From Lachnospiraceae bacterium (GTDB lineage Bacteria; Bacillota; Clostridia; Lachnospirales; Lachnospiraceae), in the NCBI GenBank assembly GCA_014804345.1, contig JAAUZZ010000007.1:45936-109935 (forward strand): a DNA stretch of 64,000 nt, read 5' to 3'. Below the pieces are notes generated by a model. The model made no database searches and had not been told where the DNA came from. It saw only the letters and a program-made list of their open reading frames with translations. Position numbers and translations under genes: made by a program. This document shows positions 1 to 64,000 of this stretch, piece after piece. Positions within the stretch are counted from its first letter, which is position 1. The number at the start of each line of letters is the position of its first letter.

Positions 1-5
1 TGAGA

Positions 6-1034
6 ATGCTGGAATGCGCTGACGGAATTATAGCGCTTGGTCTCGGCTCCGAATTTACGGAATATACGGACACTCTGAAAAAGAAAAGAGAGCGGTTTAA
101 AAGTTTTGAGAAAAACTCGGGAATGGTACTTAAACTCAATTCGGCAACGGGCAGCGTAGGCGGAATTTTGTTTGATTATATTAAAATGCTGACGCATATT
201 GATTTGATTCAATTTAACAAGATGCTTGGCATTATACAAAGACATGAGAAGGATATTTATGAGATTGCGGAGAGTATCGGATATCTTGACGCTGTGATTT
301 CGATTGATTATTTTAGGGCAGCGCTTCCGTATTCTTGTGTGCCGGTTCTGACAAAAGGAAAAAATGACACACTTGTCATAAAAGACGCTTTTCATCCGTG
401 TCTGGAAAATCCTGTCGCAAACAGCATCAGTCAGAATCGCGGAATGCTCGTCACTGGTTCAAATGCATCGGGCAAGTCGACGTTTTTAAAAACTGTGGCG
501 ATCAATGCAATTCTTGCACAGAGCATCAGCATTTGCTGCGCAAAGGCATACAGCGGAAATTATTACAGGATTTATTCGTCGATGTCGCTGCGCGACAGTC
601 TTGAAAGCGGTGAGAGTTATTATATGGTCGAGATTAAGGCGTTAAAACGGATTATTGACGCGGCAGATACAGAATGTCAAAATCCGCTTTTGTGCTTTGT
701 GGACGAGGTGCTCAGAGGCACCAACACAGTTGAGCGGATTGCGGCGTCGGTTCAGATTTTAAAGAAACTTTCAAAAAGAGGTATTTTTTGCTTTGCGGCA
801 ACGCATGATATTGAACTGACAAAGCTGCTTGTTGATGAATTTGATAACTGTCATTTTGAGGAGGAAGTAAAAGATGGCGATGTACTGTTTTCTTACAGAC
901 TTTTGCCGGGACGGTCACATACGCGGAATGCGATAAAGTTACTTGAGATTATCGGATTTTCGAAGGATATCATCAAACAAGCCGACAATATGGCAGGAGA
1001 TTTTCTGCGAACAGGGGAGTGGAGAAAAGTTTGA
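6..1034 (+). CDS. MutS-family ATPase (C-terminal ATPase domain; 5' end probably outside the window)
   Basis: Walker A-like TGSNASGKSTFLKT, FVDEVLRGTNTVER, ATHDIELT motifs typical of MutS domain V; ORF begins at the window edge. Confidence 0.85.
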   Translation: MLECADGIIALGLGSEFTEYTDTLKKKRERFKSFEKNSGMVLKLNSATGSVGGILFDYIKMLTHIDLIQFNKMLGIIQRHEKDIYEIAESIGYLDAVISIDYFRAALPYSCVPVLTKGKNDTLVIKDAFHPCLENPVANSISQNRGMLVTGSNASGKSTFLKTVAINAILAQSISICCAKAYSGNYYRIYSSMSLRDSLESGESYYMVEIKALKRIIDAADTECQNPLLCFVDEVLRGTNTVERIAASVQILKKLSKRGIFCFAATHDIELTKLLVDEFDNCHFEEEVKDGDVLFSYRLLPGRSHTRNAIKLLEIIGFSKDIIKQADNMAGDFLRTGEWRKV

Positions 1035-1051
1035 GGTTGTGGGAGTGTAGG

Positions 1052-1888
1052 TTATTTTTCGTACTCTGCTAATTTAGCCTGAAGCATTGCAATCATGGAA
1101 TCTTTCTCGGCAAGAGAAGAATCTTTTTCTGCGATAATAGCATCTTTTTCCTTCATAAGACTTTTATAAGTCCGCAGAATGCGCTCGCCTTCTTCACGCA
1201 TCTGACACCAGTACCGCGCAACATCATCTTGGTTGAGATTATAAATTTCTTCAGAAGTTTCTTCGAAAATATCGTCTTTTTGTGCCAGCATTTTTAGATC
1301 CTCCCATGTTTTCGCTTTGAAAAGTTTAGCCCAGTAGTCAATTTTGTAGGCTTTGTCCTCTTCAGTTGCCAGTTCTATCTGATTTAAGTCTAACACATTT
1401 AGTGTAAAGTTGTCATTATAAATATAGTGTTTTTTGACATTCATCATTTTATTCATGGTATAAAATTCGGGGTAATCGGGAAATGGAGTAAAGTCAACGA
1501 TGCCGATGTGATATGCCGGTTTAATATGCGAATAGTCGTCGCCTTTTTCAAGATTGGTAAAGATGTCACAAAGATAGGAGAGAGCGCGGTCGTTCCAAAA
1601 GCTTTGCTGTAATACTTGCATTTCAAGATTTATGACTGCGGCATTGTCCAGCATTACTTTGATGTCAAGGACAAATGTTTTGGCGTTGAAGGAGTCACCC
1701 AGTTCAATCGGGTTGAGGAGCGCTACAGATTTTACATGCCGGGGATTGAGATGAAGAAGTGCACAGATCAGTTCTTTTAATACATTTTTGTTCTTTTGCA
1801 TCACGGCGCGAAACATATAATCGTTCATTAACGTATAATCGATTTTACCGGTTGCGTTTTGAAAAGTATTTTGTTGATTGTTGTTCAT
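1052..1888 (-). CDS. Rpn family / PD-(D/E)XK nuclease family transposase-like protein
   Basis: DYTLMNDYMFRAVMQ...NLEMQVLQQSFWNDRALSYLCDIF resembles the Rpn/PDDEXK family; start chosen at MNNNQQ, ORF open to 1939. Confidence 0.8.
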   Translation of the reverse strand: MNNNQQNTFQNATGKIDYTLMNDYMFRAVMQKNKNVLKELICALLHLNPRHVKSVALLNPIELGDSFNAKTFVLDIKVMLDNAAVINLEMQVLQQSFWNDRALSYLCDIFTNLEKGDDYSHIKPAYHIGIVDFTPFPDYPEFYTMNKMMNVKKHYIYNDNFTLNVLDLNQIELATEEDKAYKIDYWAKLFKAKTWEDLKMLAQKDDIFEETSEEIYNLNQDDVARYWCQMREEGERILRTYKSLMKEKDAIIAEKDSSLAEKDSMIAMLQAKLAEYEK

Positions 1889-2535
1889 AGATATGTTCCT
1901 TTCTTTTGTGAAATGATTTGAATTAAGATATGTTTTCACTCATTCGTGAAACCTTATAGAATATCTGAATAGAAAATTTTGAAATGACCGTTGCGGTCAA
2001 AATATGTTATAATTCGGAGTTGATTATAACATACTGTAATTGTGGAAACAAGTGTGATTTTTGACATTTCGGAAGCTTTATTCCCTTAATTTATACAATA
2101 TTATTTGCTATATGGCGGTATGAAAAACGTAAAATTAAATATTGGCACGAAAGAGTTTTTGTGGTGGAAAAAGTGACGATAAACGGTACTAAATGCAATA
2201 TTCTAACGAATGGTATGATACCGCGATACAATTCCATCTATGATAGTAAATATTCGTAGACAGCTTTATTACAGGGCTTTCTACGGATTTTTTAATAGTT
2301 AAAAATATAGCCATCTTTTTTTTATAAAGATTAGGCAAGATTATTAAAAATATAATTACAAAAAATGTTAATTGTTATTAATTGACGAAAACAATATGAC
2401 GATATAAGATATAAATAGTAGTCTAGCCTACGAAAAATGTTGATTATAGTGTAAAAGGATGTATGATGAAACCACCTGTTTCAAAATAAGTTATTAAGCA
2501 GTGTAATCATTGACTTGAAAGTGAGGAGATTAGGA

Positions 2536-5500
2536 ATGGAACGTCTGAAAAAGGAAGGAAAGCGATTATTGTCGTTGCTTGTAGTGATTGCGATTATTGT
2601 GGTTTCTGTTTCACAGGAGCGCTTAACGGTGCATGCAGCTGAAATCGGCGAATACAGTATGGAATTTGATGCGTCAGAGGAGGATGAAGCCGAGCAATTC
2701 ATACCGGAGTCAGTAGAAATAGAGGAAACTGAACAGCTTGTACTTGAAACAATACAGGCGAAGGAAATCGAAATAGAAGAAAGCAGCATGACAAAAGACC
2801 GGATGATGTCTGAACCGATAGCTGCCACGGAAGAAACTTCGTTCACAGAAACCGAAGAAACAACCTTAATGCAGGGTGTGGAATCAGAGACAGAAATGGA
2901 AGAAATGGAAGAAACGGAAGAAACGGAAGTGCTGCAAAATGAATCGGAAAGCACTTCACTGGACACACAATTAGTAGCAATCCATTTTTCGGGAGACAAT
3001 GTTACCATAAAAGATTTCGACGGAAACATCATTGAGCATGAACTGCTTGTGGCAAAGGGAACAAAAGCAGTGGTATTTTCAGTTGAACCGTCAGAGGGCT
3101 ATGTAGTAAAAAGCGTGAAAGCGGACGAAGAAAATTTCCAAGTTTCATTTAAGGAGGGAACATCTGCCAACCAGTATATCGCATCTCCAGATGATAGAGA
3201 GAATGGATATGTAGGCGATAAATGGATACATATTGAAACCGTGCCGGCGGAAAACCATACAATGCATATTTTTTATCCTTCTGCTCTTGTTTCGGATTGT
3301 ATGGAAGACGTTATTATTGCAAACGGTGATGTATGGAGAGAGGACTGCCCTGAGGATATGACTGTTTCCAACGCATCTGACATTGGTGTATACATAAAAA
3401 TCGGGAAAACGCAAGGATCTGCAATATGGATTCCGGAAATATCTGTCACTTTTTTCAATGAAGATAACATTGGCTATACAAAAACGCTGTCATATCAAAG
3501 AGACATAAATTCCATGAACACAAAAGAAAAGGAATTGTTACAGCAAGGATACTATATTTTTCATTTGGGACAACGGTATAACATTTTTAGCATATCAATT
3601 GATTTAAATGAATGCTATCAGGTACAGACTGTAACAACAGGATTTCCGGGAAACGTCCGCATTTTCAACTACATACCGGATGGTTATGACGCTCAAGGCA
3701 ATGAAAAATGGCGTAAAGAAGAGATAAAAGATACGTTTGTGACAGAACGTAATAAAGCGACTTTTTTACAGGCAGAGTGGGAAGATACATCGGATCATGC
3801 GTATAAATGGTGCAAACTAAATGTTCTTTCGGATTGGAAAACATCTATTAAAAACATAACTATGGAGGGCATTGAGGGAGAAGTACAGGAAATATTTATC
3901 TCCGAAGAAACAACAATAGAGTTTGTGTTAAATCCCCATACAATATCTTTTGGGTATTATATAGGCGATCTTACGGATATCAGCGTAGGTAGCGGCGCGA
4001 AATTGTCTGAAGATCAGCGAACCATTGAAGTATATGGTGGAGATAATGTATCGCTGAACTTTTCACTTATCGATGGATTACAACTGAACAAAGTAATCGA
4101 TCGTTCCGGGGCAAAATGGTCCGTGCAGGAGAAGGATGGTAAATATACAATTACGCTCAATGATATGGAGGCGCTTTATAACATAAAAGAAATCGGTATC
4201 AGCGTATTAGATTTACAGGATCGGTTTTCATTGTCTGACGCGAGGGCAGGGTGTCAGATAACAAGCTATAAATTCAAAAATATCAAAAGTGGTATCCCTG
4301 TCTATACCGGAGAAGCGATTGAAGTCGAAACTATGACATTAAGTGCGATCACTCCTAATCGTGAAAATGGTTCAGGGTCCAGAACAGTGACACTTTCTAT
4401 GGATAAAGATTTTACTGTTTCATACGTCAATAACATCAATGCCGGAGAGGCTCGAGTGCTTCTTACGGCGATGCCGGATTCCTATGATTTTCGGGGAAGC
4501 ATTGCGTATTCTTTTACGATTCATAAGGCAGAAGCTCTGCAAAGACAGGAAAAAACACTTCAGGTAGAAACAGGGAATCAGCAGTATACACATCAGATAA
4601 ACCTTTCGGAACTGTTTCAGATAAAACAACCGAATGGGCAGGAACTTATCCCTCTGGGTTATAGGATTGAGTATTGTGATAAAGGAGATGTACTGATTCC
4701 TGATAAGGATCCGCTTCTTAAGGGAAACATACTCACCTATACGATCCGTGATGGTGCGGATAAAAATTCTCCTATGGCGGATTTGTCGGTTGCCGCTTTT
4801 TTTGACAATTATCAGGATTGTGAGTTGATAATCCATATACAGGCAGTCCAAAAACAAAAGATGACGCTTGGCGGAACGGTAACCGTATCAGATAAAGAGT
4901 ATGACGGCAAAGGAGTTTCACTCAATGCGGACGGGCTGCGGATTTTATCTATTGAAGGGACAAATGATTCAATTTCGGAAAAACTGTTAAATCAAATTAA
5001 AGAAACACTGGACTATCGCTATACAGGAATAAATGGCACCGTATATACTTCAAATAACGCGCCAACGGACGTAGGAACATACAAAGTAGAAGCAAAAGTT
5101 TCTGAAGATAATCCGGACTTTAAATCAGAGTATATGGATGTCGGAACATTTCGGATAAGTCAAAGAAAGGTCAGCGTTATTGCGGATGATGTGAAGCTGT
5201 ATTTGCAAGATACAATACCGACACAATATAGTTATCACACAGACGGTCTAGCGAAAGGTGATGTTGTAAGTACAAAACCACTTGTAAGCTGCAATATACA
5301 AAGTGCAGATGTATTGACAGAGTATCCGGTAAATGTTGACGTAGCAGTCGTGAAAATAGCCAATGCTACAGGAAAAGACGTGACAGCCAACTATGTTATT
5401 GCAGGACAGGAAGGTAAATTAGCAGTGCGTGAGCCCGAACAGGGCAGCTATTCGGTCATATACACATGGGTAGATCCTCTGGATCCTCTGAATACGCAAA

Positions 5501-7743
5501 AAGATATCAGACGTTCCGGAAACGAGTCGGGAAAACTAATCAAAAAGCCGATAGACCCGACAGCGGACGGATACATATTTTTAGGTTGGTATACGGACGA
5601 AACGTCAGACAGAGAATGGGATTTCGACACAGATGTTATCCAAGGCAACCTGACCCTCTATGCCGGATGGTCAAAGCATGCGGTTGAGAGTGGCGGTATG
5701 GCGTTATGTGTGCAGGAAATTCTGCCGCAGACATACACCGGAAAGGCGATTAAACCTACAGTTGTTGTATATGCGGCCGACGGTAAGATACGCCTGAAAT
5801 ACAAAACAGATTACACAATAACTTATAAAAATAATATCAATGCGGATACAAAAGCATTTCCGGTTGAAGTACCGCAAGGTGGAATCGGCGAAACATTAGG
5901 TGACACAACACAGGGATTTAACAGTGCTTTACCTTATGTCATCATTCAAGGAAAAGGCAATTATACAGGAACCGTTTATGTCAATTTCCATATTCGTCCG
6001 GCAGATATTGCAACAGTACAGACGAATGCATCGGAATATGTCTTAAAATATACGGATCAGTTTGAGGAAAATCCCGGCAAATATGGAACGGTTGTAACGC
6101 AGTTTAAATACAAAAAGAAAGGGTTGGGATACAATAAAGATTATACACTTGCGGTTCAGAAAGTGGACGGCGAATCTGCCACCGTGCCGTTGAATGCGAA
6201 AGGACAGCTTCCTCTGACAGCGGGTGCGTATCAGGTTACGATTGCCGGAAAAAACAATTTTACCGGTGAGATAACGAAAAACGTGTATGTTGCAGATAAA
6301 ACACGGTTGTTTAAAAATGCAAAGGTTACCTGTAAAGCGGTAATATCCAATGCCACAAAGGAAAAACTGGAAGCTGGCATACAGCCTGAAAACCTTGTGG
6401 TGAATATGAATGGCATCGTTCTTACAGAAGCAGACTATACAGTTGAGTGTACCAATAATCATGCAATCGGCATCGCGACGGTGAATGTGAGACCAAAAGG
6501 AAGCGACTACATAGGCTCAAAGAGTATTACATTTAAAATCAATGGAACCGATTTCAAGGAAAGCACCATACAAATGTCCGGATGGCAGGATGAAATGCCA
6601 TATACAGGCAAAGCTCTGACTCAGAACAATGTTGTACTCAAAACAAATGATGGTAGAGTTCTGACATATGGAGAGGATTATTTCATCAGCTACAAAAATA
6701 ACATCAAAAAGGGCGCCGCACAGATGGTATTTACAGCAAATCCTGCTTCCGGGTACAGCGGAAGCTTCAGCAAAAAATTTAAGATAGCGCCTATGGATTT
6801 AGAGGCAGCCATTAATGAAGGTATGATTTCAGTAAATGGTGCAGAGAAGACAGCTTCGGGGTGGAAGTTGTTGGAAAGCGTGCCCTATCAAAAGAGAGGT
6901 GTTGAACCAAAAGACAAAGTTTCACTGCAATTAACGATATCCGATACTGTTCTAAGATTTGGAAAAGACATGGATTATACTGTAAAGTATACCAATAATA
7001 AGACCGTTTCAGATGGAACGGCATATATGACACTGAAAGGTATAGGTAACTATACAGGAAGCATAGACATCTATTTTGATATTACGAAGGCTTCGCTTTT
7101 CCGAAGTTATCAGGAGGGCAGGGTGACCATAACAACAGCGTCAATTAAGGTATCATATCCTTACGGACGGCATTACGAGGATTATGGTGATGGATATGGA
7201 GAATGGATAGAGGATAGCTTAAAAGATCCGGACCGTAAATTTGAACCTGCAATAACGATAAAAGATGGAAACGCTGCCTTGAAAAAGGATGTGGATTTTA
7301 CCGTCGAATATATTGGAAATACAAGAAGTGACCTGGAAGGTGGTGATGTTCTTGTAGCGGTAATTAAAGGCATAGGAGCATATGGCAATGATGATGATGA
7401 GATTGAACTGAATGTATCAGTTAATCGAAGTGTTCTTTCTGCCGCTAAAGTTGAAGTTACTTATGAGAATGCGTTTTCCTATACCGGAGAACAAATCATG
7501 CCGGAAGTCGAGGAAGTCAGATATAAGACTTTTAATGGATATGGAAGAGAGGATGACGAAGATTATGAGCCGCCTGAATGGGAAACACTCAAGCAAGACG
7601 AGGATTATAGGATTGAGTATACGAAAAATATTGCCAAAGGTACCGGTACCATTAAGATTGTCGGTATCGGCGGTTATACGGGCAGTGTATCCAAATCATT
7701 TAAAATCAATTCCAAGGCAATATATAACAAAATATCTGATTGA
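2536..7743 (+). CDS. Large secreted surface protein with InlB B-repeat-like segment and repeated 'DYTxxYxNN' Ig-like modules
   Basis: N-terminal signal-like hydrophobic segment; YTWVDPLDPLN...FLGWYTDETSDREWDFDTDVIQGNLTLYAGW; repeated DYTITYKNNINA/DFTVSYVNNINA/DYFISYKNNIKK; ORF open from 2515. Confidence 0.75.
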   Translation: MERLKKEGKRLLSLLVVIAIIVVSVSQERLTVHAAEIGEYSMEFDASEEDEAEQFIPESVEIEETEQLVLETIQAKEIEIEESSMTKDRMMSEPIAATEETSFTETEETTLMQGVESETEMEEMEETEETEVLQNESESTSLDTQLVAIHFSGDNVTIKDFDGNIIEHELLVAKGTKAVVFSVEPSEGYVVKSVKADEENFQVSFKEGTSANQYIASPDDRENGYVGDKWIHIETVPAENHTMHIFYPSALVSDCMEDVIIANGDVWREDCPEDMTVSNASDIGVYIKIGKTQGSAIWIPEISVTFFNEDNIGYTKTLSYQRDINSMNTKEKELLQQGYYIFHLGQRYNIFSISIDLNECYQVQTVTTGFPGNVRIFNYIPDGYDAQGNEKWRKEEIKDTFVTERNKATFLQAEWEDTSDHAYKWCKLNVLSDWKTSIKNITMEGIEGEVQEIFISEETTIEFVLNPHTISFGYYIGDLTDISVGSGAKLSEDQRTIEVYGGDNVSLNFSLIDGLQLNKVIDRSGAKWSVQEKDGKYTITLNDMEALYNIKEIGISVLDLQDRFSLSDARAGCQITSYKFKNIKSGIPVYTGEAIEVETMTLSAITPNRENGSGSRTVTLSMDKDFTVSYVNNINAGEARVLLTAMPDSYDFRGSIAYSFTIHKAEALQRQEKTLQVETGNQQYTHQINLSELFQIKQPNGQELIPLGYRIEYCDKGDVLIPDKDPLLKGNILTYTIRDGADKNSPMADLSVAAFFDNYQDCELIIHIQAVQKQKMTLGGTVTVSDKEYDGKGVSLNADGLRILSIEGTNDSISEKLLNQIKETLDYRYTGINGTVYTSNNAPTDVGTYKVEAKVSEDNPDFKSEYMDVGTFRISQRKVSVIADDVKLYLQDTIPTQYSYHTDGLAKGDVVSTKPLVSCNIQSADVLTEYPVNVDVAVVKIANATGKDVTANYVIAGQEGKLAVREPEQGSYSVIYTWVDPLDPLNTQKDIRRSGNESGKLIKKPIDPTADGYIFLGWYTDETSDREWDFDTDVIQGNLTLYAGWSKHAVESGGMALCVQEILPQTYTGKAIKPTVVVYAADGKIRLKYKTDYTITYKNNINADTKAFPVEVPQGGIGETLGDTTQGFNSALPYVIIQGKGNYTGTVYVNFHIRPADIATVQTNASEYVLKYTDQFEENPGKYGTVVTQFKYKKKGLGYNKDYTLAVQKVDGESATVPLNAKGQLPLTAGAYQVTIAGKNNFTGEITKNVYVADKTRLFKNAKVTCKAVISNATKEKLEAGIQPENLVVNMNGIVLTEADYTVECTNNHAIGIATVNVRPKGSDYIGSKSITFKINGTDFKESTIQMSGWQDEMPYTGKALTQNNVVLKTNDGRVLTYGEDYFISYKNNIKKGAAQMVFTANPASGYSGSFSKKFKIAPMDLEAAINEGMISVNGAEKTASGWKLLESVPYQKRGVEPKDKVSLQLTISDTVLRFGKDMDYTVKYTNNKTVSDGTAYMTLKGIGNYTGSIDIYFDITKASLFRSYQEGRVTITTASIKVSYPYGRHYEDYGDGYGEWIEDSLKDPDRKFEPAITIKDGNAALKKDVDFTVEYIGNTRSDLEGGDVLVAVIKGIGAYGNDDDEIELNVSVNRSVLSAAKVEVTYENAFSYTGEQIMPEVEEVRYKTFNGYGREDDEDYEPPEWETLKQDEDYRIEYTKNIAKGTGTIKIVGIGGYTGSVSKSFKINSKAIYNKISD

Positions 7744-7917
7744 CCCGTTGTTACCCTGTTTATGTTATCTATTTCGTGGATATAATTAGAACAGAATTAA
7801 CCGCTTGACGAAATGACAGATGCAGTGGTATGATATTACTATACGATTTAGAAAATACAAATGCGTTGGTCATTTTGCAGACAAAATGGCTGTCAGCAGA
7901 TTGAGAGGTAGAAGGTT

Positions 7918-8061
7918 ATGGCAAATTTAATAGAATTTTTAAGAATGACATTATCGTATCTTTTAACGTTTGCAGTAATTGTTGTGGTAGCGGGAGTTGG
8001 CGGATTTATCGGCGTTAAGTGCTGGAAACCGAAATCAAAGTCTGAGAAATTGGAAGATTAA
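7918..8061 (+). CDS. Small single-TM protein, 47 aa
   Basis: ATG..TAA read by eye: MANLIEFLRMTLSYLLTFAVIVVVAGVGGFIGVKCWKPKSKSEKLED; upstream gaggtagaaggtt. Confidence 0.6.
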   Translation: MANLIEFLRMTLSYLLTFAVIVVVAGVGGFIGVKCWKPKSKSEKLED

Positions 8062-8092
8062 TAACAATATTTTTATAATAAGAAGAAAGCTT

Positions 8093-8127
8093 AAAAAACG
8101 CAGGCTGCTGAGTCTGCGTTTTTTTAT
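8093..8127 (+). terminator. Rho-independent terminator
   Basis: aaaaaacgcag...ctgcgttttttt hairpin plus T-run. Confidence 0.7.
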
Positions 8128-8204
8128 GCGCAAACCCATGCAGAGGAAAAGTCAATAGCAAATTTACATAAATAATTTTGTTTATTACTGTCCAATATCA
8201 CGAA

Positions 8205-8233
8205 TTGACATATTATGTAAAGTATTCTATACT
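8205..8233 (+). promoter_or_regulatory. Sigma-A promoter of nrdD
   Basis: TTGACA - 17 nt - TATACT. Confidence 0.75.
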
Positions 8234-8242
8234 AATAAAAGC

Positions 8243-8290
8243 GCACTATATATTGCGTTTGAAACAGGCGTTACACACAATATATTCAAA
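8243..8290 (+). promoter_or_regulatory. Pair of NrdR-box-like sites
   Basis: GCACTATATATTGCGT (8243) and ACACAATATATTCAAA (8275); starts 32 bp apart, just downstream of the -10. Confidence 0.65.
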
Positions 8291-8427
8291 AAATGAAATA
8301 ATATTTATGGTAACTGTGGGAATATTCTGAAAATATAGTGTGGGCTACATAACGGATAAGTTGATTGTCTGTAAGAGTGTGTGTGCGTTGCGCGCGGTTT
8401 GTTTACAGATACATCAAAGATGGGGGA

Positions 8428-10602
8428 ATGAATAAAATGAGCAAAGAAATCGACTACAGCATGCTTTTTAAACCGAAGAACAAGGTTTATGTCATTAAAA
8501 AAGACGGGAGTAAGGAACTCTTTAACGTGCAGAAGGTAATAACGGCAGTCGGAAAATCTGCTTACCGCGCACTGACGAAGTTTACCGATGAAGACAAACG
8601 CCATATATGCGAATATGTGATCAATAAGGTGGACGAGATGGGGAGCAGCGAGGTGCCAATCCCTGTGATGCACAATATCGTGGAGAGCGCGCTTGAAGAG
8701 GTAAAGCCTGTAGTCGCAAAGAGTTATCGTGATTATAGAAATTATAAGCAGGACTTTGTGCGCATGATGGATGATGTCTATAAAAAGAGTCAGTCGATCA
8801 TGTATGTCGGTGACAAGGAAAATGCTAACACGGATTCGGCTCTTGTTTCCACAAAGCGGAGTCTGATTTTCAATCAGTTTAATAAAGAATTGTATCAGAA
8901 GTTTTTCATGACTACGGAAGAGATTCAGGCATGCAGGGACGGGTATATCTATGTTCATGACATGTCTGCGCGCCGTGACACGATGAACTGCTGTCTGTTT
9001 GACGTGCAGAGCGTGCTCTCAGGCGGATTTGAGATGGGAAATATCTGGTATAATGAGCCGAAGTCGCTGGACGTTGCTTTTGACGTGATCGGCGATATTG
9101 TGTTGAGCGCGGCAAGCCAGCAGTACGGCGGATTTACGGTACCGGAGGTTGATAAAATTCTTGCGCCTTATGCGGAAAAAACGTACCGGTCGGCAATTGA
9201 AAAATATACAGGTCTTGGCATTGACGCGAAAAAGGCGGAAGAGGTCGCATGGGTCGATGTGGAACGTGAGTTTGAGCAAGGTTTCCAAGGCTGGGAATAT
9301 AAGTTTAATACAGTGGCAAGCAGCCGCGGTGATTATCCGTTTATCACGGTGACTGCGGGCATCGGCAGAGAGCGTTTTGCAAAAATGGCAACGATTCAGA
9401 TGCTCAATGTCAGACGAAAAGGACAGGGAAAGAAAGAGTGCAAAAAACCTGTGCTGTTCCCGAAAATTGTCTTTTTATATGATGAAGAATTGCACGGTCC
9501 GGGCAAGGAGCTCGAGGACGTGTTTGAGGCGGGCGTACAGTGCTCCGCAAAGACGATGTATCCCGATTGGCTGAGCCTTACGGGAAAAGGATATATTGCA
9601 AGCATGTATAAGCAGTACAAAAAGGTAATATCGCCGATGGGCTGTCGGGCGTTTCTTTCTCCGTGGTATGAGCGGGGAGGTATGCATCCGGCAGATGAAA
9701 ATGATGTGCCGGTTTTTGTCGGACGGTTTAATGTCGGTGCCGTATCGCTGCATTTACCGATGATCCTTGCTAAAGCAAGACAGGAGAGCAGGGATTTTTA
9801 TGAGGTGCTTGACTATTATCTGAATTTGATCAGACAGCTTCATATCAGAACGTATGCGTATCTCGGAAATATGCGTGCGTCAACAAATCCGCTTGCATAC
9901 TGCGAGGGCGGTTTCCTGGGCGGTCATTTGAAGCTTTCCGATAAGATTAAACCGCTTTTAAAAGCTGCAACGGCGTCGTTTGGCATTACGGCGTTTAACG
10001 AACTTCAGATGCTCTACAACGGTAAATCGCTTGTGGAAGACGGGGATTTTGCGTTGGAAGTTTTGGAGTACATCAATAAAGAAGTAAACCGTTTCAAGGA
10101 GGAGGACGGCAACCTTTACGCGATTTACGGCACACCTGCGGAAAACCTCTGCGGTCTGCAAGTGACGCAGTTTCGGACAAAATACGGCATTGTTGAGGGT
10201 GTTTCCGACAGAGAATATGTCAGCAACAGTTTCCACTGTCATGTGACGGAGGATATCACGCCGATTGAAAAACAAAACTTGGAGTATCGTTTCTGGGAGC
10301 TTTCAAACGGTGGGAAGATTCAGTATGTGAAGTACCCGATTGATTATAATATTGCGGCAATAAAGACGCTTGTAAGGCGTGCGATGGAAATGGGCTTTTA
10401 TGAGGGCGTGAATTTGTCGCTTGCATACTGTGACGACTGCGGACATCAGGAGCTTGAGATGGATGTATGTCCGAAATGCGGCAGCAAAAATCTGACAAAG
10501 ATTGACCGCATGAATGGGTATCTATCTTATTCGCGCGTGCACGGCGATACGCGGTTGAATGATGCGAAGATGGCGGAAATTGCAGAAAGAAAGAGTATGT
10601 AA
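8428..10602 (+). CDS. nrdD: Anaerobic ribonucleoside-triphosphate reductase
   Basis: ATP-cone-like N-terminus; C-terminal zinc-binding CDDCGHQ...CPKCGS and RMNGYLSYSRVHGDTRLNDAK. Confidence 0.95.
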   Translation: MNKMSKEIDYSMLFKPKNKVYVIKKDGSKELFNVQKVITAVGKSAYRALTKFTDEDKRHICEYVINKVDEMGSSEVPIPVMHNIVESALEEVKPVVAKSYRDYRNYKQDFVRMMDDVYKKSQSIMYVGDKENANTDSALVSTKRSLIFNQFNKELYQKFFMTTEEIQACRDGYIYVHDMSARRDTMNCCLFDVQSVLSGGFEMGNIWYNEPKSLDVAFDVIGDIVLSAASQQYGGFTVPEVDKILAPYAEKTYRSAIEKYTGLGIDAKKAEEVAWVDVEREFEQGFQGWEYKFNTVASSRGDYPFITVTAGIGRERFAKMATIQMLNVRRKGQGKKECKKPVLFPKIVFLYDEELHGPGKELEDVFEAGVQCSAKTMYPDWLSLTGKGYIASMYKQYKKVISPMGCRAFLSPWYERGGMHPADENDVPVFVGRFNVGAVSLHLPMILAKARQESRDFYEVLDYYLNLIRQLHIRTYAYLGNMRASTNPLAYCEGGFLGGHLKLSDKIKPLLKAATASFGITAFNELQMLYNGKSLVEDGDFALEVLEYINKEVNRFKEEDGNLYAIYGTPAENLCGLQVTQFRTKYGIVEGVSDREYVSNSFHCHVTEDITPIEKQNLEYRFWELSNGGKIQYVKYPIDYNIAAIKTLVRRAMEMGFYEGVNLSLAYCDDCGHQELEMDVCPKCGSKNLTKIDRMNGYLSYSRVHGDTRLNDAKMAEIAERKSM

Positions 10603-10607
10603 AAATA

Positions 10608-10665
10608 GCGTCGCTCGGCAGCGACGCATTCAGAGAATGTACTGTATTAAAATACAGCACATTCT
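10608..10665. other. Two consecutive intergenic hairpins between nrdD and nrdG
   Basis: gcgtcgct-cggc-agcgacgc (10608-10627) and agaatgt a ctgta ... tacag c acattct (10634-10665). Confidence 0.6.
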
Positions 10666-10731
10666 CCCTAATTTCCACTAGGTTAGGCGCAATATTTTAT
10701 ACAATAATTTAAAATATAAGAGGTTAGTATC

Positions 10732-11337
10732 ATGAGATATCACAATATTACGAAAGATGACATGTTAAACGGAGATGGTTTGCGGGTTGTTTTATGGGTG
10801 GCAGGCTGCGAGCATTGTTGTGAGGGGTGTCAAAATCCTGTGACATGGGACCCGAACGGTGGGCTTGCGTTTGATGAGAACGCGAAAAATGAGATTTTTG
10901 AGCAGCTTGACAAATCCTATATTTCCGGTATTACATTTTCGGGTGGCGATCCGCTTCACTGTGCAAACCGCAGCGGTGTTAAGCAGCTTGCGATGGAGAT
11001 TAAGGAAAAATATCCGGACAAGACGATTTGGCTTTATACAGGCGATGTGTGGGAAGATGCAATGAATTATTCGTTAATCCAATATATAGATGTGCTTGTT
11101 GACGGAGAATTTGAGCAGGATAAAAAAGATACGACGCTTATGTGGAAGGGAAGCAGAAATCAGCGTGTTATAGACGTACAGGCAACGCTTGCATCGGAGG
11201 ATAAATCGGTTCCTGTACTCCATTGTGGAAATTATGATGATATCCCTATGGGACGGGAAACGACTACAGGTGCGACGGGAGAGAAAAATATCATTCCGTT
11301 TAGCGCAAGTGGAAGCTGTTCTATAAAGAAAGCATAG
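10732..11337 (+). CDS. nrdG: Anaerobic RNR activating radical SAM protein
   Basis: CEHCCEGCQNP radical SAM cluster; follows nrdD. Confidence 0.93.
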   Translation: MRYHNITKDDMLNGDGLRVVLWVAGCEHCCEGCQNPVTWDPNGGLAFDENAKNEIFEQLDKSYISGITFSGGDPLHCANRSGVKQLAMEIKEKYPDKTIWLYTGDVWEDAMNYSLIQYIDVLVDGEFEQDKKDTTLMWKGSRNQRVIDVQATLASEDKSVPVLHCGNYDDIPMGRETTTGATGEKNIIPFSASGSCSIKKA

Positions 11338-11382
11338 CGTGTGCACTGTCACAATTTCTTGCAGATTAAAAAGGAGCGTAAA

Positions 11383-11835
11383 GTGAAGATTAAGATAAAG
11401 TATTTTACTGATAAGGTACAGAAGCTTGAAAAGATATCGAAGGGAAATTGGATTGACCTTCGGGCGGCTGAGGACGTGGTGATGAAGAAAGGCGATTTTA
11501 AACTGATACCGCTTGGAATCGCAGTGGAGCTGCCAAGAGGCTATGAGGCGCATGTCGTTCCGAGGAGTTCTACCTTTAAAAATTTCGGACTGATACAGGT
11601 CAATCATCAGGGTGTGATTGACGGTCCTGACAGAGAAACAGGCGAGGGCGGATATTGCGGAAACGATGATGCATGGTTCGTTCCGATGTATGCCATGCGG
11701 GACACGGAAATTCATTTAAATGACCGCATCTGCCAGTTCCGCATCATGGAGCAACAGCCGGATATCGAATTCGAGGAAGTCAGTGAACTGACCGGACCAA
11801 ACCGTGGAGGATTTGGTTCTACAGGGAAAAATTAG
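11383..11835 (+). CDS. dut: dUTP diphosphatase (dUTPase)
   Basis: [22 protein letters not shown] and C-terminal [16 protein letters not shown] start with AGGAG. Confidence 0.9.
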
Positions 11836-11897
11836 CGGAAACGTTAGCGCATTTACAGTTATTAAATTTGAAGTATGAATAGAACTCAAGATACAAA

Positions 11898-12416
11898 ATG
11901 GAGATACAGAAAATGGTGATTCGACATGCAACAGAAAAAGATATCTCTCCGATAATGGAAATTTATGAATATGCCCGACGTTTTATGGCAGAGCATGGCA
12001 ATCCCAATCAATGGGGACCGACCAATTGGCCGCCCAAAGAATTGATTCATTCTGATATTGCAACGGGGAATAGTTATATTTGTACTTATGGGGATAAAAT
12101 TGTTGGTACATTTTTCTTTACGCAAGGAAAGGATATCGAACCCACTTATAATAGGATAGAAAACGGCGCTTGGCTGGATGACAGTCCTTATGGTGTAATC
12201 CATCGATTGGCAGGAAACGGAACTGTAAATGGCATTGGAACTTTCTGCATCAATTGGGCATTTGAAAAATGTGGACACTTGCGTGTGGATACGCACGGTG
12301 ACAATCGGGTCATGCAAAATTTACTCGAAAAAAATGGTTTCATTCAATGTGGAACAATATATGTAGAAGAGGATTGCTATCCACGATTGGCATATGAAAA
12401 AATTAGGAAATCATAA
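11898..12416 (+). CDS. GNAT family N-acetyltransferase
   Basis: MVIRHATEKDISPIMEIYEYARRFM...LRVDTHGDNRVMQNLLEKNGFIQCGTIYV. Confidence 0.85.
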   Translation: MEIQKMVIRHATEKDISPIMEIYEYARRFMAEHGNPNQWGPTNWPPKELIHSDIATGNSYICTYGDKIVGTFFFTQGKDIEPTYNRIENGAWLDDSPYGVIHRLAGNGTVNGIGTFCINWAFEKCGHLRVDTHGDNRVMQNLLEKNGFIQCGTIYVEEDCYPRLAYEKIRKS

Positions 12417-12518
12417 AACAGCAATATTTAACTTAAAATAAGAGAATATCTCTCAAGTTGCAATAGAACTTTGAGGATATTCTCTATTTTTGAATACATC
12501 GCTGCCAAAAGGCGCTGT

Positions 12519-13919
12519 TTATTCTTGTGACTTTGGCAATCTGTATCGAAACAGCGCATGGCTGAGTTTCTTCCAGCTAAACGGAATAAGCGGGTAGAGG
12601 TAGCTCTGACCGGATACCATCTTGTTTGATACAATCGCGACGAAAAACAGTATTGTGCCTGCAAGAAATCCCCAGAACTGGAAAAGGGCAGTCAGTATCA
12701 GATTGAAGATTCTGAAAAACTTAATCGCATATCCGAGTTCATAGCTTGGATGTGTATAGTTTGAAATCGCAACAAATGCCATATACAGCATGACTTCGGA
12801 GTTAAACCAGCCGCTTTTTACGGAAAATTCTCCAAGAATCAAAGCCGCCATGACGCTCAAAGGAGTCGAAAGCATGTTTGGTGTGTTGACTGCGGCAAGG
12901 CGCAGACCGTCAATGGCAAGCTCCAAAATCAAAAACTGCCAAATCAGCGGCACATTGATATCTTCTTTCACAATAATAAATTCAAACCCGGGCGGAATCC
13001 ACTCTGGATTTTGCATTAACAGCAAAAAGACAGGCGTAACAAAGTAGGTCAGCAGCAAAATGATAAAGCGCGAAAGTCTTAAATAGGAGCCTGTAACAGG
13101 CGGAAAATAGAAATCGTCCGCTTCCTGCACCATGTCGAGGACACTGATCGGAAGGATCATCGCGGAGGGAGAGTTGTCAACTAAAATAATGATGCTTCCC
13201 TCAAGCACCTGTGCGGCGGCAGCGTCAGGGCGTTCCGTATATTTAAACTTCGGAAAAGGATTATACCATTTTGAGGTATAAAGGCACTCAGCAAGGCTTT
13301 CCTGATTTAAGGTGAGCGCATCGACCTTAATGTCTTTGATGCGGTCACGTATTTTTTTCAAAAATTCCTTGTCAACGCGGCTGTCCATATAGCAGATGGC
13401 GATGTCTGTTTTGGATGCCTTTCCGGCGCTGAGCATTTCAACTCTCAGGTCTGTGCTTCTGATACGGCGCCGTATCAATGCTGTGTTAAATACAATGGTT
13501 TCCACAAAACCGTCCTTAGATCCTCTCAAAACCTTATCCTTTTCGGGTTCTGATACACCGCGGGCGGGATAAGTGCGTGCGTCTATCATAATACAATCGT
13601 CAAATCCTTCAATAATGATTGCAAATACACCACAAAGCACATTTTTTGAAATTTCATTAAAATCTTTTGAAAGATCTACTTCCACATGCGGCAGAAGTTT
13701 GCTCAGACCTTTCGCATTTTGCGGCATATCCTCACTTTTTAGGCCCATGAGAAACTGCAAAAGCTTTTGCATCATCTCGTCTTTGCAAAAACCGTCTATA
13801 AAATAAAAGACTGCATTTTTTCCGCCGATTGTGATTTCGCGGTTTACGATATCAAAGCATTCACTAACATGCAGCATATTATTTAAGTAGTTCATATTTT
13901 CCTCAAAAGTCTGATACAT
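12519..13919 (-). CDS. GerA/SpoVAF family spore germination protein
   Basis: GerA-family signature LVEGSIIILVDNSPSAMILPIS-like segment, RLSRFIILLLTYFVTPVFL; ggaggtatatt RBS before MYQTF. Confidence 0.88.
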   Translation of the reverse strand: MYQTFEENMNYLNNMLHVSECFDIVNREITIGGKNAVFYFIDGFCKDEMMQKLLQFLMGLKSEDMPQNAKGLSKLLPHVEVDLSKDFNEISKNVLCGVFAIIIEGFDDCIMIDARTYPARGVSEPEKDKVLRGSKDGFVETIVFNTALIRRRIRSTDLRVEMLSAGKASKTDIAICYMDSRVDKEFLKKIRDRIKDIKVDALTLNQESLAECLYTSKWYNPFPKFKYTERPDAAAAQVLEGSIIILVDNSPSAMILPISVLDMVQEADDFYFPPVTGSYLRLSRFIILLLTYFVTPVFLLLMQNPEWIPPGFEFIIVKEDINVPLIWQFLILELAIDGLRLAAVNTPNMLSTPLSVMAALILGEFSVKSGWFNSEVMLYMAFVAISNYTHPSYELGYAIKFFRIFNLILTALFQFWGFLAGTILFFVAIVSNKMVSGQSYLYPLIPFSWKKLSHALFRYRLPKSQE

Positions 13920-14349
13920 AATATACCTCCAAGTCGAACTCATACGGATATGAGTTCCTTTGATTCAATCAGGCGACGCGCAGAGCGTGTCGGCGTTTGA
14001 TGTAGATTATTACCGAATATGGGAAAAATATTCGCATTTTGATTTTCCTTGCATTTCTAAATTGTCGGGATTATAATAACATCAAGCTGTCGGTTCCGGG
14101 AGGAGTATGGCTTTGCTGTATCGGAGGTGTCCGGTCTCACATGGTTAATCCCGGGAACACGCTCCGGCCGGCAGTTTTTCATTTATTTCAATATTCATTT
14201 TTCTATTATAATTATTTCTCTATTTTTTCCTATTTTTATTATTTTATGTTTGTCGTTGACACACTCTGTTAACTTTGCAAAACGGGAACCTATCGCCGAT
14301 TTTGACATAATATGTTATTAAATATAAAAAATCGAGGAGTGTAGACATT

Positions 14350-14523
14350 ATGCAGGAATGGAAACCGCAGATGCCTTATTTAGAGCAGTTCCCTGTGGCA
14401 ATGGCGTATGTGCCGTGGCAGAGAAACAGTAACATGTACGAAAACCTTGATGATGCCTTTCAGATAGGTACCATCTTTCCGGAACTGAACAAGCCGTTTA
14501 CGGGAAGGAGGGTGAAAGGATGA
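14350..14523 (+). CDS. cotJA: Spore coat-associated protein CotJA, 57 aa
   Basis: Read by eye: MQEWKPQMPYLEQFPVAMAYVPWQ...; first of a cotJA-cotJB-cotJC run. Confidence 0.85.
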   Translation: MQEWKPQMPYLEQFPVAMAYVPWQRNSNMYENLDDAFQIGTIFPELNKPFTGRRVKG

Positions 14524-14813
14524 ATACAGGTTACAAGACGTGTAATGCCGATTCGTGCGCAGAACGAAAAAAACTTTTGCATGAAATCAGTAAAGTTGAT
14601 TTTGTGCGCAAGGAACTGAACCTTTATCTGGATACCCACCCATACGACCAGCAGGCGATGGAAGCATTTAAACACTACAATATGACAAAAAACAAAATGG
14701 TTCAGGAATACACGGAAAAGTATGGACCATTGGTACTGAGTATTGTTGATATGGATTGCAGAGAGTGGAAATGGGCCACACAGGATTGGCCGTGGGAAGG
14801 GGGCTATAACTAA
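14520..14813 (+). CDS. cotJB: Spore coat protein CotJB
   Basis: KLLHEISKVDFVRKELNLYLDTHPYDQQAMEAFKHYN...WPWEGGYN; overlaps neighbours by a few nt. Confidence 0.9.
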   Translation: MNTGYKTCNADSCAERKKLLHEISKVDFVRKELNLYLDTHPYDQQAMEAFKHYNMTKNKMVQEYTEKYGPLVLSIVDMDCREWKWATQDWPWEGGYN

Positions 14814-15235
14814 TGTGGAATTATGAAAAAAGATTACAGTTTCCTGTAAAAATTACGCAGACGAATCCGGAAATTGCACAGGTTATTATTTCCCAGTACG
14901 GCGGACCTGACGGAGAGCTTGGCGCATCTATGCGATATCTTTCGCAGCGATATACAATGCCGTATAATACTGTGGCGGGATTGCTGACGGATATTGCTAC
15001 AGAGGAACTTGCACATTTTGAGATGGTTGGTACGATCGTTCATCAGTTGACCAAAAATCTTACGCCTGAGGAAATCGCAAAATCGGGCTTTGATAAATAC
15101 TATGTTGATCATACGCTTGCACTTTGGCCGCAGGCAGCGGGGGGTATCCCTTTCAATGCGTGTGAGTTCCAGTCAAAGGGTGATCCGATTACGGATTTGA
15201 TGGAGGATATGGCGGCAGATGCCGCATGTATATAA
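14813..15235 (+). pseudogene. cotJC: cotJC 5' fragment (manganese catalase), interrupted by ICE insertion
   Basis: MWNYEKRLQFPVKI...GDPITDLMEDMA then 6 element-encoded codons (ADAACI) and stop; 3' part is at 51904-52098. Confidence 0.95.
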
Positions 15236-15281
15236 AGACAGCGAAATAATTTTATTAAAAAGCAAATCAATATCTCACATT

Positions 15282-15307
15282 TAAGAACTGTTACCGGTTC
15301 TTTTTTT
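15282..15307 (+). terminator. Terminator at the left end of the element
   Basis: aagaac-tgttacc-ggttctt followed by T-run, ~70 bp inside attL. Confidence 0.6.
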
Positions 15308-15399
15308 GTGTTTTATTTAGTTATCAATAGGCGGTAAAGCCTTTTGGATAAATGTAAGTAACTATTAACTATCATCAATTTTTTATGGAGGAAAAAATT

Positions 15400-16203
15400 A
15401 TGAGTAGAATTATTGCGATTGCAAACCAAAAAGGTGGGGTTGGAAAAACCACAACAAGTATTAATTTAGGCGTCGGGCTTTCAAGGGCAGGAAAAAAAGT
15501 CTGTTTGGTAGACTTAGATCCACAAGGAAACGCGACACAAGGTCTGGGATACAATCCGGATGAGCTAGATTGCACGATATCAACTATTATGGACAAGATT
15601 ATCATTAAGGACTTCAATATTACAAAGGAGTTCGGAATACTGCATCATGATGAGGGAATTGATCTTATTCCGTCATCGATTGATTTATCACTTATGGAAA
15701 TGAAACTATTGTCAATTTATATTGGCAGGGAAAAAATTCTAAATACATATTTGGGGATGATACGCCATTTATATGATTATATCATTATTGACTGTAAGCC
15801 GTCCCTTGATATTATTACGTTAAATGCGTTGACGGCAGCCGATAGTGTACTGATACCGGTACAGGCACAGTATTATAGTGCAAAAGGCTTGGAACAGCTT
15901 CTTGGAACGATCAGCCAAGTTGTAACGGAAGGGCTTAACAGTAAACTTATCGTTGACGGAATTTTATTTACTTTGGCAAATAACCGTACAAATAATTACA
16001 AACAAATATCAGATATTGTAAAAAATACTTATGGACAGAGTATTCATATATTCTCCAGTTACATACCGAGGGCAGTTACCGCAGAGGAGGCGCCGGCAGC
16101 CGGAATGAGCATATATCAATATGATCCGACTGGAACTGTATCAAAAGCATACAATGACTTCACTTGTGAATTTCTGCTTTGGGAAGAAGGTGTGCAGCGA
16201 TGA
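15400..16203 (+). CDS. parA: ParA family partition ATPase
   Basis: MSRIIAIANQKGGVGKTTTSINLGVGLSRAGKKVCLVDLDPQGNATQ; GGAGG before ATG 15400. Confidence 0.95.
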   Translation: MSRIIAIANQKGGVGKTTTSINLGVGLSRAGKKVCLVDLDPQGNATQGLGYNPDELDCTISTIMDKIIIKDFNITKEFGILHHDEGIDLIPSSIDLSLMEMKLLSIYIGREKILNTYLGMIRHLYDYIIIDCKPSLDIITLNALTAADSVLIPVQAQYYSAKGLEQLLGTISQVVTEGLNSKLIVDGILFTLANNRTNNYKQISDIVKNTYGQSIHIFSSYIPRAVTAEEAPAAGMSIYQYDPTGTVSKAYNDFTCEFLLWEEGVQR

Positions 16204-17075
16204 GTACAAAAGCAAAAACAGTTCCCGGCTTCACACTAAGTACCTTTGTGGCTCCAAAAGAGGATTGGTATAAAAATCTCAATTTACAAGATTCGATTGA
16301 TATGGCTAAGGAAAAAATGGTTGCCGCGGCAGAAAACTTTGTAGCGGTTGGGTATTATTTAAAACATATCAGAGATGGGGAACTTTATAAAAATAAAGGT
16401 TATAAAAATATATGGGAGTGTGCCGAACATGAACTGAAACTATCTCAATCAACTGCATCGCGATATATCAGTATCTGCGAAAAATTCAGCCGCGATGGAA
16501 ACAGTCCATATTTGGATGAAAAGTTTAAAGAGTATGGAAAGAGTCAGCTACAGGAAATGTTGACAATCAGTGATCAAAAGCTTATTGAACAGGTTACGCC
16601 GGATATGCCGGTAAAACAGATCCAAAAGCTGAAGAAAGACAACCACATAGCTGAGAAAAATAATACTATTCAAACAGAACAGCCTGAAGATGAGGATGAT
16701 GCATACACTGCTTTACCCGGTCAAATGGAGATAGTGCTTGATGGAACATTCCGTGAGCTGGAACCTGATCCAGAGACATCTGAAAATGCAGATGATAGTA
16801 TGGAACAACCAACTAATCAGATATTTGATGCTGATGAGTTTGTTCAGGATCAAAAGAATGGGAAGTCAGACACAGATATTCAAGAAAAACCATTAGTAGA
16901 TGAAGTGGTTAAATTTGCGGGTGAATACGATATATCATTGATCGACAAATTGATTGCTAAATACGAGGACTATCGAGAATATAGTATTAAAGCAGATGTA
17001 ATTTGCGAATACAATTGTTTACTGGACGCATTGGCACTATTAAAGCAACGAATGGAGGGTAGCAAAGATGAATGA
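16200..17075 (+). CDS. ParB-like / DUF3102-like DNA-binding protein
   Basis: Overlaps parA stop; LKLSQSTASRYISICEKF HTH-like region; position after ParA. Confidence 0.55.
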   Translation: MSTKAKTVPGFTLSTFVAPKEDWYKNLNLQDSIDMAKEKMVAAAENFVAVGYYLKHIRDGELYKNKGYKNIWECAEHELKLSQSTASRYISICEKFSRDGNSPYLDEKFKEYGKSQLQEMLTISDQKLIEQVTPDMPVKQIQKLKKDNHIAEKNNTIQTEQPEDEDDAYTALPGQMEIVLDGTFRELEPDPETSENADDSMEQPTNQIFDADEFVQDQKNGKSDTDIQEKPLVDEVVKFAGEYDISLIDKLIAKYEDYREYSIKADVICEYNCLLDALALLKQRMEGSKDE

Positions 17076-17211
17076 TAAACATATACAACGAAAGGCACCT
17101 AAATCATGGTGTATTTACAGAAATAATTGGTTAAAAATGCATGGTTATAATATGCGCAGAAAACATTGTAAACGTACAAGGGCATGCAGCAGTATATGCG
17201 TGAATCGGTAA
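17068..17211 (+). CDS. Small very basic Cys-containing ORF, 47 aa
   Basis: Read by eye: MNDKHIQRKAPKSWCIYRNNWLKMHGYNMRRKHCKRTRACSSICVNR; overlaps upstream stop. Confidence 0.35.
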   Translation: MNDKHIQRKAPKSWCIYRNNWLKMHGYNMRRKHCKRTRACSSICVNR

Positions 17212-17265
17212 AAGTATAGACGGATAAAAATAAGCTATATTACGAGCAATCGCTTGATATAGACA

Positions 17266-17445
17266 TTCCCTGATACCTCCAATTTTATCAGGGAAGAGGA
17301 GGGCAGCCTGAAAAGGGCTGCCTTTTTGGAGGAAAGGTTGAAACACCTAGCTGAAAACGGCAGCTGTAAGAAACTGATTCATCATGGAAATATATCACGA
17401 AAGCCATGATAAAAGCAGGCGGTTAGCATAAAACTAGCCGCCTTA
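17266..17445 (+). other. Cluster of four hairpins in the leader of the ArdC-like gene
   Basis: ttccctgata/tatcagggaa (17266-17295), ggcagcc/ggctgcc+TTTTT (17302-17327), atcatgg/ccatgat, ggcggttag/ctagccgcc. Confidence 0.55.
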
Positions 17446-17492
17446 TTTTCTTGTAAGGGACAAAAGAATAACAATAATGGAAGGAGTTAAGA

Positions 17493-18539
17493 ATGCCCCA
17501 AAATGATAATGATAATGTAAATAATAAAGTAAAAGAGATAACTGATCGGCTAGAGCAAGGCATAGGAGAGCTGTTTGAAAGCCAACAGTATAAAGATTAT
17601 CTGACTACTATGTCAAAATTTCATAGTTATTCGTTTAATAATATTGTTTTAATATTCAGTCAGAAACCCAATGCGAGTCTGATAGCCGGATATAATGCAT
17701 GGAAAACGGAACATCAAAGGCAAGTTGTAAAAGGAGCAAAAGCAATTAAAATCCTTGCACCGGCGCCATATAAAGTAAAAGTACAAAGAAATAAGGTAGA
17801 TCCTAACACTCGCAAAACGATATTGGATGAAAACGGTGATCCTGTAAAGGAAACCGTTGAAGTTCAAAAGCCTTATTTTAAAGTAGTCAACGTTTTTGAT
17901 GTCAGTGACACAGAAGGCAAGGAAATCCCCTCTATTGGAATAGGGGAACTTTCCGGGAATGTGGAGAAGTACGATGAATTCTTTGAAGTATTAAAAAAGA
18001 TATGTCCTATACCAATAGAATTCGAACATATAAATACAGGCGCAAAGGGTTATTACAGTAATGCAGATAACAAAATCGTGATAAATAAAGGAATGGCACA
18101 AATGCAGAATATAAAAACAGCCATTCACGAAATGAGTCATCATTATCTGCATTCACGGGATACTCCCAATTTTTCAGAAGATAAGACACGGAACAGTAAA
18201 GAAGTAGAGGCAGAAAGTGTCGCATATACAGTTTGCCAGCATTATGGAATTGATACATCGGATTACAGTTTTGCTTATATAGCAACATGGTCAAAAGATA
18301 AAGAGATGCCTGAACTTAAAGCGTCTTTAGACATTATTAGAAAAACTTCATCTGATTTTATCAAAAAGATAGACGGGCATATGCAGGAGTTATATAAGGA
18401 GAAATCTGCTGTATATGAAAATAACCATACTGAAGAAAAAACTTCAGTAATCGGGAAATTACACTCGAACCAAGAAAAACTTATAGAAGGCGAACAAAAG
18501 CAGTCTAAGATATCAGAAAGGAAACAGGAGAGAGTATGA
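17493..18539 (+). CDS. ArdC-like antirestriction / ssDNA-binding protein with metallopeptidase-like motif
   Basis: MSKFHSYSFNNIVLIFSQKPNASLIAGYNAWKTEHQRQVVKGAKAIKILAP; HEMSHHYLH. Confidence 0.8.
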   Translation: MPQNDNDNVNNKVKEITDRLEQGIGELFESQQYKDYLTTMSKFHSYSFNNIVLIFSQKPNASLIAGYNAWKTEHQRQVVKGAKAIKILAPAPYKVKVQRNKVDPNTRKTILDENGDPVKETVEVQKPYFKVVNVFDVSDTEGKEIPSIGIGELSGNVEKYDEFFEVLKKICPIPIEFEHINTGAKGYYSNADNKIVINKGMAQMQNIKTAIHEMSHHYLHSRDTPNFSEDKTRNSKEVEAESVAYTVCQHYGIDTSDYSFAYIATWSKDKEMPELKASLDIIRKTSSDFIKKIDGHMQELYKEKSAVYENNHTEEKTSVIGKLHSNQEKLIEGEQKQSKISERKQERV

Positions 18540-18772
18540 TCAGTAATGAATTTAACCTTGAGGAAATAAACCTTATACATTCATGCAGAGCCACGGAGCG
18601 GCAGATGCTTATTAAGGAACTGAATAGCTTTATGGATTCAAAAGATCCGGCTATGAGAGAAATAATACACAATACCATATCGAAACTCAATGATATAACG
18701 CCGTCCCAAATGGCAGAGATTATAAATTATCCAGCGGAAAATGCTAATTCATTAAAAGGATCCAACACATAG
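18536..18772 (+). CDS. Hypothetical small protein
   Basis: Overlaps upstream stop (ATGA); 78 aa. Confidence 0.55.
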   Translation: MISNEFNLEEINLIHSCRATERQMLIKELNSFMDSKDPAMREIIHNTISKLNDITPSQMAEIINYPAENANSLKGSNT

Positions 18773-18826
18773 AAACCATGAAACTGTAAAATAGGCTTTT
18801 ACAATGCACTAAGGGGAGAGGCGCAT

Positions 18827-19837
18827 ATGAAAGAATACACGACAGGTAACAGCAAAGTTGACGCTATGGCGCAAATGCAGCTTACGGGTAACGTTACGCC
18901 ATCAGTATGGTACCGTACGATTACCAGAGAAAACGGAAAACCGCATCTTCTTGCAATAGCTATATTGTCAGATATAGCATACTGGTACCGACCGACTGAA
19001 ATAAGAGAGGAAGGTTCAGGACATATCATAGGATATAAGAAAAAATTTAAAGCAGATCTCTTGCAGCGCAGTTATGACCAGTTTGCGGAATTATTCGGCG
19101 AATCAAAACGAAGTGTGACAGATGCAGTGATACGACTGGAAGTTTTGGGAGTAATAAAAAGGGAATTCCGTACGATTGATGTCGCCGGGATAAAATATAA
19201 TAATGTACTGTTTATAGATTTTTTCCCGGAACGACTTTACGAACTTACATATCCTGATACAGCAGACCAACAAAATCTTGAGCATGAATTGTTGCAGCCC
19301 GACCCTGTCACAAAATTTCGGGAGAGGGGTCACGAAAACGAAAATACCCTGTCACAAAATTTCGGGAGAGGGGTCACAAAAAAAAGTGAGAGGGGTCACG
19401 AAAAAACGGGAGAGGGGTCACAAAATTTCGGGAGACGTAATACTAAGATTACTACAGAGATTACTACAGAGAATATCTCATCATCATCTTCGGATGACGA
19501 TGAGATGATAAAAGAGTATCTTGAAATTACAAAAGAACTGTATTCGGCTGAAATTATAAGCTCAGTTATAGAAGAGCTAAGAAAACGCGACAGCATGTAC
19601 TTGAAGAAAATATCACCACAAATTTTTGCGGAAATCTGCAAAAATATAACGGAGCACGCGACATCGAATATCATCAACGCATCAGCATACATACAAAAAT
19701 GTATCGATAATATGATCACAGGACAAAAATTGTCGGAGGCTAACAGAATGCACCAAATAAGAGCGGGAGATCAATCTACGGGTATGGTACATGATTACAA
19801 TTTTGAAGAATTGGAACAACAAATAATCAGTAACTGA
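18827..19837 (+). CDS. Putative replication initiator (winged-helix type)
   Basis: LTGNVTPSVWYRTITRENGKPHLLAIAILSDIAYWYRP...SKRSVTDAVIRLEVLGVIKREFR; contains an internal iteron array. Confidence 0.6.
   Translation: MKEYTTGNSKVDAMAQMQLTGNVTPSVWYRTITRENGKPHLLAIAILSDIAYWYRPTEIREEGSGHIIGYKKKFKADLLQRSYDQFAELFGESKRSVTDAVIRLEVLGVIKREFRTIDVAGIKYNNVLFIDFFPERLYELTYPDTADQQNLEHELLQPDPVTKFRERGHENENTLSQNFGRGVTKKSERGHEKTGEGSQNFGRRNTKITTEITTENISSSSSDDDEMIKEYLEITKELYSAEIISSVIEELRKRDSMYLKKISPQIFAEICKNITEHATSNIINASAYIQKCIDNMITGQKLSEANRMHQIRAGDQSTGMVHDYNFEELEQQIISN
19307..19438 (+). repeat. Six tandem 22-bp iterons (GTCACRAAA...GGGAGAGGG) within the initiator gene
   Basis: Units start at 19307, 19329, 19351, 19373, 19395, 19417, all beginning GTCAC; units 1 and 3 identical. 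Confidence 0.92.
19475..19506. other. 14-bp stem with TTCG loop downstream of the iterons
   Basis: atctcatcatcatc-ttcg-gatgacgatgagat (13/14 paired). Confidence 0.75.
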
Positions 19838-19858
19838 TTTATGCGACGTCGCATAAAT
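19837..19858. repeat. Dispersed palindrome copy 1
   Basis: ATTTATGCGACGTCGCATAAAT, perfect 22-bp palindrome, immediately after the initiator stop. Confidence 0.9.
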
Positions 19859-19888
19859 TTTTCATTTTAATTAAAAGGAGGACAAAAT

Positions 19889-20797
19889 ATGGCAGAAGCA
19901 GCAACAAATCCTATGCAACAGATGGAGGAATTAAAGAAAATCCTCATAAGCCTTAACCAAATTGGCGGAGTGCAAGTGATAAACGAGGTGCAGGACAGCT
20001 TTAAAGTGATGGACGCGCAGCATCAGGTATTATATCAGGAATTGCAGGACATAAAACAGCAGTTAAATACAATGCAAATCGCATTAAACAATCCAAAACA
20101 GCCACAGCTGATTGCAAATAGCAGTACAAAAGAAAAAACAAATAACTCGGTCATAAAGGATCTTATGACCGGATTTGAGAAAAGCGTGTCGGATATAGGC
20201 AAATTTATTTCAAACATGAAAAGAAACGTAAACGAAAAAGCAGCGGAAACAATCAAGGATTTCAAAGCGCATGGAGTTATTGCATTAAGCAATATTTCAG
20301 AGAAGCTTGGCGTAAAAGAGATGTTTAAATCAGCAGAGATGTGCTTCAATCTGGAAGCAAACAAAGCGCAGGAATTTATTAACAAACTTGACACAATACG
20401 CGGTGAGATAAATAAAGCTAAAACCCATATCGGAAACATAGGCAGAGCAGCGACCGGAAAGGAATTAAAATCGGAGTCAGAAAAGCAAGGCAAATTATTC
20501 AACCTATTAATAGCGCCGTATAGTAAGCTTATGCAATCATGTCAGAAAGTCAACGCAAAAATTCACGAGGCGGTTGTTAATATTGAGAAGCTTGAATTGA
20601 AGGCACTTGATGCCGGCGATCATCTTAGAAAAAAATCTGTACTGAAAAAGCTTGATAAATTTAAGGAAGAACAACAGCAGGAACCAAAGGGGCAGGAAGC
20701 AGACCTTTTAAAGACATCGCAATTAGAGGATAAGCAAAAAGGTCAGCTTCGGTTGGAGGATAAACAGCAAAAGCGTGATGACAGATCTGAAAGATAG
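19889..20797 (+). CDS. Coiled-coil ICE protein (possibly DUF6674-like)
   Basis: AGGAGG before ATG; LYQELQDIKQQLNTMQ coiled-coil. Confidence 0.5.
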   Translation: MAEAATNPMQQMEELKKILISLNQIGGVQVINEVQDSFKVMDAQHQVLYQELQDIKQQLNTMQIALNNPKQPQLIANSSTKEKTNNSVIKDLMTGFEKSVSDIGKFISNMKRNVNEKAAETIKDFKAHGVIALSNISEKLGVKEMFKSAEMCFNLEANKAQEFINKLDTIRGEINKAKTHIGNIGRAATGKELKSESEKQGKLFNLLIAPYSKLMQSCQKVNAKIHEAVVNIEKLELKALDAGDHLRKKSVLKKLDKFKEEQQQEPKGQEADLLKTSQLEDKQKGQLRLEDKQQKRDDRSER

Positions 20798-20811
20798 GAG
20801 GGACAAGATAT

Positions 20812-21435
20812 ATGCCAAGTTTATCAGATGATTTTACATCCAGAGCCTTTGATAAATCACCGCAAATAGTTAAAGGAGCAGCAAAGGGCGCAGATGTAAG
20901 TATAAGGGCTACCGGAAAAGCGCTAAAAGGCATATGCCTGATTCTTGGAAAAGGCGTTGGATTTACGACAGAAAACGTAATGAATGCCGTGAATGAAAAA
21001 GCACTGAAAAAAACGGGTGATATAAAATATTCCCGGCGTAACATCGACATTAAGCAATTATCAGAAATGGGCACTGTAAAAAAGGTCGAAGACGCCATTA
21101 CAGGCGACGTGATGAGGCATTTTGACACAGCATGCAAACAACATGGTGTAAAGTATTCTGCGATGAAAGACACGAAAGACGAAAAAAATCCGCAATACTA
21201 TGTGTTTTATGAAGGTAAATCAGCGGAGCTGGTGCTGCATGTTATGGAACAGGCATATAAAGGTTATATGTCTGAGATGTCTGAACAGAAACAGAACGAA
21301 AAAGGCATTGGAAAAGAAAAAGCGCCTGAGAGCATACGCGCAAAACTTGCCTTTTTTCGCGATCGGGTTGCAGCTAGGGACAGAGAGAACGGCGCAGTAG
21401 AGAAGAATCTCAATCACTCTGAGCCTCAGAGATAG
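20812..21435 (+). CDS. PcfB-like (DUF3801) protein
   Basis: SRRNIDIKQLSEMGTVKKVEDAITGDVMRHFDTACKQHGVKYSAMKD; precedes VirD4. Confidence 0.75.
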   Translation: MPSLSDDFTSRAFDKSPQIVKGAAKGADVSIRATGKALKGICLILGKGVGFTTENVMNAVNEKALKKTGDIKYSRRNIDIKQLSEMGTVKKVEDAITGDVMRHFDTACKQHGVKYSAMKDTKDEKNPQYYVFYEGKSAELVLHVMEQAYKGYMSEMSEQKQNEKGIGKEKAPESIRAKLAFFRDRVAARDRENGAVEKNLNHSEPQR

Positions 21436-21457
21436 CAGCCCGGAAGGAGAAATTATC

Positions 21458-23248
21458 ATGGAAAATTATATGGAAAAACTGCGGGCTTTCAAAGAAAAGC
21501 CTCTGAAAGAAAAACTAAAAATAATAACGCCATATGCAATAGCATCTTTGTTCTGTAGCAGGATAGCGGAACTATGCAGACTATGCAGCGGAAACATATC
21601 AAAGATAATAATAAATTTAGAGTATCTTTATAAAACATTTCCAAAATTTGCGTTAAGTGATCTGCTTATTGGCATTACAGTCGGTTGTTTCCTTGTGTTT
21701 TATGTAAAACTTGAAAACAAACTGAAACGAAAAAACACAAGAACGGGAGAGGAATATGGAGCGTCGCGATGGGGCACTGCCGATGACATTAAGCCTTTTA
21801 TCGATCCGGATCCGTTTAATAACATTATTTTGTCAAAGACAGAATTTCTTTCGATGAATCCGAGAATGAAGAAATTTAATCTGAACCGAAATAAGCATGT
21901 GGTTATTTACGGTGGATCCGGAAGCGGTAAAACATACGGGATTGTAAAACCAAACCTTTACCAGCTTCACAGCAGCTATGTCCTTACCGATCCGAAAGGC
22001 ACACTTCTTCCGGAAACAGGTAATCTTTTTGCTAAAAAAGGTTACAGGATAAAGGTATTTGACACGGTTAATCTTGCAAACAGTATGCATTATAATCCGT
22101 TTGCATACATAAAGCAGCCCAAGGACATCCTCACTCTTGCAAATGTTCTGTTTACGAACCTAAAACCAGAGAATGCCGGAACGCCGCCCGATCCGTTTTT
22201 TGACCAGGCTGCGCTTCTCTGGTTACAGGCTTCTATAGGATATCTATGGTACGAAGCGCCGAAGGAGGAACAGAATATTCCCACACTGTTAGAAATCCTC
22301 GAAGCGGATGAAGTTAAAGAGGATGATGAAAATTACAAGAATGCAGTGGACATGCTTTTTGAGGAATTGGAACAGAAAAATAAAAGGCATTTTGCCGTAA
22401 AGCAACGCAAAAAATATAAAAAAGCCGCAGGCAAAACTGCGAAGTCAATCTTAATAACATTAGGCGCGTATCTTGCCCCGTTTGATATTCCTGAAGTAAG
22501 CGAAATCGTACAGGATGATGAACTTGAATTTGATACATTCGGTGATCCGGATCAGAAGAGCATCCTGTATATCATTATTTCAGACACGGATACGACATAT
22601 AACTTTCTGCCGGCGATGATATTTACCCAAATGTTTAATGTACTATGCTATAAGGCAGATAAAGAAATGGGAGGAAAGCTGAAGACACCAGTGCAGTTTG
22701 TGTTAGACGAGTTTGCAAATATAGGAAAAATACCGAAATTTGACGTGCTGATCGCAACAATCCGAAGCCGATTAATGTCCTGCATTATCATTCTCCAAAC
22801 GCAGAGCCAGTTGAAAACAAATTATAAAGATGCCGCTGAAACAATAACCGGCAACTGTGACACTGAGATTTTTCTTGGAGGCAAAGAGAAAAGCACTGTC
22901 AAGGACATAGAGGAATCGCTTGGTGATGAAACCATTGACTTATTTAATGAGTCAAGGACATTCAGCAATCAGGAAAGCAGCGGATTAAATTACAACAAGG
23001 TAGGACGGAAACTGAAGAATATATTTGAACTGAAAACAATGGACAGAGATAAGTGTATCGTACAGATATCGGGGCTTCCGCCATTCTTTAGTGACAAATA
23101 CAGACTGGAAATGCATCCGAATTATAAATATACGGCAGATGCCGATGAACGAAACTGGTTTGACTTTCAAAAATATCGAAAGCATGCAGAGAATGCTGTT
23201 TCGGACATTAAATTTCATAATACGGATACATATAAGGTTATCGCATAA
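21458..23248 (+). CDS. VirD4/PcfC-type coupling protein
   Basis: GGSGSGKTYGIVKPNLYQLHSSYVLTDPKGTLL; FVLDEFANIGKIPKFDVLIATIRSRLMSCIIILQTQSQLK. Confidence 0.93.
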   Translation: MENYMEKLRAFKEKPLKEKLKIITPYAIASLFCSRIAELCRLCSGNISKIIINLEYLYKTFPKFALSDLLIGITVGCFLVFYVKLENKLKRKNTRTGEEYGASRWGTADDIKPFIDPDPFNNIILSKTEFLSMNPRMKKFNLNRNKHVVIYGGSGSGKTYGIVKPNLYQLHSSYVLTDPKGTLLPETGNLFAKKGYRIKVFDTVNLANSMHYNPFAYIKQPKDILTLANVLFTNLKPENAGTPPDPFFDQAALLWLQASIGYLWYEAPKEEQNIPTLLEILEADEVKEDDENYKNAVDMLFEELEQKNKRHFAVKQRKKYKKAAGKTAKSILITLGAYLAPFDIPEVSEIVQDDELEFDTFGDPDQKSILYIIISDTDTTYNFLPAMIFTQMFNVLCYKADKEMGGKLKTPVQFVLDEFANIGKIPKFDVLIATIRSRLMSCIIILQTQSQLKTNYKDAAETITGNCDTEIFLGGKEKSTVKDIEESLGDETIDLFNESRTFSNQESSGLNYNKVGRKLKNIFELKTMDRDKCIVQISGLPPFFSDKYRLEMHPNYKYTADADERNWFDFQKYRKHAENAVSDIKFHNTDTYKVIA

Positions 23249-23249
23249 A

Positions 23250-23271
23250 TCTTATGCGACGTCGCATAAGA
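23250..23271. repeat. Dispersed palindrome copy 2
   Basis: TCTTATGCGACGTCGCATAAGA, perfect 22-bp palindrome after the virD4 stop. Confidence 0.9.
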
Positions 23272-23306
23272 GATCCCTGTACAAAAGAAAAAGAGTAGTT
23301 TCCTAC

Positions 23307-23987
23307 TCAATTTTTCTTTCGTTCAGTTTGTTTGGTTTGATTGGTGGTAATTATGCTTGAAAATAGTTTCTTACGTTCTTCACGATTGATATACCATTCT
23401 TTTATAAGTAATTCAATCAGTTTAATAAGTGAATCCGCTTCATCAGGATCTATATCAACAATTACATTTGTATCTTTTTCCATATGTGCGCCAATATTAC
23501 CAAGCTGACGGAGTGCATCAATAGAAGACCACAAATCAGCAGGTATTTGATTTTTAAGAGCAGAGATTTCATCATAAAGATTTTTTTCTTTGATTCCCCA
23601 AAAATCACGAATCATACCTTGTAAACAACGGCGAGAAAGAGTGGCAGATGCTTTTGGGCTCAAGGTAACAATGGCACAAGCTTCCTCATAGTCTTTCCGA
23701 ATTGCTTCTGGTATATATTGGGGAAATTGTTTGGCGGATGATATTGGGCGAATTGGAAAATCCACATCATCAATTTTATCGCCAGTTCCAGTTGCTTTTA
23801 TTGTATATTGATCACAGTTTGGACATTTATAAAAAGAAATTTTTATGCATGATGCGGATTCGATTTGTCTAACTCCATGAAGCCAAACGAATCCATCATC
23901 AGAATCAAAACTTGTTTTACGTTCTCGCATCGTATCAACAGAGATAGGCATAATCATTGAACAATAAGGACACTGAAATCCTGCCAT
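23307..23987 (-). CDS. DUF4145-like protein (antisense to the transfer operon)
   Basis: FQCPYCSMIMPIS...KCPNCDQ zinc-binding pairs, LSPKASATLSRRCLQGMIRDFW, NIGAHMEKD. Confidence 0.75.
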   Translation of the reverse strand: MAGFQCPYCSMIMPISVDTMRERKTSFDSDDGFVWLHGVRQIESASCIKISFYKCPNCDQYTIKATGTGDKIDDVDFPIRPISSAKQFPQYIPEAIRKDYEEACAIVTLSPKASATLSRRCLQGMIRDFWGIKEKNLYDEISALKNQIPADLWSSIDALRQLGNIGAHMEKDTNVIVDIDPDEADSLIKLIELLIKEWYINREERKKLFSSIITTNQTKQTERKKN

Positions 23988-24208
23988 AATATCACAACCT
24001 TTCGATAATATTTGACATTATTATACTATAAAACTAAAAAAATTGGAAGAAAAGGATAGATATGTTTTGAAAACTATAATTGTAAAATGCCAAAAGAGAA
24101 ATTTACTTTAGTAATTTTGCTCATGGCTATACATATATGTAAAAGGGGGGATGCCCTATGAGCTGTTAAATAAATCTGAATATGGAACTTAATAAACGTA
24201 TTAATGAA

Positions 24209-24240
24209 CCTTTCTGAAATCATATCAGAGAGGTATTTTT
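24209..24240 (+). terminator. Hairpin plus T-rich tail upstream of Maff2
   Basis: cctttctga-aatcata-tcagagagg tattttta. Confidence 0.45.
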
Positions 24241-24259
24241 ATTTCAGGAGGAAAAAATC

Positions 24260-24529
24260 ATGATATTAAATAAGATTATGGCATTAAAGATGATCATACT
24301 TGCAGATGCAGCTGCATTTTTGGATACCGGGATCAAATGGGGATCGGCGCTCGTGTCAGTTGGCGGTGCAGTATTGCTGGTTAGCGGTCTTACAGATTAT
24401 TCCGAGGGAAAGACGCAGCATAATCCTAATGCAAAAATGGAAGGATTAACCAAAATTGTAGGAGGCATCGCTGTTATTTTGATTGGAGTAGGACTTGTTC
24501 CTCAAATCAGAAATATGTTCCCGGAATAA
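24260..24529 (+). CDS. Maff2-family small membrane protein
   Basis: Two hydrophobic helices; sits before the VirB6-like gene. Confidence 0.7.
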   Translation: MILNKIMALKMIILADAAAFLDTGIKWGSALVSVGGAVLLVSGLTDYSEGKTQHNPNAKMEGLTKIVGGIAVILIGVGLVPQIRNMFPE

Positions 24530-24549
24530 ATATTATGAGGTAAACGGAT

Positions 24550-25446
24550 ATGGAGAGTGAATGGTCACATAATATTGGGCAGATATTGATGGGAAGCATA
24601 TATGAGGCGGTTCATGAACTGTGCAGCCATTTGTTCGGTTTTTTGTTTTTTTACTTAAACAGTCAGATCGAATGGGCGCAGTCAGAATTGAAACAGCCGA
24701 TCGACCAGTGGAACCCGAGCGTATTTGTGTTGATAAGGGATATTGTCGCAAAAGATGTATGCATACCGATAGCCGCAGCATTTATCACTTTTATATTCTG
24801 CTTTGAAATAGTGCAGCTTTTGCAGGACGAAAACAGGATGCGCAACATCAATAAGCAGACGCTGTTTGTTACGATCATGAAATTCTGCCTCTGCTGCGTC
24901 CTCTGCGCAAAAAGTTTTGATATCGTAATGGGAATTTACAGCATCGGAACCTCGGCGGTCACAATACTCGGAAATCAGGCAAACGGCACATTAAATTCAA
25001 ATTTGCTGTCTTTCGATGAAATACTTCCGGCAGCCTTTGATGAGTATAGGTTGGCATATGTCTTTCAGATAATAGGAGACCTCCTGCTTATCGTGTTTGC
25101 AATCATTATTGTCGTTGTATTGTCAGCAATCATATATGTCCGAATCACGGTATGGTTTCTAGAGTTTCTCATATACGCATCAATGGCGCCTATTCCGTTT
25201 TCGACATTTGACAATAAGGAGTGGGCGCAGGTAGGCATGAACTATACGAGAAAAATGCTCGCATTATCATTTGAAGGCTTCTTTATGCTGCTGATGCTCG
25301 CAATGTACGGCTTTATAACCGCCGGATTATCGGCAAGGCATGATTTTATCGAGACGCTCACCATGCTTCTTGGAACCGGCGTAGCGCTTATCATGCTCAT
25401 GGGCAAAGCGGGCAACATTTCAGCAAGCATATTTAACGCGCACTAA
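24550..25446 (+). CDS. VirB6/TrbL-like polytopic conjugation protein
   Basis: Multiple TM segments between Maff2 and VirB4. Confidence 0.75.
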   Translation: MESEWSHNIGQILMGSIYEAVHELCSHLFGFLFFYLNSQIEWAQSELKQPIDQWNPSVFVLIRDIVAKDVCIPIAAAFITFIFCFEIVQLLQDENRMRNINKQTLFVTIMKFCLCCVLCAKSFDIVMGIYSIGTSAVTILGNQANGTLNSNLLSFDEILPAAFDEYRLAYVFQIIGDLLLIVFAIIIVVVLSAIIYVRITVWFLEFLIYASMAPIPFSTFDNKEWAQVGMNYTRKMLALSFEGFFMLLMLAMYGFITAGLSARHDFIETLTMLLGTGVALIMLMGKAGNISASIFNAH

Positions 25447-25458
25447 GGGGGACAAAAT

Positions 25459-28353
25459 ATGGCTTATGTTAATATAACAAAAGATTTTTCGGAAGTCAGA
25501 AAAGTAATACCGGGCATAGGGCTTACCAAAAGGCAGCTCATAGGCTTTGCAGCGGGAGCTGTAGTAGGTCTGCCCGTGTTCTTCTTTTTTAAATGGGTTT
25601 TGGGCTTCGATTTAATGATTGATGTATTTGGTTTTGCGCTGGCAGCCGCACCGGTAATCATCCTGATAACAGTGCAAAAAAACGGTATGTATATGGAAAA
25701 GCAGGTACGTTTCTGGTATGAAACAAATTTTATCAGGAATACAGACCGACCGTATGCGACCAACAATATTTACAGTCTTATGAAGAAAGAAGAGGAACTG
25801 GAGAAGGAGGTGGAACGGATCTTGTTTAAAGGGAAAACGAAAGGAGAAATTAAGGAGATTAAGGAGAAAGGGGAAACAAGCCAGATTGAAATCGGCAAAA
25901 AAAAGCTGACGATCCCAATGACCGGACGGATTGACAAAAACACCAAAAAAGAATTGGAGAAAGCAGTAAAAAAAGCAAAACTCAAAGGCGATATTCCCGA
26001 GTCAGCGCAGGATACGATACAGTATAAAGTTCCGTATCCTGACGGGATATTTGAGTCTGATGACGGATATTTCACGCAGACAATAGCCTTTGAAGACATT
26101 ACATACCAGCTTTTGGATAATGAGCCCAAAAACATACTTTTCGAATGGTGGTGCAAGCTGATCAATTATTTTGAACCGGAAGTGCATTTTCAGTTCAACT
26201 ATGGAAACATGGAGATCGATAAAGATGAATATTCCAAGGATTTTAAAATCCCGTTCAGGGAAGACGCATTTAACATTGTGCGTAAAGAATACTCGGACAT
26301 GCTTATCAACCAGTTTTCCAAAGGAACAAATAACCTGAAAAAAGAGCGTTATCTGACATACGGCATAAAGGCTGCGGATTATAAGACTGCAAAGCTCAAG
26401 CTCGGAAAGATAAACAAGCAGCTTGAGAAAAATTTCAGGAAACTTAATTGTAAGGCGCATATAATGGACGGATACGAACGTCTGCATCTGCTGTTTCGAC
26501 TGTTTCATCCGGCTGCAAAAGAAAAATTCATGTGGAACTTTGACATGCCTGTGGGCACGGGACTTTCAAGCAAAGATTTTATTGCGCCGAGCAGCTTTTG
26601 CTTTAAGAGCGGTCCCGAACTGAATGCGTCAAGGTATTTTAAGGTAGGCGAGCGCATTGGCGCTGTAAGCCATATCAAGATCTTTGCCTCAGACATGGAA
26701 GACAGGATCATTGCAGATATCTTAGGCATGGACAGTAACGTATGGATTTCAATCCATGCGGACGCTATGCTGAGAAAAAAAGCACTGGATTATGCAAAAG
26801 ACAACATAACGGACATAGACGGAATGATCATTAACGAACAGAAAACAGCGGTACATTCCGGATATGACATGGACATTCTGCCACCGGACTTAAAAATGTA
26901 TCAGGATGCAGCAAACAAGTTATATAAGGATATACAACGCAAAGATGAAAATATGTTCAATACAACGATTACGATAGTGCAGACGGCATCAACGCGTAAG
27001 GAGCTTGAGGATAACATCTTTGAGCTTAACGGCATCCTGAATAACTATCAATGCACGCTCATCCGTCTTGACAACCGCCAAGAGCAGGGATATATGAGCG
27101 CAATGCCGCTTGGAAACAACAGCATCGAAACGGTGAGAACTTTTACGACCACAGATATGGCGATATTCATTCCTTTTACAACAAAAGAATTGTATACGCA
27201 GAACGGGCAATATTACGGCATGAATTCGCTAAGCAACAGTGTCATTACTGTGAATCGTAAAGATCTTGTCAATCCCAATGGTCTTGTGTTCGGAATGCCG
27301 GGATTTGGTAAGACATTTATGATCAAGAGGGAAATATTAGATGTGTTTTTAAAAACAGAAGATGACAGGTTTATCATCGACCCTGAAGGAGAGTACAAAT
27401 GGCTGGTCAAGCTTCTCAAGGGGCAGATCATTGAAATCGCCCTGAATTCCCAGGTGTATATAAACCCTATGGAGATCAACCTTTTTGCGGAAAACGATAA
27501 TGACAAGGATTACAACCCGATCTCTGCAAAATGCAGCTTTATCGTATCGATGTGTGAGCTGATACTTGGCAACAGATCGGCATTGGGAAAAAAAGAGGTA
27601 GCAGTAATCGATGAGGCATGTAAGAGGATATATTACCGATTTGCTGAAAATCCGGTTCCCGAAAACATGCCAATTCTGGGGGATCTGCACAATGAACTGC
27701 AAAATGGTTTTGAAGGTGAAAAGAAAATGATAGGGCGTGATCTTGCCATAGCATTATCACGATATGTCACAGGGTCATTGTCCTATTTTAACCACCGTTC
27801 CAATGTCAACATCAATGAAAGGCTTGTATGTTTTGACTTAAAAAATATGGACAGCAATCAGAGAGATCTTACAATGCTGATAATACAGGAGAGCATATGG
27901 GACAGGGTGGCTCTGAACCGGGAAAAAGGAAAATATACATGGGTTGACATTGATGAATTCCATCTTCTTCTGAGAGAGCCTTTGACGGCAAGCTATTCCG
28001 TGGAAATATGGAAAAGATTTCGTAAATGGGGTGGCATACCGACCGGCATCACACAGAATATCAAAGACCTGTTCCGCTCACCGGAGATACAGAATATCCT
28101 AGACACCACAAATTTTATAGCGATGCTAAACCAGTCAGGAGATGATGCAAGACTTCTGGCGGAACATCTTGATCTGAGTGAGGAAGAGGAAGGGTACATC
28201 AAGTCCGGAGAACCCGGAAAAGGGCTTTTGTGGGTAGAAGGAATTAAAATCCCGTTTGAAGATAATTTCCCTAAGAATACTATATGCTATAAGGTTATGA
28301 CCACAAAACCGGGAGAATCGATCAAAGAAAAGAGAAAGAAAAATGCATCATAA
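25459..28353 (+). CDS. PrgI-VirB4 fusion, conjugative ATPase
   Basis: N-terminal PrgI-like TM region; Walker A GMPGFGKTFMIKRE; DEFHLLLREP. Confidence 0.93.
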   Translation: MAYVNITKDFSEVRKVIPGIGLTKRQLIGFAAGAVVGLPVFFFFKWVLGFDLMIDVFGFALAAAPVIILITVQKNGMYMEKQVRFWYETNFIRNTDRPYATNNIYSLMKKEEELEKEVERILFKGKTKGEIKEIKEKGETSQIEIGKKKLTIPMTGRIDKNTKKELEKAVKKAKLKGDIPESAQDTIQYKVPYPDGIFESDDGYFTQTIAFEDITYQLLDNEPKNILFEWWCKLINYFEPEVHFQFNYGNMEIDKDEYSKDFKIPFREDAFNIVRKEYSDMLINQFSKGTNNLKKERYLTYGIKAADYKTAKLKLGKINKQLEKNFRKLNCKAHIMDGYERLHLLFRLFHPAAKEKFMWNFDMPVGTGLSSKDFIAPSSFCFKSGPELNASRYFKVGERIGAVSHIKIFASDMEDRIIADILGMDSNVWISIHADAMLRKKALDYAKDNITDIDGMIINEQKTAVHSGYDMDILPPDLKMYQDAANKLYKDIQRKDENMFNTTITIVQTASTRKELEDNIFELNGILNNYQCTLIRLDNRQEQGYMSAMPLGNNSIETVRTFTTTDMAIFIPFTTKELYTQNGQYYGMNSLSNSVITVNRKDLVNPNGLVFGMPGFGKTFMIKREILDVFLKTEDDRFIIDPEGEYKWLVKLLKGQIIEIALNSQVYINPMEINLFAENDNDKDYNPISAKCSFIVSMCELILGNRSALGKKEVAVIDEACKRIYYRFAENPVPENMPILGDLHNELQNGFEGEKKMIGRDLAIALSRYVTGSLSYFNHRSNVNINERLVCFDLKNMDSNQRDLTMLIIQESIWDRVALNREKGKYTWVDIDEFHLLLREPLTASYSVEIWKRFRKWGGIPTGITQNIKDLFRSPEIQNILDTTNFIAMLNQSGDDARLLAEHLDLSEEEEGYIKSGEPGKGLLWVEGIKIPFEDNFPKNTICYKVMTTKPGESIKEKRKKNAS

Positions 28354-28380
28354 AATCTTATGCGATGTCGCATAAGATTT
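28353..28380. repeat. Dispersed palindrome copy 3 (also terminator-like)
   Basis: AAATCTTATGCGA-TG-TCGCATAAGATTT, 13-bp arms followed by T-run. Confidence 0.9.
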
Positions 28381-30780
28381 TTTCAGGAGGTGAGAAACTT
28401 GAGCCAACAATTGTCACCTAAAAACAGAGGACAAGCATTGGATAATGGGAATAACAAAAACGTCAGTAATAGCAGTAATAGCGCATATCATCAGCTTAAT
28501 ACACAGCATAACACAGCTCAACAGTTTAGGAGCCCGGTTTCTGAACAACAGCGCAGCGAATATAGCAGTGATTCTCAGCGACAAATACTTACTAATTTTC
28601 AGCAATCATTCAATGAACAGAGAGGACTGTATACAGAACAGGCATTCAATAATTATGAGCAGCAACAGGATAGCGTCAATGTTATACCTCAATCTCAGGA
28701 AAAACCTCAATATTATGACTATGAAAAAATTATTGATGTATCTTTTGATGAGGAAAGTTTTAAACGGTATGTGGATGATGATTTTGAACGGTATGCGGAA
28801 AGATTAAGCACAGGACGCGTTGTTTCTGACTCGACTTCCAATAATCCTGCAAATAACATGGCTTTCTCAGATAAAAGACAAAAAATCATAACAGAAGCTG
28901 AAATGCCGCTTTCAGGACAGAGCAAAGACAGCGCGGAAAAAGGGAAGGAAAAATATAAACGTCTATCTGTTAATGCCAATAAATCCGAACGTTTGAAGAA
29001 TGATGACAGAACTGAAAAAGGCAATGTCGATCCAAGACTGAAGGAAGATAAGACGGAAAAGCGTATATCCACTGATAATAAATCCGGGCGTTTAAAAAAT
29101 AATGAGAGCGGCGGGCGTTTGCATGAGCATGATGAATCTGACAGGAGTGATGAGAAAAAAGACAAAAAACGTGACCTTGAATTCAAAGAACCACCGAAAC
29201 GAACAATATTTGAAGAAGGAAAAGATTTTTATACTGACGGTGACAGAAGAGTCCAGTTTGTGCGCGCCAAAGGTGAAGCAGAATTAAAAACTCTTCAGAA
29301 ACAGACAAATAAAAAATATAACAAGCAGGTTGCAGAACAGGATCGAAAAGAATTAAAAAACAGGATCAAGGGAAGACTGATTTTTTCAAACATAAAATCA
29401 TTGTACGATGATGAAAAAATCGAAAAAGATGAAACCGCGGCAGATGTTTCCAAAGCGTTAAAAAAAGGAGGAAGAGCGACTGCATTCATTCTGAGAAACA
29501 ATCAGCGGGATCTCCGAAACATGTATAGTGAGTATGGAAAGCTCAAGCACTCAATCAAGAGACAGCAGTATCATATCACGAAGATGGAACGGCTTGATAA
29601 CAAAGAAATACGTCAGAAACAGCGTAAGTATGTAAATGAAGCTACCACAAAAGAAGAAAAACGGCGCCGAAAAAAAGAAATGCAGAAGGTGCACATTGAA
29701 CGCGAAGGAAATTTTGTAAGACGCACACAAAACCAATTTAAAATGGCTAAGCGGTCAGTGAAGTACAAAAGCAGCAAAGTTAAGAGGGCGATGACAACAG
29801 TGGCTGCTGTGGGAAGCATATTAGGCGTATGTATGCTGTCAGGCGTTATAATTCTGCTCGTAATATTATGCGCAGGACAGGGAATGGCGGATTATTACGC
29901 TGAAGCGGTTGTGCAAACCGGATATGACACTATGACAGACGCTACAGAGTATTATAAAAACCTCGAAACGGATCTGGAGGAATATTTATCCAACAGATCA
30001 TCTCTTGAATCTGAACTAAGATCCGAGCATGGAAGCGATATATATGAATTTAAGTATAATATCTGCGCCTTTGGTTTCAGCGCAAATACGATCGTTGCGT
30101 ATCTTGGAGCTAAATATAACGAATTTGAACTCAATGATATCGTCAAAGAAGATCTAAAAGATGTATTTCAACAAATGTATGTTTTAAACATATATACAAG
30201 GATGGAAAACCGAAGGATAGATGATGTCGATGAGGAAAAGAAAATATGCTATGTGACGTTAAGGAGGACAGAACTGGAGGAAGTTGTTGAAAGCAGACTG
30301 ACGGAAGATCAGCTCAAATTATATGAATCATATAAATTGACAACCGGAGGACAACAGGTATACGGTCCTGTAATGCGTGAAAACTGGACAAATCTTATCA
30401 GCAGCAATTACGGTGACAGAATTCACCCGATCACAAAGGTAAGAACAACCCATAAAGGCGTAGACATCGCAGTTCCAACAGGCACAAAGCTGTATTCCGC
30501 CGTGAAAGGAACCGTTACGGTAGCTCATTATTCCGATACAGCGGGGAATATGGTGACTATTAAAAATGATACAGGATGGACAGTGACATTTATGCATATG
30601 AACAGCATTGCGGTATCTGTCAATCAAAAAGTTGAGCGCGGAGATTTTGTTGGATATAGCGGAAACACAGGAAATTCCACGGGACCACACCTGCATTTAC
30701 AGGTAAATGACGCTAATGGAAATACTGTGAATCCGATTTTTATAATTCCTCAAACCTGCGCTGTTGTCAATGATGAATAG
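28360..30780 (+). CDS. Transfer-associated M23 metallopeptidase with long charged N-terminus and TM segment
   Basis: DRIHPITKVRTTHKGVDIAVPTGTKL...GPHLHLQV; likely GTG/TTG start near 28390. Confidence 0.85.
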   Translation: MRCRIRFFQEVRNLSQQLSPKNRGQALDNGNNKNVSNSSNSAYHQLNTQHNTAQQFRSPVSEQQRSEYSSDSQRQILTNFQQSFNEQRGLYTEQAFNNYEQQQDSVNVIPQSQEKPQYYDYEKIIDVSFDEESFKRYVDDDFERYAERLSTGRVVSDSTSNNPANNMAFSDKRQKIITEAEMPLSGQSKDSAEKGKEKYKRLSVNANKSERLKNDDRTEKGNVDPRLKEDKTEKRISTDNKSGRLKNNESGGRLHEHDESDRSDEKKDKKRDLEFKEPPKRTIFEEGKDFYTDGDRRVQFVRAKGEAELKTLQKQTNKKYNKQVAEQDRKELKNRIKGRLIFSNIKSLYDDEKIEKDETAADVSKALKKGGRATAFILRNNQRDLRNMYSEYGKLKHSIKRQQYHITKMERLDNKEIRQKQRKYVNEATTKEEKRRRKKEMQKVHIEREGNFVRRTQNQFKMAKRSVKYKSSKVKRAMTTVAAVGSILGVCMLSGVIILLVILCAGQGMADYYAEAVVQTGYDTMTDATEYYKNLETDLEEYLSNRSSLESELRSEHGSDIYEFKYNICAFGFSANTIVAYLGAKYNEFELNDIVKEDLKDVFQQMYVLNIYTRMENRRIDDVDEEKKICYVTLRRTELEEVVESRLTEDQLKLYESYKLTTGGQQVYGPVMRENWTNLISSNYGDRIHPITKVRTTHKGVDIAVPTGTKLYSAVKGTVTVAHYSDTAGNMVTIKNDTGWTVTFMHMNSIAVSVNQKVERGDFVGYSGNTGNSTGPHLHLQVNDANGNTVNPIFIIPQTCAVVNDE

Positions 30781-30791
30781 GAGGCATTTAC

Positions 30792-31085
30792 TTGAAAAAT
30801 CTGGAAAAACTTGAAGAACATTATCACAAAGAGCTGGCGCTTGCGGAAAAGCATAAGAAAAACGCAGAGGATATAAAAAAGGAAATTGAGCTTTTAAAAG
30901 GATCGCAGATCAATCAAAAAATCAAATCCTTGAATATTAACGGAGATGAATACAAAAAGCTGATGGATCTTCTTGATAACAAAAAAGAACTGATGGAGGC
31001 AATAGAGATTGTATCCGGTAATAAAGGGAAAGGGAAAGGGGATGATAACCTTGATACCGAAACAGAAAAAACGACTGAGCATTAA
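30792..31085 (+). CDS. DUF4315-like small coiled-coil protein
   Basis: LEKLEEHYHKELALAEKHKKNAEDIKKEIELL. Confidence 0.65.
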   Translation: MKNLEKLEEHYHKELALAEKHKKNAEDIKKEIELLKGSQINQKIKSLNINGDEYKKLMDLLDNKKELMEAIEIVSGNKGKGKGDDNLDTETEKTTEH

Positions 31086-32535
31086 AAATGTAATAGTCGT
31101 TATTGTTGTTATTGCTGTTATTGCATCTTTAATATTGCTGTATTTAATGCTGGAAAATAGCGCTAGAAATGCATCGGCATATGAGAAAACGCTTCTTGCG
31201 TCTATCTCAGACAGTATAAGTATACCGACAGAGGAGCCGGCGGTATTTGAAGAAAAAAACACGGAAGCAGATACAGAAATTTATACAGAAGATACAGAAG
31301 GTGAGGACGAAGTTTATGCGACGTCGCATGAACAGGAACCTGTCACACAAGACATTGTCAGAATATCAGATATGTATGCAGTTAAAGGAGATCTGACGCT
31401 GAAAAGCTATTATCCTGATGCGACTCAATATACATGGGAACTGTATAACACGGAGGCTAAATGTTGGGACGTTCTTGATGCCAGAACCGCCTGCGATGAA
31501 CTGTACAGACAGGTATCTGTTGTATCTTTGAATTTAAGTGAGGATATAATGATACGTTGCAGCATAGAAAGAGATGGCGCTGATGAAAAAATATTGGATA
31601 TCGCTTCCGTAAAATGTATCAAATCTATTGTAAACGTAACTGCTACGGACGAAAAATTTAAAACAGGATCGGGGCATTGGCTTTCCAGCCGCGATATTCC
31701 GGTAAAGGTCACTTATCATGACAATAGCAGCGAAATCTTAAAAGGATTATACGGACTGGTATTTGTAGACAAGCTTGAGAGCAGTGAAATTACATATTCG
31801 GATACAGGAAATGTCATTGAAACAGTAACGACAATCAATACGGAATGCGAATACAGCTATATAGATACCGGTGAAAAGGAGTTTGTAATCAGATACAGAG
31901 ATCAGGATAAGTCGTATGACACTAAATTGACGGTCGTGAGCGCTGATATAGATCCACCCGTTATTTCAGCAGTTTCACTTAGCGATTTTACGATAAAAAC
32001 CGTTGATGAGCCTGTAACAGTGGAAGTGACGATATCTGCGGAAGATAATGAAACACCTTATCCCGCGCTTGAATATGCATTTCTTCCGCAAGGAGTGGAT
32101 CCGGAAGATACCGACTGGATAGCGAAACCCAAATTTGAAAAAGATATCGATCAAAATGGAATATGGGTAGCATACTGCCGGGACAGGAAAAAAAATATTG
32201 CAATGTTTGAGGAAAAAATAATAGTGGTAGACCAGAAAGGACCGGAGCTTGCATTGACGCTTAAAAATACAAACTGGTGCGCGGCAAATAAAATAATTGC
32301 CAACGCCAAAGATGAGCTGCCTGTGACTTATTTGTTTACTTGTCGCGAAACAGGTGAGAACAGCGGCTGGACTGATAAAAACGAGTATGATGTAACCCAA
32401 AATGGAACATGGGAGGTGCAAGCGAGAGATGAGGTGGGAAATATAACAGTTATGGATATTGCAGTAAGCAACATTGATGCGCAGATGCCAATAATAAAGG
32501 GAATCACTGAAGGAGAACAAATATATGAAAACTAG
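31042..32535 (+). CDS. Membrane-anchored protein with Ig-like domains
   Basis: N-terminal TM; repeated Ig-like 'ARDEVGNITVMDIAVSNID' segments; overlaps DUF4315. Confidence 0.6.
   Translation: MITLIPKQKKRLSIKNVIVVIVVIAVIASLILLYLMLENSARNASAYEKTLLASISDSISIPTEEPAVFEEKNTEADTEIYTEDTEGEDEVYATSHEQEPVTQDIVRISDMYAVKGDLTLKSYYPDATQYTWELYNTEAKCWDVLDARTACDELYRQVSVVSLNLSEDIMIRCSIERDGADEKILDIASVKCIKSIVNVTATDEKFKTGSGHWLSSRDIPVKVTYHDNSSEILKGLYGLVFVDKLESSEITYSDTGNVIETVTTINTECEYSYIDTGEKEFVIRYRDQDKSYDTKLTVVSADIDPPVISAVSLSDFTIKTVDEPVTVEVTISAEDNETPYPALEYAFLPQGVDPEDTDWIAKPKFEKDIDQNGIWVAYCRDRKKNIAMFEEKIIVVDQKGPELALTLKNTNWCAANKIIANAKDELPVTYLFTCRETGENSGWTDKNEYDVTQNGTWEVQARDEVGNITVMDIAVSNIDAQMPIIKGITEGEQIYEN
31316..31329. 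repeat. Dispersed palindrome copy 4 (intragenic)
   Basis: ATGCGACGTCGCAT within coding sequence. Confidence 0.85.
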
Positions 32536-33652
32536 GAAATTGAACATTATGCTCTCTACATTTATGCTTATGATTTGTCTGATCCTTATGCTGGATTCAG
32601 AAGCATTTGCAGGAAGCGGTGAAGAGTATATTACTATAACAGTAGACGCAGAAGACGATAATGAAGGATTGATGTATTCAATAGACTCAACGGATGAAGC
32701 GGCATTTACCAGTTCGAATACATTCACAATTCCTGCGGGGACGTCCCACACAATATATGTAAAAGATGCAGCGGGAAACGTTACTTCACAGGATTATTCA
32801 CCGAGTTATCTATCGCCACTTGAACTTGACGAGAATGTACAGGATATAAATATTGACGTTGAAATAGGAAATAAGGATTACAGCAGCATTCTTGATCCAG
32901 CATCTTCTCCGGCAGAACCGGGGGAAGGAACAATGCATGATAGGACAGTCACTGACGGAAGCGATGACGGAGAAAAGGTTTTTTACACAGTCACTACGGC
33001 AGAAGGAGATACTTTCTATATGGTGATTGACAAAAAACAAAACACTGAAAATGTATATCTTCTAAACACGGTTACACGGTCTGATCTTGCAGCGCTTGCA
33101 ACAGACGATGATGGAACAGAGCAAAAAGACGGAAAGGAAGAAGATAATCTTCTTACCGCGCTTCAAAATGAAAAGGAAGCTGATAGCGTCCCTGATAAGA
33201 TAAATTCATCATCAAAAGAAAAAAGCGGCATGTCTTCCAATATTATAATAGTTGTGTTTGTTCTCATTATAGCCGGTGGGTATTACTACATAAAAATTTA
33301 CAAAAATAAGAAAGAGCAGCAAATGGATGTAATGGACGCTATGGATATGAATGATTTTGCCGCTGAAGAGGCTGAGGACGAAGGAGACGAGGTGGATTTC
33401 GATATTGCCGATGATGAGAAACAAGCTTACCTAGACAATCTAATTAATGATGGCGATGATGAGGAAAGTGATTTATATGATCAGGATCCGGAAAATTATA
33501 CAGCGGAAAGTTATACAGATCTTAATGAGGAGGAAAGTGTGGGTATTGACAACGATGAAAGTCATGTGGATCCTGATAACGATGATAATCCGACAATAGA
33601 TGAAGAATTTACAGAGTATGATCCGGATCTCGATGCAGAAGAAGATGAATAG
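32525..33652 (+). CDS. DUF4366-like membrane protein with acidic C-terminal tail
   Basis: Signal peptide, FYTVTTAEGDTFYMVIDKKQNTENVYLLNTV, TM at about 240 aa, Asp/Glu-rich C-terminus. Confidence 0.75.
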   Translation: MKTRKLNIMLSTFMLMICLILMLDSEAFAGSGEEYITITVDAEDDNEGLMYSIDSTDEAAFTSSNTFTIPAGTSHTIYVKDAAGNVTSQDYSPSYLSPLELDENVQDINIDVEIGNKDYSSILDPASSPAEPGEGTMHDRTVTDGSDDGEKVFYTVTTAEGDTFYMVIDKKQNTENVYLLNTVTRSDLAALATDDDGTEQKDGKEEDNLLTALQNEKEADSVPDKINSSSKEKSGMSSNIIIVVFVLIIAGGYYYIKIYKNKKEQQMDVMDAMDMNDFAAEEAEDEGDEVDFDIADDEKQAYLDNLINDGDDEESDLYDQDPENYTAESYTDLNEEESVGIDNDESHVDPDNDDNPTIDEEFTEYDPDLDAEEDE

Positions 33653-33664
33653 GAGGAATGATAC

Positions 33665-34771
33665 ATGAGTTTTATAAAAAAATATAAAATCATATTACTG
33701 GCATGTGGCATATTAGCCGCTATATTAGTGTTATTTATGGTATCAAACGTAGTTGGAAAAGAGGATCCTGCCGACTTTGAATATGACAGTATGATAGAAG
33801 CCAAACTTGCTGAAAATGTAAAAGCTTATCTGGATGAATATCTCATTCTTGAGAATCACGATAAGAACATAATCGCGAATGAAGCAGTTGAAAATTACCG
33901 CATCATAATGTCATCAGGAGCAGAAAACATAACGGACGATCATACTGCCGCAATAAACCGGAATATTATGCAGGCACTTGACAGCTACACAACAGATACT
34001 CAAATCACATATGAAGATATGCAGGCGCTCGCAAGCGGAATAAGCAAAATCATTCTTGATACTATACTGATGCAAATAGAAGAAAGCGGCATGTCAAAGC
34101 TTGATGCATATAAGGAAGAGTACATTATTCTTACAGACAGCCTACAGTCACAGATTGATGAATTAAAGAAAAAAAGCACTTCGGTTAATATAACAGCGCA
34201 TATTAAAAATAATGATGCTGAGATTGAGAATGCAAAGAATGAAATATACAGTAACGTCAGGAAAGAGCTGTCATCGATGCAGAATACTATCAGCACAATA
34301 TCTGACGGAGAAGATGGCAAAGACGGTAAGGACGGAAAAGACGGTATAGACGGAAAAAACGGGACTAATGGCATAAATGGCAAAGACGGTAAGGACGGAC
34401 GCGACGGTATAGACGGAGCAAACGGAAAAAACGGGACTGATGGCGTAAATGGCAAAGACGGAAAAGACGGCAATGACGGAAAAGACGGTGAAGACGGTAA
34501 AGATGGGCGCGACGGTATAGACGGAAAAGACGGCGAAAATGGCAGGGATGGAATGGATGGAAAAACTACGTTTATAGCATATGCGAATGACCAATATGGA
34601 ACCGGATTTTCTTTGACTCCGACAGAAACCACAAAATATATAGGAACATGTATTACAGAAGAAACCATTCAACCGTCAAAAGCATCTGAATACACCTGGC
34701 AGCAATACAGGACGTATATCATAACGTCTGCGACGGATGAAAATAAAGTAACCACACTATATATTCAATAA
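33665..34771 (+). CDS. Membrane-anchored collagen-like (Gly-X-Asp/Asn) protein
   Basis: N-terminal TM, coiled-coil, about 29 uninterrupted G-X-(D/N) triplets, distinct C-terminal domain. Confidence 0.85.
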   Translation: MSFIKKYKIILLACGILAAILVLFMVSNVVGKEDPADFEYDSMIEAKLAENVKAYLDEYLILENHDKNIIANEAVENYRIIMSSGAENITDDHTAAINRNIMQALDSYTTDTQITYEDMQALASGISKIILDTILMQIEESGMSKLDAYKEEYIILTDSLQSQIDELKKKSTSVNITAHIKNNDAEIENAKNEIYSNVRKELSSMQNTISTISDGEDGKDGKDGKDGIDGKNGTNGINGKDGKDGRDGIDGANGKNGTDGVNGKDGKDGNDGKDGEDGKDGRDGIDGKDGENGRDGMDGKTTFIAYANDQYGTGFSLTPTETTKYIGTCITEETIQPSKASEYTWQQYRTYIITSATDENKVTTLYIQ

Positions 34772-34784
34772 ATGGGGGGAAGGC

Positions 34785-36443
34785 ATGAATAAGAAATTAA
34801 CATTTAAAAGTACAAAAAGTATAATGCTGTACACAGCGGCAATTTTAATTGTAGCGGCTATTATAGTCTTTATGGGACTCTTTATGTGGCGAAATAAAAA
34901 TCAATTTGTCACTGAAAAAGTGGTTCAAACATATCTGGAAGATTATTATGGGGAGATAACACACGAAATGAAAGTGTTGTCGAAAAATATGTCAGATGAA
35001 CTTGACAGCAGCCTTGCCGTAATGAATACGAGAGAGCTTACGCAAGAAGAATTACAGCAGCTTCTCGATGCAGTAAACAGCGAACTTTCGCAGGCATCGT
35101 ATAATATTTCATCTGAAGAGATTAACAAGATGTCAAATCAGATCGTGAAAAAAGTTCTTGAAGTTAAAACAGAAGATGCTGAACTTTTAAAGGAATATGC
35201 AATGCAGCTTGATGAACTTTCAGAAAGGGTCGGGATCCTCGAAAAAAAGATACTGCTTTTTAAGAACTATACTGAAAATGACATAAAAAACATAGCAAAA
35301 TCCCTCGATATTACAGAAACACAGGTTATTGCGTTAATTAAAAAATATTCTACAGTAAGTTTAGACAGTCTTGCGAATGAACTTGGTATTTCCGTGGACG
35401 AGCTTAAAAAGCTGATTGTAGAAAGCAGGGATTATACGGATTCATTTTACATTAAACTTTCAAAACAGCTTGACGTTTCCGCCGCAGATCTAAAAAAACT
35501 GACCAAACGGGTAGAAAATAATACTGATGCGATAGATGATCTGGCAAAGAAACTGGGGATCACGTCTGAACAGTTATATGCAGCAATTTTTGAGTCAGGT
35601 GAAATGACAGAAAATGAAATAAAGCAGCTTGCAGCATTGCTGAATAAGAATGTTGCGGAACTCAGCAGTATGATAGACAACAACAAAGAATTGACCGGCT
35701 CCGGAATTGAGGAGCTTGCCAAGGAATTAAGTTTGTCAAAAGAAGAAATTTACAAGTATTTCAGTACATTAGATGCATCGGTCAGTGAGATTAGGCAGCT
35801 TGTCGAAATGAGCGATGATGAATTACGCGCATTGGCAGAAAAAATGAATATAGAAGATGATGAACTACGTTCCCTTATAGGTTCGCTTGAAAATGAATTG
35901 ACGGATAATTATACGGAACTAAAAAATACGGGAGTAACACGGGACACTCTTGCAGAAGCGCAGGAGAGCATACGCCAAAGTCTTGCGGCTGAGGCAGATG
36001 AGAGAGAGGCATCAGTTAAATCAGCTATTGATTTATTGACTGATGCGATAGAGCTTTCCGAGGGTGAGGACGCAAAAAGATTACAAGAAGCAAAAGATGA
36101 ATTGCAAATGGCATTAAATAATGACATTGGAAATATCGAAAACGCGCTTAATAACGCCAATGCACAGGTAAATTCATCTTTAAATAATCTTGATGTAAAA
36201 ATAGACAATCTTAACAGCGCGATCACAAAAGTAAATAATTCAATCGATGAGATGATAACCAAAATAACAAATAACAGCAATAACATTGTCAGCCTTGGAG
36301 AACAAATGAAAGAAGGGCTGGATGCTGAAACAGAGAAAAGAGAGGCTGCAATAAACGGACTTGGAAGAGCCAAAGCAGAGATACATTATTTTAGTGATAA
36401 CGGTGTGCCGACGCTAACAATAGACAATGTTATCAGGGATTAG
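34785..36443 (+). CDS. Membrane-anchored long coiled-coil/helical-repeat protein
   Basis: N-terminal TM; recurrent LAxxLxIsxxeLxxLI units. Confidence 0.7.
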   Translation: MNKKLTFKSTKSIMLYTAAILIVAAIIVFMGLFMWRNKNQFVTEKVVQTYLEDYYGEITHEMKVLSKNMSDELDSSLAVMNTRELTQEELQQLLDAVNSELSQASYNISSEEINKMSNQIVKKVLEVKTEDAELLKEYAMQLDELSERVGILEKKILLFKNYTENDIKNIAKSLDITETQVIALIKKYSTVSLDSLANELGISVDELKKLIVESRDYTDSFYIKLSKQLDVSAADLKKLTKRVENNTDAIDDLAKKLGITSEQLYAAIFESGEMTENEIKQLAALLNKNVAELSSMIDNNKELTGSGIEELAKELSLSKEEIYKYFSTLDASVSEIRQLVEMSDDELRALAEKMNIEDDELRSLIGSLENELTDNYTELKNTGVTRDTLAEAQESIRQSLAAEADEREASVKSAIDLLTDAIELSEGEDAKRLQEAKDELQMALNNDIGNIENALNNANAQVNSSLNNLDVKIDNLNSAITKVNNSIDEMITKITNNSNNIVSLGEQMKEGLDAETEKREAAINGLGRAKAEIHYFSDNGVPTLTIDNVIRD

Positions 36444-36447
36444 GAGC

Positions 36448-36663
36448 GTGATAAAAATGAAAATGAAAAGAACAACACGAATTAATGTGCTCATGGTGGT
36501 AATGACTCTGATATTTATTATGGTGTTTTCTATTACGGGGAGAGCATCAGATAGGTTTAAATCTCAGGGAAAAATTGTATTTAACAATAAAACCGTGTCA
36601 ACGAAAGATGATGTAATTTTTGATGCAGGTGATTTTGAAACGCTTGCTGAAGTATGCAAATAG
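36448..36663 (+). CDS. Short secreted/TM protein, N-terminal paralogue of the next gene
   Basis: FKSQGKIVFNNKTVSTKDDVIFDAGDF vs YKSQGKIVFSNNTEDTADDVVFDASDF downstream. Confidence 0.6.
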   Translation: MIKMKMKRTTRINVLMVVMTLIFIMVFSITGRASDRFKSQGKIVFNNKTVSTKDDVIFDAGDFETLAEVCK

Positions 36664-36669
36664 GAGGTA

Positions 36670-38160
36670 ATGGTAATGATAAAAATCAAGAAAAGCAATA
36701 TAATAACAGCGATAATATGCGCAATTTTCATTTCGGCGGCATCATTCTATACCGGAGTTACAGCAGCTACCGAAAATTCCATATCGTATAAATCCCAAGG
36801 GAAAATTGTATTCAGCAATAATACGGAAGACACGGCGGATGACGTGGTTTTTGACGCAAGCGATTTTACAACGATCAATGACATGGTGGTATCCGGAAAG
36901 AAACTTGTCGGTACGGAACTTAACAAATATCCCTCCGTCAATATGGATCTAACTACAATACCCGATTTTAGCGAACTTGCGATGGCGGTAGACACACTTA
37001 CGGATGACGCTACGGCAGACAGTAACATGATCCTAAAAGATGCTACGGCATATGTCAAAGGGGCTAAAATAAAAGGCGCTATTCCAAGCAAAGGCGAGGC
37101 ATTATATACTCCGGGACGCGCTGATCAGACGATCGCATCCGGACAATATCTAAACGGCACACAGACTATAAAAGGCGATACTAATCTCACATCTGCGAAC
37201 ATTGTGGAAGGAATGACAATATTTGGCGTAACCGGCACGGCAAAGATTGAGTCACACATAGTTGAAACTAATAGATCCGTTTCCCTTTCCGATATTTCCG
37301 GAACAATAACCCCGAGCAGTGGAAACAATGCGATGGAGCAGGTTACATATTCTATATCAGGAGTAGACGCGGATAAAATTGTATCAGGTCAGAGTATTTT
37401 GGGGGTTGCCGGCACAGTCATAGAAGAAAGCCATACAGCGCTGGCTGCAAGTGATATAGTTGAAGCTTCAGGCACAGCATTAAAGGTTTTGGAGTCAGGT
37501 AAAACATACAAAATTCCATCTGGTAAATATACAAATGGAGAGGTATATCTTAGCGCTGAAAGTATAAATGAGAATATTGTTAAAAGCTACTTGGAAGATC
37601 CAGTGCATATTAGTAATTCTAATTCTGCTACCATATCTGTAGGTATACCGTCGGATGATTGTATAGTTGTATTTGCACATCCAGAACGACCAAACAATAC
37701 ATTATCAGAATTAGACGTCCCAACAGGAGCAAATATTATATTTTCTAATGTAACTCCTGAGATTCCAAGTTCTGCTATAAGATATTACATAGTTAAAGTT
37801 ACAGGCAATAAAAATAAAGTTCTTGGTTTTAAATTTACAAATATTGGAACTAATCAACTTTACGTTCGTTATGTAGTGTGTGATATTAATATTTCGTCTG
37901 CATCAGTTGTATCAGCAGACTCCACAGTAAATCTTACTAGAGATAAATACTATATAATTGTGCGCAACGTGGATAACAGAAGTTGGTATCATGATTTTTT
38001 TTCCGGCGCTGTAGTACAATATTATGATATGCCGTATGCAAGTACTTATTTTATGTATTATAATATGGCAAACATATCTGTCATCAAGGCACTGGAAAAC
38101 TCTACAATTGAAACAAAATCTACCGGAAACTATGACCAACACATAGTATTATTAAATTAA
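36670..38160 (+). CDS. Secreted protein with phage tail-fibre-like repeats
   Basis: ADQTIASGQYLNGTQTIKGDTNLTSANIVEGMTIFGVTGTA and KIVSGQSILGVAGTV. Confidence 0.75.
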   Translation: MVMIKIKKSNIITAIICAIFISAASFYTGVTAATENSISYKSQGKIVFSNNTEDTADDVVFDASDFTTINDMVVSGKKLVGTELNKYPSVNMDLTTIPDFSELAMAVDTLTDDATADSNMILKDATAYVKGAKIKGAIPSKGEALYTPGRADQTIASGQYLNGTQTIKGDTNLTSANIVEGMTIFGVTGTAKIESHIVETNRSVSLSDISGTITPSSGNNAMEQVTYSISGVDADKIVSGQSILGVAGTVIEESHTALAASDIVEASGTALKVLESGKTYKIPSGKYTNGEVYLSAESINENIVKSYLEDPVHISNSNSATISVGIPSDDCIVVFAHPERPNNTLSELDVPTGANIIFSNVTPEIPSSAIRYYIVKVTGNKNKVLGFKFTNIGTNQLYVRYVVCDINISSASVVSADSTVNLTRDKYYIIVRNVDNRSWYHDFFSGAVVQYYDMPYASTYFMYYNMANISVIKALENSTIETKSTGNYDQHIVLLN

Positions 38161-38226
38161 TAATTAAATAAATTATAGTATAACAAGGATCATGAGCAGC
38201 CAAATTTTGAAAGGAAAAGATATTAA

Positions 38227-40326
38227 ATGAGTAAAGTATTAGTTATCGCGGAAAAACCTTCCGCGGGGCGTGACATAGCCCGAATATTAGGAGTTAAGGA
38301 GGACAAGGGCTCTTACATGGAAAATGGCAGCTATATCGTATCGTGGGCTGTTGGACATCTTGTGGAGCTTAAAGATCCTGAAGATGTTGACGAGAAGTAC
38401 AAAAAATGGAATACAGATAATATTCCGCTTCCCGCCGAAAATGGTCTTAAAATAAAGAAAGGAGCAGAGGCACAGTTTAATGTCATTAAAAAACTGATCG
38501 CACGGAATGATATAGATTATCTGATCAATGCCGGCGATGCAGGGCGTGAAGGACTGCTTATCCAGTCGTGGATTTACAGAATGGCAGGAAACAGGCATCC
38601 GGTAAAAATACTCTGGTCATCGTCATTGACAGATGAGGCAATAAAAAATGCAATGAACAGGCTTCATGATGACGCTGAAGAAGAATTTGTATCTCTGCTT
38701 GAAGAAGCGGAAACAAGAGCTATTGCGGATCAGGCGTATGGGTATAATTACACAAGATTGCTGACCTGTCTGTATTCAGACGGTCAGGTGCTTTCTTATG
38801 GTCGATGCCAGACGCCGCTTCTTAATCTTATCGTTAAACGTGATATGGAAAACGAAAATTTCAAGTCGCAGCCATACTGGAGCATATCTGTCAAATATGA
38901 AGAAGGTTTTGAAGCGAGCGAGATAGGCGATGATGGAAAAGTAATAAAGTATATGGAAAAAGCAACAGCCGAACAATCAGCAGAATACTGTACACAAATT
39001 GGCAAGGCTTCTGTAAAAAGCTGCGTTCGTGAAAAAAAATCCAATAAGGCGCCGGCTCTTTATAACTTAGCTGAGTTACAGAGTGTAATAGGTAAAAAAT
39101 ATGGATACACTCCGGATAAAACGCTGCAACTTGCACAGAACCTTTATGAAAAACACAAAATATTGTCATATCCCAGAACAGACAGCCGATATCTGTCAAC
39201 GGACTTATACAACGAAGTGCGTGAGCATACAGAATGCTGTGCATTTGGAAAGTTTAAAGAATATATAGACAGAATAGATTACTCCAACTTTTCTATGGAT
39301 AAGACATATTTTAATAACAATAAAGTATCCGATCACCATGCGCTGATCCCGACCATCAATAAAAAAATGCCGGATGCATATGCAGAACTCACGGAAGAAG
39401 AGCGTAACGTTTTCGATGAGGTAGTTGTCAGTTTTATATCAATTTTCTATCCGCCTTATGAATATGAGGCGGCAGAGATCATTTCAACGATCGGCAACAG
39501 ACAATTCAAATCTTCGGGAAAAACATTAATTGCATTAGGATACAAAGAAGCAGTACAGAAACTGTTAAAAGGAAGTACAGATGAAAATAAACAGGAAGGG
39601 CAGAACATACCTGATTTGAGAGAAGGCATGGAGATTAAGCTTGAGGAACTTGCTATTAACGAAGACAAGACAAAACCTCCCGCCAGATATAATCCAGGCA
39701 ATATCATAAAGCTCATGGGTAAATATAAAATAGGGACGTCCGCAACAGCCGCCGGAATTGTTCAAAATCTTATTAACAGAGGCTTTATAAAACTTGAAAA
39801 GAATAAATACATATCAACGGAGCTTGGACGCAAGCTCCTTTCTCTTATTCCGAATGTGCTCAAGGCGCCTGAAATGACAGTCTGCTTTGAAGAAAAGTTA
39901 CAGAAAGTAAATTCAGGAGAGATGACAAAGCAGCAGTTTATTAATGACATTATAGACGAAGTGAAAACCAATAAACAAAATTTCCTTCAGAACATTCCAA
40001 AAGAGAAGCTTGGATCCGCCGCATCTATCGGCGTGTGCCCTGCATGCGGCAGAAAGATCCGCGAAAATCAACGGAGCTGGTACTGTATCGGATATAATCA
40101 AGATCCGCCGTGCAATTTTTCAATATGGAAAGAAATATCCGGGAAAAAGATATCTTCCTCTGCGGCAAAGAAACTTATCACAAATAAAAAATCAGATCTG
40201 ATTAAAGGATTTACTGGTAAAACTGGAAAATTATTTGATGCATATCTGGTACTGCAAAAAGATGATGAAACAGGTAAATATAAAATAACTTTTGAATTTC
40301 CCACGAGAAAAGGAGGTACAAAATAA
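38227..40326 (+). CDS. topB: DNA topoisomerase III (type IA)
   Basis: VLVIAEKPSAGRDIARILG; SYPRTDSRYLSTDL; C-terminal CPACGRKIREN. Confidence 0.95.
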   Translation: MSKVLVIAEKPSAGRDIARILGVKEDKGSYMENGSYIVSWAVGHLVELKDPEDVDEKYKKWNTDNIPLPAENGLKIKKGAEAQFNVIKKLIARNDIDYLINAGDAGREGLLIQSWIYRMAGNRHPVKILWSSSLTDEAIKNAMNRLHDDAEEEFVSLLEEAETRAIADQAYGYNYTRLLTCLYSDGQVLSYGRCQTPLLNLIVKRDMENENFKSQPYWSISVKYEEGFEASEIGDDGKVIKYMEKATAEQSAEYCTQIGKASVKSCVREKKSNKAPALYNLAELQSVIGKKYGYTPDKTLQLAQNLYEKHKILSYPRTDSRYLSTDLYNEVREHTECCAFGKFKEYIDRIDYSNFSMDKTYFNNNKVSDHHALIPTINKKMPDAYAELTEEERNVFDEVVVSFISIFYPPYEYEAAEIISTIGNRQFKSSGKTLIALGYKEAVQKLLKGSTDENKQEGQNIPDLREGMEIKLEELAINEDKTKPPARYNPGNIIKLMGKYKIGTSATAAGIVQNLINRGFIKLEKNKYISTELGRKLLSLIPNVLKAPEMTVCFEEKLQKVNSGEMTKQQFINDIIDEVKTNKQNFLQNIPKEKLGSAASIGVCPACGRKIRENQRSWYCIGYNQDPPCNFSIWKEISGKKISSSAAKKLITNKKSDLIKGFTGKTGKLFDAYLVLQKDDETGKYKITFEFPTRKGGTK

Positions 40327-42338
40327 TGGCAGTTGATAAATTGGATAACAGGAACAGGCTTCTTCAGCAGATGGGGCTTATATACAATCAGATCATGGAT
40401 CTTAATGAGCAGATGACAGACGCGCTGCAAAAAGCCGTAGACATTGACATAAGCGTTACAGGAGGAGTATCTGACATTACAAAGGAATTTATGGAAGGAT
40501 TCCACTATAAGATCGATGAACGTGACAGGGTGGTAAGTGAGCAGAACAAATGGGAATATGACCAGCTTCCACCGGTTAAAGAAACAACACAACAGGAGCA
40601 GGATACAGCTATTCCAAAAAGAAACATAGCACAGGAAGAACTGAACAAGTTACTGGGTGAGCACAGAGAAAGGCACGATGCGGGAAATTATGAGCCGCTT
40701 GATTTATCAAACTGTGTCTTTGATAAGATTGAATTTACCGGAAATCTAAGCGATATCAATCTTATGAACAGTGAATTTAACGAGTGTATTTTTCGCAATG
40801 CAGACGTGGAGAACTCGTATCTGTCAAATGCCGAATTCATGAATACGGCGTTTTCTGACTGTACATTTGATAATTCAAACTTTTATGGCGCAGAAATGGG
40901 ATATTGTGCGATGGAATATACCATTTATACTGACTGTGATTTCAGCAAAGCTGCAATGGTAGCATGTGATATTAGTTCTTCAGGAATGAATGATTGCCAT
41001 ATGAAAGATGCCGTAGTGTCCGACACAAAATTTGAGGATACTATAATAAATCATTGCCACGGAATAGAAAGTATTGATTTTTCCGGAGTGAACAAAGATT
41101 TGAGAAATTCTGCTGAAAAGATTTTTAACAATCCGGAGCACACCTTTGATTTTGAGATTATATCAGATGATGAGATGGCAATTTCAGCACGTTTCGGAGA
41201 AGAATCCGTAACAGAAATATATAAAGTCGATTATAATGCTGATACACATAAGATTGACAATGTCATTGACACACACAATCTATCGCCTATGTCTACGGAA
41301 TGGGCGCTTATTAACAGAGCGGTTGATCTGATCAGAATGGACATCCTTAAAGGTTTTCATAAGCGGCAGATTGATAACAAGGAAATATCAAGGTTTTCGC
41401 CGTGTGTAATGGTTGAAACTTCAGATGCTCTGGGGATAAAGTGGAATACATTATACGATCTAAAGGAATTTTCCGACAGATTGGAATCGTATGGCAGAGT
41501 TTCAAACATCAGCGGATATGATAACGTGAATTTCACTGTAATGTTTGATCCGGGAGATGGCAGCATCAGAAAATGTCATGACGGATATAATATACGCAGT
41601 GATAAGGAAAGCCTTATCGAAAGACTGGAAAGCAGTAAACTCTTTAATAATGCAGAGATTAACTATCTCAAAAATTATATTTCCGGAGAAATGAGTCCTG
41701 TTATCGACACAGCAAAAACGCAGGATCAGGCTGCCGCACCTGCAGAACCGGAAGCACCTCAAAAAGAAGAAAGTTCCCGGAAAGAAAATAAGCAAACGGC
41801 TACTCCGGCTAAATATGTAGCTTTGGTGTATGTGAAAGGATCCGATGCGAGAACACGCGTAACGGGCACATCTCCGGAAAAAATAATCGAGCTGTGCCGG
41901 GAATGGAATGCCGATCGCGCATCCGATAACCAGCTTGAAACTGCATACATAAAGAAATATAATCCCGGAACAAAAGCATATGAAAATTTCGGCAAATATG
42001 ATGTCAGCACAGGCGTTGATCTGCAACCGATTTATCTTGATCTGCCTCCACTTGGAAAAGAAAAATTTGTCCAGGTTACAGCGGAGCTCAAGGCAAATGG
42101 AGCCAAATATAATTCTGAAATGAAAAAGTGGTATGTAACGCAAGCCAATGATTTATCATTGTTCAAAGACTACCTTTCAAAGCAATCAGAGCCTCAAATT
42201 GGCACAAAAGGAGAGGATGGCAAGAAAAAGTCCGTGATTGGTAATTTGAACCAAAATAAGAGCCATTTGAATGAAAAAGGGAATAAGGGAACTCAAGCGC
42301 ATGAGCAGCAACGAAAACATGAAGAGCCGGCACGATAG
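40326..42338 (+). CDS. Pentapeptide-repeat protein with C-terminal DUF5710-like module
   Basis: LSDINLMNSEFNECIFRNADVENSYLSNAEFMNTAFSDCTFDNSNF; C-terminal QPIYLDLPPLGKEKF...NGAKYNSEMKKWYV. Confidence 0.75.
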   Translation: MAVDKLDNRNRLLQQMGLIYNQIMDLNEQMTDALQKAVDIDISVTGGVSDITKEFMEGFHYKIDERDRVVSEQNKWEYDQLPPVKETTQQEQDTAIPKRNIAQEELNKLLGEHRERHDAGNYEPLDLSNCVFDKIEFTGNLSDINLMNSEFNECIFRNADVENSYLSNAEFMNTAFSDCTFDNSNFYGAEMGYCAMEYTIYTDCDFSKAAMVACDISSSGMNDCHMKDAVVSDTKFEDTIINHCHGIESIDFSGVNKDLRNSAEKIFNNPEHTFDFEIISDDEMAISARFGEESVTEIYKVDYNADTHKIDNVIDTHNLSPMSTEWALINRAVDLIRMDILKGFHKRQIDNKEISRFSPCVMVETSDALGIKWNTLYDLKEFSDRLESYGRVSNISGYDNVNFTVMFDPGDGSIRKCHDGYNIRSDKESLIERLESSKLFNNAEINYLKNYISGEMSPVIDTAKTQDQAAAPAEPEAPQKEESSRKENKQTATPAKYVALVYVKGSDARTRVTGTSPEKIIELCREWNADRASDNQLETAYIKKYNPGTKAYENFGKYDVSTGVDLQPIYLDLPPLGKEKFVQVTAELKANGAKYNSEMKKWYVTQANDLSLFKDYLSKQSEPQIGTKGEDGKKKSVIGNLNQNKSHLNEKGNKGTQAHEQQRKHEEPAR

Positions 42339-42350
42339 TCATGCACGAAC

Positions 42351-42397
42351 AGGGACTTTGGGAGAGCAGATTGTTCTCCCAAAGCCCTTATTTTTAC
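42351..42397 (+). terminator. Hairpin between pentapeptide gene and mobC
   Basis: ctttgggag...ctcccaaag then cccttattttta. Confidence 0.6.
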
Positions 42398-42429
42398 TGT
42401 CATTTATGATAAAACAGGAGGTTCATGAT

Positions 42430-42783
42430 ATGGGAATAAAAACAAAAAAGTACCGTGTACGTGACAGAGATATTCACATAATGGTTACAGAATATGAGGA
42501 TAGACTTATCAGACAGAGAATGAAAGCAGCAGGAAAAGGCACTCTTAGGGAATACCTTGTTGACATGGGAATTAATGGCTACGTCATAAATGTAGATTAT
42601 TCGGAAATGAAAAATCTTGTTTACGAGATAAATAAAATAGGCATCAATATCAATCAGATAGCATACAAAGCAAACAGTACAAATCACATAAGTCAAATCG
42701 ACATCGATGAGCTTAAAGATAAAGTAGATTCAATCTGGCAGCTTTTAAGATCTAAATTTTTTCAACTTCCAAGAGAAAAGTAA
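42430..42783 (+). CDS. mobC: MobC-like relaxosome accessory protein
   Basis: EINKIGININQIAYKANSTNHISQIDIDELKDKVDSIW; immediately before relaxase; upstream extension of the ORF is spurious. Confidence 0.85.
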   Translation: MGIKTKKYRVRDRDIHIMVTEYEDRLIRQRMKAAGKGTLREYLVDMGINGYVINVDYSEMKNLVYEINKIGININQIAYKANSTNHISQIDIDELKDKVDSIWQLLRSKFFQLPREK

Positions 42784-42795
42784 AGAGGTAACTTT

Positions 42796-44280
42796 ATGGC
42801 AACAAGTAAATTAAAACCAATCAAAAAAACGCTTAGCAAGGCAATTTCGTATATTATAGATCCAAATAAAACTGCCGCCGGAAGTCTTGTATCTTCTTTT
42901 GGCTGTGGCATAGGAACGGCTGATATTGAAATGCAAATGACCGCGCAAAAAGGAAATGGAATTGGTGACCGAGTAGCATATCACTTGATGCAGTCATTTT
43001 CTCCGGATGATGATATAACGCCTGAAAAAGCACATCAGATAGGAATGGAATTTGCTCAAAAAGTCCTAAAAGGAAAATTTGAATTTGTTATCGCAACCCA
43101 TATTGATAAAGACCACATACATAATCATATTATTTTCAATGCCGTAAATTTTTACGATCACAAAAAGTATCATACCGGAGTATGGGAAAAAGAGAAGAAA
43201 CGGATCCGAAGGATAAATGATGATCTGTGTAAAAAAAATAATTTATCTGTAATTGAAAACACATCAGGAAGGAAAGGATATGAATGTCACGAACGCAAGA
43301 AAAGCAGCTCATCTAAAAGATCGTGGAAAGATATAATTAGAAATGATATTGATGAGGTAATCAAAATTGCAAAATCTTTTGATGAATTCCTGCAAATTAT
43401 GGAGTCGGAAAAAAACTATAAAATTGCAAGACGGGGCAGCTTCTTACGAGTGCATCCGCCGGGATATGATGATGACACATATTACAGACTTAGCAAAAAA
43501 TTAGGTGAAGCATATACTGAGGAAGCGATCAGGGACAGGATTGAACATCCGGGAAATGCATATAAATACCAAACAATAATTTCCAAAGGAACCAGCAAGC
43601 GATATGTATTCAAACCTAATCCAAATAAAATAAATCATATAATTGATATTTCCAAAAATAAAAAAGCGAAAGAGTCATCACATTATGAACAGGCATTGGT
43701 AAGGAGCAATATTGATACACTTAATAGAACAATGAATTTCCTTATAAAACATAATCTATCGACACCAAATCAATTTGCAGATTACTATAATTCAAAAATG
43801 GAAGAATATGAACTGCTACGAAAAAGTGTCAAATCAAGCGATAACAGACAGTTAGCCTGTTCGGAAAAAATCAAATTTTTGCAGAATTATAAAAAGTATC
43901 ATAATCTTCATTCTGCTGCAATGCGTGCAGGAACTAAATCCAATTTTTACAAAGAACACGTAAATGAGATTATATTATTTGAGTCATCAAAGATGTATTT
44001 TGAACGCATTGATGAAAATCCGGATGAAATGAACCTTGCCGATTTATTTGCAAAATATAAAGAGATTAAGCAAGATAAACTGGACGATGAGAAACTGTAT
44101 GAAGCAATACAAGCAGAAATAAAAGAACTTGATGTGATCCGGAAAAATGTGGAAGATACACTTAAAATAGAACTTATTCATAAAGAAGACGAGGCAGAAC
44201 AGATAAGACGACAGAGTGAAGAGAATGCAAGAAATACTGAACAGGATAAAAATGATAAAAGCGGAGATATTGGCTATTGA
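42796..44280 (+). CDS. MOBP-type relaxase
   Basis: FVIATHIDKDHIHNHIIFNAVNF (HxDxxHxHxH-type motif); LSKAISYIIDPNKT. Confidence 0.93.
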   Translation: MATSKLKPIKKTLSKAISYIIDPNKTAAGSLVSSFGCGIGTADIEMQMTAQKGNGIGDRVAYHLMQSFSPDDDITPEKAHQIGMEFAQKVLKGKFEFVIATHIDKDHIHNHIIFNAVNFYDHKKYHTGVWEKEKKRIRRINDDLCKKNNLSVIENTSGRKGYECHERKKSSSSKRSWKDIIRNDIDEVIKIAKSFDEFLQIMESEKNYKIARRGSFLRVHPPGYDDDTYYRLSKKLGEAYTEEAIRDRIEHPGNAYKYQTIISKGTSKRYVFKPNPNKINHIIDISKNKKAKESSHYEQALVRSNIDTLNRTMNFLIKHNLSTPNQFADYYNSKMEEYELLRKSVKSSDNRQLACSEKIKFLQNYKKYHNLHSAAMRAGTKSNFYKEHVNEIILFESSKMYFERIDENPDEMNLADLFAKYKEIKQDKLDDEKLYEAIQAEIKELDVIRKNVEDTLKIELIHKEDEAEQIRRQSEENARNTEQDKNDKSGDIGY

Positions 44281-44359
44281 TGATTTTTTAAAGACTGCAT
44301 AAACTGTTATTAAAGACAGCGTGCAGTCTTTGTTTTTTTGCAGAAAAACAGATTTTTTT

Positions 44360-44609
44360 CATTTTCAAGGAAAATGATTTTACAGGGGTTTGGGGATTTC
44401 CCCAACAAGCAAAATATTTTGAAATCTGCCGTTAGGCAGGTTTTAAAATATGGGCAAGTGTGTACACACTTGCGTTGCTTGCTATTCCGTGAAAATGGGG
44501 ATTTTCGCGGGACAGGTGGCTGCTTTAGCAGCCTTTCCGACTGCGATGCAGTCGTGCGTTTTGGCTGCATAGGCAGCCTGATCAAAACGCAAAATGCCGT
44601 ATCCGGCAT
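44360..44609. ncRNA. Array of nine consecutive hairpins after the relaxase gene (candidate structured RNA or oriT)
   Basis: Stem-loops at 44360-76, 44390-405, 44414-51, 44454-73, 44487-510, 44518-33, 44539-53, 44556-90, 44594-609. Confidence 0.7.
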
Positions 44610-44646
44610 AAAAGCGCGAAACAATAAATAATATGTGTTATCATAA

Positions 44647-44675
44647 TTGCGATAAAATGTAGATTATGGTATATT
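44647..44675 (+). promoter_or_regulatory. Promoter of holin-like toxin
   Basis: TTGCGA - 17 nt - TATATT. Confidence 0.6.
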
Positions 44676-44745
44676 ATGGACAGGAAACAATCGTGTTACA
44701 AGGTGGTAACCTCCCGGATCTTACAAAAGAGGGGAGGTGGTGTAT

Positions 44746-44841
44746 ATGAGTACGTACGAAGTTTTGACATTGTTGATCCTTTTTGGTACATTTCTCGTTG
44801 CACTGCTTGCCTACATAGATAGGAATAACAAGCGAAAATAA
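44746..44841 (+). CDS. Holin-like type I toxin peptide, 31 aa
   Basis: MSTYEVLTLLILFGTFLVALLAYIDRNNKRK; ggggaggtgg RBS opposed by upstream acctccc. Confidence 0.85.
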   Translation: MSTYEVLTLLILFGTFLVALLAYIDRNNKRK

Positions 44842-44930
44842 AAAAGCCTACCTTGTCACTTGCCCGATGAAGGTAGGCTCATAGCATTACCGGAGGTCAA
44901 CCACTTTGTGGGCGATTGCTTCCTTTTTAT
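44838..44930 (-). ncRNA. Predicted antisense antitoxin RNA (~93 nt)
   Basis: Minus-strand TTGAAA - 17 - TACATT (44937-44965) and terminator stem agcctacctt/aaggtaggct with U-run on the minus strand overlapping the toxin 3' end. Confidence 0.7.
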
Positions 44931-45103
44931 ATTTCTAATGTAGCATATCAAAGAAAGTTTTTCAACAGTTTGGGAAAAAATGATTAAGATATCAAGTTAA
45001 ATAATGCAGGAAAAGGATAAATAATAGATACTAAATCGTATAAAGTATGATATAATAAGTAAAAAGGAACACAATAAAATAGTGAAAGGGGGAAAGCGTC
45101 CTT

Positions 45104-45487
45104 ATGGAGAAAGTAAAATACAGTTGTCAGGAGTTCGAATTATTTAAGGGAAATGTATGCCACATGGTAAAAGAATATGGACAGCTCCAATTCTTGGAAG
45201 ATACGTTGGTATCCAATCAGGTCGAAAAGCTTTGGAATGAAGGACAACAATTATATGCATTATATTTACTGGCAATGGTTGACTATCTTTCGGGACTAAA
45301 TAATATACCGCTGTATACTAAATATAATTATTTGAGAAATCATAAAATACAGAAAAAAGTATATCCGCTTTCCTTAATTCTTGCCGCAAAAATGGATGAT
45401 GCAGATATTGATGAGCTTGCAAAAGATGCAATACCTGAATTTTTGAGATTTAACATAGTGGAGGGAAATGTGTTTGATGTCGTATGA
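45104..45487 (+). CDS. Small partner protein of nucleotidyltransferase (possible antitoxin)
   Basis: Overlaps the next ORF by 20 nt; 127 aa. Confidence 0.55.
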   Translation: MEKVKYSCQEFELFKGNVCHMVKEYGQLQFLEDTLVSNQVEKLWNEGQQLYALYLLAMVDYLSGLNNIPLYTKYNYLRNHKIQKKVYPLSLILAAKMDDADIDELAKDAIPEFLRFNIVEGNVFDVV

Positions 45488-46334
45488 ATTTCAAAGTTTT
45501 TCCAAGGAGAACATAGACCATTATTTTTTGATGCTAAGTAAAGAATTAAAGAAAGAGTTTGGACGGAATGCAGAAATCGAATTAGTAGTAGTTGGAGGAG
45601 CTGCAGTTCTACTGAATTATGGTTTTAGAAATTCAACTATGGATATAGATGCAATCGTTGCATCACATTCATCTATCAAAGATGCAGTAAATAGAGTTAG
45701 TGATATATGTGGGTTGCCTAATGGCTGGATTAATTCTGATTTTCAAAAGACAAAATCATATTCGCCCAAACTAATAGCGCATAGTAAATTTTATAAAAAA
45801 TATAATCAGACACTTGTAGTCAGAACGGTGGCAGCAGAATATCTTATTGCGATGAAATTATCATCCCTACGTCCATATAAATATGATAGGTCAGATATAG
45901 TTGGTATTATCCAAACACAAGATTCAAACAATTTCATAACAAAAGAAAGAGTAGATAATGCAGTCAGAGAATTGTATGGTGGGTGGGAGAATTTACCTAA
46001 AGAAGCACAATCAATAATTGACAAAATATATGATGATATCAATAACAAGGAATTGTACTCGATTATTCGAAATGAAGAAATTGGTAATAAAGAATTACTT
46101 ATAGATTTTGAAAATAAATATGGTAATGTATTAGATGAGGAAAATCTTGAAGATATACTTAAAAAAATTTCTGAACATAAGCAAGCTGAAAATAAGGGAG
46201 TTGAAAGAAAAAGCATAAAGCTTCGGTTAGAAGAAGCGCAACAAAAGGCAGATGAATATAATGCGCATAGAGATCAAGACAGTCAAGTGCATATAACGGA
46301 ATCACATAAGGAAAAGCATGAATCAACAAGATGA
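45468..46334 (+). CDS. DUF6036-like nucleotidyltransferase
   Basis: ELVVVGGAAVLLNYGFRNSTMDIDAIVA; AAEYLIAMKLSSLRPYKYDRSDI. Confidence 0.7.
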   Translation: MCLMSYEFQSFSKENIDHYFLMLSKELKKEFGRNAEIELVVVGGAAVLLNYGFRNSTMDIDAIVASHSSIKDAVNRVSDICGLPNGWINSDFQKTKSYSPKLIAHSKFYKKYNQTLVVRTVAAEYLIAMKLSSLRPYKYDRSDIVGIIQTQDSNNFITKERVDNAVRELYGGWENLPKEAQSIIDKIYDDINNKELYSIIRNEEIGNKELLIDFENKYGNVLDEENLEDILKKISEHKQAENKGVERKSIKLRLEEAQQKADEYNAHRDQDSQVHITESHKEKHESTR

Positions 46335-46350
46335 TAGGAGTAACAGTTTT

Positions 46351-47208
46351 ATGAAAATTCAAAAGAATACAATATTTGTAATATGTCTGCTCTGGGGAGC
46401 TGTTCTGTTTGCCGGTTGCGGCAAAGACGATAATGCTGTCAAGTCAAGCACAATGCCAGTGATTAAAGCTGAAGAAAATATTGGAGAGAATGAAAAAAGC
46501 AATGGATTGACAGAATTTGATGCGTTTGAGGGGATATATCCGTCGTTTTCAGGAACGTCCCCTGATGGAACTGCCAGCATTGTATACAAAAACAAAACAA
46601 ATCCTATGAGATATTTTTATAGTATTGAACCACATTCTAATCTAAGAAATGGCGATGTTGTAATAATATCGATTGATGACGATGATCCTGAAAAGACAGC
46701 AAATGAAAATGGATATACACTTATAGAAACCGAAAAAGAATTTGTGGTTGAGGGACTTGATTATTATGTGGAAACAATTGATGAAATAACTGATGAAATG
46801 CAAAATAAAATGAATGAGTGGGCTACAGCTAGCATTAAAGCAGACATGAGTAAACAAGTAATTGAAGTATCTTTAAAAGATTGTGAAATAATAGGTTATT
46901 ATCTTTTATCTAAAGTAACAGATAGTTATGATTTAAATAATCACTGCTATAGTGTATATAAAATTACGATAACAATTATTGATCAAGAAGTATCATATTA
47001 TTATTGCGCAAGATTTGATAATATAATAATTAAAGGGGATGGTAGTTGTAAGGTTACAGGTGGCTCTGGTATAACTTTAGATGGATTTTACGAAAATGAT
47101 TATAGGATTCAGGGTTGTCAAACTTTAGATGAAGTATATGAAGAATGTATTGATGACTGGTGTTGGGATACAGAAAACTATAAATTAGAAACAAATATGA
47201 CAAAATAA
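46351..47208 (+). CDS. Lipoprotein
   Basis: FVICLLWGAVLFAGCGKDDN lipobox. Confidence 0.7.
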   Translation: MKIQKNTIFVICLLWGAVLFAGCGKDDNAVKSSTMPVIKAEENIGENEKSNGLTEFDAFEGIYPSFSGTSPDGTASIVYKNKTNPMRYFYSIEPHSNLRNGDVVIISIDDDDPEKTANENGYTLIETEKEFVVEGLDYYVETIDEITDEMQNKMNEWATASIKADMSKQVIEVSLKDCEIIGYYLLSKVTDSYDLNNHCYSVYKITITIIDQEVSYYYCARFDNIIIKGDGSCKVTGGSGITLDGFYENDYRIQGCQTLDEVYEECIDDWCWDTENYKLETNMTK

Positions 47209-47212
47209 GAAT

Positions 47213-47253
47213 TAGGCTTTACACTATGGATTATTTCTATAATGTAAAGCCTA
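47213..47253. terminator. Bidirectional terminator between convergent genes
   Basis: taggctttaca...tgtaaagccta. Confidence 0.75.
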
Positions 47254-47277
47254 TTTATTCTTACAGTTTTAATATTA

Positions 47278-47643
47278 TTAATTATTTGATGAATGTTTTT
47301 TCAATATATTGTACTTCACGATTTTTACTATGTAATAAATATTTACGATAGGAAATGCAATTAAACCTATTAAAGCGGCAATAATTAATTTAAATATTAA
47401 AAATAAAAATTTAAGAATCCAAAAATATGTTACTAAATCACTATTACCAAATAAATAAAAGCTATCGTGTTCCTTAATAAAAGTCAGTCCATATATAGTT
47501 ATAGGTAATATATAAGTAGCAACATGAATATTATAATCAGCAAGAGCCACAGTATCAATAAGATAGCCGATAACAAGTAATCCTAATACTTTTAACCATA
47601 AAAATATATATTCTTTTATATAATTTCTTTCTTCATATTCCAT
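47278..47643 (-). CDS. Hypothetical membrane protein
   Basis: MEYEERNYIKEYIFLWLKVLGLLVIGYLIDTV; start trimmed from the longer ORF. Confidence 0.55.
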   Translation of the reverse strand: MEYEERNYIKEYIFLWLKVLGLLVIGYLIDTVALADYNIHVATYILPITIYGLTFIKEHDSFYLFGNSDLVTYFWILKFLFLIFKLIIAALIGLIAFPIVNIYYIVKIVKYNILKKHSSNN

Positions 47644-47680
47644 TTTATCATTCTCCTTTGTGTTTTTGTTTAAAATTATT

Positions 47681-48064
47681 TTATCCGGTCTTTGAATCTG
47701 ATGATGTTTGATTGTTTGAGGGGGAAAGCTCCGAGATCTCAGATTCAGCCTGACGCATAATATTGCGCTTACCCCGTTCATCCGCATGTCGATAATATTC
47801 TAAAAGTTTTTGTTCTTGACAATCTGATTTTGATTCAAAACTAATATCTGTTCCAGTTAAAAGCCAATTAATTGAACAACCCAAAAATTCACAAATAGGA
47901 ATTATACACTCGGCAGGCAGTTCTCTGTTTTTCGTAAACCATTGAGAGATGGTACTAGGAGCTTTTTGCAAATGTATTGCTAAATCCTTTTGAGTAAATG
48001 ATTTATTGGCTGCTAATAAATTCTTAATGCGCATAATAATATGTTCGTTAGTATTAGAAGACAT
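47681..48064 (-). CDS. XRE-family HTH repressor
   Basis: FTQKDLAIHLQKAPSTISQWFTKNRELPAECIIPICEFLGCSINWLLTG. Confidence 0.85.
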   Translation of the reverse strand: MSSNTNEHIIMRIKNLLAANKSFTQKDLAIHLQKAPSTISQWFTKNRELPAECIIPICEFLGCSINWLLTGTDISFESKSDCQEQKLLEYYRHADERGKRNIMRQAESEISELSPSNNQTSSDSKTG

Positions 48065-48075
48065 ATTACCTCCGG

Positions 48076-48128
48076 AATTCACAAACGAAAATATTGCTGT
48101 TGACAAATTCACGATTGAGAATTATAAT
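48076..48128 (+). promoter_or_regulatory. Perfect consensus promoter with operator-like direct repeat
   Basis: TTGACA (48100) - 17 nt - TATAAT (48123); repeat aattcacaaacgaaaat (48076) / aattcacgattgagaat (48106). Confidence 0.75.
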
Positions 48129-48302
48129 TTAAAATGTAAAATAATAAGTTGTAAATGATTAAAACAGTAACAAAATAAAAGATATTTCTGCAAAAATATC
48201 TCTAAGTAACATGATAGCGTTAAACAAAGTAAAGTCCGCTATTTTTATTTTAACTAGATAACTTTAAAAAGTAAAGTTATATTTAAAAGGAATATTACAG
48301 AC

Positions 48303-49001
48303 ATGAAAATTTTAATCGCTTGTGAGGAAAGCCAAAGGGTTTGTAAGGAATTTAGACGGTTGGGACATGAAAGCTATTCATGCGATATTGAGCCTTGCAG
48401 TGGTGGGCATAAGGAATGGCACATACAAGCTGACGTACTCCCTCTTCTGAACGGAGATTGCAGTTTTATGACCGTGGATGGTATAAATCATAGGATTGAT
48501 GGAAAATGGGATATGATTATAGCTTTTCCGCCGTGTACATATCTGACAGTAACAGGTAATCGATGGTTTAATATTGAGCGATACGGAGATAAAGCAATTC
48601 AGAGATACAAAGACCGAGATCTGGCGATTAAATTTTTTATGCGGTTTGTGAATGCAGATTGTGAAAAAATTGCTATTGAGAACCCAGTAGGGGTTATGAG
48701 TACAGAATACCGAAAGCCAGATTGTATCATACAGCCCTACGAGTTTGGTCATACAGAAAGGAAAACTACGTGCTTGTGGTTGAAAGGATTACCGAAACTG
48801 AAGCCGACTGAAATTGTAGAGCCAAAGATTATAAAATGTGCATCCGGGACAATAGAAAGCAACTGGCACATGAAAACATTGCATCTGGAATCCAAAGAAC
48901 GGTCAAAACTCCGGAGCAAAACATTTCTTGGTATTGCAAAAGCAATGGCGGAACAATGGGGAAAGAAAATACAAAAGAGAGGTAAAAGGAATTACGCATG
49001 A
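48303..49001 (+). CDS. Phage-like DNA methyltransferase-family protein
   Basis: MKILIACEESQRVCKEFRRLGHESYSCDIEPCSGG; DMIIAFPPCTYLTVTGNRW. Confidence 0.75.
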   Translation: MKILIACEESQRVCKEFRRLGHESYSCDIEPCSGGHKEWHIQADVLPLLNGDCSFMTVDGINHRIDGKWDMIIAFPPCTYLTVTGNRWFNIERYGDKAIQRYKDRDLAIKFFMRFVNADCEKIAIENPVGVMSTEYRKPDCIIQPYEFGHTERKTTCLWLKGLPKLKPTEIVEPKIIKCASGTIESNWHMKTLHLESKERSKLRSKTFLGIAKAMAEQWGKKIQKRGKRNYA

Positions 49002-49234
49002 AAAGAATACTATCCAACTGGAGTAAATCAATTAAACATGCAATGATTGACCGCGATATGGATTTCAATGATATTGCCCTAAGATTTAATTGGACGCCAC
49101 AATATGTCAGCGCATTGATCAATGGCAGGATCTATTTCATTGAACCTGTCAGACGTTTGAGTATTTTTTTTAATGTTGCAATTCCACCGGAAAATTCTAC
49201 GTTAGCAGTGGAAAGGAAGGAAAACAATGCTTAG
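48998..49234 (+). CDS. Small HTH protein
   Basis: DFNDIALRFNWTPQYVSALINGRIYF. Confidence 0.6.
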   Translation: MKRILSNWSKSIKHAMIDRDMDFNDIALRFNWTPQYVSALINGRIYFIEPVRRLSIFFNVAIPPENSTLAVERKENNA

Positions 49235-49610
49235 TACCAGTGTGATCATGAAATGGAATATAATTGATTCTATTATATTTTCTATTGAAAACTTAATATC
49301 AAAAATTGCCAGGGAAATAAAAGATGTCAGGGAAGACATGCCGGATCCGGAAGAAATGATTGCAGCAGCGACAAAAGAACTACAGGATGAGAATGAAGAA
49401 CTGAAGCAGTACCGTATACCGGGAAGCCTGATCGAGCAGGATGGTATTTATATGTGTCCTGTCTGTAGGAAAGAAATATCAGATATAGATGGTTTGAATA
49501 ATAAGATAAAATATTGTAATAACTGCGGTAAGCGCATTATCTTATCAAAGATATCACCTTACGGAATTGCATATGTTAATAATTTGGTCGAAGCAAATAA
49601 TAACGGCTGA
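49227..49610 (+). CDS. Coiled-coil protein with zinc ribbon
   Basis: MCPVCRKEIS...YCNNCGKRI; start may be 49248. Confidence 0.55.
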   Translation: MLSTSVIMKWNIIDSIIFSIENLISKIAREIKDVREDMPDPEEMIAAATKELQDENEELKQYRIPGSLIEQDGIYMCPVCRKEISDIDGLNNKIKYCNNCGKRIILSKISPYGIAYVNNLVEANNNG

Positions 49611-49882
49611 CTATCAGAAGACCAATTATTATATAATCTGAACATTGACAAATTATCTATATATATAGGTACATATAAAGTCCGGAAACGTCCTTCATAT
49701 TGAGAAATTATGCATTTATACCTATACAATCGTATACAGCAGAAAGTATTTATCTGCTGATGCAGCTTCTGGATTCGTTGCTGTTTAAATGCATCAGGGG
49801 TAAGTGGTAACACTCCGTAGTCGATGATATATGAAAGAATAGAATAATGATACTCCCGCGTTGAACGCTTCACAGCATTGCG

Positions 49883-49942
49883 CGGCGCACCCACAAGCAT
49901 GGGACGGGGTGAGATTCCCGTGGAGCTGACCAACAGCCGCCG
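49883..49942 (+). ncRNA. Cloverleaf-like potential RNA fold
   Basis: Closing stem cggcg/cgccg around three hairpins ccca/tggg, acggg/cccgt, gctg/cagc. Confidence 0.4.
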
Positions 49943-49944
49943 GC

Positions 49945-50054
49945 ATATTAGTCTTTTTAAAGTGGCGTAACACCACATCATTGGATCAAAAATCACTTTT
50001 GTGACAGACATTTCTCCCCAATTTAAATGTCCGTCACTTTAAGAAGACTAATAT
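49945..50054. repeat. Overlapping inverted repeats upstream of the integrase
   Basis: Outer arms 49945-49964/50035-50054 (19/20), inner arms 50001-50013/50025-50037 (12/13). Confidence 0.8.
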
Positions 50055-50113
50055 TTGAATGATACAAGCAGTTAATTCATACAATAAATAAAGCAGAAAT
50101 GAGGAATTTAACT

Positions 50114-50272
50114 ATGGTAGAAACGATTTCTGAAAATAACTGCATAAGTGTGTTTGCTCACAGTAATGAAGAAGAAATTGCAAAAGCATTTACAAATCTT
50201 TGGACACAGGTTATTAACCAAAAGGAAAATCAACAGCTTTACATTTTACAAACCAATGATTCGGATTTATAA
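50114..50272 (+). CDS. Small ORF (52 aa) immediately upstream of integrase
   Basis: Read by eye: MVETISENNCISVFAHSNEEEIAKAFTNLWTQVINQKENQQLYILQTNDSDL. Confidence 0.55.
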   Translation: MVETISENNCISVFAHSNEEEIAKAFTNLWTQVINQKENQQLYILQTNDSDL

Positions 50273-50312
50273 TAAATTTGAGATATTGGTTTGCTTTATT
50301 TAAGAGGGTAAT

Positions 50313-51884
50313 ATGAATGAGATTGTAGCAATTTACAGCAGATTATCCGAAGAGGATAAAGACAAACTGAACGAAGAGGATGAGAGCCGGAGCATCCAAA
50401 ATCAGAAAAGCCTGTTGATCTCTTATGCGACATCGCATAATTGGGAAATTTATCAGATTTATTCTGATGATGACTACAAAGGCAGTGACCGATCCAGACC
50501 GGCATTTAATCAGCTTTTAAAGGATGCTGAAAATCACAAATTTAATATTGTATTATGCAAATCGCAAAGCAGATTTACCCGTGAGCTGGAGCTTGTTGAA
50601 AAAATCATACACGGAGATTTTGCAGAGTGGGGGATCCGTTTTGTCGGACTTGCAGATAACGCTGATACGGCAAATAAAGGAAACAAAAAATCCCGGCAGA
50701 TTAACGGACTTGTAAATGAATGGTATTTGGAGGACTTATCTGATAATATCAAAACAGTTCTTACGGATCATCGCAAAAAAGGCATGCATATCGGCGCCTT
50801 TGCGTTATATGGCTACCAAAAAGATCCGGATCAAAAAGGACATCTGATCGTTGATCCTGAAGCAGCCGCGGTGGTAAAAGAAGTATTTGAACTTTATGCT
50901 GCCGGAACAGGGCGCACAAATATTGCAAGAATACTAAATGAAAAAGGCATTCCAAATCCGATGGAATACAAGAAGAGAAAAGGCTTAAAATATGGGGGAG
51001 CGAATGTCCATGCGCATAGTTCACTATGGAAGTATTATTCTGTGTCTTCGATGTTGGAAAATGAGATGTACATCGGAAACATGGTGCAGGGCAAGTATGA
51101 AAATCCTACATATAAAAGCAAGCACAGCCGTCCTGTACCGAGAGAGAAATGGATTCGTGTAGAGGGCACACATGAGCCGATCATTGACAAGGAGCTGTGG
51201 GAACGCGTACAAAAGCGCAGGGAAGAAAAAGCAAAACCCATGTGCACCGGAAAAATCGGAATTTTTGCAGCAAAGACCAAATGCATGTATTGTGGTTATA
51301 CGCTGCGTTCCGCAACTGCAAAAGGCTTTAAGTATCTGAAATGTCCGACAAAATACATAAGCAGCAATGCATGTAAAGGTGCATTTATTGCACAGCGGTT
51401 TTTGGAACAGGCGGTTCTGGGAGAATTAAACAGCATTATATCAAGCTACTTTGATGAAGCTTCAGCAGAACCTAAGATTTTGGCTGCCAAAAAGCGTGAA
51501 GCGGAAAAGCGAAAGTTAAAACAGGAAATTTCAGCATGTAATTCCCAGATTGAACATTTGAAAAAAGCTGTACAAAATTTATATGTTGACAAGGCAAATG
51601 ATATTATATCCAATGAAGAATACGCCGAATTTAAAGCCGGCTTTGTGGATCAGATAAAGCAGCTCACTAATCAGCGTGAAGAAAAGCAGCGCATCATAGA
51701 ACTGTGGGAAGAGGAGATCCATAATATCCAGTCCAGAGAAAATATATTGCAGAAATACCGCAATGTTGAAAAACTGGACAGGAACATCATGGAAACGCTG
51801 ATCGATTATATTGAGATAGGGCGTTGCGAACACAAGGTTCATAGAAATGATCTGCCGCCGATCATAATCCACTGGAGATTTTAA
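50313..51884 (+). CDS. Large serine recombinase (ICE integrase)
   Basis: IVAIYSRLSEEDKDKLNEEDESRSIQNQ; YKGSDRSRPAFNQLL; GIRFVGLADNADTANKGNKKSRQINGLVNEWYLEDLS; zinc-ribbon CMYCGYTLR. Confidence 0.95.
   Translation: MNEIVAIYSRLSEEDKDKLNEEDESRSIQNQKSLLISYATSHNWEIYQIYSDDDYKGSDRSRPAFNQLLKDAENHKFNIVLCKSQSRFTRELELVEKIIHGDFAEWGIRFVGLADNADTANKGNKKSRQINGLVNEWYLEDLSDNIKTVLTDHRKKGMHIGAFALYGYQKDPDQKGHLIVDPEAAAVVKEVFELYAAGTGRTNIARILNEKGIPNPMEYKKRKGLKYGGANVHAHSSLWKYYSVSSMLENEMYIGNMVQGKYENPTYKSKHSRPVPREKWIRVEGTHEPIIDKELWERVQKRREEKAKPMCTGKIGIFAAKTKCMYCGYTLRSATAKGFKYLKCPTKYISSNACKGAFIAQRFLEQAVLGELNSIISSYFDEASAEPKILAAKKREAEKRKLKQEISACNSQIEHLKKAVQNLYVDKANDIISNEEYAEFKAGFVDQIKQLTNQREEKQRIIELWEEEIHNIQSRENILQKYRNVEKLDRNIMETLIDYIEIGRCEHKVHRNDLPPIIIHWRF
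50423..50440. repeat. Dispersed palindrome copy 5 (inside integrase)
   Basis: TTATGCGACATCGCATAA. Confidence 0.85.
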
Positions 51885-51903
51885 TTGTGTATAACAAAGT
51901 GTA

Positions 51904-52098
51904 GCAGAGCAGAAGGCGCGCACGACTTACGACAATATTCTTCGTCTGGTGAAAGATCCTGAGGTTTGCGAACCGATCAGATTCTTGCGTGCGAGAGAGA
52001 TTGTGCATTTCCAGCGGTTCGGTGAAGCGCTGCGCATCGTACAGGAAAATCTCGATTCGCGCAACTTCTATGCATTTAACCCTGAATTTGATAAATAA
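51904..52098 (+). pseudogene. cotJC: cotJC 3' fragment
   Basis: AEQKARTTYDNILRLVKDPEVCEPIRFLRAREIVHFQRFGEALRIVQENLDSRNFYAFNPEFDK*, no start of its own. Confidence 0.95.
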
Positions 52099-52248
52099 TT
52101 CGATATATTCTGAAAAATGCTCCTGTATGACTGTAATAAGGCATATGGGAGTGTTTTTATTGTTTTGGTTTTACAGAAACAAAGTGAGGAAGGCAACACA
52201 TAAATAGCAACTAAAAATAGTTGCATATTTTTAGGCGGAATGGTATAT

Positions 52249-52731
52249 TATTATAAGGGAGAAGAATGTATGAGTAAAAAAGACAAATTGATAAATAGAT
52301 TATTAAAGAAACCAAAGGATTTTACTTTTGATGAAATGGAATCTTTGTTATCATATTTTGGATCAGGTTATAGAGAAATTGAGAAGGGATGGTTTGTTAT
52401 GAGTAATTTGTTATCATATAAAAACTATAATGGAACAGTGGAATATTCGAAAGAAGATCGTTCTCTTTTTGGAAAGGTCATTGGAATAAAATCGTTATTA
52501 TCATATGAAGGGGATTCTGTTAAAGAATTGGAACAAGATTTTCAAAATGTGATTGATGAATACTTGGCAGATTGTAAAGAACGGAATGTGGAGCCTGAAC
52601 ATCCTTATAAGGGAACATTTAATGTTAGGATTAGTCCTGATTTGCATCGAAATATTGCAGTATATGCGATTGAGCATGGAAAAAGTTTAAATGCAGCAGT
52701 TGAAGAAGCGATTGGAAATTTGGTTGGATAA
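52249..52731 (+). CDS. HicA remnant fused in frame to HicB antitoxin
   Basis: HicA-like MSKKDKLINRLLKKPKDFTFDEMESLLSYFG then HicB-like NGTVEYSKEDRSLFGKVIGIKSLLSYEG...FNVRISPDLHRNIAVYAIEHGKSLN; ORF open from 52240, internal ATG at 52399. Confidence 0.75.
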   Translation, partial: YYKGEECMSKKDKLINRLLKKPKDFTFDEMESLLSYFGSGYREIEKGWFVMSNLLSYKNYNGTVEYSKEDRSLFGKVIGIKSLLSYEGDSVKELEQDFQNVIDEYLADCKERNVEPEHPYKGTFNVRISPDLHRNIAVYAIEHGKSLNAAVEEAIGNLVG

Positions 52732-52750
52732 GAGAGGACACAGTGGCATT

Positions 52751-53641
52751 ATGCTAAAACAGATTCAATATTTTCAAGCAGTTGTCCGTTGCGGAAGCTT
52801 CACAGAAGCGGCGGAAGCATGTTACATATCCCAGTCAGCGATTTCACAGCAAATTCAGGCGTTAGAACAGACGCTTGGCGTCCAACTGTTAAATCGGAAA
52901 AATCGAAAGTTTTCCGTCACGCCCGCCGGTGAATACTTTTATAAAAAAAGCCTGATCTTAACTGCGGATTTTGAGAAAATGTGCCGGGAAACCGTGCGGA
53001 TAGCGCATGAGGAAGCGCCCGCGCTTTGCATCGGCTATTTAAAATGTTATAGCGGTAAAGAATTCCAACAGGCAGTGGCGGAATTTACGGAAAAATATCC
53101 CGATGTCGCGATTCATATCATCAACGGCAATCATGAAGACCTGTATGAGCAGCTGCGTCTTGGAACGGTTGATTTGGTCTTAAATGACCAGCGGAGAGCT
53201 TTTTCCGATGAATATGTCAATACCGTTCTGGCTGTTAGTGAGTGCTATATTGAAATCGCGGGACGCAGTCCCATTGCCGGAATGGAGCGTGTAAATGTGC
53301 AAGAGCTAAAAGATATCCCTTGCATTTTAGTTGCCTCACCAAGCCAGCGTGAAAATGAGCAGCTCTATTATCGTGATATTGTGGGGATACAGGGAGAATT
53401 CCTGTTTGCGGAGAACTTGGAGGAGGCTAGGCTCTTGGTTATCGGCGGAAAAGGATTTATGCCTGTGGAGGGCAGCCGTGATGCAATGCCGGGTACGCCG
53501 TTGCATCATGTGCCGCTTTTGCGCAACGGAAAACCGATCAAACGGACTTATTGCGCTTTTTGGAAAGCGGATAATTCGGGTTACTATGTGGAAACGTTTG
53601 CAGATATCTTGAAAACAAAATTTTCCGCGGGCGAATTATAA
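52751..53641 (+). CDS. LysR-family transcriptional regulator
   Basis: MLKQIQYFQAVVRCGSFTEAAEACYISQSAISQQIQALEQTLGVQLL. Confidence 0.93.
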   Translation: MLKQIQYFQAVVRCGSFTEAAEACYISQSAISQQIQALEQTLGVQLLNRKNRKFSVTPAGEYFYKKSLILTADFEKMCRETVRIAHEEAPALCIGYLKCYSGKEFQQAVAEFTEKYPDVAIHIINGNHEDLYEQLRLGTVDLVLNDQRRAFSDEYVNTVLAVSECYIEIAGRSPIAGMERVNVQELKDIPCILVASPSQRENEQLYYRDIVGIQGEFLFAENLEEARLLVIGGKGFMPVEGSRDAMPGTPLHHVPLLRNGKPIKRTYCAFWKADNSGYYVETFADILKTKFSAGEL

Positions 53642-53738
53642 TAAGTTTTTCTTATAATAAATCCCTTAAAAGGAAATTTGCTTTTTGAAACAAAATATGC
53701 CAAAATGAAAATAATTAAGTTATGGAGGAGAGAATAAG

Positions 53739-54317
53739 ATGAATGAAAAGAAGAAAAAGCCTGTTTTGAATTTAACATTATCCGCAATGTTTATGGCAAT
53801 TGGATTGGTGCTTCCGTTTTTTACCGGTCAAATCCCTCAGATTGGAAATATGCTTTTACCGATGCACATTCCCGTTCTTTTATGCGGTCTGATCTGCGGT
53901 TGGCAGTATGGACTTGCTGTCGGATTTGTTCTTCCGCCTTTGCGTTATGTTCTTTTTGGAATGCCTGTGCTGTTTCCTACGGGAATCGCAATGGCGTTTG
54001 AGCTTGCCACATACGGATTGGTTATCGGACTGGCATATTCGCGTTCTCGGTGGCAGTGCGTGATTTCCTTATACCGCTGCATGATCCTTGCAATGCTGGC
54101 GGGACGCGTCGTATGGGGAATTGCGCAGGTATTGTTGCTCGGACTTAGCGGAAGCAGTTTCTCATGGCAGATGTTTATGGCGGGAGCATTCTTAAATGCA
54201 ATCCCCGGGATCGTGTTACAGTTGATTCTCATTCCTACAATTATGGTTGCCCTGAACCGCACGGGACTTGTGAGATTTACACGGAGAACAAAGGCTGTGC
54301 AAAAGGTAAGAAATTAA
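53739..54317 (+). CDS. ECF transporter S-component-like membrane protein
   Basis: LTLSAMFMAIGLVLPFFTGQIPQIGNMLLPMHIPVLLCGLICGWQYGL. Confidence 0.8.
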   Translation: MNEKKKKPVLNLTLSAMFMAIGLVLPFFTGQIPQIGNMLLPMHIPVLLCGLICGWQYGLAVGFVLPPLRYVLFGMPVLFPTGIAMAFELATYGLVIGLAYSRSRWQCVISLYRCMILAMLAGRVVWGIAQVLLLGLSGSSFSWQMFMAGAFLNAIPGIVLQLILIPTIMVALNRTGLVRFTRRTKAVQKVRN

Positions 54318-54350
54318 AAAGAAATTGAAGAGAAGAAAGGGGTGGAAGCG

Positions 54351-55478
54351 ATGGAACATTATTTTGGACAAGAAACGCCGAAGCTGGGATTTGGTCTTAT
54401 GAGGCTGCCCAAAGAAGCGTCCGGAAAAATTGATATCGAGCAGACAAAGAAAATGGTAGATTTGTTTATGGATGCCGGACAAAACTATTTTGACACAGCA
54501 TATGTTTATGACGGCGGCGAATCGGAACGGGCGGCAAAAGCAGCGTTGGTTGACCGATATCCCCGTGAAAGCTATACCTTAGCGACAAAGCTTTGCGCAT
54601 GGATGGGCGCAAACAATGAAGAAACGGCGAAGCAGCAGTTTTATACCAGTCTTGAGCGCACAGGCGCGGGATATTTCGATTACTATCTGCTTCATGCTTT
54701 GAAAGCAGATAATTATAAGACCTATGACAAATATCATATTTGGGATTTTGTAAAAGAGCAGAAGGCAAAAGGGCTGATTAAGCATTGGGGATTTTCTTTC
54801 CATGCAACGCCCGAACTCCTTGATGAAATTTTGACAAACCATCCGGATGCGGAGTTTGTACAGCTACAGTTGAACTATGCGGACTGGGAGAATCCCGATG
54901 TGACCGCACGGGCAAACTATGAGGTTGCGCGCAGACACGGAAAGTCGATTGTCGTCATGGAACCTGTCAAAGGCGGTGCGCTTGCAAATCCGCCCCAAGC
55001 GGTTCGTGAAATTTTTGACAAAACAAATCCGAATGCGTCTTATGCATCGTGGGCAATCCGCTATGTGGCGTCGCTCAACGGAATTATCACGGTTCTTTCG
55101 GGAATGTCCAATCTTGCGCAGATGGAAGATAATCTTTCTTACATGAAGGATTTCAAACCGTTGGATGAAAAGGAACAGGACGCAATCCGAAAAGCACAGG
55201 AGGCTATTAACGGCGTGAAGTCCATTCCCTGTACGGCATGTCATTACTGCACGGACGGGTGTCCGAAGAAGATTCCGATTCCCGAAATTTTTGCGGCGCG
55301 AAATAAACAGTTGGTATGGGGACAGCTTGCGGAAGGAAAAGCCGCGTATGAACAGGCTGTGATGAATGTCGGGGCAGCCGGCGACTGTATCGCCTGTGGT
55401 CAGTGCGAGAGAGCCTGTCCGCAGCAGATTAAAGTAATTGAACGGCTGAAAGACTGCAATGGAGCATTTATAAAATAA
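54351..55478 (+). CDS. Aldo/keto reductase with C-terminal ferredoxin-like Cys motifs
   Basis: GFGLMRLP; CTACHYCTDGCPKKIPIP; CIACGQCERACPQQIKV. Confidence 0.92.
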   Translation: MEHYFGQETPKLGFGLMRLPKEASGKIDIEQTKKMVDLFMDAGQNYFDTAYVYDGGESERAAKAALVDRYPRESYTLATKLCAWMGANNEETAKQQFYTSLERTGAGYFDYYLLHALKADNYKTYDKYHIWDFVKEQKAKGLIKHWGFSFHATPELLDEILTNHPDAEFVQLQLNYADWENPDVTARANYEVARRHGKSIVVMEPVKGGALANPPQAVREIFDKTNPNASYASWAIRYVASLNGIITVLSGMSNLAQMEDNLSYMKDFKPLDEKEQDAIRKAQEAINGVKSIPCTACHYCTDGCPKKIPIPEIFAARNKQLVWGQLAEGKAAYEQAVMNVGAAGDCIACGQCERACPQQIKVIERLKDCNGAFIK

Positions 55479-55572
55479 CTTTTCCAAAATATGCATATTT
55501 TATCAATATAAGGCAATCCTCTTAATAAAGCAAACAGAAAGATACGAACTGTTTGCGGATAGGAGGATTGTT

Positions 55573-56031
55573 ATGATATTGAAACAGAAGGAAAAGGACG
55601 CGATTACGGAGCTGCAGTCACAGGAAAAAATCTGTGTGGAAAAGTATCACAGATATAAGGAACAGGCAAAGGATCCAGAATTGAAAACGCTTTTCGGAAA
55701 GCTCGAGCAGGAGGAACAGAAGCATTACGACTCATTGGAGCAGGTTCTGAACGGAAGTGTGCCCGCTTGCGACTGTAATGATTCGGACGGGGCAAACTAT
55801 AAGCCGCAGGCGACATATGACGCTATGTCGCAGAACAATGATAAGCAGTCGGACAGTTTTCTGGCAACAGACTGTATCGGAACGGAAAAGTTTGTTTCTT
55901 CCGAGTACAATACGAATGTATTTAAGTTCGCGGACGCGGCGCTGCGTAAGCTTTTGGCAGACATTCAGATCGAAGAGCAGAATCACGCAGAGATGCTGTA
56001 TAAGTATAAAACAGCAAACGGCATGGCTTAA
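55573..56031 (+). CDS. Ferritin-like / CotF-like coat protein
   Basis: EKICVEKYHRYKEQAKDPELKTLFGKLEQEEQKHYDSL...EEQNHAEMLYKY. Confidence 0.75.
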   Translation: MILKQKEKDAITELQSQEKICVEKYHRYKEQAKDPELKTLFGKLEQEEQKHYDSLEQVLNGSVPACDCNDSDGANYKPQATYDAMSQNNDKQSDSFLATDCIGTEKFVSSEYNTNVFKFADAALRKLLADIQIEEQNHAEMLYKYKTANGMA

Positions 56032-56055
56032 CAGAGTATATTTAAAATCATTATA

Positions 56056-56092
56056 AAAACGAGGTTTTTGGTTACAGAAATCTCGTTTTTTT
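56056..56092 (+). terminator. Terminator
   Basis: aaaacgag...ctcgtttttttt. Confidence 0.7.
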
Positions 56093-56100
56093 TTGCACAC

Positions 56101-56140
56101 GCCGATGCAAAGGAAATTTGCCACTAAAGTGGCGCATCGG
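56101..56140. other. Nested intergenic hairpin
   Basis: gccgatgc ... gccac-taaa-gtggc gcatcggc. Confidence 0.6.
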
Positions 56141-56205
56141 CGGCGCAGCGAGTAGGGGAGGAAACTTTCCTTACCCGATTGTCTAAAAAATATTAAGAAA
56201 TTTCG

Positions 56206-56238
56206 GATAATGACGATATAATTAATATAACGATTATC
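56206..56238. promoter_or_regulatory. Imperfect dyad, candidate BlaI-type operator
   Basis: gataatgacgatataattaatataacgattatc upstream of blaI-like gene. Confidence 0.4.
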
Positions 56239-56282
56239 AAAAAAGTAAAATCGATATTATTTTATAACAATGGAGGATTACA

Positions 56283-56705
56283 ATGAAGAAACAAGATTGT
56301 CTGACACTAAGAGAAGAAGAATTGCTCAATATTTTGTGGGAAATAAACGAGCCGCTGACCACAGGAGAAATGGCAGAACGACCGGAAATGGACGGTTGGA
56401 ACACTGCCACATTGTTCAAAACTGTTCGGTCACTTTCGGACAAGGAATATCTGAAAATTATGGGGCTTGAAAAATCCGCAAAAACTTATTCGAGAAAGCT
56501 TGCGCCCGCGCTGACAAAAGAAGAGTATTATGCGGGGATTATGATGAAACGCGGATTAAACATTGGTTCTATCGCGAATATTACCGCGGCTTTTCTGGGC
56601 GCGGCAGGCAAAAGCGGCAAAGAACGGGATGCCGAGGTTATAGCCGAGTTAGAGGAAATTATCGATACGCTCAGAAAAAAAGGAGAAGAGGAGAATGGAA
56701 ATTAG
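56283..56705 (+). CDS. BlaI/MecI/CopY-family repressor
   Basis: LREEELLNILWEINEPLTTGEMAE...WNTATLFKTVRSLSDKEYLKIMG. Confidence 0.88.
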   Translation: MKKQDCLTLREEELLNILWEINEPLTTGEMAERPEMDGWNTATLFKTVRSLSDKEYLKIMGLEKSAKTYSRKLAPALTKEEYYAGIMMKRGLNIGSIANITAAFLGAAGKSGKERDAEVIAELEEIIDTLRKKGEEENGN

Positions 56706-57810
56706 TGTTTTTTCTGTTCTGATGACGATTTTGTGGAGCAGCATTCTGATTGCATTATTCTATTTTTTGCGTACCAAAACGGGGCTGCTTCATATATGCA
56801 GCATATCGACGGTAATATTGCTGTATTTGTTCTGCGCGATAAGGATCGCGTTACCGATTGAATTGCCTTGGACGCATGTGGTGTCGGGAGGACCGGTTTA
56901 CAGAGCAATACGCAACATACTTTACTATAAAGTCGGTTCTGTTCGAATTTTTGAGTTGCTTCTTGTGATATGGCTTATCGGAATTGTGTATCACTTGTCA
57001 AAGTATCTGATAGAGTATCATAACGTAATGCGATATATCAGCAGTATCCCAAAGGCAGAAAGCGAGGAAGGCAAGAAAATACTGAAGGAACTGGACAAAG
57101 GTAATCGTATAGAGGTACTAAAGACATCAGCGGTAAAATCCCCTTGTTGCATTGGTATTTTCAGAAAAAGAATATTATTGCCAAACAGGGAATACAGTAA
57201 GGACGAATTGCGGTATATTCTGCTGCATGAGTATGCACATCTATACAACAATGATATTTTGCTAAAGGAACTGATTATGGCGCTTTGTTGGATTTACTGG
57301 TGGAATCCGATTGTGTATCTGCTGCAAAAGGAACTGAATCAAAGTATTGAAATCAGGTGCGATTTGAGTGTTACAAGATATCTGAACGAAAATGAGCGGG
57401 CGGATTATCTGGACGTTATGTTGGACGCCTTTGTGGAAAAGAGAACAATAAATGAGTATGTCGGGGCTGTAGGACTTGTGGAGAACCATTCGCAGAGTTT
57501 GGTGGAACGATTTCGGATTGTGGCGGATATGGGCGTTGTGCAGAAAAATCGAACTAATGTGTTTGCCGCATTCATGATGCTGCTGATATTAACAGTGTCC
57601 TATTCCTTTATACTGCAATCAAGCTATGAAACACCAATATCTGAAATTGAAACGGATGAGAATACTTATCAAATGACGCCAGAAAACACTTTTATTATAA
57701 AGAGGGGGAATACATACATTCTTCATACTGGTAATACGGAAACTGTAATCAGTGAAGAATCAGTAAATATAATGTTAGAAAACGGATTTGTTATGAAAGG
57801 AGGTGAATAG
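56695..57810 (+). CDS. BlaR1/MecR1-like M56 peptidase sensor
   Basis: YILLHEYAHLYNNDILLKELIMALCWIYWWNPIVYLLQKEL. Confidence 0.88.
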   Translation: MEISVFSVLMTILWSSILIALFYFLRTKTGLLHICSISTVILLYLFCAIRIALPIELPWTHVVSGGPVYRAIRNILYYKVGSVRIFELLLVIWLIGIVYHLSKYLIEYHNVMRYISSIPKAESEEGKKILKELDKGNRIEVLKTSAVKSPCCIGIFRKRILLPNREYSKDELRYILLHEYAHLYNNDILLKELIMALCWIYWWNPIVYLLQKELNQSIEIRCDLSVTRYLNENERADYLDVMLDAFVEKRTINEYVGAVGLVENHSQSLVERFRIVADMGVVQKNRTNVFAAFMMLLILTVSYSFILQSSYETPISEIETDENTYQMTPENTFIIKRGNTYILHTGNTETVISEESVNIMLENGFVMKGGE

Positions 57811-57811
57811 A

Positions 57812-57964
57812 ATGAGAAAGGTTTTTGGTTTACTGGTAATGATTTTTACAATATCAGTAACCCCAATGCTGACTGTGCAGGCTTGTGAAACTAATATTGA
57901 AGTGCAAATGAACAAAGAAAATGCAGTTGAGCCAAGGGCAGATGTTATTGTAAATACATTTTAA
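57812..57964 (+). CDS. Small secreted peptide, 50 aa
   Basis: Read by eye: MRKVFGLLVMIFTISVTPMLTVQACETNIEVQMNKENAVEPRADVIVNTF; RBS aaaggaggtg. Confidence 0.7.
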   Translation: MRKVFGLLVMIFTISVTPMLTVQACETNIEVQMNKENAVEPRADVIVNTF

Positions 57965-57996
57965 TAAAGTTTAAATTTTAAAAGGAGGAAACAAAT

Positions 57997-58953
57997 ATGT
58001 CCAACACGATCAATATTCATATGAATCAAACACCATTTACAGAGGTGCAGACAAAATCTGTAATCAATCACAACCAAAATCCGCAATTAAAAGTGGTAGG
58101 ATTTGAAAAAGAACGGATTGAACCCAACACTAAGGTTGACATTTCCAAGGAGAGCCAATTAAAACAGGAAAACAGTTCGCAGAATACGAAGAAAGCGGGC
58201 GTAACCGGTCCAAGGGAAGATTGGGAAAACGGTTCCGCCGAATTAAGACGAGATGCCAGAGGGGAAAGCAAAACCAGAGCTTCTAAATTTAATCCATTAG
58301 AATCGATGAGAATCGATGAACCCGAAACATATGCAAAATCTATGGAACTAACCAGAAGAGCGGGAGAAATGCAACAGAAATGGCTTGCCTTTGGGGCAGA
58401 AGCCCCTACAGAAGAAGAACTGGAGGAATATCAGAGATTACGGGATGAATCTTTTCGTATTGAGAATGATTGGTTTCAGAGAAGATGCATGGCTACCGGT
58501 ACGTTTCAAGATCCCGCAGAGAAAAGGTACGCGACTTTGAACACGTTAGAGTCTATGTATTCATCGGAGGGACATGAAACAAGCTTTAATTTTTACGGAA
58601 CAGAAGAAGCAGACAGCCGAAACAGTCTTTGGCGATTCTATTCTAAATTCAATGTCCTTTTATCCGCAAATATGGTAAAAGACTTGGATAACTTGAATAA
58701 ATTTAATAAATTGGTGGATAAGGATAAAGAAGATTTATCAAAATTGTTGGAGAAAATCACAGAGTCCATTGCGAACATGAAAGATGTGGAAAAAGCATAT
58801 GAGGGTAATTTAGAGTGGCTTGCCTTCGGCGTAAAATTATGGGATAACGGCGATGTTACATATCATGCCAATTACAAAGACTGCGAGAACAAGGACGGAA
58901 TTATGGCAAACAGTGCAGAAGAGCTGTTGCAAATGCTGATGGAGAAGAAATAA
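57997..58953 (+). CDS. Hypothetical protein
   Basis: Aaaaggagg RBS; 318 aa, no recognised domain. Confidence 0.7.
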   Translation: MSNTINIHMNQTPFTEVQTKSVINHNQNPQLKVVGFEKERIEPNTKVDISKESQLKQENSSQNTKKAGVTGPREDWENGSAELRRDARGESKTRASKFNPLESMRIDEPETYAKSMELTRRAGEMQQKWLAFGAEAPTEEELEEYQRLRDESFRIENDWFQRRCMATGTFQDPAEKRYATLNTLESMYSSEGHETSFNFYGTEEADSRNSLWRFYSKFNVLLSANMVKDLDNLNKFNKLVDKDKEDLSKLLEKITESIANMKDVEKAYEGNLEWLAFGVKLWDNGDVTYHANYKDCENKDGIMANSAEELLQMLMEKK

Positions 58954-59069
58954 GAGAAGCAATGAAACGGGACTTTTATTTATAAAGGTCTCGTTTTTTC
59001 GTGGAATTATATGGGAGAAGTATGATATAATAGACGCATCATTTATCTTTCAGCGGAGAGGGTGACAAA

Positions 59070-60182
59070 ATGACAGAGAAAAAAGTGTATGAAATAATGC
59101 ACATAGATAGAAAAGTTGCAAGGATTAGCACATCGGGAGATTGCAAAATATATGATCAGTCATTTATGCCGTATAACTTATATTTGGAAGAAGCAGATGA
59201 TATTGATACGCTTGTTAATAATATCACAAACTTTTATTACTGGTGTGCAACAAGAGTGCTTACTTTAGACCGAACATATGCAAAAGAGATTTTAAACAGT
59301 ATCGGAATGTTACAAGCCGTGACGGATAAAGAAAGAGCGGGAATTGCATTATCTTATCGATGTGCGTCACTGACAGATGTTTTTTGGGTGAAATTAGAGA
59401 ATGAAAATATTTCCTTTGATGCAATCAATTTGTATGAAAATCATTTGGAAAATACATTTATGGACATTTCTTTAAGAGGAAAACAATATACGGTACAAAA
59501 CGAGAATTTAGCGCGGGATTTGTCAACGAACGGCTGTTTCCCGAAAGCTTGGCAACGCGTTGCGGATGGTTTCCGGTTACTGAAAGACGGCGGACAGGAT
59601 GCGGTTGAAAGAGAGCTGCTTGCCAGTCAGATATGCAGATGTTTTGACGTTTCACAGGTATTGTATGAAAGAGATTATTTTGATGGGGAACCGATCAGTG
59701 TCAGCCAAAATATGACATCAAAAGAATATTCGATTGCTTCAATTTCAGCATTTGAAATTTATGCGGCAAACCATGATAGGAATATCAAAGAAGATATTCT
59801 TTCTTTAGACCGACACAATTATTATATGATGAATATTGTGGATTATCTGGTTGGAAATACGGACAGGCATTGGGGAAACTGGGGTGTGCTCGTTTGCAAT
59901 TCCGATAATAAACCGGTAAGACTGCACGATTTGATGGATTTTAACCGTGCATTTCATTCCTATGACGATATAGAAGGAGCGAATTGTCAGACTATGTTTG
60001 GAGAACATATGAGCCAAAAAGCAGCAGCGATAATGGCTGTGGAGAAAATCGGATTGAATCAAATCAAGGAAGTGCGTGAGGAAGCTTTTCAGGAATTACC
60101 GCAGTTCTATGAAATGTTTTATAAAAGGCTGGAGGTATTAAAAAATTGTGGAGGTAACACACATTGCAATACGAAATCTTAA
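59070..60182 (+). CDS. HipA-like kinase-fold protein
   Basis: YMMNIVDYLVGNTDRHWGNWGVLVCNSDNKPVRLHDLMDFNRAF. Confidence 0.65.
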   Translation: MTEKKVYEIMHIDRKVARISTSGDCKIYDQSFMPYNLYLEEADDIDTLVNNITNFYYWCATRVLTLDRTYAKEILNSIGMLQAVTDKERAGIALSYRCASLTDVFWVKLENENISFDAINLYENHLENTFMDISLRGKQYTVQNENLARDLSTNGCFPKAWQRVADGFRLLKDGGQDAVERELLASQICRCFDVSQVLYERDYFDGEPISVSQNMTSKEYSIASISAFEIYAANHDRNIKEDILSLDRHNYYMMNIVDYLVGNTDRHWGNWGVLVCNSDNKPVRLHDLMDFNRAFHSYDDIEGANCQTMFGEHMSQKAAAIMAVEKIGLNQIKEVREEAFQELPQFYEMFYKRLEVLKNCGGNTHCNTKS

Positions 60183-60619
60183 AGATACAGGAACATCCTG
60201 CGCTGAAACAGGAAGCAGCACAATGGTTCCATGAAAAATGGGGAATTCCGTTGGAGGCGTATCTTGACAGTATGGAGGAATGTTTGCAAAACACAAGTGC
60301 AGTTCCACAGTGGTATCTTGTGAAAAATAAGGACGAAATCATCGGTGGTCTTGGTGTGATTGAGAATGATTTTCATGACAGAAAAGACTTGACGCCAAAT
60401 GTGTGTGCCGTCTTTGTGGAACAGGCGTACCGTTGTCAGGGAATTGCAGGAGCAATGCTTGATTATGTCTGCAAGGATATGAACAGCAAGGGAATTGATA
60501 CGCTTTATTTAGTGACGGATCATACATCATTTTACGAGAGATACGGGTGGGAATTTTTGTGTATGGTACAAGGGGATGGAGAACCGGATATGACAAGAAT
60601 GTATGTTCATAAAATGTAA
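60164..60619 (+). CDS. GNAT family N-acetyltransferase
   Basis: NVCAVFVEQAYRCQGIAGAMLDYVCKDMNSKGIDTLYLVTDHTSFYERYGWEF. Confidence 0.88.
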   Translation: MQYEILKIQEHPALKQEAAQWFHEKWGIPLEAYLDSMEECLQNTSAVPQWYLVKNKDEIIGGLGVIENDFHDRKDLTPNVCAVFVEQAYRCQGIAGAMLDYVCKDMNSKGIDTLYLVTDHTSFYERYGWEFLCMVQGDGEPDMTRMYVHKM

Positions 60620-61143
60620 GAGGAGAACTGCCGATTCGTGTACGAATAATGAAGAAAATTGACATAAAATGCGAAATGATATTTTTCAGTCAAAAAGTGA
60701 ACTATGGTAAACCGGTTATGTAGTGGAAGTTACCATAAATAGGCGTTATGCAAGAAAAAATGCAAGTGTTATTTTTGTGGAAAGTTGAATCTTGGAAAAG
60801 AGCGGAAATTTTTGTTGGTTCTTTATGTGATGATGAGGTTCTTTTTTACAAATTTTGCATCAAAAATGACTGACATAGTCAAAAATAGTGGCATTGATTT
60901 TACAGAAAAATATCCCACACTTAATACAAGATGATAACATATCGAGAAGTACAAGTCTAGCATTATTTTAAAAATCTGATATAGCCGTCAAAAATATATA
61001 GAAGATTAAAAGCATGGAGGATATGATATGAAGTCATCGGGAAGCGATTGGTATCGGAAAATTTGGAGTCTTGATATCCGTCACTTAGAGTATCACAGAA
61101 AGAGAAGCCGCTGAGGATATAGCATATAGGAGGATACGTGAAT

Positions 61144-61386
61144 ATGGCGAGAATGAATTGCAAGTGTGGGAACATTTTAAGTACAACACAAGTGCCTAAT
61201 GACATAGAGTTATGGGTATATACAGACAAAGAATGGGAAGATATTATGGATTGTGAGATGTTAATTCCGTGGGAAATTCCATTGCCAACATATGATGTGT
61301 GGATGTGCCCTAAGTGTAAAAGACTGTATGTTTTTGAGGAAGGGAATAATGTACCCATAATGAGCTATGTTCTAGAAAATGATTGA
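61144..61386 (+). CDS. Small zinc-ribbon-like protein
   Basis: MARMNCKCG...VWMCPKCKRLYVFE. Confidence 0.6.
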   Translation: MARMNCKCGNILSTTQVPNDIELWVYTDKEWEDIMDCEMLIPWEIPLPTYDVWMCPKCKRLYVFEEGNNVPIMSYVLEND

Positions 61387-61470
61387 ACTGAAAGCGAGGA
61401 ATGCTTCTTGAGCGACAGTTCAAGAAGATCGGTATAAGCAGAAAGAAAACAGGAAGTTTCAAAGGTATAT

Positions 61471-61524
61471 ATGGCTACTTATTATTTTATACGTCATGGT
61501 CAAATTGAAGAATTTATTTATTAA
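61471..61524 (+). pseudogene. Histidine phosphatase N-terminal remnant
   Basis: MATYYFIRHGQIEEFIY* contains the RHG motif then stops. Confidence 0.55.
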
Positions 61525-61560
61525 TATAACTTCCAGTTTGTATGGGAACCGGAGAGAGGC

Positions 61561-61788
61561 ATGATGGTCGTAATGAAAAGATTTTTTCTGATATTGTTGA
61601 ATTTAGGGCTTTTTCTAAGCATCGTTATTTTTTTAATAAGCATATATTTGTTTTTTCATGGTTCATTTGAGATGTTCCCGACGGAGGAACAGGAAGAAAA
61701 AGCGAAAATTTTTGCAACGTTTTTGGGCGTTTTGAGTTTTGTAGTGGGAGTGCTTCTTGCAAAATGGAGAAATAGACACGAGGGGTAA
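61561..61788 (+). CDS. Small two-TM membrane protein
   Basis: Two hydrophobic stretches. Confidence 0.5.
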   Translation: MMVVMKRFFLILLNLGLFLSIVIFLISIYLFFHGSFEMFPTEEQEEKAKIFATFLGVLSFVVGVLLAKWRNRHEG

Positions 61789-61791
61789 AAT

Positions 61792-62760
61792 TCAACACCG
61801 CATCTCACATTCCCGAAACAGGTTGTTGACTGCAATCTTGTATTCACTGTAATTCGAGGCTTTCCGAATTTTTTTGAGGTATTTGTCTGACGCCTCAAAG
61901 CTTTCAATCAAGTATGTCCACAAGTCTTTCATCTTGAAAAGCGTTGGCGTTTCACCCGGCATTTGCGCGGCATAGCCTTCAAATATTTCATCATGGAATG
62001 CCTTGAAAGTTTCTTTGGTAACGTGAGCAGATTGCATATCGTCTGAGCGCAAATTATCACTTTCGTGTTCTGTTAGTTGCACAATCAACGCCGGATTTTT
62101 CAAAATACCGCGTCCTATCATGATACAGTAAGTTTGCGGGAAAGCATCAAGAAGCGCTTCATAACTTTGCAGCGAGGTAATGTCCCCATTGTAACAAAGA
62201 GGAATATCCGGCAAAGCAGCGACAGCAGCCGCATATGCATCTTTATGCGGCGTGAATTTGTAAAGTTCTTTTTGTAACCGTGGATGAATGATCAGCTCCT
62301 CCATCGGATATTTTTTGTACAATTCAAGAATATTTTCCCACTCGTCAACTGATTCAACACCAATTCTGGTCTTAATGGAAATTTTCAGCGGCGACTGTTC
62401 ATAAATCTCATATAAAAACCGTTCCAACTCATCAAGAACACTCAAAAAACCGGAGCCACGCTTTCTTGCCGTGACCGTGCCGGAAGGGCATCCAAGATTG
62501 AGATTTACGGTAGTGTAGCCGTATTCTGCAATTTTGCGTGTAATCTGCAGAAATTCGTCCGAGCGGTTTGTCAGAATTTGCGGAACAACCGTGATGTGCG
62601 CATTATGTTCGGGAAGGATCTCGTTCATTTCCCGACGGTTCATTTTCTTACTTGCAATAAACGGTGTGAAATATTTGTCAATGCCGCCAAAATAGTGATT
62701 GTAGGCGTTTCTGTAGATATAAGTCGTGATTCCCTCCATTGGGGCAAGGTAAAATTTCAT
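61792..62760 (-). CDS. tRNA-dihydrouridine synthase
   Basis: MKFYLAPMEGITTYIYRNAY; VNLNLGCPSGTVTARKRGSGFL; PLCYNGDI; IMIGRGIL. Confidence 0.93.
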   Translation of the reverse strand: MKFYLAPMEGITTYIYRNAYNHYFGGIDKYFTPFIASKKMNRREMNEILPEHNAHITVVPQILTNRSDEFLQITRKIAEYGYTTVNLNLGCPSGTVTARKRGSGFLSVLDELERFLYEIYEQSPLKISIKTRIGVESVDEWENILELYKKYPMEELIIHPRLQKELYKFTPHKDAYAAAVAALPDIPLCYNGDITSLQSYEALLDAFPQTYCIMIGRGILKNPALIVQLTEHESDNLRSDDMQSAHVTKETFKAFHDEIFEGYAAQMPGETPTLFKMKDLWTYLIESFEASDKYLKKIRKASNYSEYKIAVNNLFRECEMRC

Positions 62761-62961
62761 AGAAGTTCTCCTGTTTCCTAAAAATCAGTCAACAAAGTCA
62801 ATGATTGTTTTATTATAGACTTTTATGATATGCGCGTCAAATACAACATGGATTCCCATTTTGACCTACTCTTTCTCAACGCTTTGTGATATGATAGTAC
62901 TATAACCGCAAGGGGAGAATCGTGATATTGTGAACGCATACACGATAAGTGAGGTATCGTA

Positions 62962-63879
62962 ATGGAATATTTGGAGAATACAAAAAAAGAAATTGACATT
63001 GGCGATATTTTTGTAATCCCGTTGTTTTTGCCGTGGAGAAATCTGGAGGATTTGATTGATTACAGAAAATATCGGTTTCGCAAAGATGACATATACGCGT
63101 ATGGACGATTGATTGACATTGATATGGGAAACTGCAAATTGATAGAAGTTTTTCAGTATGTAGGGAAAATTCCCGAAACGCCTGAAATCATTATCAATTC
63201 GGGGCGGATGTTTGCACCAATATTTATGGTGCACGCATTCAAAACAAGACGTTGGCGTTTCTTATTCAGCAATCCGCATTATGACAAGTGGGTTGACTCT
63301 GATTATGAAAACATTACTTTCCGATACCCTGTCCCACCTCCCCGCATATGGAAAGGCGGTCAGGATGTCAAAATCACACAACAACAATTCAATGAACTGG
63401 TAGAGGCGGGAATTGGAGATACCGTTATATATAGTGGGGTAGGTATAGAGGACGATATTCGCTCCTTGCTGGCGAAACAGGGAATGGAATTAAATTATGA
63501 AAAAATCGTGGAGGAGCGCCAAAGTGAATATCCACAACCGCGCGATAATGATAAAAAATTAAAGCAGACGATTGCACCGTTTCGCTGGATGTCGGAAAGC
63601 GGAAGCTATTCGTTAATCCTTGATGCAGGCATACTCAATCAGGAATGCTTTGAAAAAAATAATCTGTTAGGGAACGGATACGATTGGGAAAAGATTGCGT
63701 TGGCATTTATGGAACAATACATAACAGATACAAAGGCAAAATTTACATTTGATTGTGAGGCAGACACATTTTCGATGCAATCCTCCTCAAAGAAAGCATT
63801 GAAAGAATTTGCACTTGCATTTCACAAATTTACAACTGATACCAAGACTTTTAATGAATTATTAAGAGAAATAAAGTAA
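62962..63879 (+). CDS. Hypothetical protein
   Basis: 305 aa ORF, GTIPVPPPRIWKGGQDVKI-like mid region, no recognised family. Confidence 0.6.
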   Translation: MEYLENTKKEIDIGDIFVIPLFLPWRNLEDLIDYRKYRFRKDDIYAYGRLIDIDMGNCKLIEVFQYVGKIPETPEIIINSGRMFAPIFMVHAFKTRRWRFLFSNPHYDKWVDSDYENITFRYPVPPPRIWKGGQDVKITQQQFNELVEAGIGDTVIYSGVGIEDDIRSLLAKQGMELNYEKIVEERQSEYPQPRDNDKKLKQTIAPFRWMSESGSYSLILDAGILNQECFEKNNLLGNGYDWEKIALAFMEQYITDTKAKFTFDCEADTFSMQSSSKKALKEFALAFHKFTTDTKTFNELLREIK

Positions 63880-64000
63880 GTCAGTTGTCGAAAAATGCGG
63901 CGGAAATCGTGATATCAAAGGAAAAGAAATAGCAGATGGAACAGAAAAATAAAAAAGAACAAACTTTCAAAATAGAGAACAGAAAAGTTACGGTTTATCC

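Follow-up and report, generated by a model that had tools for sequence, protein, structure and literature searches.

The DNA just downstream of a relaxase gene in a Lachnospiraceae bacterium (contig JAAUZZ010000007.1) consists almost entirely of stem-loops, and it was not clear whether these serve as an oriT, as a single-strand origin (sso) or as a structured noncoding RNA (ncRNA), the functions that the original prediction had proposed for them. We address this question in a stretch of 64,000 nucleotides (the window), whose numbering is used throughout unless another source is named. Inspection of inverted repeats in the window showed that 44359-44609 is packed with nine stem-loops, at 44359-44377, 44390-44405 (P0), 44414-44451 (P2), 44454-44473 (P3), 44487-44510 (H5), 44518-44533 (H6), 44538-44554 (H7), 44555-44591 (H8) and 44594-44609 (H9). 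All nine lay at the coordinates claimed beforehand. Present as described were also the perfect 20-bp palindrome that forms P3, the 17-pair stem of P2 (44414-44430 with 44435-44451, loop GTTA), whose non-Watson-Crick pairs are two G.T only, and the two-tier hairpin at 44556-44590, which can be extended to the limits of H8. In H5, the exceptions to Watson-Crick pairing are likewise G.T on the + strand.

The region 44281-44700 folded far more stably than its dinucleotide shuffles, with z-scores of -10.9 (RNA) and -10.2 (DNA) for the + strand and -11.7 (DNA) and -10.0 (RNA) for the - strand, and no shuffle matched the native folding energy on either strand. As single-stranded DNA, the left half (44389-44483) gave a z-score of -8.6 and the right half (44484-44611) one of -8.8. 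We also found a closing stem (P1) that had been overlooked, formed by 44406-44412 (CAAGCAA) and 44475-44481 (TTGCTTG). This stem encloses two hairpins, and thus yields a three-way junction. The array consists of two modules, a left one at 44383-44483 and a right one at 44484-44611.

The genes around the array describe its host. Upstream, on the + strand, lie mobC, for a NikA-like/MobC relaxosome protein (42271-42783; Pfam NikA-like 3.8e-12 and MobC 3e-10 on 42400-42783), and a gene for a MOBP-type relaxase (MobA/VirD2-like; 42796-44280; Pfam Relaxase 7.4e-37), whose product is 33.7% identical to the Tn1549 relaxase of Enterococcus faecium and E. faecalis plasmids. The relaxase operon ends in a terminator-like hairpin with a T run (44290-44338, +), in which the inverted repeat 44290-44299/44322-44331 is paired at 10 of 10 positions and is followed by GTTTTTTT. 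The window also carries T4SS genes, encoding VirD4 (21458-23248), VirB6, VirB4/PrgI and an M23 peptidase, as well as genes for a topoisomerase and a large serine recombinase (50313-51884). On the basis of these genes, the element is a Tn1549-like ICE.

The left module resembles the oriT of Tn1549, the vanB conjugative transposon with a MOBP relaxase and MobC. A published table places the Tn1549 oriT at 22239-22266, with the nic sequence RYGCTTG|C, and lists TGCTTG|CCA for pRJ6 (PMC7755788); we assigned the Tn1549 coordinates to the site copy beside mobC by rough coordinate arithmetic and by the nic motif. In the window, the 3' arm of P1 and the predicted nic form TTGCTTG|C at 44475-44482 on the + strand, with the cut between 44481 and 44482. 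This contains the GCTTG|C of the Tn1549-type (MOBP) oriT, although its first base is T, where RYGCTTG|C calls for R. The 32 bases at 44383-44414 recur with 100% identity immediately upstream of the mobC-relaxase genes in Tn1549-type (vanB) enterococcal plasmid regions. They include P0 (44390-44405, +; TTGGGG ATTT CCCCAA), a GGGG/CCCC hairpin common to both, and the 5' arm of P1 (44406-44412, +), which closes the junction in the fold and is also found in Tn1549 and its relatives. Common to both are, further, a CAAGC..GCTTGC frame that holds two hairpins and is about 65 nt long, and the side of the site relative to mobC-relaxase. The two systems differ in the stem sequences of P2 (44414-44451, +) and P3 (44454-44473, +), the latter ending 8 nt before the predicted nic, and in the mob genes, which point away from the oriT (divergent) in Tn1549 and towards it in the window. 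Moreover, the site is present three times in the Tn1549 region, and where it adjoins mobC, no hairpin module follows on the right.

To follow the site in other genomes, we used the pattern CCCCAACAAGC-N50-80-GCTTGC, which fixed only CCCCAACAAGC, GCTTGC and the length of the spacer. Of 397 genomes in the family, 36 contained it, a few of them by chance; a control with the reversed pattern gave 0 among the matches listed. Three matches whose flanks had no P0 hairpin (L116, L126 and L147) were probably due to chance and were excluded. The invariance of P1 is explained in part by the pattern, which demanded it. In contrast, the 5' arm of P0 was left free by the pattern and was nevertheless kept upstream of nearly all CCCCAACAAGC..GCTTGC instances.

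The stems themselves varied in ways that preserved pairing. In P3, two-sided changes were seen in 8 of 8 pairs, indicating that selection on pairing maintains this inverted repeat just 5' of nic. P2 is a variable stem that MAFFT left unaligned, and it was therefore tested by swapping arms between elements: own arms scored 11.6 as compared to 5.3 for swapped arms, and the own arm was best in 21 of 30 cases. Over the whole structure, 43 cells had two-sided changes, as compared to 10.1 in shuffles. Non-Watson-Crick pairs in P2 and P3, read on the + strand of the site, were G.T in 33 cases versus A.C in 18, a weak strand bias. Covariation, which had been put forward as a check on the array, was thus found for P2 and P3. 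Across the class, 167 genomes were sampled, and a covariance model built on the site matched 41 of them. When closely related sites were compared in 49 pairs, identity was 1.0 across the last 20 nt before nic and fell to approximately 0.4-0.5 beyond +10. The conserved site thus ends where the published cut lies; relaxase-mediated joining that exchanged the right-hand side may be one reason for this.

The site was also linked to the relaxase gene. Among sites with a relaxase gene within 1.5 kb, the gene lay on the 5' side in all 32 distinct cases, mostly at 66-300 bp, and was on the same strand as the site in 28 and on the opposite strand in 4. We then searched 27 loci retrieved solely through the similarity of their relaxase proteins. 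The covariance model matched the site in 24 of them (22 at E below 0.001), with the relaxase always on the 5' side and mostly on the opposite strand. An oriT would be expected to keep its side while the gene strand is free; an RNA leader or a 3' UTR would not. In the window, too, the site adjoins genes for a MOBP relaxase related to that of Tn1549 and for MobC.

Thus, it appears highly probable (roughly 0.9) that the left module is the Tn1549-type oriT of this ICE, with cleavage, strand and direction being predictions. The nic sequence is taken from the literature, and the structure, conservation, covariation, linkage, side rule and conservation boundary are observations made here. Of the three functions in the original prediction, oriT is therefore strongly supported, for 44383-44483 only, by a conserved site with a predicted nic, by its location next to relaxase genes in dozens of elements and by covariation; the single-strand origin may apply to the right half (44484-44611), and the ncRNA became unlikely, as described below. 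The window oriT is a further example of the known Tn1549-type oriT, with an extra block of hairpins on the leading side.

For the window element, we infer cleavage at 44481/44482 and rightward transfer of the + strand. Once the element has excised, the left module would be bound by MobC and the MOBP relaxase, and the top (+) strand would extrude P0 and the three-way junction, in which P1 closes P2 and P3, presenting the nic sequence. The relaxase would then cut within TTGCTTG|CTATT and remain on the 5' end, and the + strand would be sent rightwards, the toxin-antitoxin side entering first and mobC and the relaxase gene last. The Tn1549 relaxase is described as preferring its oriT in cis (PMC6856555).

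The toxin-antitoxin side holds a type I toxin-antitoxin-like locus that adjoins the oriT (44647-44965). It comprises a Hol_Tox toxin ORF on the + strand (44746-44841; Pfam Hol_Tox 5.7e-14; peptide MSTYEVLTLLILFGTFLVALLAYIDRNNKRK) and a terminator-like inverted repeat (44845-44879), and a promoter scan placed promoter-like sites for the toxin at 44647-44675 (+) and for an antisense transcript at 44965-44937 (-). Against Rfam, the locus gave a weak match to BsrG, below threshold (E 0.24). Two other contigs of the genome carry stretches that resemble its 5' region. In another element (L102), a short ORF with a hydrophobic product, located 3' of the site, resembled a Hol_Tox toxin in appearance; it had no Hol_Tox match, and the link was dropped. 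Further along the window, two overlapping genes at 45104-46334, the second encoding a DUF6036 nucleotidyltransferase, possibly form a toxin-antitoxin-like pair in the leading region, and 49844-49923 (+) matched the Rfam pemK RNA (RF02913, 52.2 bits versus a threshold of 34.8).

What, then, is the role of the right module (44484-44611, +), which folds as single-stranded DNA? It was seen in only four elements, being 88-89% identical in L002 and L003 and partly kept in L165, in which H8 and H9 recur and whose mob genes point the other way. H8 and H9 showed 100% pairing in four sequences with four two-sided pair changes, a result that depends on one diverged sequence, and in these sequences the right-module hairpins always lay to the right of nic. 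A third match to H8 (in G167), inside a predicted membrane-protein coding region, was rejected as due to chance. The oriTs of most relatives had no comparable structure right of nic, and a search of 72,556 plasmids at E up to 1 gave no match to the right module and no similarity to a known sso. The module shows conservation and pairing, yet is missing from most relatives and from plasmids, and we therefore regard it as real, folded and rare.

If the + strand is transferred, the DNA from 44482 onward enters the recipient first. The most natural reading, by analogy with sso1 of ICEBs1 (see below), is that the right module may help the recipient to start the complementary strand in an sso-like manner; we offer it as a tentative guess. 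A bolder proposal, which we consider somewhat unlikely, is that the module is dedicated to recipient entry and represents a new structural class, either of single-strand origins or of single-stranded-DNA promoters, fused to the oriT in one lineage of gut ICEs resembling Tn1549. Were the recipient-entry reading true, the start of transfer and the start of the second strand would form one folded unit of 230 nt.

The right module alone could instead be a promoter active in single-stranded DNA, like Frpo, for early expression in the recipient; this would compete with the sso-like function and leave the oriT untouched. The module lies in the predicted leading region beside the toxin-antitoxin-like locus, single-stranded-DNA promoters and toxin-antitoxin genes are typical of leading regions (PMC11541004), and Frpo/ssi of F-type plasmids is likewise folded leading-region DNA near an oriT and a toxin-antitoxin locus, a comparison of fold and position. 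An antisense RNA of the toxin locus could, in addition, be read from the entering + strand. However, unlike Frpo/ssi, the stems of the array have no promoter hexamers, the promoter scan finding no -35/-10 pair inside them, and the genes to its right are encoded on the + strand, so that they cannot be transcribed with the entering single strand as template. For the latter reason in particular, a single-strand promoter is less likely, and we consider it improbable.

Could the entire 250-bp array be an sso, with hairpins in single-stranded DNA that host RNA polymerase recognizes and that prime second-strand synthesis? There is a precedent in ICEBs1, whose sso1 lies immediately downstream of nicK, forms three stem-loops as single-stranded DNA and functions in one orientation only (PMC4595007). 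The array is similarly structured intergenic DNA directly 3' of a relaxase gene, with several single-stranded-DNA hairpins, and its right module is on the strand predicted to enter. In contrast to sso1, however, its left half is an oriT with the nic sequence of Tn1549, located after relaxase genes of either orientation, and its right half lacks any match in the plasmid records at E up to 1. We therefore give this reading very little weight.

Slightly less credible still is a structured ncRNA, or a cis-regulatory leader on the + strand, that would regulate the relaxase or the downstream toxin. The strong RNA fold of the + strand with its G-U pairs would fit such a role, and SGI1 depends on a small RNA whose gene lies next to its oriT (PMC9299015). 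The terminator-like hairpin at 44290-44338, however, stands between the array and the relaxase gene, and the array lies upstream of the promoter predicted for the toxin. An Rfam scan of the array found no family at the gathering score; matches to lactis-plasmid (24.7 versus 70 bits) and RnaG (21.8 versus 153 bits) fell below threshold and were rejected. Nor is the strand relative to the neighboring gene fixed, same-strand cases prevailing among the pattern matches and opposite-strand cases among the model matches. The separation by a terminator-like hairpin, the lack of an Rfam family and the fixed side but variable strand relative to the relaxase make an ncRNA unlikely. Phage records gave no match to the array. 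Least probable of all are tandem terminators or an insulator shielding the oriT and the toxin from read-through transcription. The region does hold three terminator-like sites versus 0.6 expected, but most stems have no long T run after them and compensatory changes keep an ordered junction that ends at nic, where conservation is sharply bounded.

The oriT reading of the left module has practical consequences. Sequence searches have difficulty finding the oriTs of Gram-positive ICEs, since most positions of such a site vary. The P0 hairpin and the CAAGC/GCTTG-closed three-way junction that leads up to nic lend themselves to a search by covariance model, which locates the oriT beside most relaxases of this family across the class. 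This would allow prediction of the direction of transfer and of the first-entering genes in Tn1549-like elements, some of which confer resistance to vancomycin. The model also exposes elements that carry the same site and have no relaxase.

Several elements carried more than one copy of the site. In a Tn1549-type element (L067), three oriT-like sites were found at 4068-4168 (-), 12001-12099 (+) and 13548-13648 (+). One of the three copies in the Tn1549 region is reversed, and two face outward around the relaxase segment; a copy between the topoisomerase gene and a YodL-domain gene faces away from the mobC copy. A similar outward-facing pair was present in L178, L179, G015 (contig C58), G443 and G540, and in the last two its second copy adjoins a long ORF. 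In L003, approximately 1.1 kb with an apparent reverse-strand gene (5482-6660 of that locus) lies between the relaxase gene and the oriT array, leaving the array intact, and L001 has the same start of this segment, followed by the end of the contig.

Other copies had no relaxase gene nearby, none being found within about 6 kb of the site in L099, L100, L111, L134 and L146. Copies of this kind, including the inverted ones described below, suggest that non-autonomous elements may use the site for mobilization in trans. In L099, L100 and L111, the relaxase-less copies adjoin genes for defense, namely an HKD+Snf2 candidate, a type I restriction enzyme and GajA/GajB. The oriT model also matched, with 48 bits, positions 4685-4781 of a Clostridium septicum plasmid of 5.3 kb (L068) that is typed as non-mobilizable and has no annotated relaxase. 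Finally, three relaxase-less loci (L175, 4209-5161; L176, 4311-5205; L177, 340-1124) have two inverted copies 0.6-0.8 kb apart that flank a tnpV-like gene (Pfam TnpV was tested on L175 only), and in L175 and L176 a large serine recombinase adjoins this segment.
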